From Methanobrevibacter sp. (GTDB taxonomy: Archaea; Methanobacteriota; Methanobacteria; Methanobacteriales; Methanobacteriaceae): 64,000 bases of DNA. The stretch covers positions 1-64,000 of the forward strand of contig NZ_JAFRSC010000032.1 in the NCBI RefSeq assembly GCF_017427765.1, written 5' to 3'. A model generated the notes under the pieces. That model saw only the letters and a list, made by a program, of their open reading frames with translations, was not told the origin of the DNA and ran no database searches. The position numbers and the translations under genes were made by a program. Shown here piece by piece: positions 1 to 64,000 of the stretch (the stretch's first letter is position 1; every line of letters begins with the position of its first letter).

Positions 1-543
1 AAAAAATACATGAGCAAAAGATACCAAAAGACCCTTCGAACATACTGGAAATGGCAAGATAAAAAAACAAACAAAATCAAAGACACATACCACAAAATAA
101 GCCACGACCTAGTTAAAGCTTATGATTTAATATGTATGGAAGATTTAAACATTAAAGGAATGTTCAAAAATAAATACTGGAGTCCTAAGCTTCAAAGAAT
201 AGCATTATACTCGCTGGTAGATAAAATCCGCTACAAAGCACAATGGCACAACAAAGAATTCATTCAAATCAGCCGGCGGTATCCATCAAGTAAAAATTGC
301 CACCACTGCGGATACTACAACAAAGACTTAGAATATGAAAAAGAATGGACTTGTCCACAATGCGGAAAACATCATAACAGGGATATTAACGCCAGCAAAA
401 ACATACTACATGAAGGAATAAGGATTCTTCAAGAAAAAATAATAAAGAACCTCCGGGACGGAGGGGATAGCACGGTAAATCTAGATGCATTAGCATCTAC
501 AGCCCGTGAAGTAAGAATCCTCGAACTCCACAGCTCGAGGTAG
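1..543 (+). CDS. tnpB: TnpB-type RNA-guided nuclease of an IS200/IS605 element, 3' part
   Basis: The frame is open from the first base, so the N-terminal part lies outside the window. Visible are the C-terminal RuvC-like pieces: the glutamate motif CMEDLNIKGM (near residue 50), a zinc ribbon with two CxxC pairs (CHHC near 103 and CPQC near 123), and the last catalytic aspartate in RDINASKNIL. Family knowledge: TnpB is an RNA-guided DNA nuclease encoded in IS200/IS605/IS607 elements, and its guide RNA comes from the element's right end. The last 28 or so residues after the catalytic core look like read-through of a structured RNA region rather than protein fold. The TAG stop lies within the right-end sequence. 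No tnpA is visible; whether one lies upstream cannot be seen. Confidence 0.9.
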   Translation, partial: KKYMSKRYQKTLRTYWKWQDKKTNKIKDTYHKISHDLVKAYDLICMEDLNIKGMFKNKYWSPKLQRIALYSLVDKIRYKAQWHNKEFIQISRRYPSSKNCHHCGYYNKDLEYEKEWTCPQCGKHHNRDINASKNILHEGIRILQEKIIKNLRDGGDSTVNLDALASTAREVRILELHSSR

Positions 544-548
544 TTCAA
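450..548 (+). ncRNA. Putative omega RNA (right-end RNA) scaffold of tnpB copy 1
   Basis: The 3' end of this tnpB is packed with inverted repeats: CCTCCG/CGGAGG (450-455 with 459-464, 3-nt loop); CACGG/CCGTG (471-475 with 504-508) enclosing TAGATGC/GCATCTA (482-488 with 493-499); and CCTCGA/TCGAGG (519-524 with 535-540). It ends in TTCAA (544-548). Family knowledge: TnpB guide RNAs are processed from the 3' part of tnpB plus the right end, and the guide is the sequence just outside the element. By inference the guide would begin near 549. The boundaries are estimated from the stems only. Confidence 0.6.
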
Positions 549-602
549 ATTAATAATGTCTATTTAAAATTTTTTCGAGCACAAAATAGAATCGTTTATA
601 TA

Positions 603-636
603 TTTTCTTTGATATACTTCAAAACATCAAAGAAAA
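603..636 (+). promoter_or_regulatory. Perfect 11-bp inverted repeat near the start of transcription
   Basis: TTTTCTTTGAT (603-613) is the exact reverse complement of ATCAAAGAAAA (626-636), separated by 12 nt. A TATA-like run (about 595-603) lies just upstream, so transcription would start near 620-625, inside the repeat. This position suits a repressor operator or a 5' leader hairpin for the HEAT-like gene. The right arm runs into the AAGGTGA ribosome binding site. Confidence 0.5.
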
Positions 637-645
637 GGTGATTCT

Positions 646-1227
646 ATGGGATTATTTGATAGATTTAAAACTCCTGACTGGAAGAATAACAACTATGATA
701 TTCGACTTAATGCTGTTAAAGAATTAAATGATCAGGAAATATTAAAAGATGTGGCAATACATGATGCCAGTCCGTTCATACGAACTGTTGCTATGTCTAA
801 AATAAATGATGAAAAATTTATAATTGATTTGGCAGAAAATGGTTTTACATCACAACGCCCAAGTGCCATAAATGCACTTGAAAATCCGGAAGCACTATTA
901 AGAATAGCAAGAAATGATAAAGATGAATATTGTAGTAAAAAAGCCTATGCTAGATGTTTTAAAATTAGTGTAGAAAAGGATTCGTCAGATTATTCTGAAA
1001 TCGGACAAGAATTCTATAAAAAGTTTCCTGAAGATATAAGGGCTATTTCTGCCATGTTGTATACTGCATATAAAGAAAAAATACCTCTAACTGGTGAATA
1101 TATGTATGAGTACAAGAATGCTTATGATAAAATGCTTTTAAATAGTAGTTCTGCAATGAATGTAATTGATATGGAATTGCAGGATTGGTATCTTGATTTG
1201 GGTAATTCAACATACAAAAAGTTATAA
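646..1227 (+). CDS. HEAT-repeat-like protein of unknown function
   Basis: The 193-residue product starts at ATG 646 after a clear GGTGA ribosome binding site. The first 110 residues consist of repeated helical units with the pattern 'xxLNDQEILKDVAxxDxSPFIR', 'INDEKFIIDLAENG', 'ENPEALLRIARND', which resembles short HEAT/ARM-type repeats found in many prokaryotic proteins. No catalytic motif is visible in the second half. There is no signal peptide or membrane segment, so it is probably cytoplasmic. It sits alone between an IS fragment and an ATP-grasp gene. The role is unknown; HEAT repeats generally mediate protein binding. Confidence 0.6.
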   Translation: MGLFDRFKTPDWKNNNYDIRLNAVKELNDQEILKDVAIHDASPFIRTVAMSKINDEKFIIDLAENGFTSQRPSAINALENPEALLRIARNDKDEYCSKKAYARCFKISVEKDSSDYSEIGQEFYKKFPEDIRAISAMLYTAYKEKIPLTGEYMYEYKNAYDKMLLNSSSAMNVIDMELQDWYLDLGNSTYKKL

Positions 1228-1351
1228 TAGCTATTTTAATGTTATGGGGGATTTTTAAATATAATATTCAATAAAAACAAATCTAATAAATTAAAATTGA
1301 AAAAAAAGATTATATTTTTGCAAAACAGTATATAAAAGTGAGATGGATTTT

Positions 1352-3040
1352 ATGAGAAACATTATAGTTGTTGATTGCATTTCTTCTGGAACAAATTATA
1401 TTGAAGATATTGTAAATAGAGGCCATAAACCGGTCATATTGGAACTGCAGTCTGGTGAAATGAATGTAGATGAATATAAACAAAAAATGCAATCTAATTA
1501 TGATAGGGTTGGATATGATTATGATCTTGTTTTTGAAAAGGACACATATGAAGGCACTGTTGAAATGATTCGTGAACTAGACCCTTTACTTATTGTGGCA
1601 GGCAGTGAGAGGGGTGTTATTCTAACAAGCAGACTATCAAATGATTTAGGATTATTGGGCACTCCCATAGAAAATTTGGATGCAATGACTCTAAAGGATA
1701 AGATGCATGAAAGGCTTGCCGAGGAAGGACTTAGACACATCAGAGGAAAGGTAGTTTCTTCAGTTGATGAAGCTGTTGAATTTTATGAATCAGAATCCCT
1801 AAATGAAGTGGTAATCAAGCCTATTTACAGTTTCTGTTCGGTTGGTGTTCGCATATGTTTGGATAAAGAAGAAATGATTGATTCTTTAAAGGAGATATTC
1901 AATAAGAATAATGCCTATGGTGATGCAAATACCGAGCTTTTGGTTCAGGAACGCATTAACGGTGAGGAATATATTGTAAACACCACATCCTGTGAAGGAA
2001 TCCCACGTTTAATCTCAATGTGGAAATACGAAAAAATTAAGACTTCTGAAGGAGCAATTGTCTATGATACCATCAAATCAGTCAAGAGACTAACTCTTGG
2101 TGAAGCTGAAATGGTGGAATATGCATATGATGTAGTTCAAGCAATCGGAATTGAACACGGTCCTGTTCATGGTGAATTTAGGATAGATGAAAAAGGTCCT
2201 GTGCTGATTGAAGTAAACTGCCGTCCTGCAGGTTTAAGCATGGCATCAGAATATCTGGATATGATTTTTGCCCAGCATGACACTGATTCCATATTGGATT
2301 CCTATTTAAATCCCGAACGGTTCAACGAACAAAGAAAACAACCATACAATCCTCCTGGAAATGGGACTGTAAAGCTGTTCATTGCTCCTGAAGACATTCT
2401 TGCAAAATCTGTGCCGATATTAAACATGACTTCAAACCTCAACAGTTATTATGACAGCACATTGCATAACATTAATGAAACTGAACTTTTTGTTAAAACT
2501 GAAGATTTAAACACTACTTGTGGCGTAGTCTTTTTAGCAAGTAATGACCCAAATGCCGTTAATGAGGATGTTGAGTTTTTAAGAAGCGTTGAGAAAAATG
2601 CATTTGAACTGATTTTAAGCGACGAATCAGTTGAAACTGACAGTATAAATGAAGAAAAAATAGTTGATGAACTTCGAAAGATAATCAAATCTGTGGAAAA
2701 ATATGGTCATGGTTTAATAATGACAGACCAGGAAATTGATGATGTTAATGTTTTGCAGATTACTCTGGAGAATGTTTATAGATTGCACGGACACTTTGAT
2801 TACATCATCGTTAATTTAAATAAGAGTCTTATTGACATGGACGATGAACATGCAGTCAAATTAATCATTGACCTATTTTCATACATTAAAATCGGCGGTG
2901 TTGTATTTATTCCAAAAAGCACCTACGATTATCTTCCAGGGGGTCGAAAAGGAGTTGAAGCCATAATCAAAAATTCGGATTTCAACATTGAAGTTCCACC
3001 ATTTGGATTTAAAAATGCAGTTATTGCATCAAAAAACTAA
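1352..3040 (+). CDS. ATP-grasp ligase fused to a methyltransferase-like C-terminal domain
   Basis: Residues 1 to about 400 have the layout of ATP-grasp carboxylate-amine ligases: N-terminal Rossmann-like part (NIIVVDCISSG), the ATP-binding segment 'EVVIKPIYSFCSVGVR', 'LLVQERINGEEYIVNT', and the metal-binding end 'HGEFRIDEKGPVLIEVNCRPAG'. The substrate cannot be told; the nearest family image is the BacD/LysX-like amino-acid ligases. The last 160 residues ('FDYIIVNLNKSL...IKIGGVVFIPKSTYDYLPGG') resemble the second half of a class I methyltransferase fold, without a recognisable SAM-binding glycine motif. I prefer ATG 1352 to ATG 1343, because GTGA at 1338-1341 is well spaced for it. It is convergent with the MFS gene and shares a terminator with it. 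Confidence 0.65.
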   Translation: MRNIIVVDCISSGTNYIEDIVNRGHKPVILELQSGEMNVDEYKQKMQSNYDRVGYDYDLVFEKDTYEGTVEMIRELDPLLIVAGSERGVILTSRLSNDLGLLGTPIENLDAMTLKDKMHERLAEEGLRHIRGKVVSSVDEAVEFYESESLNEVVIKPIYSFCSVGVRICLDKEEMIDSLKEIFNKNNAYGDANTELLVQERINGEEYIVNTTSCEGIPRLISMWKYEKIKTSEGAIVYDTIKSVKRLTLGEAEMVEYAYDVVQAIGIEHGPVHGEFRIDEKGPVLIEVNCRPAGLSMASEYLDMIFAQHDTDSILDSYLNPERFNEQRKQPYNPPGNGTVKLFIAPEDILAKSVPILNMTSNLNSYYDSTLHNINETELFVKTEDLNTTCGVVFLASNDPNAVNEDVEFLRSVEKNAFELILSDESVETDSINEEKIVDELRKIIKSVEKYGHGLIMTDQEIDDVNVLQITLENVYRLHGHFDYIIVNLNKSLIDMDDEHAVKLIIDLFSYIKIGGVVFIPKSTYDYLPGGRKGVEAIIKNSDFNIEVPPFGFKNAVIASKN

Positions 3041-3067
3041 AGATAAGTTAAAAACTTATCTTTTTTT
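3041..3067. terminator. Bidirectional terminator between convergent genes
   Basis: AGATAAGTT (3041-3049) pairs with AACTTATCT (3053-3061) over a 3-nt AAA loop, and a T run follows to 3067. It directly follows the ATP-grasp stop and contains the stop codon of the minus-strand MFS gene, so it can serve both. Confidence 0.65.
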
Positions 3068-4426
3068 CTAATTTTAAGCCGACAACAGACACGATAATTG
3101 CCAGAATGCATGCAACGGCACATATAATGCATACTAATTGGGATGATTTCACAATTAAAGCATAATTGTTTGAGGTCAAATCAAGAGATCCCATAATAAG
3201 TCTGAATACTAGTGTCATTAAACTCAAACTAAGGGTCTGGCCGATAGCCCTCATTGTGAGCTGAGAAGCGGAGGCATGTGCAGCATATTTATTATCAATT
3301 GAGCTCATAATGGCATTCATATTTGGAGATGAGAAAAGACCCATTCCTATAGCTTCTAAAACCATTGCTATAACGATGATGTATAATGGGGTGCTTTTAT
3401 CCATAAATAACAATATTGCAAATGCAAATACGGTAATTAACATACCGACGGTAGCTATTTTTTGAGGATGATATTTATCTGAAAGCTTACCTGCATTTGG
3501 GGAGGTAATTGTCATTACTATGGGGCTTATCAACATTATCATGCCGGTGATTTGAGGATTCCATCCTCTGACAATTTGGAAATGATAGTTGAATATTGTC
3601 GTGATTGCCATTACTGCTAAATACCCGCATAGTCCGGCAAAATTGTATAATGTAAATGAATGATTCTTAAATAACTTAACATTGAATGCAGGTGCTTTTT
3701 GCCGTAATTCATAAAATCCAAATCCGACCAACAGCATTAATCCCAGCAATACCAATATTATTGCTTTTCCGTCATATAATATTGTTATTCCATAAATGAA
3801 CAGTAATATGCCCACCATGTACAATGCCATGCCTTTTAAATCAAGCTTATCGTTTTCATTGGTTTTCCATTCTCCCTTGACTTTAACCAGCATCAATATC
3901 AAACCGATTGTGTTAAAGAATATTGTAATTAAAAACAAAGATTTCCATCCGAAGTGCTGAACCAAAAACCCACAGACAACCGGAGATACTGAAGTTCCTA
4001 AATAAACTCCTGAAACGATAATTCCCAATGCTTTGCCTCTGTTTTCTTCAGATATTGCAAGAACGATTATTGCAATTTCAGCAACGTTTGCAATGGCAAG
4101 ACCAATGCCTTGAAGAATTCTTGCTGAGAAAAACATTTCTGTTGAAATGGATATGCATGAGAGAACTATTCCAAATAATATTATGGCCTGCCCTATTAGT
4201 AATGACTTTTAAACCCATATTTTCCAGTAATTTGGCCTGCTGGTAATGTAAAAATAGTGGTAACAAACACCAATACTGTGGGAATCCAGTTCTGCAAAAC
4301 ATTATTCATTCCGAATTCTGAAGCGATAGCCGGACTTCCGATATTTATGCCTGTTGTGAGAAAAACTGTGAAAAATGAAGTGATGAAAGTAATTATTACA
4401 AAGTTTTTTTCAAAATTATCGGACAT
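3048..4426 (-). pseudogene. MFS multidrug exporter (DHA2/EmrB-QacA type), split by a frameshift
   Basis: Two overlapping reading frames together make one transporter. The N-terminal piece starts at 4426 (MSDNFEKNFVIITFITSFF) and carries helix 1 to the loop 'LPAGQITGKYGFK'. The rest continues in another frame as 'SLLIGQAIILFGIVLSC' and runs to 3048 with many hydrophobic segments. The break falls at the A4 run at about 4207-4210 (minus-strand reading). One extra A would restore GKYGFKKSLLIG, the usual MFS loop-2/3 motif. This is either a real inactivating or phase-type slip, or a sequencing error in a homopolymer. Family role: proton-driven export of drugs or metabolites at the cytoplasmic membrane. 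No TetR/MarR-type regulator is adjacent. Confidence 0.75.
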
Positions 4427-4605
4427 ATTTTAGATTATATCTCCTTAACTAATTATACTTTTGCACTGATTTGGAAATATCCGTTAAATCCGATTCTTTT
4501 TACTTAATTATGCTCCTTATCAAGTAACAAATATGAACAAATCATGCAATAATCTCATATTTCATTTTAGACAATTGAATTACTGATTTTCAAATATTAT
4601 TTGCA

Positions 4606-5163
4606 CTATTTAAAAATTTGTCCCTGGAATTTATACACGTCGCAGCTTTCATCCATCCAGCTGTCTGCACTGATTCCTGCTTTCATACAGGTATGTTCTA
4701 AAAAGTCTTCAATTGTAAATGCATTTTCTGTTGCAACCTGTGGAAGCAAAAGACCTCTTGAATATCCTTTTTGAATAATCAGTCCGTCTGTTCCGATTTC
4801 AATTTCGTCAAAGTATTGGTCTGGGTGTGCTACAATAATCATTTCAGGTTTTGTCAGGACGGTTACTTCCAAATCAAGTATCGGAAATTCGTCTTTGGTT
4901 ACTGCACTGAATCTTGGATCGTTAAATGCAGCTGCAATTGCAACTTCGATTGTTGCCTTGATTGCAGGTTCGATTGGCTCAGCATATCCGATGCAGCCTC
5001 TTAAAGTATTGTTTTTATTTAATGTGACGAAAACTCCTAATTTTTCATCCAGTTCAATCGGATAGTCGTCTGGTATTTCTAATTTTTCTTTTGTTTCTAT
5101 ATAATGTTCTATTGCCTGTTTAGCTATTTTTACTAAGTATTCTCCTGCTCTGTCTGTAATCAT
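4606..5163 (-). CDS. AMMECR1-domain protein
   Basis: The 185-residue product carries the hallmark motif LRGCIGY (about residue 54) with flanking 'AAAFNDPRFSAVTKDEFP' and 'DLEVTVLTKPEMI', as expected for the conserved archaeal/eukaryotic AMMECR1 family. The biochemical function of the family is not established. Its start overlaps the stop of tldD by one base (TAATG, 5161-5165), so the two are very probably translated together. It follows tldD as the last gene of a minus-strand pair. The 179 bp downstream towards the MFS gene hold only AT-rich sequence. Confidence 0.85.
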   Translation of the reverse strand: MITDRAGEYLVKIAKQAIEHYIETKEKLEIPDDYPIELDEKLGVFVTLNKNNTLRGCIGYAEPIEPAIKATIEVAIAAAFNDPRFSAVTKDEFPILDLEVTVLTKPEMIIVAHPDQYFDEIEIGTDGLIIQKGYSRGLLLPQVATENAFTIEDFLEHTCMKAGISADSWMDESCDVYKFQGQIFK

Positions 5164-6545
5164 TATCCCATTCCTCCAACTAATGCGTTCAATATTCTTG
5201 TATGAGGGCCTCCGTCACCTACCGGAGCGGTCTGACCGTCTTTTCCGCAGAATCCCACACTTAATTTAAAGTCATTTCCAATAGCGTCAATATTTTTCAG
5301 TGTTTCAAGAATATTTCCGGAAAGTGAAACGTCTCTAACTGGTGTAGATAACTCTCCATTTTCAATCAGATATCCTTCAGCGGCATTGAATTGGAAAATT
5401 CCTTTTCCGGTATCAACCTGACCTCCTCTGGAGCCTTTAAGATATATTCCCTCTGGAATGTCTTCAATTAACTCTTCAAATGTGTTGTCTCCAGGCTGAA
5501 GGTAAGTATTACTCATTCTGACAATTGGCTTATCTGCAATCAGTGACCTTGCATTTCCTGATGAGGTCATGCCAAGTTGGGATGCGGTTTCTCTGGAATT
5601 GAGAAGTGAAATCAACTTTCCGTCTTTTACTAACTGATTTGGTTTTGTCTTAATTCCTTCAACATCGTACGGATAATATCCGAATCCGTCCTTTAGACTG
5701 GCATCATCAAAGATATTTACAATCTCGGAAGCTATCTTCTCGCCTACTTTGTCCTTTAGTATTGAATCGTTCTGTAAGATTAAATCTCCTTCAACGGCAT
5801 GACCTAAAGCTTCATGTATTAAAACTCCGGTTAGTTCAGGGTCTGCTATTACCGGAAACTGTCCTGAAGGTGCAGGTTTGGCGTCAAGCAGTCTGACAGC
5901 TTTTTCACCAATATTTCTTCCAAACTCTTCAATATCCCTTTCGCCAATCACTTCAAAACCTTTAACTCCACCCATGCTTCCATGGCCGAACTGAATAATT
6001 TCACCGTCGGTTGCAGATGCATTTAAAGCCATTCTGACTCTTGAAGTTTTAACTTGAATTTCACTGCCTTCGCTGTTCATAAACAGCTCATTTATTTCGC
6101 TGTCTGCATAGCTTGCTGTGGTACTGTTTACTTTTTCGATTGTAGCCGCATCGGATGCGGTTTTCATAATCTCCTTTTTCTCTTCAACGGATATGTCCTT
6201 GAATGGTATTTTAACATCCACTGCAGTTTTATCTTTAATAACTTCACTTTCACTTAATTTAACGTCTCCCTTAAGTGAATTGGACAGTTTGATTGCAGTT
6301 TCAGTTATTTCATTAATTTTGGATAAGTCTGTTGTATATGCAAAACCCCATGCTCCATTATTCAACACTCTGATTCGTGCTCCAAGGCTCATTCCGGTGT
6401 TGATTTCATCTACATCTCCATCTTTCATTAATATGGATGTATTTTCACTATTTCCTGAGCGAATATCAATGTAATCTACTTTTTGGGAAGTCTTTGCAAT
6501 AACTTTTTCAAATAAATCAATATAATCTTGCATAAAATCACTCAT
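5163..6545 (-). CDS. tldD: TldD/PmbA family zinc metalloprotease
   Basis: The 460-residue protein is full length for the TldD family. It has the metal-binding HEALGH (residues 244-249) and a C-terminal cysteine (C433 in [11 protein letters not shown]) followed by [18 protein letters not shown], matching the HExxxH...C arrangement of TldD. Family knowledge: TldD usually forms a heterodimer with TldE/PmbA and degrades or matures unfolded peptides. No tldE-like gene is in this window. It is the first gene of a unit with the AMMECR1 gene (one-base overlap). It diverges from the GMC oxidoreductase across a 279-bp AT-rich gap. Confidence 0.88.
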
Positions 6546-6770
6546 ATAGATTAATCTATTAATTAGTTTGATTCACATGTTTAATAAACATTTTTTTAAA
6601 TCATTTTCTTAGATTTTTAAGCCATGCTCTAACGTTATTTCGTATAATGTATTTATAGCATCAAATCCTCATTTCATTTTTTTAAACATTTTTCATTATT
6701 ATTACTTTTTTTTAAAAATAGCACTATTTTTATTACATTTTTTAAAATTCATTAAAAATAATAACTTTTT

Positions 6771-6824
6771 TATAGTATATAATTCAATATTATTTTAGGC
6801 ATGTTTTAATCTATTGGTGATTGT
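6771..6824 (+). promoter_or_regulatory. TATA box and ribosome binding site of the GMC oxidoreductase gene
   Basis: A TATA-like run TATAGTATATA (6771-6781) lies about 45 bp before ATG 6825, and GGTGAT (6814-6819) is the ribosome binding site. The rest of the 279-bp gap is T/A-rich, with no other feature that I can support. Confidence 0.45.
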
Positions 6825-8030
6825 ATGTTTGTAATTGTTGGTACTGGTGCAGGCGGAGGACTTCTTGCTCGTGAACTTGCGAAAAATGGAAAGGAAGTCA
6901 CCATTATAGAAAAAGGACCATATATAGAATCAAAAGATGCATTTAATTACTACAATGAGTATGTTCCGGAAGTGGATTTGCTTGCAACAACCTGTGTCGG
7001 CGGTTCAACAGTAGTGTCCATGGCCAATATGGTAAGGGCTCTTGACAGTGAACTTCATGAATATGGCATTGACTTGTCAAAGGAATATGAATACGTTGAA
7101 GAGTTGGTTGGAGTTCATGAACTTGATGATTCCCATATAGGTAAAGGCACACAACTATTTTTAGACGCAGCCCGCGAATTGGGATTGAATACTCAAAAAA
7201 TGCCAAAGGCTATCAGAGAAGAGGATTGCATTCAGTGCGGAAAATGCGCATTCGGATGTCCTGTTGATGCAAAATGGACCGCAAAGGATTTTGTTGATGA
7301 AGCGGTTGAAGCGGGAGCTACATTAATATCTGATGCGGTAGTGACTGATATCATTTTATGCAATCTTGAAGCATGTGGTGTCAAATACGTTAAGGACGGT
7401 GAAGAGTTTTTAATCAAATCCAAAAAGATAATTTTATGTGCAGGAGCTATTGAATCTGCGGTAATTTTAAAAAGTTCCGGACTGACAGGAATCGGTCGTG
7501 AACTGTTCTTTGATCCTTTTGTTACAGTTGGAGGATATCTAAAAGACATTAATTTCAACACTGAAGTCCAGATGGCAGGTTTGGTAATAGGTAAAAACTT
7601 TGTCCTGTCTCCTCACTTTTCAACATTTATATATGATGACGGTGAAGCTATTGATGCTAAGGATACCTTATCGATAATGGTTAAAACCCCTGATGAGGCA
7701 AAAGGTTACGTGCACAGTGACGGTTTCATTCAAAAAGTCAACACAATCAATGATATAAGATATCTTGCTGAAGGAGTGGCTGTTGCAGGAATGATTTTAG
7801 AAAAAGCAGGTGTTGATCCAAAAACAATTAGCTCAACTGTTTATAGGGGAGCACACCCTGGCGGAACTGCAGCAATAGGTAAAGTCGTTGACAGCAACCT
7901 GGAAACTGAAATTCCTAATTTATATGTCTGTGATGCAAGCGTATTGCCAATAGCGCCTGGAAAACCGCCTATATTAACAATACTTGCACTTTCAAAAAGA
8001 TTGGCAGATTATTTAATAAGAGGATATTAA
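6825..8030 (+). CDS. GMC-family FAD oxidoreductase with one ferredoxin-type cysteine motif
   Basis: The N-terminus VIVGTGAGGGLLARELAK...VTIIEKGP is an FAD-binding Rossmann motif (residues 2-33). The C-terminus GAHPGGTAAIGK...LYVCDASVLPIAPGKPPILTI is the GMC oxidoreductase end. In the middle, CIQCGKCAFGCP (near residue 135) can hold an iron-sulfur cluster, which fits anaerobic GMC-like dehydrogenases of methanogens. The substrate is unknown. At 401 residues it is shorter than typical alcohol oxidases. It is convergent with pyrI, with 2 nt between the stops. Confidence 0.8.
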   Translation: MFVIVGTGAGGGLLARELAKNGKEVTIIEKGPYIESKDAFNYYNEYVPEVDLLATTCVGGSTVVSMANMVRALDSELHEYGIDLSKEYEYVEELVGVHELDDSHIGKGTQLFLDAARELGLNTQKMPKAIREEDCIQCGKCAFGCPVDAKWTAKDFVDEAVEAGATLISDAVVTDIILCNLEACGVKYVKDGEEFLIKSKKIILCAGAIESAVILKSSGLTGIGRELFFDPFVTVGGYLKDINFNTEVQMAGLVIGKNFVLSPHFSTFIYDDGEAIDAKDTLSIMVKTPDEAKGYVHSDGFIQKVNTINDIRYLAEGVAVAGMILEKAGVDPKTISSTVYRGAHPGGTAAIGKVVDSNLETEIPNLYVCDASVLPIAPGKPPILTILALSKRLADYLIRGY

Positions 8031-8032
8031 GT

Positions 8033-8512
8033 TTATTCGAACTGTTTTTCGATTTCTTCTGTTTTTATTAACTTTTCACAGTAATGGCACCTAACAACCG
8101 GAGGATATTTTTCAATAACATTAAATTTAGGTGTGATGGGCTCATTTTCATAATTTGTAATGCATTTCGGATTTGTACATTTAAGGATTGATGTAATCTT
8201 ATCCGGAAGCCTAATCTTATCCTTTTTAACCGGTTCAAAGTTTCTGATAATATTGATTGTAGCCTGAGGAGCAATTAAAGCAACTTGATTGAGCTCTTTG
8301 TGATCCAGTTCTCTGTTTTCAATTTTTAAAATATCCTTTCTTCCGATTTCAGATGATGAAACATTCATAGCTACTGTTACGTTTTGTGTTTTGCAGTCCG
8401 GAAGACCCAAAACCTTGAGAATGTGCAGGGATTTGGTAGCAGTAATATGGTCAATTACTGTACCGTTTTCAATTGCTTTAATTTTTAATTCTGATTTGTC
8501 TTTTTTGGCCAT
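8033..8512 (-). CDS. pyrI: Aspartate carbamoyltransferase regulatory chain
   Basis: The 159-residue protein has the four zinc cysteines C112, C117, C142 and C145 in the C-terminal domain (KCTNPKC...RCHYC), and an N-terminal allosteric domain starting '[23 protein letters not shown]'. Family knowledge: PyrI pairs with PyrB in pyrimidine synthesis and binds nucleotide effectors. pyrB is not in the window. It lies 5 nt after the flavodoxin gene on the same strand, and is probably the last gene of the hisA-ribL-argC-flavodoxin-pyrI run. Confidence 0.95.
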
Positions 8513-8517
8513 TTAAT

Positions 8518-9012
8518 CTACCTTTTATACATTTTTAAATCTTTAATTTCAATTGCTGCTTCAGTGTCTTTGACTAACTGTTCGGGACTTTTCCCTTTAG
8601 TTGCAAGAGTAAATGTTTCAATAACTCTAGCTCCACGCATTTTAACTTTCTCTTCAAGTCTTTCTATATTTGAATCAGCACGATTGCTGTCCATTGTAGC
8701 AAATAATACAGCATCTTTGCCCCTTAAATTCAACCTGTCAATGATTGTTAATATTGCAGGTGTCGGATTTCCTGCCCAGGTCGGTGTTCCGAAATATATT
8801 GTGTCATAATCGGTTATATCCACATTTGATGGAGTAATTTGGGTTTTGGTTTCTCTAAATGCATTTATTGATGAGAATAGTTTGCTTCCAAATCCGTCAC
8901 GTTTTTTCAAATCAAGGATTCTGACTAAATCCGCATCCAAATATTTAGCTAGTGTTTTTGCAACTAAATCAGTTTTTCCTCCTTGAGAATAATATATAAT
9001 TAATGTTGCCAT
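8518..9012 (-). CDS. Flavodoxin-like protein
   Basis: The 164-residue protein begins with the flavodoxin FMN-phosphate loop (LIIYYSQGGKTDLVAKTLA, residues 3-21). It has the later loop 'YDTIYFGTPTWAGNPTPAI' near residue 70, both typical of long- or short-chain flavodoxins. By inference it is an electron carrier or a small FMN oxidoreductase, with no partner assignable from the sequence. It lies between argC and pyrI in a minus-strand run. Confidence 0.85.
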   Translation of the reverse strand: MATLIIYYSQGGKTDLVAKTLAKYLDADLVRILDLKKRDGFGSKLFSSINAFRETKTQITPSNVDITDYDTIYFGTPTWAGNPTPAILTIIDRLNLRGKDAVLFATMDSNRADSNIERLEEKVKMRGARVIETFTLATKGKSPEQLVKDTEAAIEIKDLKMYKR

Positions 9013-9035
9013 TTCTCTCCCCCTCTTTTTGTTAA

Positions 9036-10058
9036 TTAGGGATGAAGACCGAAGTGTGTTAAACCTGCTGTTTCGTCAATTCCAAGAAGTATATTCATGT
9101 TTTGTATGGCCTGACCTGATGCGCCTTTAACAAGATTATCGATTGCTGAAAGCATTACCAATCTTCCTGTATCGTCTATTTCAAATCCGCCAATGTGTAC
9201 GAAGTTTGATCCTCTAACAGCACTTAAGTGAGGTATTTCTCCTTCATCCATAATTTTAATAAAGAATTCTTTTCCGTATTCCTTTTCGTAAAGTTTTCTA
9301 ATTTCATCTGGAGTAATATCTATATTTTCATCATTTAAAAAGCTGTGGCTTGTAGTCTGAATTCCTCTTATGACTGGTACAAGATGAGGTGTAAATGAAA
9401 CTTTAACGCCCTCAAAGCCTTTTAATTCCTGCTGGATTTCAGACATGTGCCTATGTGATGATATTTTATATGGATTAACATTATCAGCAATGTTTGGATA
9501 ATGTGTTGTTGCTGATGGATTAACTCCGGCTCCACTAACTCCAGTTTTTGAATCAATAATTATTCTGTCTACCAAATCGTTTTTAACCAACGGGTATGAT
9601 GAAAGTATCGCACCTGTTGGAAAACACCCCGGATTTGCAACAAGGTTCGCTTTTTTGATTTCATCTCTGTATAATTCAGGAAGTCCGAACGCACCTTTGT
9701 TTTTGCTGTCTGTGTGTTCCATACCATACCACTTTTCATAAACTGCAGTATCACGGTATCTGTAGTCTCCACTTAAATCCACAACTTTTGCACCGGTTTT
9801 TAGGATTTCCGGAACGATTTTCATTGATGCACCGTGAGGAGTTGCGGTAAAGACAACATCTGCATCCAATTCATCAGGATTTTTGTTTTTAAAAACAAGG
9901 CCTGAATCTCTTATGTGTGGATGAATTTTATGTGCTGGAGTTCCATCATATTGTCTTGATGTAATATCAGTAATTTCCACTTCCGGATGGTTTAAAAGCA
10001 TTCTTAATAGCTCTCCACCGGTATATCCACTTGCTCCTATGATTGCTACATTAAACAT
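9036..10058 (-). CDS. argC: N-acetyl-gamma-glutamyl-phosphate reductase
   Basis: It catalyses the NADPH-dependent reduction of N-acetylglutamyl phosphate in arginine synthesis. Seen: N-terminal dinucleotide motif [18 protein letters not shown] (residues 4-21) and the catalytic cysteine C145 in [10 protein letters not shown]. The length of 340 residues is normal. It is followed on the minus strand by the flavodoxin gene (23 nt gap) and preceded by ribL (12 nt). Confidence 0.96.
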
Positions 10059-10070
10059 TTTAATAATCTC

Positions 10071-10535
10071 CTAATCTTCACAGTTATCTAATATTTTTCC
10101 TTCGAAATTTGTATTTTGAATCTTTTTTATGATTTTACAGCTGCTGTCAAGTTCACAATCCCTGTATTTTTCAACACGTATTGCTTTTGCTTTCAAGCCT
10201 CTCTTGTCAATAGCTGCCTGTAATTTTGAAATGTCATGATTTTGATCAGCACCTACAGTGATGATATCCGGATTGATTTCATGAACAATTTTAAATACAT
10301 CTCCATTTGCATCTCCTAGATATGCCTCATCTACAGGTTTTAACATCTTAATCAATTCTAAACGTTGGTCTTCTCCAACAATTGGCACTCTTTTTCTTCT
10401 CTCTACAGTTGAATCACGTGCCACCACGACATAAAGTTTAGCATTTTCTCCGCCCAGCTTTTTTGACTCTTCCAGATAAACGCCGTGTCCAGGGTGGAGT
10501 ATATCGAATGTTCCGGTTGCCATTACCTTTTTCAT
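10071..10535 (-). CDS. ribL: Archaeal FAD synthase
   Basis: The 154-residue protein is a nucleotidyltransferase with the HxGH motif in GTFDILHPGHGVYL (H14, H17) and a later 'ISKLQAAIDKRGLKAKAIRVE' segment. It matches the archaeal RibL family that adenylylates FMN to FAD. The C-terminal cysteines (CELDSSCKIIKK, and a final C near the end) agree with the redox-sensitive cysteines known in this family. It sits 4 nt after hisA. The neighbouring flavoprotein gene may explain the grouping, but this is inference. Confidence 0.9.
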   Translation of the reverse strand: MKKVMATGTFDILHPGHGVYLEESKKLGGENAKLYVVVARDSTVERRKRVPIVGEDQRLELIKMLKPVDEAYLGDANGDVFKIVHEINPDIITVGADQNHDISKLQAAIDKRGLKAKAIRVEKYRDCELDSSCKIIKKIQNTNFEGKILDNCED

Positions 10536-10539
10536 CTAA

Positions 10540-11277
10540 TTACCTCTTTTGGTATTTTAACGCTTCAGTTAAATCAATTTTATTAGTATAAAGTGCAGAA
10601 CCTATTACAACGCCTTCTACACCAGTTTTATTTAATAATTTAATATCATCAATGGTTGTTACTCCTCCAGAATATACTATTGGAATATCAACTGATTTTT
10701 TCAAATCTTCTACAGGTTTAGTGTAAAAACCACCTAAAAGACCTTCCACATCAACATTTGTAAACAGTATGCTTCCCGCACCATGTTCTTTAAACTCGGC
10801 TGAAAGTTCTACAGGTGATTTGTCAATCTTTTCCTGCCATCCTTTAATGACTACTTTGTTGTCTTTGCTGTCAAGTGAAATCATAATTCTCTCGGAACCA
10901 TATTCATCTGAAAGCTCTTCAATGGTTTCAGGGTGTTTAATGCCCATTGTTCCAATAATTATTCTTTCAATATCCAAATCAAGGAGCTGTTTTGCATATT
11001 CGATATCTCTTATTCCGCCGCCCACTTGGATTGGGACATTAACCTCATTTAAGATTTTTTTAATTATTGGAAAGCTGGATTTTCCATGGATTGTTCCATC
11101 CAAATCAATAACGTGGATGTTTTTTGCCCCTAAATCTTGCCAATGGCTAGCGACAAGTTCAGGATTATCAATTTCAACCATTTCGCTTCCAGGCTCACCT
11201 TGAACAAGTTGTACACATTTTCCATTCTTAATGTCTACTGCAGGCATTATTAACATTTCATCTTCTTTAAATGACAT
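10540..11277 (-). CDS. hisA: ProFAR isomerase of histidine synthesis
   Basis: The (beta-alpha)8 protein of 245 residues has the HisA N-terminal motif MPAVDIKNGKCVQLVQG (catalytic Asp at 15), then 'IDLDGTIHGKSSF', 'IQVGGGIRDIE' and the phosphate-binding end 'VYSGGVTTIDDI...GVVIGSALYTNK'. It catalyses the Amadori isomerisation step of histidine synthesis. An alternative start at the internal Met 8 is possible. It is the first gene of a five-gene minus-strand run whose promoter must lie in the AT-rich gap above 11277. Confidence 0.95.
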   Translation of the reverse strand: MSFKEDEMLIMPAVDIKNGKCVQLVQGEPGSEMVEIDNPELVASHWQDLGAKNIHVIDLDGTIHGKSSFPIIKKILNEVNVPIQVGGGIRDIEYAKQLLDLDIERIIIGTMGIKHPETIEELSDEYGSERIMISLDSKDNKVVIKGWQEKIDKSPVELSAEFKEHGAGSILFTNVDVEGLLGGFYTKPVEDLKKSVDIPIVYSGGVTTIDDIKLLNKTGVEGVVIGSALYTNKIDLTEALKYQKR

Positions 11278-11577
11278 TTACATTTTTCCTGTACATTTTT
11301 ATTATAATGTAATTATATGTTTTGAAATGTTTTATATGTTTCTTTGTTTGAACAAAAATCGTGTTAACCTCATTGTATAATTTTTTTTAAAGTACAAAGA
11401 ATTTTTTGTATTGGAATTTAAAACAGGTTAACTGATGGTATTGTTGTGTAGTTCTTTTAAATGAAATTTAATTAGCTATAATGGTGTTGTGGGATAATTA
11501 ATTGAATTTAAACTATTTTTTTTGAATATTTGTCTTATTTTTTCATAATGGTATCAGTTGTGATTTGAAGCGATAAT
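11278..11577. other. Intergenic AT-rich stretch between divergent hisA and the ABC operon
   Basis: Together with the operator and leader that follow, this makes a 372-bp gap. It should hold the minus-strand hisA promoter (TATA-like runs around 11310-11325 on that strand) and upstream DNA of the ABC operon. No reading frame of note is visible. Confidence 0.4.
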
Positions 11578-11604
11578 AATTTAGGCATACCTAAATTTAT
11601 ATAC
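11578..11604 (+). promoter_or_regulatory. Palindromic operator overlapping the TATA box of the ABC-permease operon
   Basis: AATTTAGG-CATA-CCTAAATT (11578-11597) has perfect 8-bp arms and runs straight into the TATA box TTTATATA (11596-11603). A protein bound here would block TBP and TFB. The TTAGG...CCTAA arms look like operators of DtxR/IdeR-type metal-dependent repressors, although the 4-nt centre is shorter than in the bacterial consensus. The assignment to that family is inference. Confidence 0.6.
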
Positions 11605-11649
11605 TATGTCAAACAAAAATTCACACAACTGAATTTAGAAGGAATATTA

Positions 11650-12354
11650 ATGAGTACAATCATAGAATTTAAAAATGTAAATAAGGAATATAGATCAGGA
11701 GATCACATTTTAAAAGCTATGGATAATGTTAATTTTACAATTGAAGAAGGAGAATTTGTTGTAATTCTTGGACCGTCTGGAGCAGGTAAATCAACACTCC
11801 TTAATCTTTTGGGAGGTCTTGACAGTGTAACTTCCGGACAAATCATTGTAAAAGGACAGAATGTTGAAAGCTTTAATGACAATCAGCTTACAGAATACAG
11901 GGCAAAAAACGTGGGATTTATTTTTCAGTTTTATAATTTGATTCCGAATTTGACTTCCCTAGAAAATGTTGAATTGATGAAGGATATAGTGGATGTTAAT
12001 ATCGATGGGTTAAGTGTTCTTGACTCTGTAGGTTTAAAGGATCATGCAAATCAGTTTCCATCACAATTATCTGGTGGAGAACAGCAAAGAGTATCTATTG
12101 CAAGGGCAGTAGCTAAACAGCCTGCAATGCTTTTATGTGATGAGCCGACAGGAGCACTGGATTCCAAAACAGGTGTGCTGATTTTAAGTCTGTTGCAGGA
12201 TATGAGCAATAACAAAAACACAACTGTTGTAATTGTGACTCACAATGCAATACTTGCAGAAGCGGCCGATAAGGTAATAAGAATTAAAAACGGTCAGATT
12301 GAAAGTGTTGTAGTAAATGAAAACCCAAAAAAGGTTACTGATTTGGAATGGTGA
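11650..12354 (+). CDS. ABC transporter ATP-binding protein (LolD/MacB type)
   Basis: The 234-residue ATPase has Walker [10 protein letters not shown] (41-49), signature LSGGEQQR (141-148), Walker [13 protein letters not shown] (161-172) and the switch histidine in VIVTHN. The family powers FtsX-like permeases that do not transport classical solutes but drive extraction or export of lipids, peptides or drugs. A GAAGGA ribosome binding site precedes ATG 11650. It is immediately followed by a permease gene (4 nt) and probably regulated by the palindrome at 11578-11597. Confidence 0.92.
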
Positions 12355-12358
12355 TGGC

Positions 12359-14629
12359 ATGCTTTTCAAAAAGATGTTAAGAGACATCTGGAAGCATAAA
12401 ACCCAATTTTTATCTATTTTTCTAATGGCGTTTCTGGGAGTTTTTGTCTTTGCAGGTGTCGGTGGGGAATCAGTTGGCCTTGAGGTCAATGTCGATAAAT
12501 ATTACAGCGATACAAACCTGGCTGACGGATGGATTTATTCAGCCAATCTGGATGATGATTTTGTTGATAAGGTAAATAACCTAAACCTTACAACCCAATC
12601 TGAAAGGCAGCTGGTCATAGATTCGGTTGCAGACTTTTCAAACGATCCTGAAATCACACTGCATTTCGTTGAAAACAATACCTTGTCAAAATTCCATCTG
12701 ATGGATGGTGAACCTCTAAACATCAGTGATGAGGATGGTGTATGGCTTGATAAAAGCTTTGCAGATGCCAAGGATTTGAAAGTTGGAGACAACATTACAT
12801 TTGAATTCAATGGACTTGAAATCGAAAAGGAAATTAGGGGAATTGGTTATTCTCCGGAATATGTTTATCATGCATCAACTGCATCAATAATTCCTGACTT
12901 TAATAAAATCGGTTTTGCATACATGTCCTATAAGGCATTTCCGGTTGATAATGTTCCATATAACGTTATGCAGGTTAAATTCAACGGAAGTGCTTCTGCA
13001 TACAGTGATTTGTTATCCGATAAATTGGATGGTGATTACAATTCATTTGTGGAGCAGGCTGAACATTCAAGCGTTAATCAGTTTTCAGAAGAAATTGACC
13101 AGCACAAAATGATGGGAGATATTTTCCCGGTTGTATTTATCCTGATTGCCATGCTGATATTGCTTACAACCATGACAAGGATAATCGCACATCAGAGAAC
13201 TCAAATTGGTATTCTAAAGGCCAATGGATTTTCCGATAAGTCAATAATGATTCACTATATATCCTATGGTTTCTGGTTGGTATTCGCAGGTTCTATTTTA
13301 GGTTTGATAATAGGGCCTATGGCCTTGCCGCAGCTGTTCTATCCGTCAATGAGTGCAACTTATAAGATGCCATCCTGGGATACTGCATGGAGCATGAACT
13401 TTGTTTATGTTGCTGCATTAATGATTATAATGTCTCTTGTTGTTTCATTTATTGCCGTTAGAAGCATATCAAAAGAAAAGCCGGCAGATACAATAAGACC
13501 AAAAACACCTAAGATTTCTACAACTGGTATTTTGGAGAAATTTGGATTCTGGAAAAGATTTTCATTTAATGCGCGCTGGAATTATCGTGATGCAAAAAGA
13601 AATAAGTTCAGGGCGGTAATGACAATCGTCGGTGTAATAGGATGCAGTGCACTTCTGGTATCTGCATTCGGAATGTATGATGGAATGAATGATTTAAAGG
13701 AATGGGAATATAATCAGATTAATCATTATGACTCAAAACTGGTTATTGATGAAGAAGCCAGTTTAGGTGAAATCAACGATGTGGCTGAGGAAGTTGATGG
13801 TGATAAACTAATGGAATCAGCTATTGAGATAGAAGCCGGGTCGACTAAAAAGTCAGGTTCGCTTCTGGTGCTAAACGACACAGATTTGGTAACTCCAACA
13901 GATTATGACTGGAATAAGGTGGAAATTGCAGATGATGAAGTTTCTATTTCACAAAAAATGGCTGATATGTTGGATGTTAAAGTTGGAGACACAGTAAAAT
14001 GGCATATTATGGGTTCCGATAAATGGGTCAATACAACAATCGATAAAATTCACTCAGATCCGACTTCACAAGGAATTATAATGTCCGCCGATAAGCTGGA
14101 AGATTTGGATTTAAACTACTCTGCAACAAGCATTGTAACTGCTGAACATGTCGACAAGAATTACTCAGCTATTAAGGCAACAAATTCCATGAAAGAGATG
14201 ACTTCAAGCTGGGATGAGCTGACAGAATCAATGTGGCTTTTAATCTACATATTAATATTCTTCGCTTCACTTTTAGCTGTTGTAGTGCTTTATAATTTGG
14301 GACTGTTGTCATTTACTGAAATCGAGCGGGAAATTGCAACTCTAAAAGTATTGGGCTTTAAGACAGGGGCCTTAAGGAAATTGCTTCTAACTCAAAACTT
14401 ATGGTTTACAGCTATTGGATTCATATTGGGCCTTCCGGTAGGTTATTACATATTGGCAGTAATGTGGGAGTCTTCAGGAGATTCATTTTACATACTTCCT
14501 TCAATTTCTCCTTCAAATTTCATTTTAACTGCTGCAATAACCTTTGCATTGTCAATTCTTGTAAACCTGATGTTTTCAAGAAAGATTAAAAAGTTGGATA
14601 TGGTTGAATCACTGAAAGGTGTTGAATAG
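12359..14629 (+). CDS. FtsX/MacB-type ABC transporter permease, copy 1
   Basis: The protein is about 756 residues. I chose ATG 12359, which follows GGTGAT, because the protein then begins MLFKKMLRDIWKHKTQFLSIFLMAFLG, aligning with its paralogue at 15038. Topology: one N-terminal membrane helix, a large extracellular domain, three helices (about 260-400), a second extracellular domain after 'GCSALLVSAFGMYDGMNDLKEW', and three C-terminal helices ending 'EIATLKVLGFKTGALRKLLLTQN'. This double-FtsX arrangement is usual for archaeal and Gram-positive permeases of this class. It pairs with the ATPase just upstream. Confidence 0.88.
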   Translation: MLFKKMLRDIWKHKTQFLSIFLMAFLGVFVFAGVGGESVGLEVNVDKYYSDTNLADGWIYSANLDDDFVDKVNNLNLTTQSERQLVIDSVADFSNDPEITLHFVENNTLSKFHLMDGEPLNISDEDGVWLDKSFADAKDLKVGDNITFEFNGLEIEKEIRGIGYSPEYVYHASTASIIPDFNKIGFAYMSYKAFPVDNVPYNVMQVKFNGSASAYSDLLSDKLDGDYNSFVEQAEHSSVNQFSEEIDQHKMMGDIFPVVFILIAMLILLTTMTRIIAHQRTQIGILKANGFSDKSIMIHYISYGFWLVFAGSILGLIIGPMALPQLFYPSMSATYKMPSWDTAWSMNFVYVAALMIIMSLVVSFIAVRSISKEKPADTIRPKTPKISTTGILEKFGFWKRFSFNARWNYRDAKRNKFRAVMTIVGVIGCSALLVSAFGMYDGMNDLKEWEYNQINHYDSKLVIDEEASLGEINDVAEEVDGDKLMESAIEIEAGSTKKSGSLLVLNDTDLVTPTDYDWNKVEIADDEVSISQKMADMLDVKVGDTVKWHIMGSDKWVNTTIDKIHSDPTSQGIIMSADKLEDLDLNYSATSIVTAEHVDKNYSAIKATNSMKEMTSSWDELTESMWLLIYILIFFASLLAVVVLYNLGLLSFTEIEREIATLKVLGFKTGALRKLLLTQNLWFTAIGFILGLPVGYYILAVMWESSGDSFYILPSISPSNFILTAAITFALSILVNLMFSRKIKKLDMVESLKGVE

Positions 14630-14705
14630 GTTTTTACCTACTCACCCTTATTTGGTGACAAAATATTTAAAATAGAATAACTTCAAACTGTTATCTGGTG
14701 ATACG

Positions 14706-14927
14706 ATGGTTGAAGTTACTTGTGAATCAAAATATATGGATTTGTTGAATGAATATCCTCTTTTGAAAACAGACCTTGTTCAAAAAAACCATAAATTCAA
14801 ATTTTTAGTTACTCCAATGGGAAAAATCTCTCTGTGGGAAGCTGATCTTGAAGAAGTCAGCCAACACGCTGAAATGAGTGTTGATGAGACAGTTGAATTA
14901 TTTAAAGAGTTAATCAACTCTTATTAA
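14706..14927 (+). CDS. Small conserved-looking protein, 73 residues (DUF1858-like?)
   Basis: A short gene with its own TATA-like element (ATATTTAAAA, about 14662-14671) and GGTGAT ribosome binding site before ATG 14706. The sequence 'YMDLLNEYPLLKTDLVQKN...SVDETVELFKELINSY' suggests a small helical domain; the 'LLNEYPLL' piece recalls DUF1858/ScdA-N-type domains, but lacks their cysteine. It lies between two paralogous permease genes. The function is unknown. Confidence 0.6.
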   Translation: MVEVTCESKYMDLLNEYPLLKTDLVQKNHKFKFLVTPMGKISLWEADLEEVSQHAEMSVDETVELFKELINSY

Positions 14928-15037
14928 TCTTTTTTTGTATAAATACATTGCCAAGAGTTATGTAGGTTCAAATACCTCAATAGAGTTAAATTCAATTTAA
15001 GTGAGTTTTTTATATTTCATTTTTCTAATATATTATC

Positions 15038-17296
15038 ATGTCATTATCTAAAAAAATGCTGAGGGATATAAAAATCAATAAAACACAGTTTATTGCAATA
15101 TTTCTAATGGCATTTTTAGGTATTTTCGCTTACTGTGGAATATATGGGGAGTATTATGGCCTAGTGCAAACTTCCGATGAATATTACACGCAGACCAATC
15201 TGGCTGACGGCTGGATATTCAACACGGATTTCGATGATTCGGCAGTTGAAAAAATAAGCGAATTTTCTACTCAGGTGGACAGGCAATCCGTAATTCAATC
15301 GCAGGCTGATTTGGAAAACAAGCCAGATATTAAGCTGCACTTTGTTGAGAAAGCTACTGTATCCAAGTTCTATTCAACGCAGGGTGAGGACTTTAATCCT
15401 CAGGATGGTTCCGGAGTCTGGCTGGATAAACGTTTTGCTGATTCGCGAAATCTCAATGTTGGAGATAAAATCACCTTTGAGTTAGAAAATGATAATATTA
15501 CAAAAGAAATTAAAGGTTTAGGATATTCTCCGGAATATATTTATGAATCTTCACCAAATTCATTAACTCCTGATTTTTCACAAATAGGTTTTGCTTACCT
15601 CTCACATAAGGCATATCCCGATGATTTAAATTATGATACAGTCCTTGTAAAATATAACTGCTCAGATAGTGAGTTTAAGGAAAAATTGGATGATTCGATA
15701 GATTATCTCTCATTCACTAAAAAGGATGACCAAATCAGTGTAGCTAAATTTTCAGATGAGATGGCTCAGCACAAGATGATTGGGGATGTTTTCCCGCTTG
15801 TATTTATTTTGGTTACCTTTTTGACACTCCTGACAACCATGACTAGAATTGTAACTCACCAGAGAACTCAGATTGGAATTCTAAAAGCGGTGGGTTATAG
15901 GGATAAAACAATCATGATGCATTATATATCTTATGGATTCTGGCCAGTTTTGGCAGGCGCCATTATTGGATTGGTTATGGGGCCTATGATAATCCCACAA
16001 ATGTTTTACCCGACAATGGCTGCAACTTATAGTATGCCAAGCTGGAATCCTGGTTTTGATATAAGTTTCATATATGTTGCTTTGCTGATGGTTGTATCAT
16101 CTGTTTTTGTAACTTATCTCTCATGCAGAAGAATTTCTAAAGAAAATCCTGCCAATACATTGAGGTCAAAAGCGCCAAATGTTTCTTCAAAAAGTCTGAT
16201 TGAAAAATCAAAAATGTGGAATCATTTAAGTTTTAACTTTCGCTGGAATTGGAGGGATGCAAGAAGAAACAAGTTTAGAGCATTGATGGCGATAGTGGGT
16301 GTGATGGGTTGTGTTGCATTGCTGATTGCAGCATTCGGTATGGATGACAGTATGGATGAGCTGAAATCATGGGAATATGATGACATAAGCCATTTCGAAT
16401 CAAAACTTCTGCTTTCAAGTGAAGCAAATCCTTTAGAGTTGCACTATATTTTAAATATCACCAACGGCAGCTTTATCATGCAGCAGTCAATCGAGATTAA
16501 AGCAAATGATATGGAGGATACGGTAACGATTTTAGTTTCAAATAATACTGATTTGATATCATATACTGATTCCAACAGAAAACCTCTTGAAATTGCAGAA
16601 GGAGATGTTTCCATTTCCAAAAAACTTGCAGATAAATTTAATTTGGCTATTGGCGATAAGATATGGTGGCATATTGTCGGAAGTGATGAGTGGGTTGACT
16701 CCGAAATAGGTCAGATTCATGCAGAACCAATTTCGCAGGGTCTGATAATGTCTCCGGATACTCTCGAAGATCAGGGTTTAAACTTCACACCAACAAATAT
16801 TGTGACGAAGGACAAGTTCGACGAAGATTATGATTCCATCAAATCAGTTTCAAGCATTTCAAAACTTAAGGAAAGCTGGGACCAGATTACAACTTCTGTT
16901 ATGATGATGGTTTATGTTGTGACTGTCGTTGCCGTTTCACTGGCTGTTCTGGTTTTATATAATTTGGGAATATTGTCATTTACAGAAATGGAGAGGGAAA
17001 TTGCAACTTTAAAGGTTTTAGGATTTAAAACAAATGTTTTAAGAAAGCTATTATTGACACAAAACTTAATATTTACAGCAATTGGTTTTATATTGGGAAT
17101 TCCTTTAGGATTTTATTTCATGACGCTGATGATGAATGCTGCAGGCGATTCTCTTTATTATATTCCGTCTCTGACATGGGGCAATATCATTTTATCTGCG
17201 ATAATAACATTCACAATATCAATTGGGGTTAATTTATTGTTTTCAAGTAAAATCGATGATTTGAATATGGTGGAAGCTCTAAAGGATGTGGATTGA
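15038..17296 (+). CDS. FtsX/MacB-type ABC transporter permease, copy 2
   Basis: The 752-residue paralogue of the permease at 12359 is alike from end to end: 'MLRDIKINKTQFIAIFLMAFLG', 'QTNLADGWIF', 'QHKMIGDVFPLVFIL', 'EIATLKVLGFKTNVLRKLLLTQN'. It has no ATPase of its own, so it presumably uses the ATPase at 11650, by inference as a heterodimer or an alternative partner. There is no good ribosome binding site before ATG 15038, and a TATA-like run (about 15009-15018) sits roughly 25 bp upstream, pointing to a leaderless mRNA and thus expression separate from copy 1. The duplication is old, as the extracellular domains have diverged. Confidence 0.85.
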   Translation: MSLSKKMLRDIKINKTQFIAIFLMAFLGIFAYCGIYGEYYGLVQTSDEYYTQTNLADGWIFNTDFDDSAVEKISEFSTQVDRQSVIQSQADLENKPDIKLHFVEKATVSKFYSTQGEDFNPQDGSGVWLDKRFADSRNLNVGDKITFELENDNITKEIKGLGYSPEYIYESSPNSLTPDFSQIGFAYLSHKAYPDDLNYDTVLVKYNCSDSEFKEKLDDSIDYLSFTKKDDQISVAKFSDEMAQHKMIGDVFPLVFILVTFLTLLTTMTRIVTHQRTQIGILKAVGYRDKTIMMHYISYGFWPVLAGAIIGLVMGPMIIPQMFYPTMAATYSMPSWNPGFDISFIYVALLMVVSSVFVTYLSCRRISKENPANTLRSKAPNVSSKSLIEKSKMWNHLSFNFRWNWRDARRNKFRALMAIVGVMGCVALLIAAFGMDDSMDELKSWEYDDISHFESKLLLSSEANPLELHYILNITNGSFIMQQSIEIKANDMEDTVTILVSNNTDLISYTDSNRKPLEIAEGDVSISKKLADKFNLAIGDKIWWHIVGSDEWVDSEIGQIHAEPISQGLIMSPDTLEDQGLNFTPTNIVTKDKFDEDYDSIKSVSSISKLKESWDQITTSVMMMVYVVTVVAVSLAVLVLYNLGILSFTEMEREIATLKVLGFKTNVLRKLLLTQNLIFTAIGFILGIPLGFYFMTLMMNAAGDSLYYIPSLTWGNIILSAIITFTISIGVNLLFSSKIDDLNMVEALKDVD

Positions 17297-17364
17297 TTTC
17301 AACAGTTTAATAAATAAGTCTTAACATATATTTATATAAGGTTTTATCTTAGGAGCAGGGTAAA

Positions 17365-19878
17365 ATGGGTTTTTTGAAGAATTTAAAAAAGAGCATGGGC
17401 ATATCTAAAGAAAAACAAAGACAAGAACCAGATGAAATACCTCAAAAAGAAGCTGATTTAAATACATCACATGAGACCATAAATTTTAATGATGCTCCTA
17501 AAACTGGTGATTTTAACCCGACTTCGGAAAAAGAAACTATTGAAAAAACCCCTAATTTCAAATATCTGGATGAACTGATTCATTCAGGTTTAAAGGAAAT
17601 CACTTTAGATTCTAATATTATTTTAGATGATGGTGAAGAGGAAACTTATGAAAATGGTATTTCAGTGGATGTTGAAAATCTAATTATCAATGGAAATGAT
17701 TATATAATCGATGCAAAAGAAAAGGTCCGTATTTTTAATATTGAAGCGGATAATGTTGTTTTAAAAAATATAAAATTTGAAAATGGTTTTTCAAGCTCTG
17801 ATGGATCTTATGGGAAAAACGGTGGAGCGATATGTGTTGTTAAACATCCTTTAACCATTGAAAAATGCGTATTTACAAATAATTCCGCTGGAGGTAACCA
17901 TTGCAGTGGTGGAGCTATCTTCAATATTAAAAGTGATTTAAATATATCCGGCACAGATTTCATTGACAATTATGTTTTTGAGGGTAGTGGTGGTGCAATT
18001 TATACGTCATTGGATGATGGCGGTCTTTTAACTTTAAATGATTGTAATTTTGAATCAAACCATATTAACTCTGGTCGTGGTGGTGCGGTTTATATCTATC
18101 AGGGCAGTTCTGTTTTTACAACATGCACCTTTGACAGCAATTTTACATATGAAGGCGATGGGGCAGCAGTTTATAATGATGGGGCGGATTTAACCTTGGA
18201 GGACTGTACATTTGAGAGCAATTCTGCTAAAACACCTTCCCTTGATAGTTATTACAAAGGATATGGGGCTTCTGTTTGTACAAAAGGATTTTTAAAATGT
18301 GATGAATGCGTTTTTAACAATAATTCTGCAATTGCTGCATCTGCAATCTGTAATTATGGCAGTCATGTGAAGATATTGGATTCCAGATTCGATGACAGTC
18401 AGTCACAATCAGCCAGCATGATTTTGCAGTTTGAAAAGGACGCTACATTATCTGTTGAAGATTCAAGGTTTAAAGTCACTTCTCCTAAAGAAAAGATAGT
18501 ATATGTGGCTGAGGGATTTTGTTATATAAAAAATTCAAAATTATGTTCTAATAATTCTGAAGGCAAGGCTTATGCGGTTTACAATGATGGTGGGGATGTG
18601 ACACTTGACAATGCCAGATTTTTCGATGATATCAACAATAAACTGATTTATAACAATAATACCATATGGATTTATGAAAAAGATAAATTGGAACATTTAA
18701 TTGAATCAACTTTCCACTCAAACCCTATAAAATATTTAAAACAGGGGATTGATGATGATACTAAAGGATTCACATATTTACAGGAGCTTATAAATAAAAG
18801 CATTAGTGGTGATGGTTCGATTGAACTTAAATTAACTGAGGATATCACCCTAAATGAGCAGGAAAGGTCCTTTTTTGAAGGGGGTATCGAGCTTGATGTG
18901 GACAATTTCATTATTGACGGGCAGGAACACATCATTGATGCAAAAAATTTATCTCGGGTATTTTATATTACCGCAAATAATATCACTTTAAAAAATATTG
19001 TTTTTAAAAATGGGATGTATTTCAAAAATCCTCTGGACAATTATGAAACTGGTGGAGGAGCTATTTTATCAGCACATAACACTTCATTTTCCGTAATCAA
19101 CTGTGAATTCATTGAAAACGAATCAAGAGTTTCTGGTGGTGCAATATTTAACAAAGGAGAACTAAAATCAATTAAGGACTGCAAATTCATTAAGAATAGT
19201 TCCAGACAAAACGGTACACTAAACAGCAGTAACTGTTCATTTTCCATAGACAATTGTGTTTTCCATGATAATCTGGCTATGCGGGGTGGAGGAGTGTATA
19301 CCAATAATGGTTCGGTTAATATTATTGATTCTCACTTTACAGAAAACATTGCAAAGATGCAGGGTGGAGCCGTTTTTGTTGAAAAGTCTTCATTGAATAT
19401 TAGAAAAGCAGAGTTTAAAAGAAACACTATTGATGATGGTTTGGCTGGTTCAGCGATTTATAGTGCAAATTCACCTTTAAATATTGAGGAGTCTATTTTT
19501 GAAAGAAATGTTGGATTGGGTGGAGCAATACAAATTAATGATAATAATTCGGCCAGTTATATTCGCAAATCAGATTTCATTGATAATTTGGCAAGAAGTA
19601 GTTTTTCTTATGGTACAGGTGATGCTATTCATATCATAGGTAATTTAACTGAAGATAAGTGTGTTAAACTCCTGTTTTTAGAAAATTGTACTTTTAGGGG
19701 ATACCGTCCAGTTATTATAATAAATAAGTATTGCGGTATAGATATTTCCTCTTCTGATTTTGACACTCATCATATAATAGGAAATGATGATTCTGCGGTT
19801 GTAGTTCTTCATGGAAATGATATTATTGCAGAAGAGAATATAATTGATGGTAAAGTTATTATTGATAATGAAAAATAA
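17365..19878 (+). CDS. Right-handed beta-helix repeat protein without signal peptide
   Basis: The 837-residue protein consists mostly of short beta-helix coils with recurring GGAI/GGAV(Y/F), 'CxFxxN' and 'IxNSxF' patterns, as in polymorphic outer-membrane-protein-like and parallel beta-helix repeats of archaeal surface proteins. Two halves begin alike: 'LDELIHSGLKEITLDSNIIL' (from about residue 68) and 'LQELINKSISGDGSIELKL' (from about 471), so the gene arose by internal duplication. Unlike relatives, the N-terminus (MGFLKNLKKSMGISKEKQRQ) is charged, with no signal peptide or membrane anchor. A TATA box (about 17329-17337) and AGGAG ribosome binding site are clear. The role is unknown. Confidence 0.75.
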   Translation: MGFLKNLKKSMGISKEKQRQEPDEIPQKEADLNTSHETINFNDAPKTGDFNPTSEKETIEKTPNFKYLDELIHSGLKEITLDSNIILDDGEEETYENGISVDVENLIINGNDYIIDAKEKVRIFNIEADNVVLKNIKFENGFSSSDGSYGKNGGAICVVKHPLTIEKCVFTNNSAGGNHCSGGAIFNIKSDLNISGTDFIDNYVFEGSGGAIYTSLDDGGLLTLNDCNFESNHINSGRGGAVYIYQGSSVFTTCTFDSNFTYEGDGAAVYNDGADLTLEDCTFESNSAKTPSLDSYYKGYGASVCTKGFLKCDECVFNNNSAIAASAICNYGSHVKILDSRFDDSQSQSASMILQFEKDATLSVEDSRFKVTSPKEKIVYVAEGFCYIKNSKLCSNNSEGKAYAVYNDGGDVTLDNARFFDDINNKLIYNNNTIWIYEKDKLEHLIESTFHSNPIKYLKQGIDDDTKGFTYLQELINKSISGDGSIELKLTEDITLNEQERSFFEGGIELDVDNFIIDGQEHIIDAKNLSRVFYITANNITLKNIVFKNGMYFKNPLDNYETGGGAILSAHNTSFSVINCEFIENESRVSGGAIFNKGELKSIKDCKFIKNSSRQNGTLNSSNCSFSIDNCVFHDNLAMRGGGVYTNNGSVNIIDSHFTENIAKMQGGAVFVEKSSLNIRKAEFKRNTIDDGLAGSAIYSANSPLNIEESIFERNVGLGGAIQINDNNSASYIRKSDFIDNLARSSFSYGTGDAIHIIGNLTEDKCVKLLFLENCTFRGYRPVIIINKYCGIDISSSDFDTHHIIGNDDSAVVVLHGNDIIAEENIIDGKVIIDNEK

Positions 19879-19882
19879 AATA

Positions 19883-19912
19883 AAAAAAGAAATAATGTCA
19901 TATTTCTTTTTT
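19883..19912 (+). terminator. Terminator hairpin after the beta-helix gene
   Basis: AAAAAAGAAATA (19883-19894) pairs perfectly with TATTTCTTTTTT (19901-19912) over a 6-nt loop, four bases after the stop codon. The T-rich right arm ends the transcript. The right arm is also the beginning of the dispersed IS-end repeat described next. Confidence 0.55.
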
Positions 19913-19962
19913 AACATTTTTGTGCAAGAATTCTCTGGCTTCTTTATGCCGGAGATGAATTG
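19903..19962 (+). repeat. Solo IS200/IS605-like right end, copy A
   Basis: About 60 bp nearly identical to 31503-31567. It shares the T-run, AACATTTTTGTGCAAGAATT, and a hairpin CTCTGGC/GCCGGAG (19933-19939 with 19948-19954) like the right-end hairpin of the complete tnpB element at 21472-21493. The expected TTCAA end is damaged (reads ATGAATTG). It looks like a decayed element end left just upstream of the complete element. Confidence 0.6.
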
Positions 19963-20210
19963 CACTTTGAGGGGGTATTATAATTTTTTTTCATTAAAAA
20001 ATTATTACTTTTCAAATGCTCTCTTGGATAATCTCTTTTTATTGTAAGTGTATATACTTATAGTTATAGAAAAGAACAGTTATTTTAGTTCCTTTGGGTA
20101 AAAATGCAGGTTCTTTTTATGGGATCCTAAATGTATTTTTTTAGGGAGGATATGATGATGATTGTTTTTTCTTTGTCTAAAAAAATTAATTTGTGTGGAT
20201 TTTGAGTTTT
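19963..20210. other. Left flank of the tnpB element
   Basis: There is no gene here. It should contain the left end of the IS. A small imperfect palindrome TAAGT...ACTTA lies near 20044-20060, and a purine-rich GGGAGGAT near 20142-20150 precedes tnpB. I cannot fix the left boundary of the element. Confidence 0.35.
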
Positions 20211-21467
20211 ATGGTTGATAAGAGTTTTATTTTGACTGATAAAATTGAATTTGTTCCTGATAAGGATTTAGAAAGGGCATTAAATTTCAATTTGCGTGCC
20301 ACAGGTTATGTATTCAATAAAACATTGGAATACAGTATTTACCGTGAAAACCTAGTCAAAGAATTCAATATTGGCAACCAATTTAAAGTAAATCGCAGTT
20401 ACACACAAAAAATCATTAAACATCTAATAAAACGCAAACCTTTTTTGAAAAAAGCAGATTCCACATGCCTTCAAGCATCTACAGACCGTTTAATCAAAGC
20501 ACATGATGGATACAACGATGGCAGAACTGGATTTCCTAAGTTCAAATCACTTAAAAAAAATCCAGTACGATCCATCACACTTAGAAACAACGAATACTCA
20601 ACCAAAGATGGTATTAAAGGTACTATCAGGTGGGAGGATAATCGATTAAGGTTAAACAAACTCGGATATCTTGAAGTCAAATATAAACGGGATATTGATG
20701 GTAAAATCAAAGAAGCAACACTTTTAAAAGAAAATGGCAGATGGTTTGTTTGCATAATTTATGAAATGGAAAAAATACAACCAAAAGACAAGTTCACCAA
20801 CCATGGTTTATATGTGGGTATTGATGTGGGATTAACAGACTTTTTAACATTTTCCAACGGCAAAACCGTCCCCAAACCTGACTTAAAAAGAATAAATGGC
20901 AGAATACAATCTTATCAGCAAAAACTGTCCAGGCAAAAAGAAGGGGGATCCAACTGGAAAAAAACACTAAAAAAACTCCACAAATGGATAACCAAGAAAA
21001 ACAACGTAGTACTGGACTATTACCATAAAATATCCTACAATATAGTCAAACACTGCCAATTCATAGCCATGGAAACATTAAATATACGCGGAATGATTAA
21101 AAGTAATTTAAGTCGCAGCATTCATGAAATAGGATGGGGAAAACTCATAGAAATGATACGATACAAAGCCAAATGGTATGGACGTGAATTCATACAAATT
21201 GATAGATGGTTTCCTTCCAGTAAAAAATGCAATGTTTGCGGTGAAATAAATCACAATTTAGGTCGTGGAGAAAGAAAATGGGAATGTCCACATTGTCACA
21301 CTGTACATAAAAGGGATGTTAATGCGGCTAAAAATATTTTAGACGAAGGTTTACGGGCCACTGGTTCAATGGTCCTATGCTTAGTAGATTTCATGCCTAT
21401 TGGTCAAGGCAAATTCATATATTCATATAAATGGAAATGTTTTGACGAAACAATAGGCATGGCCTAA
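20211..21467 (+). CDS. tnpB: TnpB-type RNA-guided nuclease, complete
   Basis: All three RuvC-type catalytic acidic residues are present: D205 (YVGIDVGLTDF), E288 (IAMETLNIRGM) and D369 (HKRDVNAAKNIL). A zinc ribbon (CNVC...CPHC) sits before the last. The N-terminal wedge/REC-like part is present too, so this is a potentially active nuclease of about 418 residues. I prefer ATG 20211 (MVDKSFILTDKIEFVPD) to the upstream in-frame GTG at 20193. No tnpA is next to it, so it is a tnpB-only element. It is not closely identical to the partial copy at the window start, so these are two related elements. The last 50 residues overlap the RNA scaffold. Confidence 0.92.
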   Translation: MVDKSFILTDKIEFVPDKDLERALNFNLRATGYVFNKTLEYSIYRENLVKEFNIGNQFKVNRSYTQKIIKHLIKRKPFLKKADSTCLQASTDRLIKAHDGYNDGRTGFPKFKSLKKNPVRSITLRNNEYSTKDGIKGTIRWEDNRLRLNKLGYLEVKYKRDIDGKIKEATLLKENGRWFVCIIYEMEKIQPKDKFTNHGLYVGIDVGLTDFLTFSNGKTVPKPDLKRINGRIQSYQQKLSRQKEGGSNWKKTLKKLHKWITKKNNVVLDYYHKISYNIVKHCQFIAMETLNIRGMIKSNLSRSIHEIGWGKLIEMIRYKAKWYGREFIQIDRWFPSSKKCNVCGEINHNLGRGERKWECPHCHTVHKRDVNAAKNILDEGLRATGSMVLCLVDFMPIGQGKFIYSYKWKCFDETIGMA

Positions 21468-21501
21468 GAATCTCCAGCTTCTTAAAGCCGGAGAGGTTCA
21501 A
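21355..21501 (+). ncRNA. Putative omega RNA scaffold and right end of tnpB copy 2
   Basis: Stems in the 3' part of tnpB: GGGCCA/TGGTCC (21355-21360 with 21370-21375); ATGCCTATTG/CAATAGGCAT (21393-21402 with 21451-21460, perfect 10 bp), continued inside by GTCAA/TTGAC (21403-21407 with 21442-21446); and the terminal hairpin CTCCAGCTT/AAGCCGGAG (21472-21480 with 21485-21493, one mismatch). The end is TTCAA (21497-21501). By family analogy this region is processed to the guide RNA, and the guide would start near 21502 inside mtxX. Confidence 0.6.
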
Positions 21502-22211
21502 AGGTTGGCTAATTTGTATGCAAATTTTATACTTCTAAGATATCCTTCAATGGTCTGGTCTCGGCTTGTATCGATGTATATTCCATTGATTCCAAAGGTT
21601 ATCGCTCCACAGCTAGGCCATGAATTAACTAAAATAAGTGTTCTAAATATTATATTTCCTATGATTCCGTCAGGTGCGATAATAACGTTACAGTTGTTTT
21701 TTAAGGCCTGTTCTATAAGAATATAATAGTTTTTTACTTCAAAATCAGTATTTTCTTTAATTAATTGAGTTAATTTTTCACTTTCGTCTATAGATTTGGA
21801 AATCTTTTCGCTTCTGCCGTAATCGCCTTTCCTGCCGTCTGCAAGAACAGCAATTTTAGGTTCTTTTGACAGTTTTTTTAGAAATTCTGCGCAGTTTACG
21901 GCAATTTCTAATTTTTCATCGACAGTTGTACCTTCATCAATTCCTACAGGTGTCAATAAGAATTCTTTTCCATCTCCATTCACGTAAGTTGCTCTTGAGA
22001 TGTTTGGGAAATGTTTTTTGACATTTTTTATAACATTTGATGCAGGAAGAGATCCTCTAACAACAGCATCGATTTCATTATCTAGAATTGCTTTTGCCAA
22101 ATCTTCATCGTTATCAATGTAAATTATTTTTGCATCATGATTCTTTTCGAAAAGTTCGATGGCTTTTGAAATATTTTGATTTTTTCCAATTCCTATAGCG
22201 ATTTTTTTCAT
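21498..22211 (-). CDS. mtxX: Methanogenesis marker protein 4, MtxX
   Basis: The 237-residue protein matches the MtxX/Mmp4 family (phosphotransacetylase/methyltransferase-related): 'VVRGSLPASNVIKNVKKHFP', 'LTPVGIDEGTTVDEKLEIA', 'VLADGRKGDYGRSEKI', 'IAPDGIIGNIIFRTLILVNSWPSCGAI'. Its exact reaction is not known; the family is nearly restricted to methanogens. The stop codon TGA (21500-21498 on the minus strand) is formed by the TTCAA end of the inserted tnpB element. The natural C-terminus may therefore have been slightly changed, although the last residues 'FAYKLANL' look like a plausible end. Confidence 0.88.
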   Translation of the reverse strand: MKKIAIGIGKNQNISKAIELFEKNHDAKIIYIDNDEDLAKAILDNEIDAVVRGSLPASNVIKNVKKHFPNISRATYVNGDGKEFLLTPVGIDEGTTVDEKLEIAVNCAEFLKKLSKEPKIAVLADGRKGDYGRSEKISKSIDESEKLTQLIKENTDFEVKNYYILIEQALKNNCNVIIAPDGIIGNIIFRTLILVNSWPSCGAITFGINGIYIDTSRDQTIEGYLRSIKFAYKLANL

Positions 22212-22346
22212 TGTTTATTATATATCCTATTTTTATTTAATTAATTTTTTCTTTATTAATAATTTATAATTGGTATATAAAAATGTTCAAAAAATAAGAT
22301 ATTTCATACATAACCTTTTTAATAAATGTGAAAATAATATTATACT

Positions 22347-22607
22347 ATGAACAATGATGAGATTTTTGAATTGGTTGGCTATATATTGGCTTCAGATTAT
22401 AGAACCCGTATATTAAAAAATATTGGTGAAGATATAAAAATCCCATCTGCAATTTCTCAAGAACTTGATTTGAGAACTAATCATGTTTCTAATGTATTAA
22501 AAGATTTAAAAGATAAAAAATTAGTAGTTTGTTTAAATGAAAGAGCTAGGAAAGGTAGATTATATAAGAATACTGATTTGGCTTTGGAAGTATTGAAATA
22601 TATTTAA
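22347..22607 (+). CDS. Winged helix-turn-helix transcription regulator
   Basis: The 86-residue single-domain protein has an ArsR/MarR-like winged helix: 'ASDYRTRILKNIG', recognition region 'AISQELDLRTNHVSNVLKDLKDKKLV', and wing 'ARKGRLYKNT'. It has no ligand domain and no cysteines of a metal sensor. No ribosome binding site is seen, and AT-rich TATA-like sequence is about 25-30 bp upstream, so it is probably leaderless. It is divergent from mtxX and convergent with cpgS. The targets are unknown. Confidence 0.8.
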   Translation: MNNDEIFELVGYILASDYRTRILKNIGEDIKIPSAISQELDLRTNHVSNVLKDLKDKKLVVCLNERARKGRLYKNTDLALEVLKYI

Positions 22608-22637
22608 AACTAAACAATAAATCATTAAAAATAGAAA

Positions 22638-24017
22638 TTATGATGATTTGTTAAAATCATCAATTGCAGAATCAACTAGTTTTATAACGGATTCACTTAA
22701 AGATGGGTATGTATCATTAACAGGTACTGGAATGTTGTCACAATAGACAACTTCAAGGCCTGCTGATAATGCATCTTTTGTTGCAACATCTACAGCAGCT
22801 GCCTTAAGCTCTGTAAGCATTACGTCCGCTTGTGCCATATGTTTTTCAAGGTCCTTGCGCAGTAACGGTCTGTTTGACAGATGTGATGTTGTAGCGATTA
22901 TTTCGCAGTTGTAATTGTCTTCAAGATACTCAATTAGTTTATCTTTTACATCTTCAGGTGCAGTTGTTGCAAAAAGAACTTTTTTATTGGAAATGTCTGA
23001 TAACGGTTTTGGCCTGAATACTGTTGAAATAATAGTCGCATCAGGATTAATTTCACCTATAAATTCTTCTATTTTTTTCATTTTTTCATCAGAACACATT
23101 GGCTCTTCACACATTGTTAATATTACAAGATCGCCAAGTCCTATTCTGTAAGGTCCAAAATAAGTTGTTAAGTTTTCAATAGGCTGGTTTGCTCCGATAA
23201 GTGATATTTTTTTGTTTGTTTTGATTGGTGGAATTGCCGCACCGCTTCCTTCAAATATTGCAAATTTGGCATCGACTTCATTTGCAAGCTGTGCGCCTTT
23301 TTTCATATTTGTAAGAAATACTTCGCCGGCCATTCCGCCTCCGCAGCGTCTGCATCCTATGGTGAGAATTCTGCTCATAAGCGCATCTTCCCAATGGTCA
23401 CTTGCTGCGTGAACGCCTTTTTCTGATTGTTCAAGTAAAAATTCAGCATTAATTTCCAGTTCTTCACCATGTACTATTTCAGGTTCTTCAGGACCGCCTC
23501 TGCCCATTGCAATAACGCATGGTTCGTAACCGTTTTTATCAATTAACCTAGCAACAAATCCTGAAACTGCAGTTTTTCCGATACGTTTTCCGGTTCCAAG
23601 TATTGTAATTGAAGGTTTTTTCATCACATCGTACTGTGAAGTAGGTTCGAATTTAAAGTCCGGTCCTTCATAGCTTATTCCTTCATTTAAAACTTTGCAT
23701 GCTATTTTAAATCTTTTCGGATAGTCCAGTATTGGTTCATCACTTAAATCCATTACTGTATCGACATCAAATTCTCTAATCATATCAACAATCAGGTCAT
23801 ATGGAATGTCCTTGTCTTTTGCAAATTTCACGGGAACTCCGAGTTTTTCGGTGTAAGAGTCTTCTGAATCGTCTCTTAACTTTTCAGTTCCTCCAATAAA
23901 AACAGCACACACAATATCGATGTGTTCCAAATTATTTAATGTGTCTATTGCTTCTTTTGTGACTGGCAGGTAGTGTTCACCATCAACCAAACAAAGCATT
24001 TTGTTAAGGGCTTTCAT
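22638..24017 (-). CDS. cpgS: Cyclic 2,3-diphosphoglycerate synthetase
   Basis: The 459-residue protein has the N-terminal '[19 protein letters not shown]' and the nucleotide-binding loop '[23 protein letters not shown]' (about residues 133-155), both typical of archaeal cPGS. The enzyme closes 2,3-diphosphoglycerate into the cyclic form, a compatible solute and phosphate store in Methanobacteriales. It is monocistronic, convergent with the HTH gene and divergent from the UPF0280 gene across 45 bp. Confidence 0.92.
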
Positions 24018-24062
24018 AATGTTTAATATAGTTTTTATATTTAATAAGTTAAATTATAAAAT

Positions 24063-24779
24063 ATGAATTTTCAGCAGATTGATTTGGATGAAACTCATAT
24101 TAGATTAACGACCGACCTGCCTAATCATGATTTGAAAAGATTTATTTTTAACATTAGACGGGATTTAAAAAATTACATTCTTAAAAACAAAGAGTTTTCA
24201 CTTGCTTTGGAGCCTTTAGAAATGCCTGAAATGGAACTTGCATCTATTGTTTTTAAAATGTATGAGTCATCTGCCAAGGCTGATGTGGGGCCAATGGCAT
24301 GTGTTGCGGGAACGATTTCTGAGATGTCTCTTGAGTATCTGATAAACAATGGTTCTAATTATTCAATTGTTGAAAATGGTGGAGATATTTCTCTTGTTAA
24401 TGACAAAAAGGTTTTATGCGGAATCTATTCAAATAATGAGATTTTAGGTAATAATATTGCATTTGAAATTAAATCCAGAAAAAAACCTTTGGGAATTTGC
24501 ACATCCTCAGCAAAAATTGGTCATTCCATTAGTTTCGGTCAATCCGACAGTGTTACGGTAATCGGTGAGTCTTCATCCGTTTGCGATGGGCTTGCAACAA
24601 GGATTGCCAATGATGTGGTTGGAGATACAAGTGAAGATAAGGTTTCGAATGCTCTTGAGTGCTGTGAAAATTTCAGGCAATACTTTTATGGTGTTCTGAT
24701 TGTTTGTGATGAAAATGTGGGAACTATTGGAAAGCTTCCCAGAATTGTTGAAAGTGAAGAGTTCACTATAAAGCTTTAA
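24063..24779 (+). CDS. UPF0280 family protein (ApbE-related fold)
   Basis: The 238-residue protein has the family motif '[15 protein letters not shown]' (about residues 75-90), '[12 protein letters not shown]', and '[23 protein letters not shown]'. These resemble the flavin-transferase ApbE fold. The family is found in methanogens and its exact role is unknown. The ATG has no ribosome binding site and lies about 25-30 bp after a TATA-like stretch shared with divergent cpgS. Confidence 0.85.
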
Positions 24780-25035
24780 CTTTAAACATCGAAATATTTG
24801 AAAGATGTTAATTTAAAATAAGGATTCATCTAAAAAACATCATTTTAATTATTCAATTATTGATTGTCAATAGTTTCCAATAGAAAAATATATAGATTAT
24901 TTTGTAACATGTATCTGTAAGTGGTAAGTTTAAATATTGTCGTCAAAATTAAACATAAGTTTAAAAAATAATTAAATTAAATTGAATTATAAAATTTTGT
25001 TATGTATTTTTGATGCAAAATTTAAATATGATTAG
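24780..25035. other. Intergenic stretch before the UPF0058 gene
   Basis: Part of a 329-bp gene-free gap. It is AT-rich, with a TATA-like TTTAAATA (25021-25028) at its end that should direct the UPF0058 gene. I see no reading frame worth noting in the first 240 bp. Confidence 0.4.
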
Positions 25036-25054
25036 TATACAATATTATTGTATA
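25036..25054 (+). promoter_or_regulatory. 19-bp palindrome at the UPF0058 start of transcription
   Basis: TATACAATATTATTGTATA is a perfect palindrome around one central base, placed 8 bp after a TATA-like box (25021-25028), so it covers the expected transcription start. The position suits a repressor site. The regulator is unknown. Confidence 0.45.
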
Positions 25055-25072
25055 GAATAGGGAGTTAAATTT

Positions 25073-25094
25073 TTAACTAAATAAAATTAGTTAA
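25073..25094 (+). promoter_or_regulatory. Leader hairpin before the UPF0058 gene
   Basis: TTAACTAA (25073-25080) and TTAGTTAA (25087-25094) are perfectly complementary with a 6-nt loop, 15 bp before ATG 25109. It is transcribed as part of the leader and may tune translation, or form a second protein site. Confidence 0.4.
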
Positions 25095-25108
25095 TGGGTT
25101 AGATATCT

Positions 25109-25396
25109 ATGTACAAAGACGAAATGATTCAATTACATCAATTTTTAGTATACGTTTTAAAATATTTAGCGGAAGATGACCAGATTACCAACGATTGCAG
25201 TGAGTATATCACCCTGAAAATAAGTCCTCATCATATTCATAAGACAAAAGCAGAACATAAGCATGCTATTTTTGTTTTGTGTAAAATTATTTCTCAGGTA
25301 ATAGCAGACAAAGAAAACGATTCTATTCCTGAAAATGTTCGCAATTCCCTATCAGATTTAGTAACAAGATCTGAAAATGAAATCAATGCGAAATAA
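25109..25396 (+). CDS. UPF0058 family protein
   Basis: The 95-residue protein starts 'MYKDEMIQLHQFLVYVLKYLAED' and has the histidine-rich 'LKISPHHIHKTKAEHKHAIFVLCKII', as in the archaeal UPF0058 family of small helical proteins. The conserved His residues suggest metal binding, but the function is unknown. It stands alone behind an unusual leader with two palindromes, and is followed by a 147-bp AT-rich gap before comA. Confidence 0.8.
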   Translation: MYKDEMIQLHQFLVYVLKYLAEDDQITNDCSEYITLKISPHHIHKTKAEHKHAIFVLCKIISQVIADKENDSIPENVRNSLSDLVTRSENEINAK

Positions 25397-25543
25397 TTCA
25401 TTTCTTTTTTTAATTAATTTATACTATATGTTATTTTATTTTAATCAATTGTAATCCTCTCTTATTTTTCTAATTCTTAATAAGATTTAAATACTTTATT
25501 TTTAAATTAATAATTAAAAATTAAACTTTACTTGTGTGATATT

Positions 25544-26314
25544 TTGAAATCATTTGAATTTTTATCTAAAAAAAGAGAGAAAAAACCTAGAAATTGCGGA
25601 ATTACCATGGTTTTAGACAAGGGTTTGGGCCTTGAGACAGCAGGCAGTTTAATGGATATTTCAGGAGAATATGTTGATTATCTTAAGTTTGGATGGGGGA
25701 CATCCATTGTCCATGAACAGGACATCATCAAAGCAAAAGTTGAAATGTATAAATCTCATGACATTACTCCATACACTGGAGGAACATTATTCGAGCTGGC
25801 TTACATGAACGGAAAACTGGATGAATTTTTCAAAGAAGCCCATTATTTAGGTTTTCCTGCAATTGAAATATCAGACGGCTCAACCAATATTTCTCATGAA
25901 GATAAATTGGAATGCATTAGAAAAGCTAAAGATGACGGATTTGAAGTATTGTCTGAAGTCGGAAAAAAAGACCCTGTATTGGATAAGGAATTAACTCTGG
26001 ATGAGAGAATTAAACAGATGCAGGATGAGCTTGATGCAGGTTCATCATTAATAATTGTTGAGGCAAGAGAAGGCGGAAAAAACATAGGTATTTTTGACAG
26101 CGCAGGCAAGGCAAAGGAAGATGAAATAGATTATATTCTAGATAAGATTGATGGAAATAAAATTCTTTGGGAAGCGCCAAATAAGGACCAGCAGGTATTT
26201 TTCATACTTAAGCTTGGAAATACCGTTAATTTAGGAAATGTCTCAAGTGATGATATAACTTCTCTTGAAACCTTAAGAAGGGGTTTAAGAGGAGATACTC
26301 TAGGAAAACTTTAG
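25544..26314 (+). CDS. comA: Phosphosulfolactate synthase
   Basis: It adds sulfite to phosphoenolpyruvate to give phosphosulfolactate, the first step of the PEP route to coenzyme M. Motifs: 'PRNCGITMVLDKGLGLETAGSLMDISGEYVDYLKFGWGTS', 'KVEMYKSHDITPYTGGTLFE', 'GFPAIEISDGS', 'IIVEAREGGKNIGIFD'. I favour the TTG start at 25544 (MKSFEFLSKK) after GTGAT; another TTG at 25532 adds four residues. It is the first gene of the run comA, marker-16-like, hdrC, hdrB, hdrA, with 12 nt to the next gene, so it is very probably co-transcribed. Confidence 0.94.
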   Translation: MKSFEFLSKKREKKPRNCGITMVLDKGLGLETAGSLMDISGEYVDYLKFGWGTSIVHEQDIIKAKVEMYKSHDITPYTGGTLFELAYMNGKLDEFFKEAHYLGFPAIEISDGSTNISHEDKLECIRKAKDDGFEVLSEVGKKDPVLDKELTLDERIKQMQDELDAGSSLIIVEAREGGKNIGIFDSAGKAKEDEIDYILDKIDGNKILWEAPNKDQQVFFILKLGNTVNLGNVSSDDITSLETLRRGLRGDTLGKL

Positions 26315-26326
26315 GGAAGTTTTAAA

Positions 26327-27580
26327 GTGACAAATGAAAGAACAATTAGCCAAATCAACAAAAAGATTGATGATGGCGAAGCTAATATTTACACAGCTGA
26401 AGAGTTTAAAAAGCTCATAAAAAAAGGGGAAACTCCAGCATTTGATGAAGTGGATGTAGTTACATGCGGAACATGCGGTGTAATGAGCGGAACTGCAGCA
26501 ATCCTTAACTTCATAGTGTCTGAGCCTGGAGAATTCATAAGAGCACGTGAAGTTTATATGAATGGCGTTCCGGCATATTCAGGGCCTTGTCCAAATGAAT
26601 GGCTAGGCTCAGTTGATGTAATTCTGCACGGTACTGCCCATTCGATTCATGATGAAAATTACGGTGGAGGATTTCTGTTAAAAGACCTTCTTGAAGGCAA
26701 AGAGGTTGATGTGGTTGTTGAAAGTGTTGACGGCAAAACAATTGAAAATACAATAACAATTGAAGATATTACTCGTGGACAAATAATTGGGGCTCGTATG
26801 GCATTTAAAAACTACACTGCATTTACAAATCCAAATAAAGATGCAGTTCCATCAATATTTGCAGCTACACCTCTTGAAGGTAATTTAAGCGGCCTTACAT
26901 TTTCAGGATGCGGAGATTTAAATCCTCTTCAAAATGATATTCCTCACAATGTAATTCGGGAAGGAAAAAAGGTACTCATTAACGGTGCAATCGGTTATAT
27001 TCTAGGCGACGGAACAAGGTCAAGTGCTGAAAAACCGAATCTGATGCTTTCAGGAGATTTGACAAAAATGGATCCTTACTATATTGGCGGATTTAAAACA
27101 GGTCAGGGTGGAGAGATATATGATACAGTAGCTATTCCTATACCTGTATTGAATGAAGAAAGCTACAATAATCTGTTAATAACTGATGACATGATTGACC
27201 TTCCGGTTGCAGACATTAAAGGACGCCATCTGCCTTTAGCAAATACAAATTACCATGAAATGTGGGCAAATCATGATTTAAGGCCACAATATGATAGAAA
27301 TAAATGCAGGCTTTGTGATGACTGTTCAGTAGAAACCATATGTCCTACAAATGCATTTAAAAAAGGCAGCTTAAATATTGCGCACTGTTACGGATGCGGA
27401 ATGTGTGCCAATTTCTGTACTCATGATGCATTTGAAATGAATACTGGTAATGTTGACTTGCGGATAGATGGTGAAGATGTCAATATACCTATTATTTGCA
27501 GACAATCAGATAGGCTTAGAGGAAATAAATTGTCTTTAAAATTAAAGAAAATGATTGAGAATAAGGAATTTGAATTATGA
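26327..27580 (+). CDS. Methanogenesis marker 16-like DUF39 (COG1900) protein with ferredoxin domain
   Basis: The 417-residue protein has a GTG start. The N-terminal two thirds is a DUF39/homocysteine-biosynthesis-type domain with the CGTCGVMSGT motif (about residues 46-55), 'YSGPCPNEWLG', and 'FSGCGDLNPLQND'. The C-terminus has two 4Fe-4S motifs: CRLCDDCSVETICP and CYGCGMCANFC. Family knowledge: COG1900 proteins act in sulfide-to-thiol conversions (homocysteine from aspartate semialdehyde), and paralogues beside com genes have been proposed to turn sulfoacetaldehyde into coenzyme M. Its place between comA and hdrC supports this reading, which remains inference. Confidence 0.82.
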   Translation: MTNERTISQINKKIDDGEANIYTAEEFKKLIKKGETPAFDEVDVVTCGTCGVMSGTAAILNFIVSEPGEFIRAREVYMNGVPAYSGPCPNEWLGSVDVILHGTAHSIHDENYGGGFLLKDLLEGKEVDVVVESVDGKTIENTITIEDITRGQIIGARMAFKNYTAFTNPNKDAVPSIFAATPLEGNLSGLTFSGCGDLNPLQNDIPHNVIREGKKVLINGAIGYILGDGTRSSAEKPNLMLSGDLTKMDPYYIGGFKTGQGGEIYDTVAIPIPVLNEESYNNLLITDDMIDLPVADIKGRHLPLANTNYHEMWANHDLRPQYDRNKCRLCDDCSVETICPTNAFKKGSLNIAHCYGCGMCANFCTHDAFEMNTGNVDLRIDGEDVNIPIICRQSDRLRGNKLSLKLKKMIENKEFEL

Positions 27581-27590
27581 AGGTGGTTAT

Positions 27591-28193
27591 TTGACTGGCC
27601 AACAAAAGATTACAGATTCACCGATAGACTTTGCAGAACAAATAATTAGGGACGTTAAAAACTCCAAGGAGGAAGGCGTTTTAAAATGTGTTCAATGTGG
27701 AATGTGCACTTCAACATGTCCTGCAGCACGTCACAGCGATTACAATCCTCGAGATATTATTGAGAGGGTTTTGGATGGTGATGAATCCATTTTGGAAGAT
27801 GACAACATTTGGAATTGCTTTTATTGCTATACCTGTCACAGCGTATGTCCTGTTGGAAACAGCGTATGTGAAGTAAACCAGATTCTTAAACAGCTGGCAA
27901 TATCAAATGAAATCGGATATGACAAGCTATATGAATATTTGGGATTTGCCGATTCATACTTTACAGCAGCAATTGGAGCTATTCCTGAAATATTTTTCAC
28001 AGATATTGACCGTGATGTTCCGGGTTGGTGGGATTTCAGACAGAATCTTGATGAAATCAGAAATGAACTGGAACTTGACCCACCGTTAATGCCCTCAAAG
28101 GACGTTATAGATGAAGTAAGCACAATATTGACAATCACTGGTTTTAAGGATAAAATCGAAAAAATAAGAGAAACTCAGGAGGCTAATAAATGA
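27591..28193 (+). CDS. hdrC: Heterodisulfide reductase subunit C (paralogue)
   Basis: The protein is about 200 residues with two intact cubane-cluster motifs, CVQCGMCTSTCP and CFYCYTCHSVCP, and 'SVCEVNQILKQLAI', as in HdrC. I chose TTG 27591 (after AAGGTGG at 27580-27586) because the earlier ATG 27555 lies inside the upstream gene. HdrC passes electrons between HdrA and HdrB. It overlaps hdrB by ATGA at 28190-28193. The C-terminal 60 residues (GWWDFRQNLDEIRNELELDPP) are specific and not cysteine-bearing. Confidence 0.9.
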   Translation: MTGQQKITDSPIDFAEQIIRDVKNSKEEGVLKCVQCGMCTSTCPAARHSDYNPRDIIERVLDGDESILEDDNIWNCFYCYTCHSVCPVGNSVCEVNQILKQLAISNEIGYDKLYEYLGFADSYFTAAIGAIPEIFFTDIDRDVPGWWDFRQNLDEIRNELELDPPLMPSKDVIDEVSTILTITGFKDKIEKIRETQEANK

Positions 28194-29131
28194 AGTATGT
28201 TCCTGATAAAGATATTCTGCTTTTTAGGAGTTGTCTTGTAAGCGTTGAATATCCTGGAGTTGAAGCGTCAACAAAATTCGTCTTCGATAAGCTCGGAATT
28301 GACTATGCAATATCAGATAAACAGACATGCTGTACAGGTCTTGGCCATTATTCGGATGTATTCAACCAAATTGACACAACAGCTATAGGTGCAAGAAACT
28401 TCAGGATAGCCAGAGATATTGGAAGGCCAAATCTTGTAATGATGTGTGCAACATGCTATGCAATCAATAAAAAGTCAGTCAAACTCTTAAATAAGAAAGA
28501 AGATTTAAGAAATCATATTAATCAGTTATTTGATGAAAACGGTTTAAGTCATTTGAAATATGAAAAGGATGACTTAAAACCGACAGAAAACATTTTCCAT
28601 GTTGTTGATATCTTATACGGTAAAAAGGATGAAATCAGAAAACATATAAAATATGATTTAAGTGATTATAAAATAGCCACTCACCACGGATGCCATTACT
28701 GTAAGGTTCACTATGAAGACACTATCGGCGGTGTGCGTGATCCGAACATTATGGATGAATTAATAGAGGAGTGCGGATGTAAAACAATCGGATGGTATGA
28801 CCATAAAAGGGCAACATGCGGAACAGGTTTTAGACAGAGGTATTCAAATCCGGAACTGTCATTTACTGCTACTGCCGATAAGATGAATGCAATTGATGAC
28901 GAGGATGTGGATATACTTGTCCATCTATGTCCGAACTGCCATATTCAGTTTGACAGATATCAGCATCTGATAGCTGAAAGGGAAGGAAGAAAATTTAAAG
29001 CTATTCATTTAAATATAGCTCAATTTATTGCACTTGCAATGGGTGGAGACTTGGATAAGGTCATAGGGCAAAAAGCCCATACAGTACCTATAGATTCGAT
29101 TATTAAGGAGTTAAAGGAGGTTCAAAAATGA
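28190..29131 (+). CDS. hdrB: Heterodisulfide reductase subunit B (paralogue with altered second CCG motif)
   Basis: The 313-residue protein has the first CCG cluster-binding set complete: C15 region, 'KQTCCTGLGHYS', and 'MMCATC'. The second set reads 'HGCHYC', then 'ATCGTGF' (T209-C210) where the family has Cys-Cys, then 'HLCPNC'. HdrB carries two non-cubane 4Fe-4S clusters that split the CoM-S-S-CoB disulfide; the Thr would remove one ligand of the second. Translation is coupled by ATGA overlaps with hdrC and hdrA. It is probably a divergent paralogue of the catabolic HdrB. Confidence 0.88.
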   Translation: MKYVPDKDILLFRSCLVSVEYPGVEASTKFVFDKLGIDYAISDKQTCCTGLGHYSDVFNQIDTTAIGARNFRIARDIGRPNLVMMCATCYAINKKSVKLLNKKEDLRNHINQLFDENGLSHLKYEKDDLKPTENIFHVVDILYGKKDEIRKHIKYDLSDYKIATHHGCHYCKVHYEDTIGGVRDPNIMDELIEECGCKTIGWYDHKRATCGTGFRQRYSNPELSFTATADKMNAIDDEDVDILVHLCPNCHIQFDRYQHLIAEREGRKFKAIHLNIAQFIALAMGGDLDKVIGQKAHTVPIDSIIKELKEVQK

Positions 29132-31437
29132 GGGATGATTTGAAAGTTGGCGTGTTTTTATGTGAATGCGGTGGAAATATCGCAGATGTTATTGACTTGG
29201 ATGAAGTTAGAAAATCTTTGGACGTTGAATTTATAGGACAGTTTGAAAATTTATGTTCACTCAACGGCCGTAAGATTATTCGTGATGCAATATTTGACCA
29301 TGACCTGGACAGGGTTGTAGTTGCAGCATGTTCTCCTATAAGTCATGAAAAAACCTTCCAGGACTATGTAAAACCTCTAAATCCTTATTTGATGGACATG
29401 GCAAATATAAGGGAGCAGTGTTCATGGGTGCACTCCGATAAAAAGAAAGCCACTCATAAGGCGATTACATTAATCAATGCTTCCATTGAAAAGGTCAAAC
29501 AATCCGATGCGGTAGACCCGATTTATTGTCAGACTCCGGATGAAGTCGCAGTTATAGGTGGTGGTATTGCAGGAATGAATGCTGCATTGTCACTTGCAAA
29601 ACAGGGAACAAAAGTAACTCTCATAGAACAGTCCCCGTCAATCGGAGGGCACATGGCTAAAATTGGTAAGGTGTTTTCACCTGTTAAAATTGCTGAAGAG
29701 TGCGGAATGTGTCTTTTAAATCCTATTTTAAATGAGCTAGTCTGGAATGAAAACATTGAAGTTTTAACAAACACCAAAGTAATTGAAGCTGAAAGAAGAG
29801 CCGGAACCTATAACTTGATTTTGGAGAAATCTCCAAGATATGTCGATACTGAAAAATGTATTGCCTGCGGAAAATGTGCAGAAGCATGTGAAGTGGAAGT
29901 TCCAAATGACTGGAATGACAATCTCTCCATGCGCAAAGCAATCTATAGGCCATTCGGACAGTCTTATCCGGAAGCTTATGTAATTGATATGGAAAACTGT
30001 GATAAATGCAGCAATTGTGTAAAGGCATGTACTATGAAGGCAATTAAACTTAGGGGAAAACCTGAAAGAATACCTCTTCAGGTCGGATCTATTGTTGTTG
30101 CTACAGGCCATAAGCTGTTTGATATGGACAAGCGTCCTGAATATGGATACTCCAGATATGATGATGTTATAACACAATCAGAGCTTGGCCGTATAACTGG
30201 TGTAAACGGTCCGACGAAAGGAAAACTTCTAAAATCAAACGGTGAAGTTCCAAAACGTGTCGTAATGATACAGTGTGTAGGTTCAAGAGATGAAAAGCCT
30301 GACGGACATAAGTATTGCTCAAAGATATGCTGTACGGTAGCTCTTAAAAACGCAAACATTATCAAACATAAATATCCTGAAACCGATGTTCTGATTTGCT
30401 ATACTGATATCAGAACTCCTGGAATGTTTGAAAAATACTACAAACATACTCAGGAAAATGAGGTAAGGTTCCTGAGAGGCCGTCCTGGTGAAGTAGTTAA
30501 AAAAGGAGACAACTTCATTGTAAGAACAGAAGACACTCTTAAAGGTGAATTTGTTGAAATTGAAGCTGACATGGTAGTGCTTTCAACTGCAATGGAACCT
30601 TCAGACGGTACTTGTGAAATAGCACAAATATTGAATGTCGGAACTACAGAAGATGGTTTTATTAAAGAATCCCATCCAAAAATCAAGCCTATTGCAACTG
30701 ATGTTCAGGGAATATTCGTTTGCGGAACAGCGCATGACCCGAAAGACATTACAGATTCAATCATGCAGGCAACAGCTGCAGCATCAAAAGTCAGTGAATA
30801 TAACTATGGTGGTGTTGAAATTGAACCGTTCATTGCAGAAATTGATAAGGAAAAATGTATACTTTGCGGTGAATGTATAAAGCGCTGTAAATATAAGTCA
30901 ATGAGCATTCAAAATGATGAATTATATATTGATCCGATGAGCTGTACCGGTTGTGGAAAATGTCTGGTAGGATGTAACCAGAGAGCTATTCATGTAAACG
31001 GTAACATTGATGAGAAAATTTTGGCCACTATTAAGGGAGTATTGTCCAAAAAACAAAAAGGCGAACGTATGATTCTCGTATTTTTAGATAATATCGGATA
31101 TACTGCTGCTGATAATATTGGTGTTAACAGACTTAAGTATCCGGAATCTATCCACATCATTAAAGTTATTTCAGTAAATCGTGTCAGTCCCGACCATATT
31201 CGTTATGCACTTGATAATGGTGCTGATGGAGTATTTATCGGTGAATTCCCTGGAGATTTGATGTATGATGAAGTTGAACGTAAAATCCAAGGGGTTAAGG
31301 ATAGAATCTCTGAGATGGGTGAAGATCCTGACAGAATTACATTCTCAAAAGTGTATATTCCATATTTCTCAGGCCTTGCTCGCAAATTGACTGACTTCGA
31401 CAGAAAAATTGAAGAGCTGGATGAAGCTGAATTATAA
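29128..31437 (+). CDS. hdrA: HdrA-like flavin electron-bifurcating subunit with cysteine-free MvhD-like C-terminus
   Basis: The 769-residue protein has the HdrA N-terminal domain (VGVFLCECGGNIADV; ANIREQCSWVH), FAD motif VAVIGGGIAGMNAALSLAKQG (about 140-160), and four ferredoxin motifs: CIACGKCAEAC, CDKCSNCVKAC, CILCGECIKRC and CTGCGKCLVGC. Residues from about 648 ('MILVFLDNIGYTAADNIGVNRLKYP...GADGVFIGEFPGDLMYD') align with MvhD, the partner that links HdrA to hydrogenase, but all five MvhD cysteines are replaced (CNWC is DNIG, CHPGDC is FPGDL). It is the last gene of the run and ends at a strong terminator. Confidence 0.9.
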   Translation: MRDDLKVGVFLCECGGNIADVIDLDEVRKSLDVEFIGQFENLCSLNGRKIIRDAIFDHDLDRVVVAACSPISHEKTFQDYVKPLNPYLMDMANIREQCSWVHSDKKKATHKAITLINASIEKVKQSDAVDPIYCQTPDEVAVIGGGIAGMNAALSLAKQGTKVTLIEQSPSIGGHMAKIGKVFSPVKIAEECGMCLLNPILNELVWNENIEVLTNTKVIEAERRAGTYNLILEKSPRYVDTEKCIACGKCAEACEVEVPNDWNDNLSMRKAIYRPFGQSYPEAYVIDMENCDKCSNCVKACTMKAIKLRGKPERIPLQVGSIVVATGHKLFDMDKRPEYGYSRYDDVITQSELGRITGVNGPTKGKLLKSNGEVPKRVVMIQCVGSRDEKPDGHKYCSKICCTVALKNANIIKHKYPETDVLICYTDIRTPGMFEKYYKHTQENEVRFLRGRPGEVVKKGDNFIVRTEDTLKGEFVEIEADMVVLSTAMEPSDGTCEIAQILNVGTTEDGFIKESHPKIKPIATDVQGIFVCGTAHDPKDITDSIMQATAAASKVSEYNYGGVEIEPFIAEIDKEKCILCGECIKRCKYKSMSIQNDELYIDPMSCTGCGKCLVGCNQRAIHVNGNIDEKILATIKGVLSKKQKGERMILVFLDNIGYTAADNIGVNRLKYPESIHIIKVISVNRVSPDHIRYALDNGADGVFIGEFPGDLMYDEVERKIQGVKDRISEMGEDPDRITFSKVYIPYFSGLARKLTDFDRKIEELDEAEL

Positions 31438-31441
31438 CTGT

Positions 31442-31480
31442 AAAGTAGATGCTTTGCATTTACTTTTATCTCTTTTTTTT
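31442..31480 (+). terminator. Terminator of the comA-hdr operon
   Basis: AAAGTAGATGC (31442-31452) pairs with GCATTTACTTT (31456-31466) with one G-U pair and a 3-nt loop. It is followed by a T-rich tract up to 31480, four bases after the hdrA stop. Confidence 0.65.
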
Positions 31481-31502
31481 AACTTGTCATTCCAAATCTA
31501 AA

Positions 31503-31567
31503 TTTCTTTTTTTTAACATTTTTGTGCAAGAATTCTCCGGCTTCTTTAAGCCGGAGAGGTTCAATTG
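31503..31567 (+). repeat. Solo IS200/IS605-like right end, copy B
   Basis: It contains a perfect 9-bp hairpin CTCCGGCTT/AAGCCGGAG (31535-31543 with 31548-31556), then AGGTTCAA, as at the right end of the complete tnpB element (21472-21501). The preceding 30 bp match copy A at 19903. No tnpB frame is attached, so it is a remnant or a small non-autonomous element. Confidence 0.65.
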
Positions 31568-31588
31568 CCCATTAAAAAAATAATTAAG

Positions 31589-31597
31589 TTTATATAT
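31589..31597 (+). promoter_or_regulatory. TATA box of the putative small RNA
   Basis: TTTATATAT with AATTAAG just upstream gives a good archaeal TATA/BRE arrangement. With the usual spacing, transcription would start near 31618-31620, exactly where a hairpin begins, and no protein reading frame follows. Confidence 0.6.
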
Positions 31598-31617
31598 GAC
31601 TTCCATAAAATTATTAC

Positions 31618-31729
31618 GCAAGAGAGTTACTTTTTGTAACCTCTATGAGATGAAATGGATTTAATGTCTGTGGGAATATTGTGAAGGGTTTTCTTCACAA
31701 TAAGACATTAAATTGAACTATTTTTTTTT
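31618..31729 (+). ncRNA. Putative structured small RNA of about 112 nt, unassigned
   Basis: Hairpin 1: AGAG-(a)-GTTAC (31621-31630) with GTAAC-CTCT (31636-31644), 5-nt U loop. Hairpin 2 is a long two-part stem: ATTTAATGTCT (31659-31669) with AGACATTAAAT (31703-31713), and TATTGTGAAG (31677-31686) with CTTCACAATA (31693-31702). Both are perfect, separated only on the 5' side by the 7-nt bulge GTGGGAA, with a 6-nt apical loop. A run of T from 31721 ends it. A TATA box sits at the right distance upstream. It matches no RNA family I recognise: no C/D boxes, no tRNA or SRP features. Confidence 0.65.
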
Positions 31730-31832
31730 AATATTTTTATTTTCTATTTTTTCATGGTTTGAAACTGTATGGAAAGTATTGCAACTTCAGTTAAGAATTA
31801 TTACAAATAAGTAAAATATCTGGTGGTTCACC

Positions 31833-31898
31833 ATGAAACAGAATTATGATAGTGTAATTCAGTTAATGTCTCTTAAATCTTTAACCACTTTTTTTTGA
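31833..31898 (+). CDS. Possible 21-residue leader peptide with hairpin-masked ribosome binding site
   Basis: ATG 31833 is preceded by GGTGG (31822-31826). This site forms a hairpin TGGTG-GTT-CACCA (31821-31833) that touches the start codon. The peptide (MKQNYDSVIQLMSLKSLTTFF) matches nothing I know. It lies about 370 bp upstream of the adhesin start, in otherwise gene-free DNA. It may be chance. Confidence 0.25.
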   Translation: MKQNYDSVIQLMSLKSLTTFF

Positions 31899-32269
31899 CC
31901 GTCACTATCCATTAACATTTAGTGTGATAGTAAATAATATTTATATTCATGGCAAATGTTCGTGCAATAGTCTGCTGATGGATTTTAGTAAGTCGCATGA
32001 TGATAAATAAATATTTCAATGCTGTTTAATTTTTACATTTTCAAATTCAATATTTGTCTAATAATGAAACTGAATTATTATATATTCACTATTTTTTTAA
32101 GATAATATCTATTAATCAATAATTATTTGTTTTATTTAAAATTATTTAATGATTTTTTTATTTTATTGAATAAATGTTTTTATTAATCTTAAATTTTATA
32201 TTGTATGCCTAATAGATATATAAATTATATTCAATAATGAGTATAAAAATTTGATTAATGGTTGTTAAA
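31899..32269. other. Long AT-rich region upstream of the adhesin gene
   Basis: There is no gene here. GATAGTG (about 31848) and CACTATC (about 31905) form a spaced inverted repeat. A TATA-like ATATATAAATTAT near 32215-32228 would serve the adhesin gene. Nothing else can be supported. Confidence 0.4.
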
Positions 32270-35200
32270 ATGAAGTTAAATAAGATTTTTTTAGTCAGCA
32301 TATTCCTGCTGGCTATGGTAATGTTGGGTGCAGTAAGTGCTGCAGACGACACAAAAGATCTGGAAACCTCAATAGACAATCAGATTGTTGGTGATTCAAT
32401 CGACGATGTTGGTTTGACTTCACAACAGGATGTATCTATTGTAGGTGATAGCGAATCTGAGAATGAAGATATTAGTTCTCATGAAGCTAAAAATACTACT
32501 ATCAGTATTAATACTGGTAGAATAGCTATTGATGATAATGAAACTTGGCTGGTGGACATTAAAGCACCTGCTGACAGTAAATATGAAGTAACTGTTTCTG
32601 TTGGTAGTGGTGAGATTTTTAATAGTGAAAAAGATAAGTTTACTAAAGTTATTGATGACCAGGATTTAAAATATAAACATTATCAATTAACAGCTCCTAG
32701 TTTATTTGATGATATTCCAGATTATCAATTATCAGTTTATATTATGGATGGTAATGACGAAATAAATTCACTTATCGAATATGTGGATTTATATTATAGA
32801 TATGAGGTTAATCTGGATAATATCAGAATCCCTGATGCTGTTAGGGCAGGCCCTGTAATGGATGATGAAGAGGGCTATCAATATGGGGTTTATTTATTCT
32901 TCGAGGATGATGCAAGCGGCAATTTCACTATTTTGGTCGATGATGTTGAAAGATTTAGTGATAAAATAAGTAACTATTATTTTTATGATGGAGTGTTTGA
33001 TTTAACTGATTTGGATTTAACATATGGTACTCATAAGATTAATATAAAATACGACGGTGATAAGGATTATTATCCTTTTAATATTGAAAAGGAATTTATC
33101 TATTACTATTTCAGAGCTTATGTTTCTGATAATGTAACTTTGGGAGATGATGACGATATTTATATATACTTTTCAATTGATGCTGAAGGAAATATGACCG
33201 TTTATATTGATGATGAACACAATTATACCTATGATGTCCATTCAATGTTATATGATGAGGAAATGGATGAATACACTTCAAGAATTGTTATTCCGCTTGA
33301 AAATTTGGATTTCGGAACCTATGATTTAAAAATAACCTATTCTGGTGAAAATTATCCTAGTGCAACTTTAAGCGGAACTTTCAATATAAATGATTACCTT
33401 TTAGAAATATTTGACTGGGATTATTATCGCTATGACAGGCAATATTATTATGATATGGAAAGTATTTATTTTGAAGTAAGAGTGCCTTCAGATGCTGAAG
33501 AAGATGTATCTTTAATAATCAACGGTATTCCTCAAGATCCTATATCTGTTGAAGATGGATGGGGTAGTTTTAAATTCAGTGAATATGTTTTAGGTGACAA
33601 TACAATCAATTTAACATATGGTGATGAAAAATACTTTAAAAAGACAGTTAATTATACATTACCTATTTCAGCAAGGATTAAAATGATTGATGGTTGGACA
33701 GATATTATTTACATGGATGAAAACTATAATATTACAGTTACACTGCCTTCTGATGCAAAAGGAAATCTAAGTGTATATAAATATGGTTATGATGATGAAG
33801 GTTTTCCAGCATATGATTTAATAAAAACAGAACGCCTTACAGACGGTTACGCCTCCATATCAATTTCTGATATTGCTTTAGGTGAATATGATTTGATTGC
33901 CAGATATGAAGGTTCAGATTACATTGTTGGTGAGGAATATGCTGAATGTGTTGCAATTCTTCCAAATGTCGAATACCTGTCAAAAATTTATGTAAATACA
34001 ACTCAAAAGATTAATGTTACAGCATCCGACGATACTGTCGGTGACTATAATATTACTTTATGGAATTGTGAATATGATGAAGATGACTATGAACTCGGAG
34101 ATTTAATCACTGTATTATATGATGGTTCTGTTGACAGTCGTGTAAGTTTTGATTTGCCTGACGGTTTGGAAGTCGGATTGTATGTAGTTAAAGTGAAATA
34201 TAATTCCAGCGACTATGAACAAACTAAAAATTATCTTGTTGAAGTCACTGACATAAGCCCTAGCTGGGAAATGTATGCCACCTACCGCAAGGACGAAAGC
34301 GAATACATTTTCTCAGTACAGAACATTCCTCGTGAAGCCGACGGTATAATTACATTATATATTGATGATAAGTTTTCAGGTGAACGTATATTGGAAGATT
34401 ACTATGATGATTTCTATAAATTTTTAGAACCTGGCATACACTCCTGGGAAATAACATTTACCAATGACTCATACTATGAAGATTCAAAGTATTCCGGATC
34501 TGTCATTGTATTCGATATTTCTGTTGTAAATAGAGAAACATTGGATATTGTTGAAAACGCCACCGACGCATTAGTTCGCATATACTGTTTCAGCAACATT
34601 TCCGGCGAATTTGTAGTTAAATACTGGTATGGTGACAGTTTTGAAAGAAGTCAGTATATCAAACACATAATCAATGAAAATGACTACGGCAAGAACTTGA
34701 CCTGGAAATTAAATGAATTCAATATCACATCCTATGGTTTATACGGTATTGATGTTTTCTACTTTGAAGATCCTGAAAATGAATTCTATCGTGATGATAA
34801 TGCATTTATCGGATGGGGTGACATTAGAATTTTTGATAACAGAGAATTCAGAGCAGAATTAATATATGAACGTTCCATTTCAATCTTTTTAGATGAAGAT
34901 GTAATTGGAATATACTGTCCTGACGGTTCTTTTGAAAAAATCATAAACATCACAGTTATGGACAATAACAAGGCGATTGTAAAATCATTTTCACATGCCG
35001 TTAAAAAAGATGAAGAGAAAAATTATTTCAATCTCACATTAAATGACTTGGGCATTTCCGCTCCTGGCAAGTACATTATTAATATAACTGTTGATGGAAA
35101 AGAAATCTCCAATGAGGCAAAAGAATTTGAAGTTAGCGACCCAATAGAAATTAGCGATTGTGCTTATGTTAATGAGCTAGAAAACGAATATGAAATAATT

Positions 35201-37714
35201 GCCAATGTAAAAGTTCCAATTGGACTGAACGGCTGGATTGCTATTGCAATGGATGATAAATTATGTTTCAATTCATCTTTAAAAGATATTGATAATTATA
35301 ATTACATAGATTGGGGTCCATTTGAAGGCCAATTCGAATATTGGGTTTATAATTCACAATTGAATGAAACATTTGATATAGGAATTCATAATGTTACCGT
35401 TTTCTGTAACGTAGAAGGCATATTCTATAATCAAAGCGGTCAGATAGAATTGGTTAAACCTGACGGTGCATCAAATGGTACTGCAAGTATTGAAATATAT
35501 AATACACCAAAAGATGTATACGATGATTGGAACAAATTCATTATAATTAAAAGTGATGATGACCTTATAGTTCAAGTTCTATTAAATGGAACAAAAGTCA
35601 TTGACACTAATTTATATGATAGGGATGTCATTTCATTTGATTATGAATATTGGGCATATTGCATTTATGCATATAAACTCGATCCATTGCCTGAAACATA
35701 TAATATGACAGTCATTCTTTATGATGATGTTGAAGGTGAAGTAATTTTAAATGTCAGTAGCATGGTTTCATTTTATGGTGAAAAGGATGAAGATGTGAAA
35801 TATAATTTTGCTGAACAGATTTCACTGGACAACAGTTCACAAGAACTTATCTTCATTTCAGGTTATCTAACCAATGAAAGCACTATTGTTATTTCAGTTG
35901 ATGGTGTAGAATATCTTAACTGCACATTAAACGAACTGAAATATGTTGAAAATGAAAAAGAAATAGGATACTCATTAGTTTTATCTAATTTGACTTCCAG
36001 TTTGACTCCTGGAAAACATAAGTTAACAATCAACTATTTAGGTAAATATGAGTTCCATGATGAAGCTTCAGAAATAATTTTCGCCAGAACAACACCTGAT
36101 TTAGAAATCAAACCAATAAATGATGGACTGGTAGATGAACCGATTTTAATCGAAGTGACTGCAAAAGAATCATTCAATGGTGATGTAACTGTAAAAGTAG
36201 GTGATGCAAACGTTACTGTAACATTAAATAATGGTTATGGTAATAATACTGTTTTATTGCCTGCAAAAACAAATTATAAAGCTACAATCAATTTTACTGA
36301 AAACGACGGATTCTTCGCTCAGGAAGCTGAAAGTAATGCATTTGATGTTGATAAAGCAAACTCTGAAATTAAAATTACTGTCGGTTCCAATTACACTGTA
36401 GGTGACTCATTTACTATTGTTATTACCAATAACACTGCTGTTAATGTGACTATTAATGATAAACCGTATGCTGTTAAAGCTGACGGTACTGTTGATGTAG
36501 ATACTACTGCTTTGGATGCTGACACTTACAAGGTAGTTGCTTCTAATGCTGAAACTTCAATGTATAAAGCTAATTCAACTTCCAAAGAGTTTACCATTGT
36601 TAAAAAACAAAATGAAGTAACAATCACTGTAGATTCCAAATACACTGTTGGAGATAATTTCACTATTGCAGTAACCGCTAAGACTGCTGTTAATGTGACT
36701 ATTAATGATGAGCCATATGCTGTTAAAGCTGACGGTACTGTTGATGTTGATACTAGCAAACTCAAAGCAGGAGAATATACTGTTGTTGCATCTGCTGTAA
36801 GTGATGGAAAATATCTTTCAGCCAATGAAACCGCTAAGTTCACCATTTCTAAATTAGCTAGTAAAATTGAATTCACTTCAGTTAATAGGGATTGTGTGAT
36901 TCAGGCTAAACTGTCTGATATCACTGGTGAAATTATTGCAAATGCAAATGTTACCTACACAATCAATGGTGTAAAAAATTCAACAAAATCCAACGAAAAT
37001 GGTATAATAACTATCAATGCAACTGATAACAGTGTCATTGAGATTATTTATGCTGGTGATGATTCTCTATTGTCTGTAAACGGTTCACTTACCTTGAAAA
37101 ATATTAATCCGACAAGAAAAGATACAAGCATTATAGCTCAAGACTATGACACTAAGGCTATTGATTATTATGCTGGTGAGCGTGGAGGATACTTTGAAGT
37201 AACTTTAACCGACGGATCCAAACCTATTGCAAATAAAGCTGTAAAAATAGGATTCAACGGTAAAGTATACAACACAACCACTGATGATAAAGGTTTAGCA
37301 AGATTGCAAATCAACTTGGCTAAAGCTGGAACCTATACATTTGCTGTAGCATTCTTAGGTGACGATGACTACAAAGGTGCATTCGTTGTACAAAAAATCA
37401 CAGTAACCAAGAAGACAACCAGCATTTCAGCTTCTGCTAAATCATACAAAGCATCTGCAAAAACCAAATCATACACAGTAACCTTAAAAACAGAAAAAGG
37501 ATCATCCATCGACGGTAAAACCTACCTCAGAAATGGTAAAACTGTTAAACTTACTGTAAACGGTAAAACCTACACAGCAAAAACCAATGCAAAAGGTCAA
37601 GCTACCTTCAAATTAGATATATCTAAAAAAGGTACTTACACCGCAAACATTAACTTTGCGGGTGACGACTCATATCTTGCATCAAAAGCTAGCGCAAAAA
37701 TAACAATTAACTAG
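32270..37714 (+). CDS. Large secreted adhesin-like surface protein with Ig-like repeats
   Basis: The protein is about 1814 residues. It starts with a clear signal peptide (MKLNKIFLVSIFLLAMVMLGAVSAADD; I prefer ATG 32270 to the upstream ATG 32258). It then has a chain of beta-sandwich, Ig-like units with alternating 'GNITVxIDGxxY', 'LxxGxYxIxIxYxGD' patterns. Two tandem copies of about 84 residues ('TVGDSFTIVITNNTAVNVTIND' and 'TVGDNFTIAVTAKTAVNVTIND') lie near residues 1365-1530. The C-terminus has two more Big/Ig-like units ('AGTYTFAVAFLGDDDYKG', 'KGTYTANINFAGDDSYLASK'), a common ending of Methanobrevibacter adhesin-like proteins. It is very acidic, as expected for an exported archaeal wall protein. 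No C-terminal membrane anchor is seen. Confidence 0.88.
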   Translation: MKLNKIFLVSIFLLAMVMLGAVSAADDTKDLETSIDNQIVGDSIDDVGLTSQQDVSIVGDSESENEDISSHEAKNTTISINTGRIAIDDNETWLVDIKAPADSKYEVTVSVGSGEIFNSEKDKFTKVIDDQDLKYKHYQLTAPSLFDDIPDYQLSVYIMDGNDEINSLIEYVDLYYRYEVNLDNIRIPDAVRAGPVMDDEEGYQYGVYLFFEDDASGNFTILVDDVERFSDKISNYYFYDGVFDLTDLDLTYGTHKINIKYDGDKDYYPFNIEKEFIYYYFRAYVSDNVTLGDDDDIYIYFSIDAEGNMTVYIDDEHNYTYDVHSMLYDEEMDEYTSRIVIPLENLDFGTYDLKITYSGENYPSATLSGTFNINDYLLEIFDWDYYRYDRQYYYDMESIYFEVRVPSDAEEDVSLIINGIPQDPISVEDGWGSFKFSEYVLGDNTINLTYGDEKYFKKTVNYTLPISARIKMIDGWTDIIYMDENYNITVTLPSDAKGNLSVYKYGYDDEGFPAYDLIKTERLTDGYASISISDIALGEYDLIARYEGSDYIVGEEYAECVAILPNVEYLSKIYVNTTQKINVTASDDTVGDYNITLWNCEYDEDDYELGDLITVLYDGSVDSRVSFDLPDGLEVGLYVVKVKYNSSDYEQTKNYLVEVTDISPSWEMYATYRKDESEYIFSVQNIPREADGIITLYIDDKFSGERILEDYYDDFYKFLEPGIHSWEITFTNDSYYEDSKYSGSVIVFDISVVNRETLDIVENATDALVRIYCFSNISGEFVVKYWYGDSFERSQYIKHIINENDYGKNLTWKLNEFNITSYGLYGIDVFYFEDPENEFYRDDNAFIGWGDIRIFDNREFRAELIYERSISIFLDEDVIGIYCPDGSFEKIINITVMDNNKAIVKSFSHAVKKDEEKNYFNLTLNDLGISAPGKYIINITVDGKEISNEAKEFEVSDPIEISDCAYVNELENEYEIIANVKVPIGLNGWIAIAMDDKLCFNSSLKDIDNYNYIDWGPFEGQFEYWVYNSQLNETFDIGIHNVTVFCNVEGIFYNQSGQIELVKPDGASNGTASIEIYNTPKDVYDDWNKFIIIKSDDDLIVQVLLNGTKVIDTNLYDRDVISFDYEYWAYCIYAYKLDPLPETYNMTVILYDDVEGEVILNVSSMVSFYGEKDEDVKYNFAEQISLDNSSQELIFISGYLTNESTIVISVDGVEYLNCTLNELKYVENEKEIGYSLVLSNLTSSLTPGKHKLTINYLGKYEFHDEASEIIFARTTPDLEIKPINDGLVDEPILIEVTAKESFNGDVTVKVGDANVTVTLNNGYGNNTVLLPAKTNYKATINFTENDGFFAQEAESNAFDVDKANSEIKITVGSNYTVGDSFTIVITNNTAVNVTINDKPYAVKADGTVDVDTTALDADTYKVVASNAETSMYKANSTSKEFTIVKKQNEVTITVDSKYTVGDNFTIAVTAKTAVNVTINDEPYAVKADGTVDVDTSKLKAGEYTVVASAVSDGKYLSANETAKFTISKLASKIEFTSVNRDCVIQAKLSDITGEIIANANVTYTINGVKNSTKSNENGIITINATDNSVIEIIYAGDDSLLSVNGSLTLKNINPTRKDTSIIAQDYDTKAIDYYAGERGGYFEVTLTDGSKPIANKAVKIGFNGKVYNTTTDDKGLARLQINLAKAGTYTFAVAFLGDDDYKGAFVVQKITVTKKTTSISASAKSYKASAKTKSYTVTLKTEKGSSIDGKTYLRNGKTVKLTVNGKTYTAKTNAKGQATFKLDISKKGTYTANINFAGDDSYLASKASAKITIN

Positions 37715-37748
37715 AGAGATTTAAATCTCTCTAAATTTTTCTTTTTTT
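37712..37748 (+). terminator. Terminator of the adhesin gene
   Basis: A perfect 22-bp palindrome (37712-37733; arms TAGAGAGATTT and AAATCTCTCTA) begins in the TAG stop codon itself, followed by T-rich sequence to 37748. It may also end the convergent comE transcript. Confidence 0.65.
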
Positions 37749-37764
37749 AAAATAAGTATAAAGA

Positions 37765-38304
37765 TTATTTGATAGTATTCATAAATCTTTTTTTGATTTC
37801 AACTGGTTCTAAATCGATTATAGGAGCAGATGAATTTCCGGCTTCAGTATTATAAACTATAAAACTGGCATCATCACTTTTGATAATCTCTTTTAAATCA
37901 ATGTCTTTAAAATCATAGCTGTTTTTAAAACCAACGCCTTTTGCAATGTCTGTCAAATCAAGCAATTGAGCATAGGTATCCTGATTTCCAGTTGAACCGT
38001 AAGCACCATTGTCGATTACAATCCAGGTTAAATTTTTTGGATTTTCAGCAAAAATTGTTACAAGGGAACCCATATTCATTAAAAGAGCTCCGTCGCCGTC
38101 AATAACAACAATGTCTTTATCCGGTCTTGCCAGTGCAAGGCCAAAACCTATTGATGATGCAAGGCCCATAGAACCGATCATATAAAAATTTTCATCTCTG
38201 TCAGCTATATCATATAACTCTCTTGAAGGAAACCCGATATTGCAAACAACAAGCTCATCATCAATATTTTTCATTATGTCTTCTATTGCTTCTCTTCTTG
38301 CCAT
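37765..38304 (-). CDS. comE: Sulfopyruvate decarboxylase, beta subunit
   Basis: The 179-residue TPP-binding half has 'NIGFPSRELYDIADRDENFYMIGSMGLASSIGFGLALA' and the TPP/Mg motif GDGALLMNMGSLVTIFAENPKN...IVIDN. With ComD it decarboxylates sulfopyruvate to sulfoacetaldehyde in coenzyme M synthesis. It is preceded by comD (4 nt). It lies 6.3 kb from comA, on the opposite strand. Confidence 0.94.
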   Translation of the reverse strand: MARREAIEDIMKNIDDELVVCNIGFPSRELYDIADRDENFYMIGSMGLASSIGFGLALARPDKDIVVIDGDGALLMNMGSLVTIFAENPKNLTWIVIDNGAYGSTGNQDTYAQLLDLTDIAKGVGFKNSYDFKDIDLKEIIKSDDASFIVYNTEAGNSSAPIIDLEPVEIKKRFMNTIK

Positions 38305-38308
38305 CTTA

Positions 38309-38803
38309 TCACCAATATTTTATTTTCAAAAGTACTGAAACTGGTTTTCCCTCTTCACAGGACAATTCCCATGCTTCTCTAATGTCCTCATAAGCGCCAT
38401 CAGGTTTCGCCGGTTTGAAAAATTTAAAATCCATAGCCTCTAAAATCCTTGGTGTTGATTCACCCATTGGAACCTGTCCGCAAATGTTTTCACCTTCAGT
38501 TCCTCTATGGCTCATTATCATTAACAATGGCATTTCATATAATTCTGTAAGGGATTTCAATGCGTTTATTGAGTTTCCAAGCCCTGAATTCTGCATTAAA
38601 ATGGCAGGCTTTTTACCTCCAAGATATGCTCCGGCACATATTCCGATTCCTTCCTCTTCACGTGTAACAGGAATATGGATTATTTCATCGTCATAGTCAA
38701 TCATGTTTAATATTTTTGATAGGTTAACGCAGGGAACGCTTACAATGAAGTCGATTCCTACATCTTTAAGGCCATTATAAATAGCTTCACTACTATCCAT
38801 CAT
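38309..38803 (-). CDS. comD: Sulfopyruvate decarboxylase, alpha subunit
   Basis: The 164-residue PYR-domain half starts 'SSEAIYNGLKDVGIDFIVSVPCVNLSKI' and has 'PVTREEEGIGICAGAYLGGKKPAILMQNSGLGNSINALKSL', including the glutamate that activates TPP. It works as a complex with ComE. It is the first gene of the minus-strand pair, with a 174-bp divergent gap to cofH holding both promoters. Confidence 0.94.
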   Translation of the reverse strand: MMDSSEAIYNGLKDVGIDFIVSVPCVNLSKILNMIDYDDEIIHIPVTREEEGIGICAGAYLGGKKPAILMQNSGLGNSINALKSLTELYEMPLLMIMSHRGTEGENICGQVPMGESTPRILEAMDFKFFKPAKPDGAYEDIREAWELSCEEGKPVSVLLKIKYW

Positions 38804-38977
38804 ATCACTTCAAATCTTTTTAATAATTATTATTTATCAAAAATATTATAAAAAGTTATTTAATTTCAAATATTTGGAACAAGCATATTATTTTTTCATT
38901 TTAATTAATTTAAATTTCAATAGATATGAATAACTTAATAGTAACCTTTTTATTTAACTTTAGAGTAATATAAAATC

Positions 38978-40096
38978 ATGTTTGATAAACTGCCAATTTC
39001 TTCTAAAACAGAAAAAATCTTAACAAAATCACTTGATGAAGAGATAACTGTTGAGGAAGCCAATCATTTGATGAATATTAAAGGGGCGGATTTGTATCCG
39101 TTACTTGCAACAGCTGATTATTTAAGAGGTGAAATTGCAGGAGACAATGTAACATTCATTAACAACTGCAATATTAATTTTACAAACATCTGTACAGTCA
39201 GATGCGGTTTTTGCGCATTCGGAAAAGATGCAGATGATCCTGAAGCTTATATTTTAAATGATGAGCAGATTTTAGCTAAAGCTCAGGGTGCTGTGGAAAA
39301 TGGAGCCCGTGAATTTACACTGATGGGCGGAGTACTTAAAGATGCAGATATTGACTATTACGAACATTTACTTACTTTATTAAAAGATAGTCATCCAAAT
39401 GTTGATATTCATGGATTTTCACCAACAATGATTAGGGATGCATGTCTGGTTTCAGGAATTGACGTTGCAGAAGGTTTTGAAATACTTAAAAATGCTGGCC
39501 TTGACACATTGCCTGGAACTGCCGCAGAAATATTAACTGACCGTTCAAGGGAGATAATATGTCCTGAAAAGGTTAGTGTGGCAGATTGGATTGATATCAT
39601 AAAAACTGCTCAGGAAGTTGGCGTTAAGGGTTCTGCAACAATAATGTACGGTCATGTTGAAACTTTAGAAGAAAGGGTAGAGCATATTGACATTATCAGA
39701 CAGATTCAACAGGATACTGGTGGTTTTACAGAATTTATTCCAATGACATTTATGCATGAGTTCTCTCCAATATTTTTGGAAGGCCAATCAAATCTTGGAG
39801 CTACTGGAACTCAGGATTTAAAATTATATGCAGTTTCAAGGTTAATGCTTAGAGATTTAATCCCAAATATTCAGGTATCATGGGTAAAAATGGGTTTCAG
39901 ATTTGCTCAGGTGTCACTGACTGCAGGTGCCAATGATTTGGGCGGAACTTTAGGTGGAGATGAACTGTCTGAAGCATCAGGTGCACCTGATGGGGTTGAA
40001 GCATCAATTGAAACTTTAAGCAGTATGGTAAAGGATTTGGGCAGAACTCCGATAGAGAGAAATTCAACATATACGGAATTTTATCCTATTGAGTAG
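38978..40096 (+). CDS. cofH: FO synthase subunit 2
   Basis: This radical-SAM enzyme of 372 residues has the cluster motif C72-x3-C76-x2-C79 (NICTVRCGFCAFG). CofH-type features are 'NNCNINFTN', 'GAREFTLMGGVLKDADIDYYEHLL' and 'IHGFSPTMI'. It condenses a tyrosine-derived fragment with the ribityl-uracil on the way to FO, the F420 chromophore. cofG is not in this window. It is followed after 11 nt by a thymidylate kinase gene. Confidence 0.95.
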   Translation: MFDKLPISSKTEKILTKSLDEEITVEEANHLMNIKGADLYPLLATADYLRGEIAGDNVTFINNCNINFTNICTVRCGFCAFGKDADDPEAYILNDEQILAKAQGAVENGAREFTLMGGVLKDADIDYYEHLLTLLKDSHPNVDIHGFSPTMIRDACLVSGIDVAEGFEILKNAGLDTLPGTAAEILTDRSREIICPEKVSVADWIDIIKTAQEVGVKGSATIMYGHVETLEERVEHIDIIRQIQQDTGGFTEFIPMTFMHEFSPIFLEGQSNLGATGTQDLKLYAVSRLMLRDLIPNIQVSWVKMGFRFAQVSLTAGANDLGGTLGGDELSEASGAPDGVEASIETLSSMVKDLGRTPIERNSTYTEFYPIE

Positions 40097-40107
40097 CTGG
40101 TGGAAAC

Positions 40108-40692
40108 ATGAAGAAATTTATTGTTATTGATGGATTGGATGGCTCTGGAAAGGATACTCAAGTTAATATGATTGCTGATGTTTATAAAAAACAGGGTAGG
40201 GATGTTACCATTAGGTCTCATCCATGCAGTGACAATAAATATGGCAGAAAATCAAAAGAGGCGCTCCTGAAGGAAGGCAAAGTCAATCACATAAAGGCAA
40301 CAATTTATTTCGGTCTTGATGCCATCAGGTCTGTTCAGATGTACTGTCACAATAAAAATACAGATGTAGTTATATTTTCAAGATATATTCTGGCTGTAAT
40401 GTATCTTCCAAACGTTGTAAATTCAATCGTTTATAAGGTTGTTACTTTTGTTCTTCCGACTTCAGACTGCATGTTCTTTTTGGATGTATCTCCCGAAGAG
40501 TCACTTAGAAGAATGGCAGGCCGTGGAGATGAAAAGGAAATGTTTGAAAACATGGAAGATTTGACTAAAAATCGTTTAAGGTCACAAAAATTCACATACA
40601 ATTGGAATGTGATTCCAGGTGATGATTCTGCCGAAATAATATCTGAAAAAATAGCCAGTAAATGTTTGGAATCCGATAAATTATTATCTTAA
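40108..40692 (+). CDS. tmk: Thymidylate kinase-like protein
   Basis: The 194-residue P-loop kinase has Walker A DGLDGSGKDTQ (8-18), the base-binding region 'VVIFSRYILAVMYLPN', and lid 'ECL-like' segment 'RRMAGRGDEKEMFE'. It should phosphorylate dTMP to dTDP. Lys is followed by Asp (GKDT), as in archaeal TMP kinases. A GGTGG ribosome binding site lies 11 nt after cofH. It is convergent with priS. Confidence 0.85.
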   Translation: MKKFIVIDGLDGSGKDTQVNMIADVYKKQGRDVTIRSHPCSDNKYGRKSKEALLKEGKVNHIKATIYFGLDAIRSVQMYCHNKNTDVVIFSRYILAVMYLPNVVNSIVYKVVTFVLPTSDCMFFLDVSPEESLRRMAGRGDEKEMFENMEDLTKNRLRSQKFTYNWNVIPGDDSAEIISEKIASKCLESDKLLS

Positions 40693-40695
40693 TAC

Positions 40696-41667
40696 TTATT
40701 TTCTTTCATAAACAAACTTAGGAACTGCCTTATCAAACGGATCAAAGGTTTCTCTGTCTTTAACTTCCATACATTTCATGCTGACTTTTGAGTGTAGTGA
40801 GGATGGCAGTCTTAATATTCTTTTCAGGTCAATAGTAACTTTAGCATCAATGGTTGCAAGATTAACTCTCGCCATAGCTTCAACAAGATTTTTATAACGT
40901 CTAGGACCAATATCCTTTTTAAACAGTCCCCAATTGTCATTGTCCAGGTGGTGTCTTGATGCCATAATGTCTTTCATCAGTTTCGGATTTATGCCGTCAA
41001 GCTTTTCATTTCCAACAAGGTGCTGGATGTTGAATTTAACTTTATCTGTAAATATCTTGGAATATCCTATTGGAATTGAGAAATGCTCAAAGTTAAAGCT
41101 TTGATTTGATATTTCGGAGTTGATAAATTGTGATTTTGGAACTTCAGCTCCTGCAACATACTTCAGGACTTCAGATCTAAGTTCACTATTTGCAAGCATC
41201 ATCTCTTCATCGAGAATTCTTATGTGATAACCCCGGCCTGAATAAATCAGATGTATGTTTTTAAGGCCCAAATCAGATTCCAAAGTATCTATAAGGTTGT
41301 TGACGATTTCTAAAGCTTCACCAAGACAGATTTCACAAACACCATCACATTGACATGACCTGATTGGAATATCCTTTGCATCAACATCGAAAATATACTC
41401 TGCTTTTAACCAGTCTTCCCTTCTTTTAGGATTGTTATAAAAAGCAACAGAGATATACGCAGCAAATGGCGCTTTATATCTTAAGAATTTGCGTAAAGAC
41501 TCGGTTCCTCTAAAGACCTTATATCTGTCGTTAGGGCCTCTTCCATTGTGGTCAAAACCGAATTCCCTTTTTTTAATGTCGGTTGCAATGAAATCGGGCA
41601 GGTCTTTTGGGTCCCATTCCTCACGGTAATATTGTCTTCGCTCTTTGATGGTTGCTTTAGAAAACAT
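40696..41667 (-). CDS. priS: DNA primase small (catalytic) subunit
   Basis: The protein is 323 residues from the ATG at 41667 (MFSKATIKERRQYYREEWDP). In-frame codons further upstream are hydrophobic and not part of the family. The catalytic aspartates D94 and D96 are in YIFDVDAKDIP. A cysteine cluster CQCDGVCEIC (about 104-113) gives the zinc site, and 'SGRGYHIRI' is the nucleotide-binding motif. With PriL it makes RNA/DNA primers at the fork. The two subunit genes are 0.6 kb apart with an unrelated opposite-strand gene between them. Confidence 0.93.
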   Translation of the reverse strand: MFSKATIKERRQYYREEWDPKDLPDFIATDIKKREFGFDHNGRGPNDRYKVFRGTESLRKFLRYKAPFAAYISVAFYNNPKRREDWLKAEYIFDVDAKDIPIRSCQCDGVCEICLGEALEIVNNLIDTLESDLGLKNIHLIYSGRGYHIRILDEEMMLANSELRSEVLKYVAGAEVPKSQFINSEISNQSFNFEHFSIPIGYSKIFTDKVKFNIQHLVGNEKLDGINPKLMKDIMASRHHLDNDNWGLFKKDIGPRRYKNLVEAMARVNLATIDAKVTIDLKRILRLPSSLHSKVSMKCMEVKDRETFDPFDKAVPKFVYERK

Positions 41668-41754
41668 GATTATAAATTTATTTTTAAAGTATTTATTATT
41701 TGGGCATGTGCAGATTGGCACAGTTTTATATTTCATGCAAATAAATATAATCAC

Positions 41755-42270
41755 ATGAATGAATTTGTTGAAGTTATTGGGGTAGAACATTTAAAGACAG
41801 TTTTATCAAGCCTAACGCCAGAAGATATTGTAAAACCGGCTTATGACAACTGGCTGGCCTGTCAGCGAACTGGTCATACAGTCTTAAACTTGGAAACAGG
41901 TAAGGTTTATGGTTTGGGCATTGAGTTAAACCAGCTTCCATTGGCTGATGATATTTACATAGAATTATTTACAATAAAATCAAATGAAGACCCTATAAAT
42001 GAACAGGAACTCTTTTCAAAAGAGGAATATGAGGAATTTCTGGAGTTCAGCAGCGATGATCCATGTGAATATATTCCTGATATCATAACTGAATTTTGTG
42101 AAATGAAAGGAATAGATGAACATGAGCGAAAGATTGGACTTTTGGCATATAACTTTGAAAAAAAGGAGCAATATAACTATAATATGTGGGAATCCAAGAT
42201 TTTAAACAAGTATTATGATGCAATCTATGAAGACCACAATCCGTTTCAGTTTTCAGAATCTAGTCTTTAG
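41755..42270 (+). CDS. Unknown acidic protein between priS and priL
   Basis: The 171-residue product is taken from ATG 41755 (MNEFVEVIGVEHLKTVLSSL). It is strongly acidic, with no recognised domain. It includes 'LNLETGKVYGLGIELNQLPLADDIYIELFTI' (beta-rich) and a helical second half. It is divergent from priS with 87 bp between, and its stop overlaps the end of priL by 11 bp. The arrangement on the opposite strand between the two primase genes is odd. It may simply be a Methanobacteriales-specific gene. Confidence 0.65.
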   Translation: MNEFVEVIGVEHLKTVLSSLTPEDIVKPAYDNWLACQRTGHTVLNLETGKVYGLGIELNQLPLADDIYIELFTIKSNEDPINEQELFSKEEYEEFLEFSSDDPCEYIPDIITEFCEMKGIDEHERKIGLLAYNFEKKEQYNYNMWESKILNKYYDAIYEDHNPFQFSESSL

Positions 42271-43591
42271 GTGCTTCTTTGTCAAGCTGGAATTTCTTGC
42301 GACCATAACATGAAAGCGGATTATTTATTCCTTTGCATGATTTGTCCGGATGGCATAAGTGAGGAAGGTGAATTTTAATTTTCTCACAGCTCATTGGAGT
42401 ATACCATTTGGTTTCGCCTTCATGATTAATATCTACCCTGTCATGCATTCCAAATCCTAATTTTGATATGATATTGATTTTTTCCTGAGGCTGGTCTTCA
42501 AATAATGGTGGTGTACAGTTATCTGCTGCATCAAAAATCAATGGCAGAATTTCATTTTCAGTAATTGATAAATCAGGATCCATATCTGATACCTTAACAG
42601 TTTCATCTGATGCAAATATTCTAGGATACAGTCTTGCATATGAAGCAAATGATGTTAATAACAGTACAATTGCATCGTTACGTCCGCCTGAAGATACTCC
42701 TTCAACTGTTGTCTTGATGCATGGTGGAAATGCGTCAGGGTTAAGTTTTCCAGCCTGTACTGTTCCATATATTCCGCCGCTTCCGGCATAATACTGATTG
42801 TATTTGCTGGTTTCTTCGGGGATGAATTCCTTTAGCTCTTCGCCAATCTTTAGGATTGCTGGATGGATTTCAATTCTGGCAGACATTTCTTTTATTCTTG
42901 CAATGTATTCTTCTGTTTTTTGCATAATTAATCTGGACAATATCTGTTCTTTAACGCTGTCTCCAATCAATATTCCATACATTCTCTCAGGACTTCTGTC
43001 TTGAAATTCGTTTGCAAATCTGTATAAGAAGTCATCCTGCTGGAGAATAATATCTCCATGATCTATTAATAATTCAGTTAACTTGAGTTTTTTGGATGCC
43101 ACAACATCCCTTAAGGACTTCCAGTGAATGGCTCCATCAGTTTTGACTTCATCCAATACTTCGTCAATAATTTCAGCTCTTGACATTGGAGGTATTTTTG
43201 AAAGTCTTTCTAAAATAAGGGTTCCAAGAGAATCGACAAAGAGTCTTGTTTCACGTGATCCTAAATTGAACTGAATTGCGATTGCCTGGCATAATATGTG
43301 AAACGTAACTACATCCTGTGTGAAGAGGTTTTCATTTGTCAGGTATTCGAATTCAGACTGGGTGAAGTTTTTATTGTTCTTTTTTTCTATTGCCCATTGT
43401 ATACGTTTAATTGCAAGGTCATGATATGATTTTGGAATTATGGAATCATCTGATATTTTCTGATTGGTTGTATGGATGATAATATCAATTAATGATTCAT
43501 CTTCATCAAATATCTGATTCAAATCTCCGTATTGTCTTATAATTTGTCTTCCTTCATTTGACAATGGGTTTATATAAGAAACTTCAGCCAT
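42260..43591 (-). CDS. priL: DNA primase large subunit
   Basis: The 443-residue protein has the four conserved cysteines of the PriL iron-sulfur domain in its C-terminal half: 'FPPCIKTTVEGVSSGGRND', 'HLPHLCHPDKSCKGINN' and 'LSCYGRKK'. The N-terminal domain is helical. It binds PriS and is needed for initiation of primer synthesis. The ORF is monocistronic, with its promoter in the large gap above 43591. Confidence 0.93.
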   Translation of the reverse strand: MAEVSYINPLSNEGRQIIRQYGDLNQIFDEDESLIDIIIHTTNQKISDDSIIPKSYHDLAIKRIQWAIEKKNNKNFTQSEFEYLTNENLFTQDVVTFHILCQAIAIQFNLGSRETRLFVDSLGTLILERLSKIPPMSRAEIIDEVLDEVKTDGAIHWKSLRDVVASKKLKLTELLIDHGDIILQQDDFLYRFANEFQDRSPERMYGILIGDSVKEQILSRLIMQKTEEYIARIKEMSARIEIHPAILKIGEELKEFIPEETSKYNQYYAGSGGIYGTVQAGKLNPDAFPPCIKTTVEGVSSGGRNDAIVLLLTSFASYARLYPRIFASDETVKVSDMDPDLSITENEILPLIFDAADNCTPPLFEDQPQEKINIISKLGFGMHDRVDINHEGETKWYTPMSCEKIKIHLPHLCHPDKSCKGINNPLSCYGRKKFQLDKEAPKD

Positions 43592-43671
43592 GTTTTAAAC
43601 TTTTTATTTTATGTTTTAAATAGCTAACTCATTTTAAAAATTACTGTTGCTTTTTGTTTGAAAAGTTGGAG

Positions 43672-43697
43672 GGAGGGTGAAATTTGTTCCACCCTCT
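43672..43697. other. GC-rich hairpin in the priL-metG gap
   Basis: GGAGGGTG (43672-43679) pairs with CACCCTCT (43690-43697, last pair G-U) over a 10-nt loop. It stands out in DNA that is otherwise A/T. No T-tract follows directly on the plus strand, so it is not a classical terminator. It could be part of a small RNA. Confidence 0.4.
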
Positions 43698-43863
43698 GAA
43701 ATTCATTCTTAAATCCACAAAATATATCACACATTAAAATTCCGTTTCATCGATTTCTTTTTCATCGTTTTCTCAACTTGAAAACTATAACCTCTTTTTG
43801 TTTTTCTAAAAATTCATTTCTTTAGCAGTACTTTACTTATGGGCTAAATACCAAAAGTAACTG

Positions 43864-43998
43864 ATGGCTAAAAAGAAAATACCATCTAATATTACTGCAT
43901 TCAAGTCCAACCCTCCTAAAGAGGGAATTTTGATGTGCAATATTCATTGTTTTTATACTTCCTCTTTTTTTGATATAATTTTTATAAATTCCAGATAA
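43864..43998 (+). CDS. Possible 44-residue protein
   Basis: ATG 43864 opens a 44-codon frame (MAKKKIPSNITAFKSNPPKE...). The first half has ordinary composition, but the second half reads like AT-rich noise, and no ribosome binding site is seen. It could be a small gene or the remnant of a longer one. Confidence 0.2.
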   Translation: MAKKKIPSNITAFKSNPPKEGILMCNIHCFYTSSFFDIIFINSR

Positions 43999-44318
43999 AT
44001 ATTTATTATTACTTTTATTATAAAAAGTATTACTATTTAATATTTTTAAAAAATTTTATATATGTCTTGTTCATTAAATAATTTTATTGATGTGTAAAGA
44101 TATCATTGTTTATGATACTCTTTTTAATATTGGAATGGAGTTTAAATAATTCCATTTCCTTTATTATTTAATTATTCTTTATAGATTTTTTTTTGAAATA
44201 TTTTAATTTAATTTATTATTCCTATTATTTTACTAATAACAGTGTTAAAAAATAATCATTTATTATATATAAAAAACATAATTATATCATGTTTAAAATA
44301 AATAAGGGGAAAAGATAA

Positions 44319-46310
44319 ATGTCTAAAATATTTATTTCATGTGCACTTCCTTATGCAAATGGGCCATGTCATTTGGGTCATATCCGTTCTACTTACCTTC
44401 CAGCGGATATCTATGCAAGATACAATCGTATGGTTGGAAATGACGTTCTGATGGTTTGTGCTACCGATGAGCATGGAACACCAATTGCAGTTAAGGCGGA
44501 TAAAGAGAATAAAAAACCGATTGAAATTTCAAAAAGATATCATGACATGATTGTTCAGGATGTAGAATCCATGAACATATCACTGGATAATTTTACAAGA
44601 ACTACTGATGAGGCTCACTACAAAATAGCTCAGAATTTCTTTAAAGACTTATATGAAAAGGGTCTAATCTACAGGCAGGATATTCAGCAGCTGTACTGTC
44701 CGAACTGTAATAAGTTCCTTCCTGACAGATATGTTGAAGGACTTTGTCCTGTTTGCGGTTCTGAAGCAAGAGGAGATCACTGTGAAAAATGCGGTAAGGC
44801 ACTTGATCCGACAGAACTTGACGAACCTCACTGTATTACCTGCGGTACAACACCTGTAATAAAGGACACTTTCCAGTATGCATTTAAATTATCAGAGTTT
44901 GAAGATGACCTTAAGGAATACATATCCACTAATGAAAACCTGCCTGCTAACGTTAAAAACTATGCATCAAACTGGTTAAAAGAAGGATTGAATGACTGGA
45001 CACTTACAAGAGATATGGATTGGGGTATTCCGGTACCGCTTGATGAAGCAGAAGGTAAAGTATTATACGTTTGGATTGAAGCGTTTTTAGGTTACATTTC
45101 ATCAGCCAGTCAATGGTCAGCCCAGTCAGGTAAGAAATGGGAGGAATATTGGGCGGACTTTGTAGTTCATTTCATTGGAAAAGATATTATCTATCACCAT
45201 TCAATATTCTGGCCGGGACTTTTAACAGCTTACGGATGCAAATTGCCTGACATGATTTATGCAGGGGAATTCTTATCCCTTGAAGGTGAAAAAATGTCCA
45301 CCAGTAAAAATTGGGTTATCTGGATTGAAGACTTTGTAAAGGACTGGGAACCGGATTTGCTTAGATATTTCCTGACAATCAACGCACCATTAAATAAGGA
45401 TTCAGACTTTTCATGGGATGACTTCCAGAGAAGGAATAATGATGAATTGGCTGACGTTATCGGAAACTTCCTGCACAGGACATTTACATTTACCCGAAAG
45501 TATTTTGACAACAAGATTCCCAAATATACAAATCCTTCAGCTGAAGATGAAGAATTCAGAAAAGCCATCGAAGAGTTACCTTCAAAAGCAGGTGAATACA
45601 TATCTCAGTTTGAATTCAGGGAAGGTTTGCTTGAAATATTCAAAGTAGCCAAAAAAGGAAATAAATATTTCAATGACCAGGAACCTTGGAAGGCTGTAAA
45701 AGAGGATATGCAAAAGGCAGCCAACTGTTTATATTTATCCAATCAGCTAGCAAAAACATTGGCTTACACACTAAAACCATACTTACCTACAAAAGCTGAT
45801 AAGATAGCTGAAATAATGAATATAGAAACTTTGGATCAATGGAAAGATGCTAGTGTGGCCTTACCTGAAGGTCATGCGATAAATAAAGCAAAACCGTTAT
45901 TCAAAAAGATTGATGATGAAGTAATTGAAGCTGAAAAAGCAAAATTACAGGAAAATTTAAAACAAAATAATGAGGATGAAAATATGAGTGATTTAATCAG
46001 TATTGATGATTTTGATGAAGTTGTAATTAAAATAGGACAAGTATTGGAAGCAGAAAAAATAGAAAAATCAGATAAGTTATTAAAATTGCAGGTTGATATT
46101 GGTGAAGAAAAACCAAGACAAATCGTTGCAGGACTTGCCAAATTCTACTCTCCAGAAGAATTGGTCGACAGAAAAGTCTGTGTTGTAGCTAACTTGCAGC
46201 CAGCAAAACTATTTGGAACCTTATCAGAAGGTATGATTTTAGCAACCGGTGAATCCGGCGCATTATTATCTCCAGATGAAGCAGGAAAAGTAGGCGAAAG
46301 AATTCAATAA
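44319..46310 (+). CDS. metG: Methionyl-tRNA synthetase
   Basis: The 663-residue class I synthetase has the HIGH-type motif HLGH (18-21), a double zinc knuckle (CPNC...CPVC...CEKC...CITC, about 127-186), and EKMSTSK (near 325). The last 100 residues form an EMAP/Trbp111-like tRNA-binding domain ('[31 protein letters not shown]...'). A GGGGA ribosome binding site precedes the start. It is followed after 12 nt by the DUF530 gene. Confidence 0.96.
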
Positions 46311-46322
46311 ATATAGATTAAA

Positions 46323-47900
46323 ATGGAAGAATCTGTCCTGGTAAATAAAGCTGAGAACTACTTAAAAGAAATTGCAAATGATACAATTATCTTGGATGAT
46401 ATTGAGGATTTTGATAATTTCAAAAGTCTTTACTTTAAGCTAGTTGACAGATTAGACCATTTGCAAAGCCTTAAGGATGATATGGATGCTCAGGGATACA
46501 CCACCCCTTTCACATCCTTAAACCGTTATGGAACAAAAGCAGGTTCCGATGTATCTCTTGAAGAAGTCGGTGAAAACAGCCGCCATAATCAGATTTTTAG
46601 AATGAGAGCAAATTCCAAGAAAAATATCTTGGATAGGGTCAAATCAGCCATTGACTCCCACAAAATTGCAATCGGAAATTTAGAACAGTTCGGTTATGTA
46701 AAATGCAATTCCTGTTATAAGAAATATTCCATGGATGAATACCGTCAAAGACAAGCCAAATGCAGCTGCGGATCACAGGGATTTACATTTAAAGTAAATA
46801 AGGAATCAACTTACAGACTTGAAATAATTCCGTTTCTGCCGTTGTCAGGTAATTATATGGTTTTGATGGGTGAACTCAACAGCTACGGCAGAGAATCATT
46901 TAAGCAAGTGTTAAATATCTTAAAGCAGGAACGTAAAGGTGTAGTTAAAACAATTTCTTTGCTTATCAGATTCCGAGACAAGAACAACCGGCTGATAAGG
47001 AAAAATGTAACACTTGATTCTGAATATGTCAATAACTATGAAGAGGAAGTAAGGCGCATATATGGAAGAAATGTAAGAATTGAGGCATTGCGATTCCATA
47101 GAACCAAACCTGCAATCATTGACGATAAACATGCAAGAACTGCTTTGGCACTCGGTTATGTGAAATACGCCGAATCAATTATTTTTGAAATAAAAGACGA
47201 CATTTTAAAAAGAAGACTGACAGATTTTAAGAGATTGAATAAATATTATGAAATCATCGCCAAATATGAAAACCAGACTCCTGATTATATTGACAAGTTT
47301 GATTTAAATGCAATTGAAGCCTGGAGGCAATCTATGATGCAGGAGGAGTTCATAAAGCTGAATTATATGGACAGATTTGGAAACATTAAAAGGTCTTTAA
47401 GCAGGGATTTAAAAATCAGGGATTCAATCTATAAGAATACATTTCAAAATATTGCATCCACATTGATAATGTGGGATATCTTCAGATATTATCTCACAAC
47501 ATCCAACAATTCCCGAAGAATCGTTAACGGGCCGTTTCCATATATTCGAGTAGAACTTGACCGTGAACAGAGAAAGGTTTTCCAAAATGATTATATTAAA
47601 GTGATTGATACATTAAACAGTTTTACTGACATTAAAATTATTTCCCTGGCTGAAAAGGACTTGCTTTTATATGAAAAGTTCAAGTTTGAAAAACAGTCCC
47701 GAAGTTCAAATATTAAATTCAACCATGTTGCGTTAGGTGCTGCTTTAATTCATGAAAACTCAGATATTGAACTTGAAGAGATTAGTAATGCTTTCAACAT
47801 TAATGAATCAAGAGTCAAAAAGGAAATCAAGCACATTGACCAAATTAAAAATCCGAAAAGCGATAAATCAAAGAAATTTTTAGACTTAATTAAGAACTAG
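46323..47900 (+). CDS. DUF530-like protein with zinc ribbon
   Basis: The 525-residue protein has a central CNSCYKKYSMDEYRQRQAKCSCG motif (two CxxC/CxC pairs, about 130-150) suggesting a zinc ribbon. The rest is rich in charged helices, ending with an HTH-like segment ('HENSDIELEEISNAFNINESRVKKEIKHI'). The overall image fits the archaeal DUF530 family, whose function is unknown. The zinc ribbon and terminal HTH suggest nucleic-acid binding. It sits between metG and a second HTH protein, probably in one transcript. Confidence 0.65.
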   Translation: MEESVLVNKAENYLKEIANDTIILDDIEDFDNFKSLYFKLVDRLDHLQSLKDDMDAQGYTTPFTSLNRYGTKAGSDVSLEEVGENSRHNQIFRMRANSKKNILDRVKSAIDSHKIAIGNLEQFGYVKCNSCYKKYSMDEYRQRQAKCSCGSQGFTFKVNKESTYRLEIIPFLPLSGNYMVLMGELNSYGRESFKQVLNILKQERKGVVKTISLLIRFRDKNNRLIRKNVTLDSEYVNNYEEEVRRIYGRNVRIEALRFHRTKPAIIDDKHARTALALGYVKYAESIIFEIKDDILKRRLTDFKRLNKYYEIIAKYENQTPDYIDKFDLNAIEAWRQSMMQEEFIKLNYMDRFGNIKRSLSRDLKIRDSIYKNTFQNIASTLIMWDIFRYYLTTSNNSRRIVNGPFPYIRVELDREQRKVFQNDYIKVIDTLNSFTDIKIISLAEKDLLLYEKFKFEKQSRSSNIKFNHVALGAALIHENSDIELEEISNAFNINESRVKKEIKHIDQIKNPKSDKSKKFLDLIKN

Positions 47901-47907
47901 TGATTAT

Positions 47908-48372
47908 ATGGACGACGAGGTAACAACAATTCATATGAGTAAAACCCTTTCTTCATCTATGATTGTTGATTTGATTGAAAAATATCCGAATTTATCAGAA
48001 ATTACATGCCCTCCTAGTGTATATGATCGAACATCAAAAAGATATATTGACGCATTGTCCCAGTTGGATATAGATGTTGTCAAAAAATATGACTGGGGAG
48101 CCAAATCAAGGACAATGGGTGCAGAATATGAGGCATTGAAGTTGTCAAATGATGGATTTAGCGCAGCTGAGATTTCTGAAATGATGGATATAAAGTTAAA
48201 TAGAGCCTATTACCTTTTAAAGAAAAGCAAAGCTAATTTTGACAACCGCAAAAGAAAACATGACCATGAGGAAATCAGAAATCTTAAAAATGAAGGTTTG
48301 ACTGCAAAGGAGATTTCCCAAAAATTGGATATGCCTCTTAGAAGTGTATATTATATCCTAAGCAAAAAATAA
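47908..48372 (+). CDS. DUF1699-like protein with C-terminal helix-turn-helix
   Basis: In this 154-residue protein, residues 1-75 ('HMSKTLSSSMIVDLIEKYPNLSEITCPPSVYDRTSKRYIDAL') resemble the small archaeal DUF1699 family. Residues 80-154 contain two repeated HTH-like units, 'LSNDGFSAAEISEMMDIKLNRAYYLLKKS' and 'LKNEGLTAKEISQKLDMPLRSVYYILSKK'. It is likely a DNA-binding regulator. It lies 7 nt after the DUF530 gene. Confidence 0.65.
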   Translation: MDDEVTTIHMSKTLSSSMIVDLIEKYPNLSEITCPPSVYDRTSKRYIDALSQLDIDVVKKYDWGAKSRTMGAEYEALKLSNDGFSAAEISEMMDIKLNRAYYLLKKSKANFDNRKRKHDHEEIRNLKNEGLTAKEISQKLDMPLRSVYYILSKK

Positions 48373-48408
48373 TTACTTTTTTTAATAATGAATGTTAAAT
48401 AATTAATC

Positions 48409-49425
48409 ATGATGATTCTACCACAACTTCCTTTGTATGCAATAGCTATAATCTGTGGTTTACTTTCTTTTATTATAACCAGATTATCTATGCCGAAGAT
48501 AATTAAAAAACTTGAAGATGCTGATATTGTTGGAAAAGATATACATAAATCATGGAAACCTGTTGTTGCTGAAATGGGTGGTTTCGGTATTCTTTTTGGA
48601 TTTACTTTAGGAATGTTTTCCGGAATTTACATGCACGACATCATTGCATTTCCGTTAGTCATTGTTTTAGTGGTAATTCTGCTTGTAGGTATGATAGGAA
48701 TACTTGATGATTTACTTGCATTGTCTTCAAAGGAAAAATTCTTTTTGCTGTTTTTAGCAGGTCTACCATTGATTTGGGCAGCACCATCAAATGTGGGATT
48801 GCTTTATTTGATTACAATTCCTATTGCACTTTCAATCGGATCCAACCTAACCAACATGCTTGCAGGTTTAAACGGAATAGAATCCGGTTTGGGCGTTATC
48901 TCAATGGCTTCCCTAACTATTGCATGTATTATTTTGGGAAAATACGATGTAACAATCATATCCATGAGTATGCTTGGAGCATTGGTAGCATTTCTATACT
49001 ATAACAGATACCCTGCTAAAATTTTCCCCGGTGATACCGGAACACTGATTATTGGTGCAGCTATTGTATGTATAGCATTTATCGGTAGGGTAAAACTGAT
49101 TGCTTTGATTGTTCTGATGCCTAATATTATTGATGCTGCGTTAAAGTTCTACTCTGCAGGTGTAATGAACCGTTCCCAACAAAAACCGACACAGTTGAAT
49201 GAAGACGGAAAGCTGGTCAGGCCGGAAGTTGGTTTTAAATCATTAATTAGACTGATTTTAAGAAAACCGATTGCAGAAAAGGATGCAGTAAAGATAATAT
49301 GGGCCATTGGAATTGTGTTTGGAATAATTGGTATTCTTGTAGCATTGATAATGCCTGGAATGATTGAAAATCAAACATTGATGAACTTTTTACAGATTAA
49401 AGAAATGTTATATCATGTAGGATGA
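48409..49425 (+). CDS. UDP-GlcNAc/phospho-sugar: polyprenyl-phosphate transferase (MraY/WecA/AglH family)
   Basis: The 338-residue membrane protein has about 10 hydrophobic segments. Motifs: 'KSWKPVVAEMGGFGIL' near the N-terminus, 'GILDDLLALSSKEK' (catalytic Asp pair), 'NMLAGLNGIESGLG' and 'KIFPGDTGTLIIG'. In methanogens such enzymes start lipid-linked glycans for N-glycosylation or pseudomurein. Which of the two it serves cannot be told. It is followed after 4 nt by arfC. Confidence 0.85.
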   Translation: MMILPQLPLYAIAIICGLLSFIITRLSMPKIIKKLEDADIVGKDIHKSWKPVVAEMGGFGILFGFTLGMFSGIYMHDIIAFPLVIVLVVILLVGMIGILDDLLALSSKEKFFLLFLAGLPLIWAAPSNVGLLYLITIPIALSIGSNLTNMLAGLNGIESGLGVISMASLTIACIILGKYDVTIISMSMLGALVAFLYYNRYPAKIFPGDTGTLIIGAAIVCIAFIGRVKLIALIVLMPNIIDAALKFYSAGVMNRSQQKPTQLNEDGKLVRPEVGFKSLIRLILRKPIAEKDAVKIIWAIGIVFGIIGILVALIMPGMIENQTLMNFLQIKEMLYHVG

Positions 49426-49429
49426 TACC

Positions 49430-50098
49430 ATGAGACCATATGTAATACTTAATGCTGCAATGACACTGGATGGGAAAATTGCAACCCAAACAGGCAGTTC
49501 AAATATTTCCGGTGAAGAGGACCTAAAAAGAGTTCATGAAATCAGAAAGGACTGTGATGCAATTATGGTTGGAATCGGAACTGTTTTGGCAGATGACCCA
49601 AGACTGACTGTCCATAAAGTTGATACAAATCCTGAAGATAATCCCGTACGTGTGGTGGTTGACAGCAAATGCAGAACACCCGTTGCAGCAAGAATTACAA
49701 ATAAGGATGCAAGAACAATCATTGCCGGAGCCAATGAATACAAACATGACTTTATTGTTTCGGATAGATATGAAACATTCAAAAAACGGGGTGTTGACTT
49801 TTTCTGGAGCGGTGATAAACGGGTAGATTTAACTGGTCTGATGAGTTACTTGCATGAAGAAGGAATTGAAAAGCTAATGCTTGAAGGGGGAGCTACCCTA
49901 AACTTTTCAATGATTAAGGCAGGGTTGATTGATGAGATAAGAATCTGTGTTGCTCCAATGGTTGTTGGAGGGGCGAATGCAAAGACTTTCTTTGATGGTG
50001 AAGGCTTTGACACCATGGATGAAGCGGTTAAATTGGAGTTGCTTGACTCTTACAGTCTTGGAAAAGATTTGATTTTAACATATAATGTTTTAAAATAG
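49430..50098 (+). CDS. arfC: Diaminohydroxyphosphoribosylamino-pyrimidine-type reductase of archaeal riboflavin synthesis
   Basis: The 222-residue RibD-C/DHFR-like domain begins 'MRPYVILNAAMTLDGKIATQTGSSNISGEEDL', with 'DAIMVGIGTVLADDPRLTV', 'VVVDSKCRTP' and 'KLMLEGGATLNFSMIKAGLIDEI'. It matches the stand-alone archaeal reductase that reduces the ribosylamino-pyrimidine phosphate in the riboflavin/F420 precursor route. A GATGATACC region precedes ATG 49430, so it is probably co-transcribed with the transferase gene. Confidence 0.9.
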   Translation: MRPYVILNAAMTLDGKIATQTGSSNISGEEDLKRVHEIRKDCDAIMVGIGTVLADDPRLTVHKVDTNPEDNPVRVVVDSKCRTPVAARITNKDARTIIAGANEYKHDFIVSDRYETFKKRGVDFFWSGDKRVDLTGLMSYLHEEGIEKLMLEGGATLNFSMIKAGLIDEIRICVAPMVVGGANAKTFFDGEGFDTMDEAVKLELLDSYSLGKDLILTYNVLK

Positions 50099-50192
50099 CT
50101 ATTTTTTAATTTAGACAAAAAGTTGTCTGAGTATGTAAAATTGTAGTGCAAAAGAACAGAAAAATACTTAAATAATGGACTACTTATACTTA

Positions 50193-50220
50193 ATCACTAA
50201 AAAACCATTGTTTAAGTGAT
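50193..50220 (+). promoter_or_regulatory. Leader stem that can mask a ribosome binding site
   Basis: ATCACT (50193-50198) is complementary to AGTGAT (50215-50220), and inner AAA/TTT (50200-50202 with 50211-50213) extends the stem. AGTGAT is the ribosome binding site of the gene at 50225. TATA-like sequence (TACTTAAATAA, about 50165-50175) lies upstream. A fold would hide the translation start, so it is a candidate for translational control. Confidence 0.4.
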
Positions 50221-50224
50221 AAAT

Positions 50225-50758
50225 ATGTATGTTAATATGAATGATAAGAATATATTAGAGATTAGTAGATTTGTACAAGATTTAAAAAATATTTTAGATT
50301 ATATTGGTGAAAAATTTCATAATATTCATTTTAAAAAAGAAAATTCTCTGGATAATTTAGTTAGCCTTTATTCTGAAAATCAGGAATTTCTTGATAAATT
50401 AGGATTAATTAATGAATTAATGAATAATATATCTAATAAACTTGAAGGACTAGATTATTTCCAAGATGAATTCTATTTCTTTTTACCAATTTGCAGCATG
50501 ATAAGTTATATTATTAATGATATTCGAAAATATATTTTATTTTCTTCTTTTGTAAGGAATTTAAGCTTATTATTCTGTGATTTGATAACTACTAAAATTT
50601 CACAAATTAAAAGTTCATCTTTAAATGAATATGAAGAGGACTTTAATTTATTTAAAAGAAATTTTTTTAATCAAAAAGAATTTTTTTATTCAAATATTTA
50701 TGAATGTAGTCATCAATATGATGATTTGATTGTGGAAGTTGCAAATATTTTAAGGTGA
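50225..50758 (+). CDS. Unknown protein, first gene of a two-gene unit with a PIN-like protein
   Basis: The product is about 177 residues (MYVNMNDKNILEISRFVQDLKNILDYIGEKF). It is helical and rich in Asn, Ile, Phe and Lys, with no recognised motif. AGTGAT precedes ATG 50225 with proper spacing. Composition is visibly more AT-rich than the arfC and transferase genes before it, suggesting acquired DNA. The gap to the PIN-like gene is 4 nt. By position it could be an antitoxin or partner, but nothing in its sequence proves that. Confidence 0.6.
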   Translation: MYVNMNDKNILEISRFVQDLKNILDYIGEKFHNIHFKKENSLDNLVSLYSENQEFLDKLGLINELMNNISNKLEGLDYFQDEFYFFLPICSMISYIINDIRKYILFSSFVRNLSLLFCDLITTKISQIKSSSLNEYEEDFNLFKRNFFNQKEFFYSNIYECSHQYDDLIVEVANILR

Positions 50759-50762
50759 TTGA

Positions 50763-51455
50763 ATGAACTACTTTCTTGATTCAAATGTTATTGTAGGTCA
50801 TATTTTTTCATGGGACTCATTAAATGCGACTTCAAATGATTTCATTGCTTATAAAAATAATTATTTCTATTATAAAAATGTTAAAAATGAAGTGAATAAT
50901 GTTTTTAATGAAAAATGTCATGAATATGACTTTTTTCTGTTGATGTTATGCAGATTTTTTGATAATTTTTCAGATAATAATTTTGTAGATTATGAAAAGG
51001 TTCATAGATATCTTAATGGAATTAATTCAATGGATAAATTTGATAAGGAGGATATGCATTATGCATTAAGTGTTATTTGGGATAGATTATGTTTTGACCA
51101 ATATCATGATGCTTTTGATGTAAAAACAAAATTTGCAATTTTTCAAAAAGATTTTCAAGCAATTCATATTGAAAATAAAAAGAAAACCTTTGATTTTTTG
51201 AAAATTGTACCAAATCACACAAAAAAAGATAAGATAATTTTAGATAAAATCAAACAGGAGAATCTTAGGAGTAATCTGTTACATGGTGCTGATGAGGAAA
51301 TTCTTTTTGATGCTAATGAGTTTTGCAAAAACAATCCGGATTTAAATCTGAAATTTGTTAGTGCCGATCAGGATTTTCTAAAAGCTATTGATATTTTGAT
51401 GGATTTTCTATGCATTGATGAATCGATTAATTTAGTTGAATTTTCAAATAATTAA
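50763..51455 (+). CDS. PIN-like domain protein
   Basis: The 230-residue protein begins 'MNYFLDSNVIVGHIF' (first PIN aspartate D6). It has 'NVKNEVNNVF' (glutamate), 'LLHGADEEILFDANEF' (acidic) and 'LKFVSADQDFLKAI' (late aspartate), in the order expected for PIN nucleases, though with a longer middle than VapC toxins. PIN enzymes cut RNA and often act as toxins. It follows the 177-residue gene by 4 nt and overlaps the end of the minus-strand UPF0305 gene by 4 bp. Assignment as a toxin-antitoxin pair is inference. Confidence 0.6.
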   Translation: MNYFLDSNVIVGHIFSWDSLNATSNDFIAYKNNYFYYKNVKNEVNNVFNEKCHEYDFFLLMLCRFFDNFSDNNFVDYEKVHRYLNGINSMDKFDKEDMHYALSVIWDRLCFDQYHDAFDVKTKFAIFQKDFQAIHIENKKKTFDFLKIVPNHTKKDKIILDKIKQENLRSNLLHGADEEILFDANEFCKNNPDLNLKFVSADQDFLKAIDILMDFLCIDESINLVEFSNN

Positions 51456-51916
51456 AACAGTCCTGAAAATCCTACATTTTTACAAACACAGTATCTGCAG
51501 AGTGATTTTTTATCATGAATGTATTTCACACGACCTTTGCAGTAATAGTCTTCATTGAAATAATAAACCTCATCCTGTTTATCTTCACTGAATGGATGAA
51601 GCGGTTTTTTAGCTATCAGTGCCAGGTATAGTGAAATGTATTTTGTAAATTCGCGGGTTTGCTCATCACCTGGTGCATACCTGTCGAAATAGTATCCAAT
51701 ATCTGCCTGGATATTTTTAATAACATTGTCTTTTATATCAAAATCATCTGAAATAACTGTCTCATATATATCATCATATACAGATGAGTTATATTTTGCA
51801 AGTTTTTTAGTAAGCGGGTCTTTGTACCTATCATCTGTAGCTTTATTTCTAAGATAATCAATAGGATAATTTTCAAGATTCTTCTGAATAATCTTTAAAA
51901 GTTTAGATGCCTTCAT
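51452..51916 (-). CDS. UPF0305/DUF2115 family protein
   Basis: The 154-residue protein has the C-terminal cysteine pattern '[25 protein letters not shown]', as in the archaeal DUF2115 family (unknown function, possible metal site). The N-terminal 120 residues are helical. It overlaps the PHP-domain gene by ATGA (51913-51916), so it is translated together with it. This copy is somewhat shorter than typical members. Confidence 0.75.
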
Positions 51917-52578
51917 AATATTCCTTTGGATTTCAACAGTTCATGTGGATTATCAACAATTGCCTTCATGGCCTCGTCATGGGATAGGCCTGCACCCAGT
52001 GCAATCTGATATGATTTTTCAAATGTGATGATATTGTCCGGTGAATGTGTGTCTGTATTTACTAAAAGTTTGTTTCCGACTTCACGTGCTACATTTGCAA
52101 CATGGCCGTTTCCAAGGCAGTGTCCGCTGCGTGCTGAAATTTCAAGATAGATATCATTTTCACGAGCGATTTCTGCTTCTTCAACTGTTATTAAACCGGG
52201 ATGTCCTAATATGTCAATATTTTCTGATTCAACAGCTGCACGATTGGTTCCAGGAGTTACAGGTTCATTTAATGTTTCTCCATGAACAACAACAATCTTT
52301 GCCCCTAATTCTTTTGCTCTTGCAGCTATTCCGTCAATTGATTCGCATGGTGCATGTGTGACTTCAGCGCCTAAAACAACGGTAATGTCCCAGTTGGCAT
52401 TAATGTCCTCAATTGCATCCTGAATTGCCGGAATTGTGTCAACATTGGACCAGTCGACATGGTCTGTAATGGCTATTGCCTCATGGTTTAACTTTAAAGC
52501 TCTTCTTGCAAGTTCGGATGGCAGTAATTCTCCATCACTGAACAGACTGTGCATATGTAAATCGATTCTTTTATTCAA
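51913..52578 (-). CDS. PHP-domain phosphoesterase (histidinol-phosphatase-like)
   Basis: The 221-residue protein has PHP metal motifs: '[15 protein letters not shown]' (HxH), 'ITDHVDW', 'VVHGET', 'GHPGLI' and '[10 protein letters not shown]'. PHP domains bind three metals and hydrolyse phosphate esters. This size class includes histidinol-phosphate phosphatases, and also enzymes of unknown substrate. It is divergent from fprA with 89 bp between. The next gene downstream is DUF2115. Confidence 0.85.
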
Positions 52579-52667
52579 AATAATATCTCCTTTTAGTAAA
52601 TATAATATTATATATATTACATTTGATATAAATTTATATAACTTAAATTTTTCTAGAGGTTAATAAA

Positions 52668-53891
52668 ATGAAAGCAAAAGCAGTAAAAATAGCTGATGGT
52701 GTTTACTGGGTCGGTGTTATTCACTGGCAAAGTAGAACTTTCCACGGATATGGAATTCCAGGTACTACCTACAATGCATATTTGGTATTTGGTGAAGAAA
52801 AGACTGTATTGATTGATAATGTCTATGGAGGATTGTCAGATCAATATTACGCAAGAGTTGAAGATGCGTTTGCTCAGGAAGGAAAAGACATTAAAATAGA
52901 TGTATTTGTACAAAACCACTCTGAAATGGACCATTCAACTCACTTAAGAGAAACTATTGATAAATATAATCCTGATGCAGAAATATATGCCTCTGCTAAC
53001 TGTATTAAATTTTTAGAAGCTCAATATCATAATTTTTCAGATTTGGAAATGACTGCCGTTCAGACAGGTGATGAACTTGACATTGGTGGAAGAACCTTAA
53101 AATTCATCTCAGCACCAATGCTTCACTGGCCGGACAGTATGTTTACATTACTGGCAGAAGAAGGAATATTATTCTCAAATGATGCATTCGGACAGCACGT
53201 AGCTCACTCCAAAAGATTTGATGAAGACTACTCTGTAGATTACTTACTTAGAGAAGCGCAAAAATACTACGCTAACCTTGTAACATTAGGTTCTCCAATG
53301 CTTAGAATGAAACTGCAGGAATTGACCGATACAGGTTTAATCAATGATATTAAAATGATTGCTCCATGTCACGGTCAAATCTGGAAAAACCCAGCCCCAA
53401 TTGTAGAAAAATACTCCGAATGGGGATCTGGCGTTTGTAAAGACAAAATCACTGTTATTTATGATACAATGCACCACTCAACCGAAAAGCTCGCATATCA
53501 AATAGCTGAAGGTATAATGAGTGAAGGTGTAGAAGTTGCAATGTATTTCATGCAGGAAGACGGTCCTGATGATGTAATCACTGACATTTTGGACTCAAAA
53601 GCTATTGCACTTGGTGCTCCAACAATGATGAACAAACCGTTCCCTAGAATCGGAAATATGATGTACTGGCTTGACTGTGTTAACTTCAAGGGAACCGGCA
53701 GTGAGAAAAACGCTTTGATATTCTCATCTAAAGGATGGGGTGGAGGAGCTGTTAAAAAACTCCAGGAGGATTTGGAAAAAGCAGGTTTCACTGTAAGCGA
53801 TACTTTAGATGTATTGTTTGTACCTGATGAGGATGTTTTAGCTGAAGCATTTGAAAAAGGAGCAGAACTTGCCCGTTCAATAAAAGAATAG
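52668..53891 (+). CDS. fprA: F420H2 oxidase, A-type flavodiiron protein
   Basis: The 407-residue protein has the diiron ligands in HSEMDH (84-89), 'MLHWPDSM', 'FSNDAFG' and 'APCHGQIW'. The C-terminal flavodoxin domain is 'KITVIYDTMHHSTEKLAYQIAEG...'. In methanogens this enzyme reduces O2 to water with F420H2. A TATA-like ATATTATATATATTAC (about 52605-52620) and AGAGGT ribosome binding site are visible. The two flavoproteins that follow may act in the same oxidative-stress response, by inference. Confidence 0.95.
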   Translation: MKAKAVKIADGVYWVGVIHWQSRTFHGYGIPGTTYNAYLVFGEEKTVLIDNVYGGLSDQYYARVEDAFAQEGKDIKIDVFVQNHSEMDHSTHLRETIDKYNPDAEIYASANCIKFLEAQYHNFSDLEMTAVQTGDELDIGGRTLKFISAPMLHWPDSMFTLLAEEGILFSNDAFGQHVAHSKRFDEDYSVDYLLREAQKYYANLVTLGSPMLRMKLQELTDTGLINDIKMIAPCHGQIWKNPAPIVEKYSEWGSGVCKDKITVIYDTMHHSTEKLAYQIAEGIMSEGVEVAMYFMQEDGPDDVITDILDSKAIALGAPTMMNKPFPRIGNMMYWLDCVNFKGTGSEKNALIFSSKGWGGGAVKKLQEDLEKAGFTVSDTLDVLFVPDEDVLAEAFEKGAELARSIKE

Positions 53892-53957
53892 TTAAATCTA
53901 TTCTTATTATTTTTTTAGATTTTAAATTGTTGTAAATCTCAACATTAAGGTGATATT

Positions 53958-54464
53958 ATGTCTGATTTGGTAATTTATTTTTCAAGAAGCGGTGAAAATT
54001 ACTTTGGCGGTGAGCTTAAAAACATCGAAAAAGGAAACACTGAAGTAATTGCAGAATATATTCAACAAGAAACTGGTGCTGATTTATTTAAAGTCGAAGC
54101 AGCAGTTGATTATCCTGAAGATTATATGAAATGCATTGATATTGCAAAAAAAGAACTTGAAAGTGATGCAAGGCCTGAAATCAAACAGTCATTAGAGAGT
54201 ATAGATGAATATGATACTATTTACATTGGTTTTCCTAACTGGTGGGGAACACTTCCAATGCCGATGTTTACTCAACTGGAAAAACTTGATTTTACAGGTA
54301 AAATAGTTAAACCATTTGTAACTCATGAAGGTTCAGGTTTCGGTAAAAGTAATAATGATTTGAAAAAATTATGTGAAGGTGCTGAAATCAAAAAAGGTCT
54401 TTCAATTCCTGGTGCAAATGTTTATGAAGTGCAGCAGACTGTAGTTTCATGGATAAATGATTAA
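53958..54464 (+). CDS. Flavodoxin
   Basis: The 168-residue protein has 'LVIYFSRSGENYFGGE' at the N-terminus and 'YDTIYIGFPNWWGTLPMPM' near residue 95, as in flavodoxins related to the BilS/Flav_4 group. GGTGAT precedes the ATG. It is 66 bp after fprA, possibly in the same transcript, and 32 bp before the next flavoprotein gene. Confidence 0.88.
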   Translation: MSDLVIYFSRSGENYFGGELKNIEKGNTEVIAEYIQQETGADLFKVEAAVDYPEDYMKCIDIAKKELESDARPEIKQSLESIDEYDTIYIGFPNWWGTLPMPMFTQLEKLDFTGKIVKPFVTHEGSGFGKSNNDLKKLCEGAEIKKGLSIPGANVYEVQQTVVSWIND

Positions 54465-54496
54465 CATTTTTTTTAAATAAATTGGGAGTTTATTAT

Positions 54497-55042
54497 ATGA
54501 AAATTTTAGCTCTACAGGCAAGTCCTAGAAAGAAAGGAAATACAAATCGTGTTTTGGATGAAATGATTAAGGGTGCTGAGGACAATGGTCATGAGGTTGT
54601 AAAATACTATCTTCAGAATATGGACATTAATCCATGCAGCGGGTGTGAAATATGTGCTAAAGGAAAAGACTGCAGATATGAGGATGATGGTGCGGAAATC
54701 ATTAACCAGTTGGCTGAAGGTGCCGGTGTTATCCTTGCTTCTCCAATATATTTCGGTCAAATGACAGCGCAGGCAAAGACAATTGTTGACAGGTTCTACT
54801 CAATATTCAACAATCCGGATAAGAAGTTCAATGGAAAAGCCGCAATGATACTAACACATGCATATCCAGGAACTGATATCTATGCAGATTATATCAGATT
54901 AACCGAAGCGCAGCCATTTAAAAACAACACCGAGCTTGAATATATTGAAACACTTGAAGTCGCAGGTGTTAAATTCATTGGTGATGCAGACAAAAAAGAA
55001 GATGACCTTAAAAAGGCCTATGAAATCGGTCAAAAATTTTAA
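54497..55042 (+). CDS. NADPH-dependent FMN reductase/iron-sulfur flavoprotein family
   Basis: The protein is about 181 residues from ATG 54497 (MKILALQASPRKKGNTNRVLDEM), preceded by GGGAG. It has 'INPCSGCEICAKGKDCRYEDDG', a cysteine cluster resembling iron-sulfur flavoproteins (Isf), and 'GVILASPIYFGQMTAQAKTIVDRFY'. It is likely an FMN enzyme with or without a cluster, reducing quinones, metals or O2-derived species. It is grouped with fprA and flavodoxin. Confidence 0.83.
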   Translation: MKILALQASPRKKGNTNRVLDEMIKGAEDNGHEVVKYYLQNMDINPCSGCEICAKGKDCRYEDDGAEIINQLAEGAGVILASPIYFGQMTAQAKTIVDRFYSIFNNPDKKFNGKAAMILTHAYPGTDIYADYIRLTEAQPFKNNTELEYIETLEVAGVKFIGDADKKEDDLKKAYEIGQKF

Positions 55043-55067
55043 TTAAATTGAAAACAAATTATTTATT

Positions 55068-55913
55068 ATGGCAAATTCAGTATTTGTACCAGGCCACATT
55101 ACAGGTTTTTTTACAATAGAAAACCATGAAATAACTCTTAAAAACGGATCATGTGGTGCTGGTTTTTTACTTTCACAAGGCGTTAAAACCACAGTTTCTA
55201 AAGCTGATGAGTTGACTGTTAATGTCAATCAGGGTGATGAAACTGTTATTAGGGAAGTTTTGTCAATTTTGGAAATTGAAACTGATTTTAAAATTACTCA
55301 AGATATTCAGCTGCCTATTGGAGCAGGTTTTGGAACTTCAGCAGCTTCAGCTTTAAGTCTCACGTTGGCTATTAATGAATATCTGAATTTAGGTTATTCC
55401 CTTGAGCTGTGCGGTCAGATTGCACATATGGCAGAAGTTAATTTAGGCGCAGGTTTGGGGGATGTTATAGCTCAGACTGGCAAAGGTATTGTTTTAAGAA
55501 CAAAACCAGGTGCTCCGGGAATAGGTGAGATAAAATCATTTACAGAGGATGTTTATATAGGATGGAAAACTTTTGGAGCAATCCAAACCGCAGACATTAT
55601 CCGGGATCCTCATCACAAGGATGTCATATCATCTTCTGGTCTAAAGTATCTTGAATTATTTGAAAGCGAACCTACGCTTGAGAACTTTTTAAGTTTTTCA
55701 AATAAGTTTTCTCATGATACGAAATTAATGTCAGATGAAGTCAAAGAATTGATTGATTATTTTAATTCTTCGAGTGATATTTTAGGTAGTTCCATGGCAA
55801 TGTTGGGAAATACGGTATTTGCATTTGCATATGATGAAGATGCACTCAAAAGTCTAAACATCGAAGACTTACATATAGATAAAGTTAACAACATTGGGAT
55901 AGTTTATGATTAA
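55068..55913 (+). CDS. Pantoate kinase
   Basis: The 281-residue GHMP-superfamily kinase has 'VFVPGHITGFFTI' at the start, the ATP loop 'QLPIGAGFGTSAASALSLTLAIN' (about 85-107), and 'EVNLGAGLGDVIAQTGKGIVLRTKPGAPG', all features of archaeal PoK. It phosphorylates pantoate in the archaeal coenzyme A pathway. Its stop overlaps the next gene's start by 8 bp. Confidence 0.9.
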   Translation: MANSVFVPGHITGFFTIENHEITLKNGSCGAGFLLSQGVKTTVSKADELTVNVNQGDETVIREVLSILEIETDFKITQDIQLPIGAGFGTSAASALSLTLAINEYLNLGYSLELCGQIAHMAEVNLGAGLGDVIAQTGKGIVLRTKPGAPGIGEIKSFTEDVYIGWKTFGAIQTADIIRDPHHKDVISSSGLKYLELFESEPTLENFLSFSNKFSHDTKLMSDEVKELIDYFNSSSDILGSSMAMLGNTVFAFAYDEDALKSLNIEDLHIDKVNNIGIVYD

Positions 55914-56421
55914 ACTTAGCTATAACATTAAAAATTACAGAAATGATCTTATGGATTTGGTCCAATCAGGCGATACCGTAATTGAATTGGGCTGTCACAC
56001 CGGAGGTACTACAAAACTGTTTCCCCGAGACTGCAGAATAATTGCTGCTGATAACTCACCGGAGGCAATTGATGAAATGGCAAAACTGGGTTATGTTGAC
56101 TTTATTTCGGGTGATGTGCGTTTGCATGAGGTTTTGGCTGAAATATTTAAAAAAATCCAGACATGTGATGTACTGGCTATTGATTTGGGTGGCGGATATC
56201 ATCCGGATACTGTTTTTAAGGTTTTTTATATTTATTCATCAACATTTAAACCTAAACATACTGTAATAAGAAATCGTGGACTTTTGGAATTTGTTAATTC
56301 GGCAGGTATAAGTGGTGAAGATATCTCGTCTGATGACGGTTATCTTGAAACTTATCACGATTCGGGAATTCCTCCTTTGATAAAGGAATTCGATTTTTGG
56401 ACTCCTTCTCTTAAAAAATAG
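55906..56421 (+). CDS. SAM-dependent methyltransferase-like protein
   Basis: The 171-residue protein has the class I SAM motif 'VIELGCHTGGTTKLF' (about 24-38), 'RIIAADNSPEAIDEMAKLG', and 'CDVLAIDLGGGYHPDTVFKVFYIY'. It is short for a methyltransferase with a target-recognition domain. The substrate is unknown. It is translationally coupled to the pantoate kinase gene (8-bp overlap). Confidence 0.8.
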   Translation: MIKLSYNIKNYRNDLMDLVQSGDTVIELGCHTGGTTKLFPRDCRIIAADNSPEAIDEMAKLGYVDFISGDVRLHEVLAEIFKKIQTCDVLAIDLGGGYHPDTVFKVFYIYSSTFKPKHTVIRNRGLLEFVNSAGISGEDISSDDGYLETYHDSGIPPLIKEFDFWTPSLKK

Positions 56422-56556
56422 ATAATTTTATATAGTTTGTTTTTTTAAGAGCAATTTTTCAAGGTTAAAGCAATTTTAAAGAGTTAAAATTAATTAAATT
56501 TAAATAGTTTGTAGAATATAATATATTTTACAAAAAATTAATTTGAGGAAATTTAT

Positions 56557-56721
56557 ATGGCACAACCTATTGGGGATACACCAGTTTTAGAAGGTGATGA
56601 AGCTACAGAATTTTTAAATCATATGCTTGACCCTCCAACTGAAAAACAGGAAAAATTAAAAAAAGAAATGAACTCACAGAGAATAGTTTATTTTTGGGAT
56701 GAACCTCCATACCAAAAATAA
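56557..56721 (+). CDS. Small acidic protein of 54 residues, possible antitoxin
   Basis: ATG 56557 follows GAGGAA with good spacing. The product starts MAQPIGDTPVLEGDEATEF and ends in WDEPPYQK. The opening 'TPVLEGxxAxxFL' is a pattern I associate with short archaeal antitoxin-like proteins, but this is memory, not proof. It has its own AT-rich promoter region (TATA-like TTTAAATAG about 56500). It is convergent with a GNAT gene, 13 bp apart. Confidence 0.55.
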   Translation: MAQPIGDTPVLEGDEATEFLNHMLDPPTEKQEKLKKEMNSQRIVYFWDEPPYQK

Positions 56722-56734
56722 TATTGATTTATTT

Positions 56735-57316
56735 TCAAATTTTTTCCAAATCTAGATATAAATAGAATTTTTTTGTTGGATCTCTTTGGGATATGAAATC
56801 AATGTTTTTTACTTTTTCATAATCTTTTTTTAAGTATTCGAACCCATTTTTTGCCACATAGAAATTGAATGCTTTAGCATAACCTTCAACAACTATGAAT
56901 CGAAAACTTACATTAGTTTTTGCAATAGCTTTTAAACTATGAATAATATTTCTTAATATATGTGTGCCTAACCCTTCTCCAGAATATTTTTTCTCTATGG
57001 CCAATCTTCCAATTTTAACGGCAGGTACATTTCTATTTTTAGATTTGATTCCTAATTTGCCTTTAATTTTTAATCTTAATTTTTCATCGTTAATATTTTT
57101 CAAAATTAATGAATCTGTTAAAATTGAAGTGTATCCGATTATTTTTCCGTCAAACATTATAAGTTTTGTAATATTTAACTTCTCATTTTGTTGCTTCAAT
57201 GCATCATTTTTCAAAAAGTCATTCAATTCCTCATCACCGCAATCAAAATAGCTTAAGTCATGAGTTTCATTCAAAGTTTCAAAATAATAATTATCAATAA
57301 TATCTTTAATTTTCAT
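56735..57316 (-). CDS. GNAT-family N-acetyltransferase
   Basis: The 193-residue protein has 'FDCGDEELNDFLKNDA' (24-39), found in TacT-like and related GNATs, and the acetyl-CoA loop 'VKIGRLAIEKKYSGEGLGTHILRN'. TacT-type members are toxins that acetylate aminoacyl-tRNA, but many relatives are not. The neighbour is a 54-residue protein on the opposite strand, which is not the usual antitoxin-first operon. It is AT-rich compared with surrounding housekeeping genes. Confidence 0.8.
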   Translation of the reverse strand: MKIKDIIDNYYFETLNETHDLSYFDCGDEELNDFLKNDALKQQNEKLNITKLIMFDGKIIGYTSILTDSLILKNINDEKLRLKIKGKLGIKSKNRNVPAVKIGRLAIEKKYSGEGLGTHILRNIIHSLKAIAKTNVSFRFIVVEGYAKAFNFYVAKNGFEYLKKDYEKVKNIDFISQRDPTKKFYLYLDLEKI

Positions 57317-57629
57317 ATCTGTTCTTATTAATAGTTTAATTATTTATTTTTTACTCATATGAACTTTTAATATTGATTTAAGATTGAAATATTCTTTTTT
57401 TCATAAAAAATTGATTTATATTTAGTATTTTATATTGAAATTACATTGTATATATTTTAGAATTATTTACAATACTATTTACAAATTTTTTTCAAAACTA
57501 TATTTTAATTGTTTAATTTTCATATATTGTTTTTAATAAAATTTTAAAAAACGTATAATATTTTTTAGACAATTAACATTATATATCATAATTAAGAAAA
57601 ATATAATTCATAAGTAAAGAGGTTAAAAA
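57317..57629. other. 313-bp promoter region of the shikimate/tRNA operon
   Basis: Very AT-rich. TATA-like ATTATATAT (57578-57586) lies about 45 bp before ATG 57630, with AGAGGT as ribosome binding site (57618-57623). It also carries the GNAT promoter on the other strand. Nothing else is recognised. Confidence 0.45.
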
Positions 57630-58421
57630 ATGATAGGTAAAAAGATTCGTTTAGAAAGAATCATAAATAGGAATACTGGTAGAACTGTAATTGCACCGAT
57701 GGATCATGGTGTATCAAGCGGTCCTATTCCAGGAATCATCGACATGGATGAAACTGTTGAGGAAATCTCCCAGGGAGGAGCAGATGCAATTTTAATGCAC
57801 AAAGGTATCGTACAACAGGGACACAGAGGTTACGGTAAGGATATAGGTTTAATTGTACACTTATCAGCAAGTACTTCCCTTGCACCGGATCCAAACGATA
57901 AAGTGACTGTAACAAGCGTTGAAAAAGCAATCCAATTAGGTGCAGATGCAGTATCCATTCACGTAAACTTAGGTTCAGAAACAGAAAGCCAAATGCTTCA
58001 GGAATTGGGAGCAATTGCTGAGACATGTGACTACTGGGGAATGCCACTTTTAGCGATGATGTATCCTAGAGGCCAAAAAGTTGAAAACGAACATGACGTT
58101 GAATTCGTAAAACATGCTGCACGTGTCGGGTCTGAACTTGGAGTTGACATTGTTAAAACCAATTATACTGGTGATCCGGATTCATTTAAGGAAGTTGTTG
58201 AAGGTGCAATCGTACCTGTTGTAATAGCAGGCGGTCCAAAAGTAGATACTGATGAAGACTTATTGAATATGGTAAAAGACTCACTTGAAGTTGGTGGAGC
58301 AGGTGTTGCATTTGGACGTAACTTGTTCCAGGCTGAAAACCCAGGAAAAATTACAAGAGCAATATCTGAAGTCGTTCACCATGATTTGGATGTTGATGAA
58401 GCACTTGAATTCTTAAAATAG
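57630..58421 (+). CDS. 2-amino-3,7-dideoxy-D-threo-hept-6-ulosonate synthase
   Basis: The 263-residue class I aldolase has '[20 protein letters not shown]', '[11 protein letters not shown]', the Schiff-base lysine region '[12 protein letters not shown]', and '[16 protein letters not shown]'. It makes the C7 precursor of dehydroquinate in the archaeal alternative shikimate route. It is followed after 9 nt by the dehydroquinate synthase II gene, the classical archaeal pair. Confidence 0.94.
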
Positions 58422-58430
58422 GTGAGTTAA

Positions 58431-59561
58431 ATGAAAAACAAATTCGCATGGATTAGTACTCCTGATGAATTGTGGGAAGATAAAAAGGAAATGATTACAA
58501 CCGCACTTGAATCCGGAATTGACCATGTCCTTGACTTTGATGATATAGAAAACATCAGAAAACTGGGCAATGTAAAAATCATTGCAAACAATGATGATGC
58601 TGATATTTATCTTGTTGGCATTAACGGTGAAGGTGATGGATTTTTAGACTTAAATGATGATTTTACAGATTCAGTTGACATTTCAAATGCCAAAAAAGCA
58701 AAAAGTGAAGGAAAAACTGTATGTGCATATATAAAAATCACAGATAAGGCACACGAGCAGTTGGCTGTAAAGTTAGGTTCAATCGTAGATTATATTATTC
58801 TTGTAGGAACTGACTGGACAATCATCCCACTTGAAAACATCATTGCGGATTTACAGAAAGTAGATGTGGAAATTATTGCTGCAGTACGAGACCTTGACGG
58901 TGCCCGCGTAGCGCTGGAAACACTTGAGCACGGAACTGACGGAATAATATTTGAAGCTAATGACTTTAACCAAACCAAAAAGATAGCTGAAGAAGTCGTA
59001 AAGGCATCTCAGGTAAAATATGACCTTAAAATTGCAACAGTAACCAACGTTAAGCCATTGGGTTCAGGTGACAGGGTATGTGTAGATACTACTGACATGA
59101 TGAGTCCCGGTGAAGGAATGCTGATTGGTTCATATTCAAAATCAATGTTTTTAGTACACTCCGAAAGTTTGGAAAGTGAATACGTTGCATCAAGACCATT
59201 CAGAGTAAATGCAGGTCCTGTTCAGGCTTATGTGATGGTTCCGGGAAACAAAACAAGATATCTCTCAGAACTGGTTGCAGGAGATGAAGTGCTGATTGTA
59301 AACACCGAAGGTGAAACAAGAACTGCATATGTCGGCAGAAGCAAAATCGAAAGAAGACCATTAATTTTAATTGAAGCGGAATATGGAGGAAAAACAATAA
59401 GAACCTTGCTTCAGAATGCAGAAACAATCAGAATTGTCGATGCAGATGACAATCCTCTTTCAGTAGCTGACGTAGAACCCGGCGATAAGGTCAAGGTTTA
59501 CATTGAAGAAAACGCACGTCACTTCGGAATTGCAATTGATGAAACCATTATAGAACAATAG
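58431..59561 (+). CDS. 3-dehydroquinate synthase II (archaeal type)
   Basis: The 376-residue protein matches the archaeal enzyme that deaminates and cyclises the C7 sugar to dehydroquinate: '[32 protein letters not shown]', '[20 protein letters not shown]', '[24 protein letters not shown]' and '[14 protein letters not shown]'. It is unrelated to bacterial AroB. It is in an operon with the C7-sugar synthase, thpR, cca and a MATE gene, all closely packed. Confidence 0.94.
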
Positions 59562-59566
59562 GTGAT

Positions 59567-60127
59567 TTGATGTCGGTAGTTAGAGCATTTTTAGCTATTG
59601 ATTTGGATGATGACTTAAAGCCTAAAATAAATAAGATTATTAAAGAATTTAAACAGATTGATGCCAAAATCAAATATGTTGAGCTAACAAATCTGCATTT
59701 AACTCTAAAGTTCTTTGGTGACATTGACACTAACGGTTTGGAATTGCTTGAAGATGCAATTGCGCGAGTAGTATCCGATTTCAAACCTTTTGATATAAAA
59801 ATAAAAGGTTGTGGTGCTTTTCCAAACACCAATCGCATAAAGGTCATCTGGGTTGGAATCGATGATGATGCCATAATTAAAGATTTGCACGCCAGACTGG
59901 ATAAGGAATTTGTAAAATTGGGCTTTGATAAGGACAAGAAATTCTCAACACATCTAACAATCGGACGTATGAAATCAGCAAAAAACAAAAATCAGGTCAA
60001 ATCAACAATTGAAGATTATAGTGAATTTGAAATAGGTGAAATGAAAGTCAGTGAAATTTCTCTTAAGAAATCCACTTTAACTCCTCAAGGACCTATATAT
60101 GATGATTTAAAAGTATTTGAATTGTGA
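59567..60127 (+). CDS. thpR: RNA 2',3'-cyclic phosphodiesterase (2H family)
   Basis: The 186-residue protein has the two HxT motifs of the 2H family: H43-x-T45 (NLHLTLKFFGD) and H128-x-T130 (STHLTIGRM). It opens RNA 2',3'-cyclic phosphates, and relatives were first described as tRNA ligases. GGTGAT precedes the start. It directly precedes cca, so a tRNA-end-repair link is reasonable inference. Confidence 0.92.
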   Translation: MMSVVRAFLAIDLDDDLKPKINKIIKEFKQIDAKIKYVELTNLHLTLKFFGDIDTNGLELLEDAIARVVSDFKPFDIKIKGCGAFPNTNRIKVIWVGIDDDAIIKDLHARLDKEFVKLGFDKDKKFSTHLTIGRMKSAKNKNQVKSTIEDYSEFEIGEMKVSEISLKKSTLTPQGPIYDDLKVFEL

Positions 60128-60132
60128 TAAAA

Positions 60133-61500
60133 ATGGATTATGGGCCAATCTTAAAAGATATCAAACCAACAGAAACTGAACAGCAAGAACTTGACGAAAT
60201 GTCTAAAAAACTGGTCAGTTTTATTGAGCAGACATGTCAAAAGGAAAATATCGATGCAAAAGTAGAAGTTGTGGGCTCTGTTGCCAAACACACTGCACTT
60301 AAAGGAAAATCAGACATCGATGTATTCATTGCATTTCCACTTGACGTTGATGAAAGCACTTTAAAGGATAAAGGTTTATATTTGGCTCATGAATGCAACG
60401 ACCACTTTGGCGGTAAAGCTTCACATCACTTTGCATCACATCCATATGTTACATCTCAAATAGGCGACTTTGAAGTTGATTTGGTTCCATGCTATGCAAT
60501 TGAAGATGGTTCCCAGCTCAAATCTGCAGTCGACAGGACAATACTTCACACCAGATACGTTAAAGGCAAGTTAACTCCTGAAGGCTGTGATGAAGTGCTT
60601 TTATTAAAGAGATTCATGGACGTGACAGGAACTTACGGTTCGGAGTTTAAGGTTGGCGGATTTGCAGGATATCTGTGTGAACTTTTAATAATCAAATACG
60701 GAAGCTTTGAAGAAACATTAAGACAGGCAACAACCTGGCAGAATGGTCATATTATTGATTTGGAAGGCTATGGTACCGGTGGAAATTTCAATGATCCTTT
60801 AATTGTCATTGACCCGACAGATGAAAACCGTAATGTAGGTGCAGCTTTAAGATTAAATAAGTTTGCAGAATTCATTCAGTCAGCAAGAAATTACCTATCA
60901 TCAGATAACAAAAAGGATTATTTCTATCATTTAGATAAACCTCTCGATAAGGATGAAATTTTAAACGAGTTGGATAAAAGAGGTAGTGAATTTATAGCAA
61001 TCAAATTCGATATTCCGGAAATACCTCTTGATACCCTACATCCTCAACTTAAAATGACAACAGAATCATTGGCCGAAAAGATAGATAATGAGGAGTTCAA
61101 TGTATTTAAGGCAGACTATGCAAGCAATGAAGTTGACTCATCTGTAATATTGCTTGAAATGGCTTCATCCAAACTGAATGCCATTAAAGTCAATAAAGGA
61201 CCTAAAGTCTATTTAAACAAGGCATGCAATAATTTTACTACAAAATATGGTGCTTCAAATTGCCATATTGAAGGTGACTTTCTGGTTCACATGCAAAAAC
61301 GTGAATTCAGCAGTGTCATTGATTTTATAAAAGACATCTTTACGCAAAAAAACATTTCAAAAATCAAAGTTGGAAAAAATATCAAAGAAAATATAATTGA
61401 AACTTATGAATTTGTCACTTTGGATGAATTGGCAGGCGATGAGGATTATTTACAATTTTTAGATGATTTTATAAACCCGTCTCAGTATATTGTAAGGTGA
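60133..61500 (+). CDS. cca: CCA-adding tRNA nucleotidyltransferase (archaeal class I)
   Basis: The protein is 455 residues from ATG 60133, which follows GTGAT; an in-frame GTG at 60124 overlaps the thpR stop but is less likely. The nucleotidyltransferase core is GSVAKHTALKGKSDIDVF with D61 and D63, and the third aspartate D116 in GDFEVDLVPCY. It adds CCA to tRNA 3' ends without a template. It follows thpR in the operon. Confidence 0.94.
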   Translation: MDYGPILKDIKPTETEQQELDEMSKKLVSFIEQTCQKENIDAKVEVVGSVAKHTALKGKSDIDVFIAFPLDVDESTLKDKGLYLAHECNDHFGGKASHHFASHPYVTSQIGDFEVDLVPCYAIEDGSQLKSAVDRTILHTRYVKGKLTPEGCDEVLLLKRFMDVTGTYGSEFKVGGFAGYLCELLIIKYGSFEETLRQATTWQNGHIIDLEGYGTGGNFNDPLIVIDPTDENRNVGAALRLNKFAEFIQSARNYLSSDNKKDYFYHLDKPLDKDEILNELDKRGSEFIAIKFDIPEIPLDTLHPQLKMTTESLAEKIDNEEFNVFKADYASNEVDSSVILLEMASSKLNAIKVNKGPKVYLNKACNNFTTKYGASNCHIEGDFLVHMQKREFSSVIDFIKDIFTQKNISKIKVGKNIKENIIETYEFVTLDELAGDEDYLQFLDDFINPSQYIVR

Positions 61501-61504
61501 GCAG

Positions 61505-62869
61505 ATGCAGAAAACAGAAGATATAGATTTAATAGTTAATCATCCTAAAAAGGCGATAAACAAGCTGGCGATACCAATCATTATAAGTTACCTGTTCATG
61601 ATGATGAACAATATCATTGACGGTATCTGGGTTTCAGGACTTGGCCCTCATCCTCTTGCTGCAGTCGGTTTTGTAACACCTCTGTTTTTGGCACTGGTTG
61701 GTTTTGCAAACGGTTTGGGTGCAGGTTCAAACTCACTGATTGCAAGATGCATAGGAGCTGAAGACTATCACAAGGCCGGAAACAGTGCAATACACTCAAT
61801 AATGCTTTCAATAATAATGACAGTCATCTCAACTGTTGTTATTTTACTGCTTTTAAAACCTCTGCTTTTGATGATGGGTGCCGGTGAAGTAATGTCTGAA
61901 ACCATGGCTTATGGAAGTATTGTCATTGGAGGTATATTTTCAGTATTCCTTCCTGCGATGATGGCGGCAATTTTCAGAGCCCAGGGTGAAGTCAAAAGAG
62001 CGTCATATCCTTTGATTTTAACAGCAATAATCAATATCATTTTAGATCCGATATTCATCTATACATTGGGTTTGGGTGTTGCCGGCGCTGCTCTTGCAAC
62101 AGTGCTTGCTGGTGCTCTTGCAGCATCTCCTATGGTATATTGGATGTTTATAAAACAGGACAGTTTTCTTAAAGTTAAAATGAGCGAATATAAAACTGAC
62201 TTTTCAATCTATAAAGATATCCTTGTTGTAGGTATTCCTGCAAGTCTGGAGCAGTTCATCATATCATTCGTATCAATTCTGATGAATTACTGGCTTACAC
62301 TTTTAGGAGGTACCCTTGCTGTTGCTGCATATACTGCAACATGGAGACTTGTATCAATCGGAATGTCTCCATTAATTGGTATTGGAGTTGCGGCCCTTAC
62401 AGTCGGCGGTGCTGCCTACGGTGCACGAAACCTTGTTAATTTAAAGACTTCTCTTAATTACGGTATTAAATTGGGTATGGTATCTTCAATAATAATATCT
62501 TCATTTTTCTTCATATTTGCAGACCCGCTGTCATTTATATTTTCATACTCAGCAGACAGTGCAGTATTGGCTTCAAGTATAGTTGAAGCATTAAGGGTAT
62601 TGTGTTTCTTTATACTGTTCATGCCGTTTGGTGTTCTTGCGGGAAACATCTTCCAGTCAATGGGAAAAGGAACTACATCTTTAATAATCACTGTCCTGAG
62701 GTCATTTATCATGGAAGTAATCTTTGCAGGTCTTTTTGCATTCATTTTCGCATGGGGCGTAGTGGGGGTTTACTCAGGTCTTGTTTGCGGAATGTCTGTA
62801 GGTTCTCTTGTAGGATATGCCTACATCAACTACTACCTGAATAAACACAGGTCTTATTTCGAAGATTAA
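61505..62869 (+). CDS. MATE-family efflux transporter
   Basis: The 454-residue protein has 12 predicted membrane segments. The N-terminus is 'AINKLAIPIIISYLFMMMNNIIDGIWVSGLG', repeated in the second half ('IYKDILVVGIPASLEQFIISFVSIL'), the two-fold MATE layout. It should export cationic drugs or metabolites with a Na+ or H+ gradient. It is tightly packed behind cca (4 nt) and ended by a hairpin 16 nt after its stop. Confidence 0.9.
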   Translation: MQKTEDIDLIVNHPKKAINKLAIPIIISYLFMMMNNIIDGIWVSGLGPHPLAAVGFVTPLFLALVGFANGLGAGSNSLIARCIGAEDYHKAGNSAIHSIMLSIIMTVISTVVILLLLKPLLLMMGAGEVMSETMAYGSIVIGGIFSVFLPAMMAAIFRAQGEVKRASYPLILTAIINIILDPIFIYTLGLGVAGAALATVLAGALAASPMVYWMFIKQDSFLKVKMSEYKTDFSIYKDILVVGIPASLEQFIISFVSILMNYWLTLLGGTLAVAAYTATWRLVSIGMSPLIGIGVAALTVGGAAYGARNLVNLKTSLNYGIKLGMVSSIIISSFFFIFADPLSFIFSYSADSAVLASSIVEALRVLCFFILFMPFGVLAGNIFQSMGKGTTSLIITVLRSFIMEVIFAGLFAFIFAWGVVGVYSGLVCGMSVGSLVGYAYINYYLNKHRSYFED

Positions 62870-62885
62870 TTATTAAATTTTGTTT

Positions 62886-62920
62886 AGCTTATATGGGGAT
62901 TTATAAGCTATAAACTAAAC
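62886..62920 (+). terminator. Terminator of the shikimate-cca-MATE operon
   Basis: AGCTTATA (62886-62893) pairs with TATAAGCT (62902-62909) over an 8-nt loop. An outer GTTT (62882-62885) can pair with AAAC (62917-62920), and T-rich sequence follows. The 240 bp that follow up to the DUF2284 gene are AT-rich, with no other feature except a promoter. Confidence 0.55.
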
Positions 62921-63119
62921 TTTTCATCTTATTTTTGATATTATTGATTCAATAATGGAAAATTTCAAAATGTAATATGAATTTTATATAAAAATGCAGC
63001 AATAAGTTATTAATTTTAGTAAATATTTTAAAATATATTATTAATTTTATTCATTATTTTTTATTAAAACATTAAATTTAATGAATATTTTTTATTTTTG
63101 TAACATTTTTTTGTAGTAA

Positions 63120-63152
63120 CTTTTATAATGTTTTATCTAAATAATATTAACT
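63120..63152 (+). promoter_or_regulatory. Promoter of a leaderless DUF2284 transcript
   Basis: TTTATAATG (63122-63130) lies 23-31 bp before ATG 63153, and no ribosome binding site is present. The distance implies that transcription begins at or next to the start codon. Confidence 0.5.
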
Positions 63153-63704
63153 ATGTCTGAGATAAAAAAACTCACACTTGATGTTGATGTTGAAGAGTTC
63201 TATAAAAACTATGTTGACTTTGAAAATGTTTCAAAACTCTGTATTGAAGAGCAGGAAATGCTTGGATACAACTGGAACTATCCTCCATTCGAATTCGATG
63301 TTGATGATGTTTGGAATTCATACAATAAACTAAAGATAATCGCATTTAAAATTGATTTTTCCGCCGAAGAGCTTGCCCACACTTTTGAGGACAAGGAACT
63401 TGAATACATCCTAAAACGTTTTGAAAGGATGAAAGTTAAAATGATGAACGATATTTACGCTCTTGAAAGTGAAGACGCTCTTGGATTATTTTTGGGAAAA
63501 TGCAATCTGTGCATGAGATGTACAAGGGAATTTAACATGCCCTGCAAGATGCCTTTTAAAATGAGATATCCTCTCGAAGCATTGGGTGCGAAAGTGGATG
63601 AGGCTGTTAATGATCTTTTTGGTTATAAAATACAGTACGCAAAAGACGGAAAGCTGCCTGAATATCTTATATTCGTCGGTGGCTTATTATATGATAAAAA
63701 GTAG
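63153..63704 (+). CDS. DUF2284 metal-binding protein
   Basis: The 183-residue protein has a C-terminal cysteine cluster 'CNLCMRCTREFNMPCKMPFKMRYPLEALG' (about residues 112-140), the DUF2284 hallmark that probably binds an iron-sulfur cluster or zinc. An earlier Cys is at 'VSKLCIEEQEMLGYNWNYPP'. The function is unknown. It is 8 nt upstream of npdG, so it is probably co-transcribed with this F420/NADP enzyme. Confidence 0.82.
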   Translation: MSEIKKLTLDVDVEEFYKNYVDFENVSKLCIEEQEMLGYNWNYPPFEFDVDDVWNSYNKLKIIAFKIDFSAEELAHTFEDKELEYILKRFERMKVKMMNDIYALESEDALGLFLGKCNLCMRCTREFNMPCKMPFKMRYPLEALGAKVDEAVNDLFGYKIQYAKDGKLPEYLIFVGGLLYDKK

Positions 63705-63712
63705 GTGATTAA

Positions 63713-64000
63713 ATGATAGTAAGTGTAATTGGTGGAACAGGTCCTCAGGGACTTGGAATTGCAGAAAGATTGGCTATTGCCGGTGTTGATGTGATAGTGG
63801 GATCTCGTAAGGAAGAAAAAGCATTGGATGTAGTTGCAAAAGCAAAAGAAGACCTTGCAGATTATGATTTGTCAAGCATGAAAGGAATGGCAAACGAAGA
63901 TGCTGCAAAAGAAGGTGATGTATTAATTATTACCGTACCTCTGGCTGCTCAAAAACCAACAATTGAAGGAATCAAGGAGTTTTGTGCAGATAAAATTGTT
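63713..64000 (+). CDS. npdG: NADPH-dependent F420 reductase, 5' part
   Basis: The first 96 residues are in the window and the rest is cut off by the edge. 'MIVSVIGGTGPQGLGIAERLAIAGVDVIVGSRKEEKA' is the NADP-binding fold (GGTGPQG, SR for the 2'-phosphate) of F420H2:NADP oxidoreductase, and 'EGDVLIITVPLAAQKPTI' continues the family pattern. It moves hydride between F420H2 and NADP+. GGTGAT precedes the start. Confidence 0.92.
   Translation, partial: MIVSVIGGTGPQGLGIAERLAIAGVDVIVGSRKEEKALDVVAKAKEDLADYDLSSMKGMANEDAAKEGDVLIITVPLAAQKPTIEGIKEFCADKIV

Follow-up and report, generated by a model that had tools for sequence, protein, structure and literature searches.

A probable solitary antitoxin RNA from a multicopy, type I-like toxin-antitoxin family of Methanobrevibacter

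We analysed a 64,000-nucleotide stretch of Methanobrevibacter DNA (hereafter the window, on contig C55 of the 60-contig assembly G000) and found that an intergenic segment of it is likely to encode a solitary antitoxin RNA, belonging to a type I toxin-antitoxin family that is shared by Methanobrevibacter and its sister genus. A preliminary description of this segment had noted a small RNA gene of its own kind; we add that the RNA would be a multicopy antisense RNA, that its main seed would be the linker between its two hairpins and that its usual partner would be an adjacent gene for a hydrophobic peptide. The sequence evidence covers the family, its structure, the co-varying pairing sites, the fold-back of the Shine-Dalgarno sequence (SD), the architecture of the peptide unit and the solitary state of the window copy. 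From these data we infer transcription of the RNA, the translation block and the toxicity of the peptide.

The RNA gene lies between the end of hdrA (31437) and a large adhesin-like gene that begins at 32258. When the positions were re-read, the TATA box, the two hairpins with an unpaired linker between them, the bulge and the run of T were all found as first described (Table 1). The minimum free energy of the segment is -36.6 kcal/mol compared with -19.0 +/- 2.9 kcal/mol for dinucleotide shuffles (z = -6.0, none of 200 shuffles being as good), which bears out the earlier statement that its fold goes beyond chance; stronger proof comes from covariation over 108 aligned copies. The 3' arm of hairpin 1, GUAACCUCU, carries the anti-Shine-Dalgarno motif ACCUCU. 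The segment had also been described as free of protein frames and foreign to known RNA classes. Indeed, no long open reading frame (ORF) was found over it, a tRNA search gave none, and Rfam 15 returned no match in the window at the gathering threshold, with only sub-threshold matches of chance level in the segment. The covariance model R1 matched the window at 31614-31729 with 110.9 bits. Between hdrA and the RNA promoter, at 31535-31556, the window holds a perfect GC-rich hairpin, CTCCGGCTT-CTTT-AAGCCGGAG, at a place where other copies have GTGAGGCTTTTCCCTGAG; it probably represents either the terminator of hdrA or what is left of the lost peptide unit.

Table 1. Coordinates of the RNA gene and its parts in the window.
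Feature	Position	Strand	Basis
Conserved AATAATTAAG directly 5' of the TATA box	31579-31588	+	kept in nearly all copies
TATA box TTTATATAT of the RNA gene	31589-31597	+	sequence; kept in nearly all copies
Putative small antisense RNA gene, predicted start ~31618, end within the U-tract	31618-31729	+	covariance-model match, structure covariation
Hairpin 1, 9 bp with a 1-nt bulge	31620-31644	+	fold; compensatory changes in helices 1-3
Putative antisense seed 1 ACCUCUAUGAGAUGAAAUGG, linker region	31639-31658	+	pairing with the G002:C89 unit, site map, permutation
Hairpin 2	31660-31712	+	fold, covariation
Hairpin 2, lower stem, 10 bp	31660-31669/31703-31712	+	fold, covariation
Putative antisense seed 2 UGUGGGAA, bulge region	31669-31676	+	pairing in related loci
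Hairpin 2, one-sided 7-nt bulge GTGGGAA	31670-31676	+	sequence, fold
Hairpin 2, upper stem, 10-11 bp	31677-31686/31693-31702	+	fold, covariation
U9 tract, predicted transcription stop	31721-31729	+	sequence; T-tract conserved

A DNA search revealed three further copies in the window's genome and many elsewhere in the genus. Altogether, well over 100 related copies occur in gut and rumen Methanobrevibacter, 4 in the genome of the window and about 120 in the genus. A first covariance model, built from 27 copies, recovered the 4 copies of the window's genome and gave about 125 matches at E <= 0.001 in 42 of the 67 genomes of the genus. The second, built from 108 copies, matched 45 genus genomes and 7 genomes of the sister genus and nothing else among the 152 genomes of the phylum that were searched; 22 of the 67 genus genomes lack the family. 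Against GTDB representatives, an exact pattern retrieved Methanobrevibacter records only, many of them from ruminants. Over the 108 copies, 97.0% of the base-pair cells are standard pairs (39-47% in slid controls), changes on both sides occur in 23 of the 26 base pairs, and 192 cells are doubly changed compared with 47.5 +/- 9.3 in shuffles. Since the alignment had been fitted to the structure, these figures are biased in the structure's favour. The margin is nevertheless very wide, and hairpin 2 is also recovered when the alignment is refolded independently. The covariance search in Methanobacteriales proposed in the preliminary description thus yielded compensatory changes in the stems. The block of conservation spans the promoter, the RNA and the U-tract and then ends, and the flanking genes vary from copy to copy. 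The earlier reading of the segment as an independent small RNA gene with its own promoter and U-tract is supported.

Several copies deserve mention for their surroundings. The promoter of one solitary copy (L112, G017:C63:170-284) begins directly after an apparent tRNA gene. A subtype with the linker CGTAACCTCGAATAATTTGATG and no recognised peptide is represented by L085 (G005:C166) and L138 (G040:C35), and in G005 an adhesin-like gene precedes each of two copies. At L086, L088, L218 and L170 the RNA alone is duplicated in tandem with a spacing of about 225-245 bp, which gives extra antitoxin copies without extra peptide units.

Upstream of about two thirds of the RNA copies, in the same orientation, lies a conserved unit of about 440 bp. 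It has a TATA box of its own and a leader, then an SD with a small leader ORF, a second SD (GGAGGTGA) and a hydrophobic peptide, and is followed by the RNA gene; in every unit found with the profile, the RNA lies downstream on the same strand. The peptides, of the type MELIIFIIGTYWFNIISIIKSLMILIKRRR and drawn from 53 distinct pairs, are mostly 25-31 residues long and comprise one hydrophobic stretch and a basic C-terminus (net charge +1.4 over the last 8 residues). Residues E2, Y11 and N14 are conserved, GTG, ATG or TTG serves as start codon, and pN/pS is 0.61 in frame compared with 0.85 and 1.23 in the other frames. No match to the peptides was found in Pfam, NCBIfam or PADLOC scans. Automatic recognition found the peptide at 55 of 118 copies; at about 24 more the unit is partial, frameshifted or associated with a tandem, 7 copies are truncated at contig ends and 32 were scored as solitary, a number that is truly lower, in the high twenties, as some of these carry a second peptide class recognised later. 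Several of the units look degenerate. One full unit is at G034:C1, about 1,576,450-1,577,070, in a genome that is probably M. smithii ATCC 35061. The peptide SD can pair with an anti-SD in the 3'-UTR, TTTCACCTC, which lies about 90-104 nt beyond the start codon, with a fold-back energy of -15.0 kcal/mol compared with -10.4 kcal/mol for shuffled 3' regions.

Pairing between the RNA and the peptide mRNA was mapped with sliding windows, comparing cognate and non-cognate pairs; whole-length duplexes showed a cognate excess without making its site clear. The duplex energies leave aside competing intramolecular folds. A signal appeared at three places only, all other windows being near zero: the linker against the peptide SD (down to -7.9 kcal/mol), the bulge against positions -59 to -38, and the 3' half of the linker against a site at about -129, a little upstream of the leader SD, where pairing is found in a subset. 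For the linker and the peptide SD, the mean energy is -23.6 kcal/mol in cognate and -14.0 kcal/mol in non-cognate pairs, and 10,000 permutations never fell below -16.3 kcal/mol (n = 53). The corresponding values are -9.4 and -5.9 kcal/mol for the bulge (permutation minimum -7.15) and -6.6 and -4.5 kcal/mol for the 3' half of the linker (permutation minimum -5.5). The permutations ignore the relatedness of the copies; an artefact of ancestry is nevertheless disfavoured, since co-inheritance would not confine the signal to these windows and the background is flat elsewhere.

The target of the bulge lies about 50 nt upstream of the peptide SD site, within the leader ORF. Examples of bulges and their targets are AUGUGGAA/UUCCACAU, AACGUUGA/UCAACGU and AAUAUAGGG/CCCUAUAU. 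Of 33 distinct bulge sequences, 30 have a run of 7 or more, and such runs are found in 86% of cognate and 49% of non-cognate pairs; run length is the weaker statistic, so that the case for the bulge rests on energies, position and permutation. A conserved GUGGGAA sequence in the bulge had been named as a test of the RNA gene. In that form the test failed: position and size are kept, and the sequence varies along with its target. The bulge had also been viewed as a pocket for a protein, a ligand or a target RNA, and of these the target RNA is very probably the right one. In 32 of 34 within-genome comparisons, a peptide mRNA is paired best by its own RNA. In G048:C15 three tandem paralogues each match their own target; this locus (L078, G048:C15:67709-69412) contains three complete units at a spacing of about 790 bp with a different linker/target pair in each, and offers a natural specificity test.

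The same RNA occurs in the seven sister-genus genomes and at a few loci of the genus with different peptides, in the same layout at the loci that were read. These second-class peptides (MSIQSKIWLALVVYLIYLWCMAFIIIMIVYKLL and kin, M-ILSKIRCLIALNIMLIWYLVLIFTLAIINLM and MESEVSITITVDLTQIIDTICLIVLLYIFI) are hydrophobic, 30-34 residues long and look unrelated to the first class. Here the linker complements the sequence immediately 5' of the peptide SD, over 16 nt in G125, 17 nt in G139 and G130, 18 nt in G057 and 19 nt in one G050 copy. Over 15 second-class and sister-genus loci the runs measure 9-19 nt, with a mean of 14.8 compared with 9.4 in non-cognate pairs, and the duplex energy is -25.6 compared with -13.7 kcal/mol (permutation minimum -21.2). 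At the sister-genus loci the complementarity extends over 12-19 nt. One of the 15, G050C31b, matches its own neighbour poorly, and no peptide was recognised at the sister-genus locus G134. This independent second class supports the antisense, toxin-antitoxin-like reading of the sequences. G125, probably M. ruminantium M1, has two second-class units (L173 and L206) with a 33-residue hydrophobic peptide; in one of them a perfect complement of the RNA bulge AUCGAGUGU, namely ACACUCGAU, is also located in the 3'UTR and not in the leader.

The window copy stands apart from this arrangement in having no peptide unit beside it. Its assembly holds only three other units, and a search of the genome for the RNA's own target found no peptide unit, whether the motif had to match exactly or could carry as many as 3 mismatches; the assembly is fragmented, with 99.96% completeness and 7.8% contamination, and may thus miss one. 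Allowing up to 3 mismatches, the 19-nt seed complement of the window RNA (CCATTTCATCTAATGGTGG) has a single other site in the genome, G000:C11:40744-40762. The closest relative is the copy at G002:C89, with 93% identity to the window RNA. The window linker can form 20 consecutive pairs, G-U included, with the peptide SD region of the G002:C89 unit, and the window bulge forms 8 pairs with this unit. This unit keeps an open peptide frame, but ACG occupies the start-codon position. In related loci, the partner of seed 2 in the peptide mRNA precedes the peptide start by about 36-75 nt. Paired with the mRNAs of the three resident peptides, the window RNA reaches combined energies of about -30, -30 and -27 kcal/mol, compared with means of -32.4 for cognate and -19.8 for non-cognate pairs, the uninterrupted runs being only 7-8 nt long; on these figures it might conceivably cross-protect against the resident peptides, a suggestion we make tentatively. 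The TATA box, both hairpins, the linker, the bulge and the U-tract are intact in the window copy, and linker and bulge are identical in copies that differ in the upper stem. We favour the reading that the window RNA would have outlived the loss of its toxin unit while keeping its specificity.

If the proposed system operates as its sequences suggest, the peptide mRNA would be made in a closed form, with the 3'-UTR anti-SD folded back on the peptide SD, which translation of the leader ORF would open. The RNA would then dock with its linker on the peptide SD and with its bulge inside the leader ORF; some copies would add a third contact, between the 3' half of the linker and a site just upstream of the leader SD. 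Docking would stop translation of both the leader ORF and the peptide, and the duplex would perhaps be marked for decay. Upon loss of the RNA, the putative membrane-damaging peptide would be set free.

The RNA might be a true antisense RNA that controls the adjacent peptide, and the latter a regulatory or stress peptide without toxicity; the system would then be one of small RNA control and not a toxin-antitoxin pair. We consider this unlikely, although toxicity is only inferred, the protein constraint is moderate (pN/pS 0.61) and the peptides match nothing in Pfam, NCBIfam or PADLOC. The spread in tandem and multiple copies, the patchy presence, the degenerate or lost units and the solitary RNAs are typical of addiction modules, as are the doubly locked SD and the fast-diversifying cognate specificity; moreover, the second class combines a different hydrophobic peptide with the same RNA logic. 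A separate question is whether the window copy itself is a decaying remnant, functionless since the loss of its unit, while the family works elsewhere. This is a possibility to be taken into account, if not the one we would expect to be true. No unit is adjacent to the copy, none of its subtype exists anywhere in the assembly, and its modest divergence from unit-bearing copies (93% to G002:C89) leaves little time for decay; against this, all its elements from the TATA box to the U-tract are intact, its seeds recur unchanged in copies with a different upper stem, and it can pair with the three resident mRNAs more strongly than the non-cognate average.

Lying between hdrA and the large adhesin-like gene, the RNA could regulate in trans the neighbouring hdr genes or the adhesin gene. 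However, hdrA is not beside the copies in the related loci examined, the flanks differ for each copy, and the one other site for the 19-nt seed complement (<=3 mismatches) is on contig C11, which together make such a role very improbable. The dispersed, multicopy, intergenic copies could also be those of a mobile-element end or MITE, the hairpins being its terminal inverted repeats. A match to a transposon end had been named in the preliminary description as grounds to abandon the RNA gene, and was looked for: the inverted repeat lies inside the element, away from its ends, and no match was found in viral contigs (exact pattern) or in phage and plasmid collections. What is conserved is a promoter, an RNA and a U-tract, after which conservation ends, the paired positions change in a compensatory manner, and bulge and linker co-vary with a separate site. 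No terminal inverted repeats bound the conserved unit, and we rejected this explanation as extremely improbable.

Should the solitary antitoxin reading and that of the family be true, the leading methane producers of gut and rumen would have a large and diversifying repertoire of membrane-peptide toxins controlled by RNA, two-seed antisense recognition would be seen evolving copy by copy, and archaeal persistence or addiction would be open to direct test. The covariance models and peptide patterns allow the annotation of more than 100 unannotated loci.

In hok/mok, an overlapping leader ORF precedes the toxin and a long-range fold-back in the mRNA involves the SD. The Methanobrevibacter unit resembles hok/sok in its leader ORF and SD fold-back; in contrast, Sok is a cis-antisense RNA of the opposite strand, whereas in Methanobrevibacter a gene of its own, downstream of the peptide, encodes a partly complementary RNA. 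CreTA of Haloarcula is likewise an archaeal toxin-antitoxin system with an RNA antitoxin, but CreT is an RNA toxin, transcriptionally repressed by Cascade-CreA, in a type VIII system (PMC12737573), and Cas dependence was not seen here. Type I definitions describe a small toxin (<60 aa), as a rule a hydrophobic membrane peptide, and an RNA antitoxin that is antisense to the toxin mRNA (PMC4147584, PMC8309996). The peptides agree with this in size, hydrophobic stretch, and SD with start codon, and the RNA in its copy-specific linker and bulge pairing; adjacency to the toxin gene is seen for the family (55 intact and about 24 partial or tandem-associated units of 118), the window copy being solitary. 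TADB 3.0 places type I toxin and antitoxin on opposite strands (PMC10767807), as in cis-antisense, hok/sok-like pairs, and here they share one strand. A 2025 paper limits the previously known type I systems to Proteobacteria, Firmicutes and Tenericutes, to which it adds a cyanobacterial case of its own (PMC12390103), and in open-access full texts we found no archaeal type I toxin-antitoxin system described.

The closest parallels are zorO/OrzO and tisB/IstR-1 of E. coli, with a hydrophobic toxin of about 29 aa, a sequestered SD and a short trans-antisense RNA (PMC8309996, PMC4147584). The zor-orz loci share with the present units the 29-aa hydrophobic toxin, the tandem loci, an SD sequestered in the toxin mRNA and a short antisense RNA acting upstream of the ribosome-binding site (PMC8309996). 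They differ in that zor and orz are divergent (PMC4147584), whereas toxin and RNA stand in tandem on the same strand in Methanobrevibacter, an archaeon, where the pairing covers the SD itself and a second seed lies in a hairpin bulge. The tisB/IstR-1 and shoB/OhsC pairs similarly have an adjacent antisense RNA with its own promoter and about 20 nt of complementarity (21 nt for IstR-1, PMC4147584), but IstR-1 blocks a distant standby site, the gene order is divergent, the seed is single, and they are not multicopy with copy-specific seeds. What sets the family apart from zorO/OrzO and tisB/IstR-1 is the tandem order on the same strand, the two seeds, one of them in a bulge, and the domain of life.
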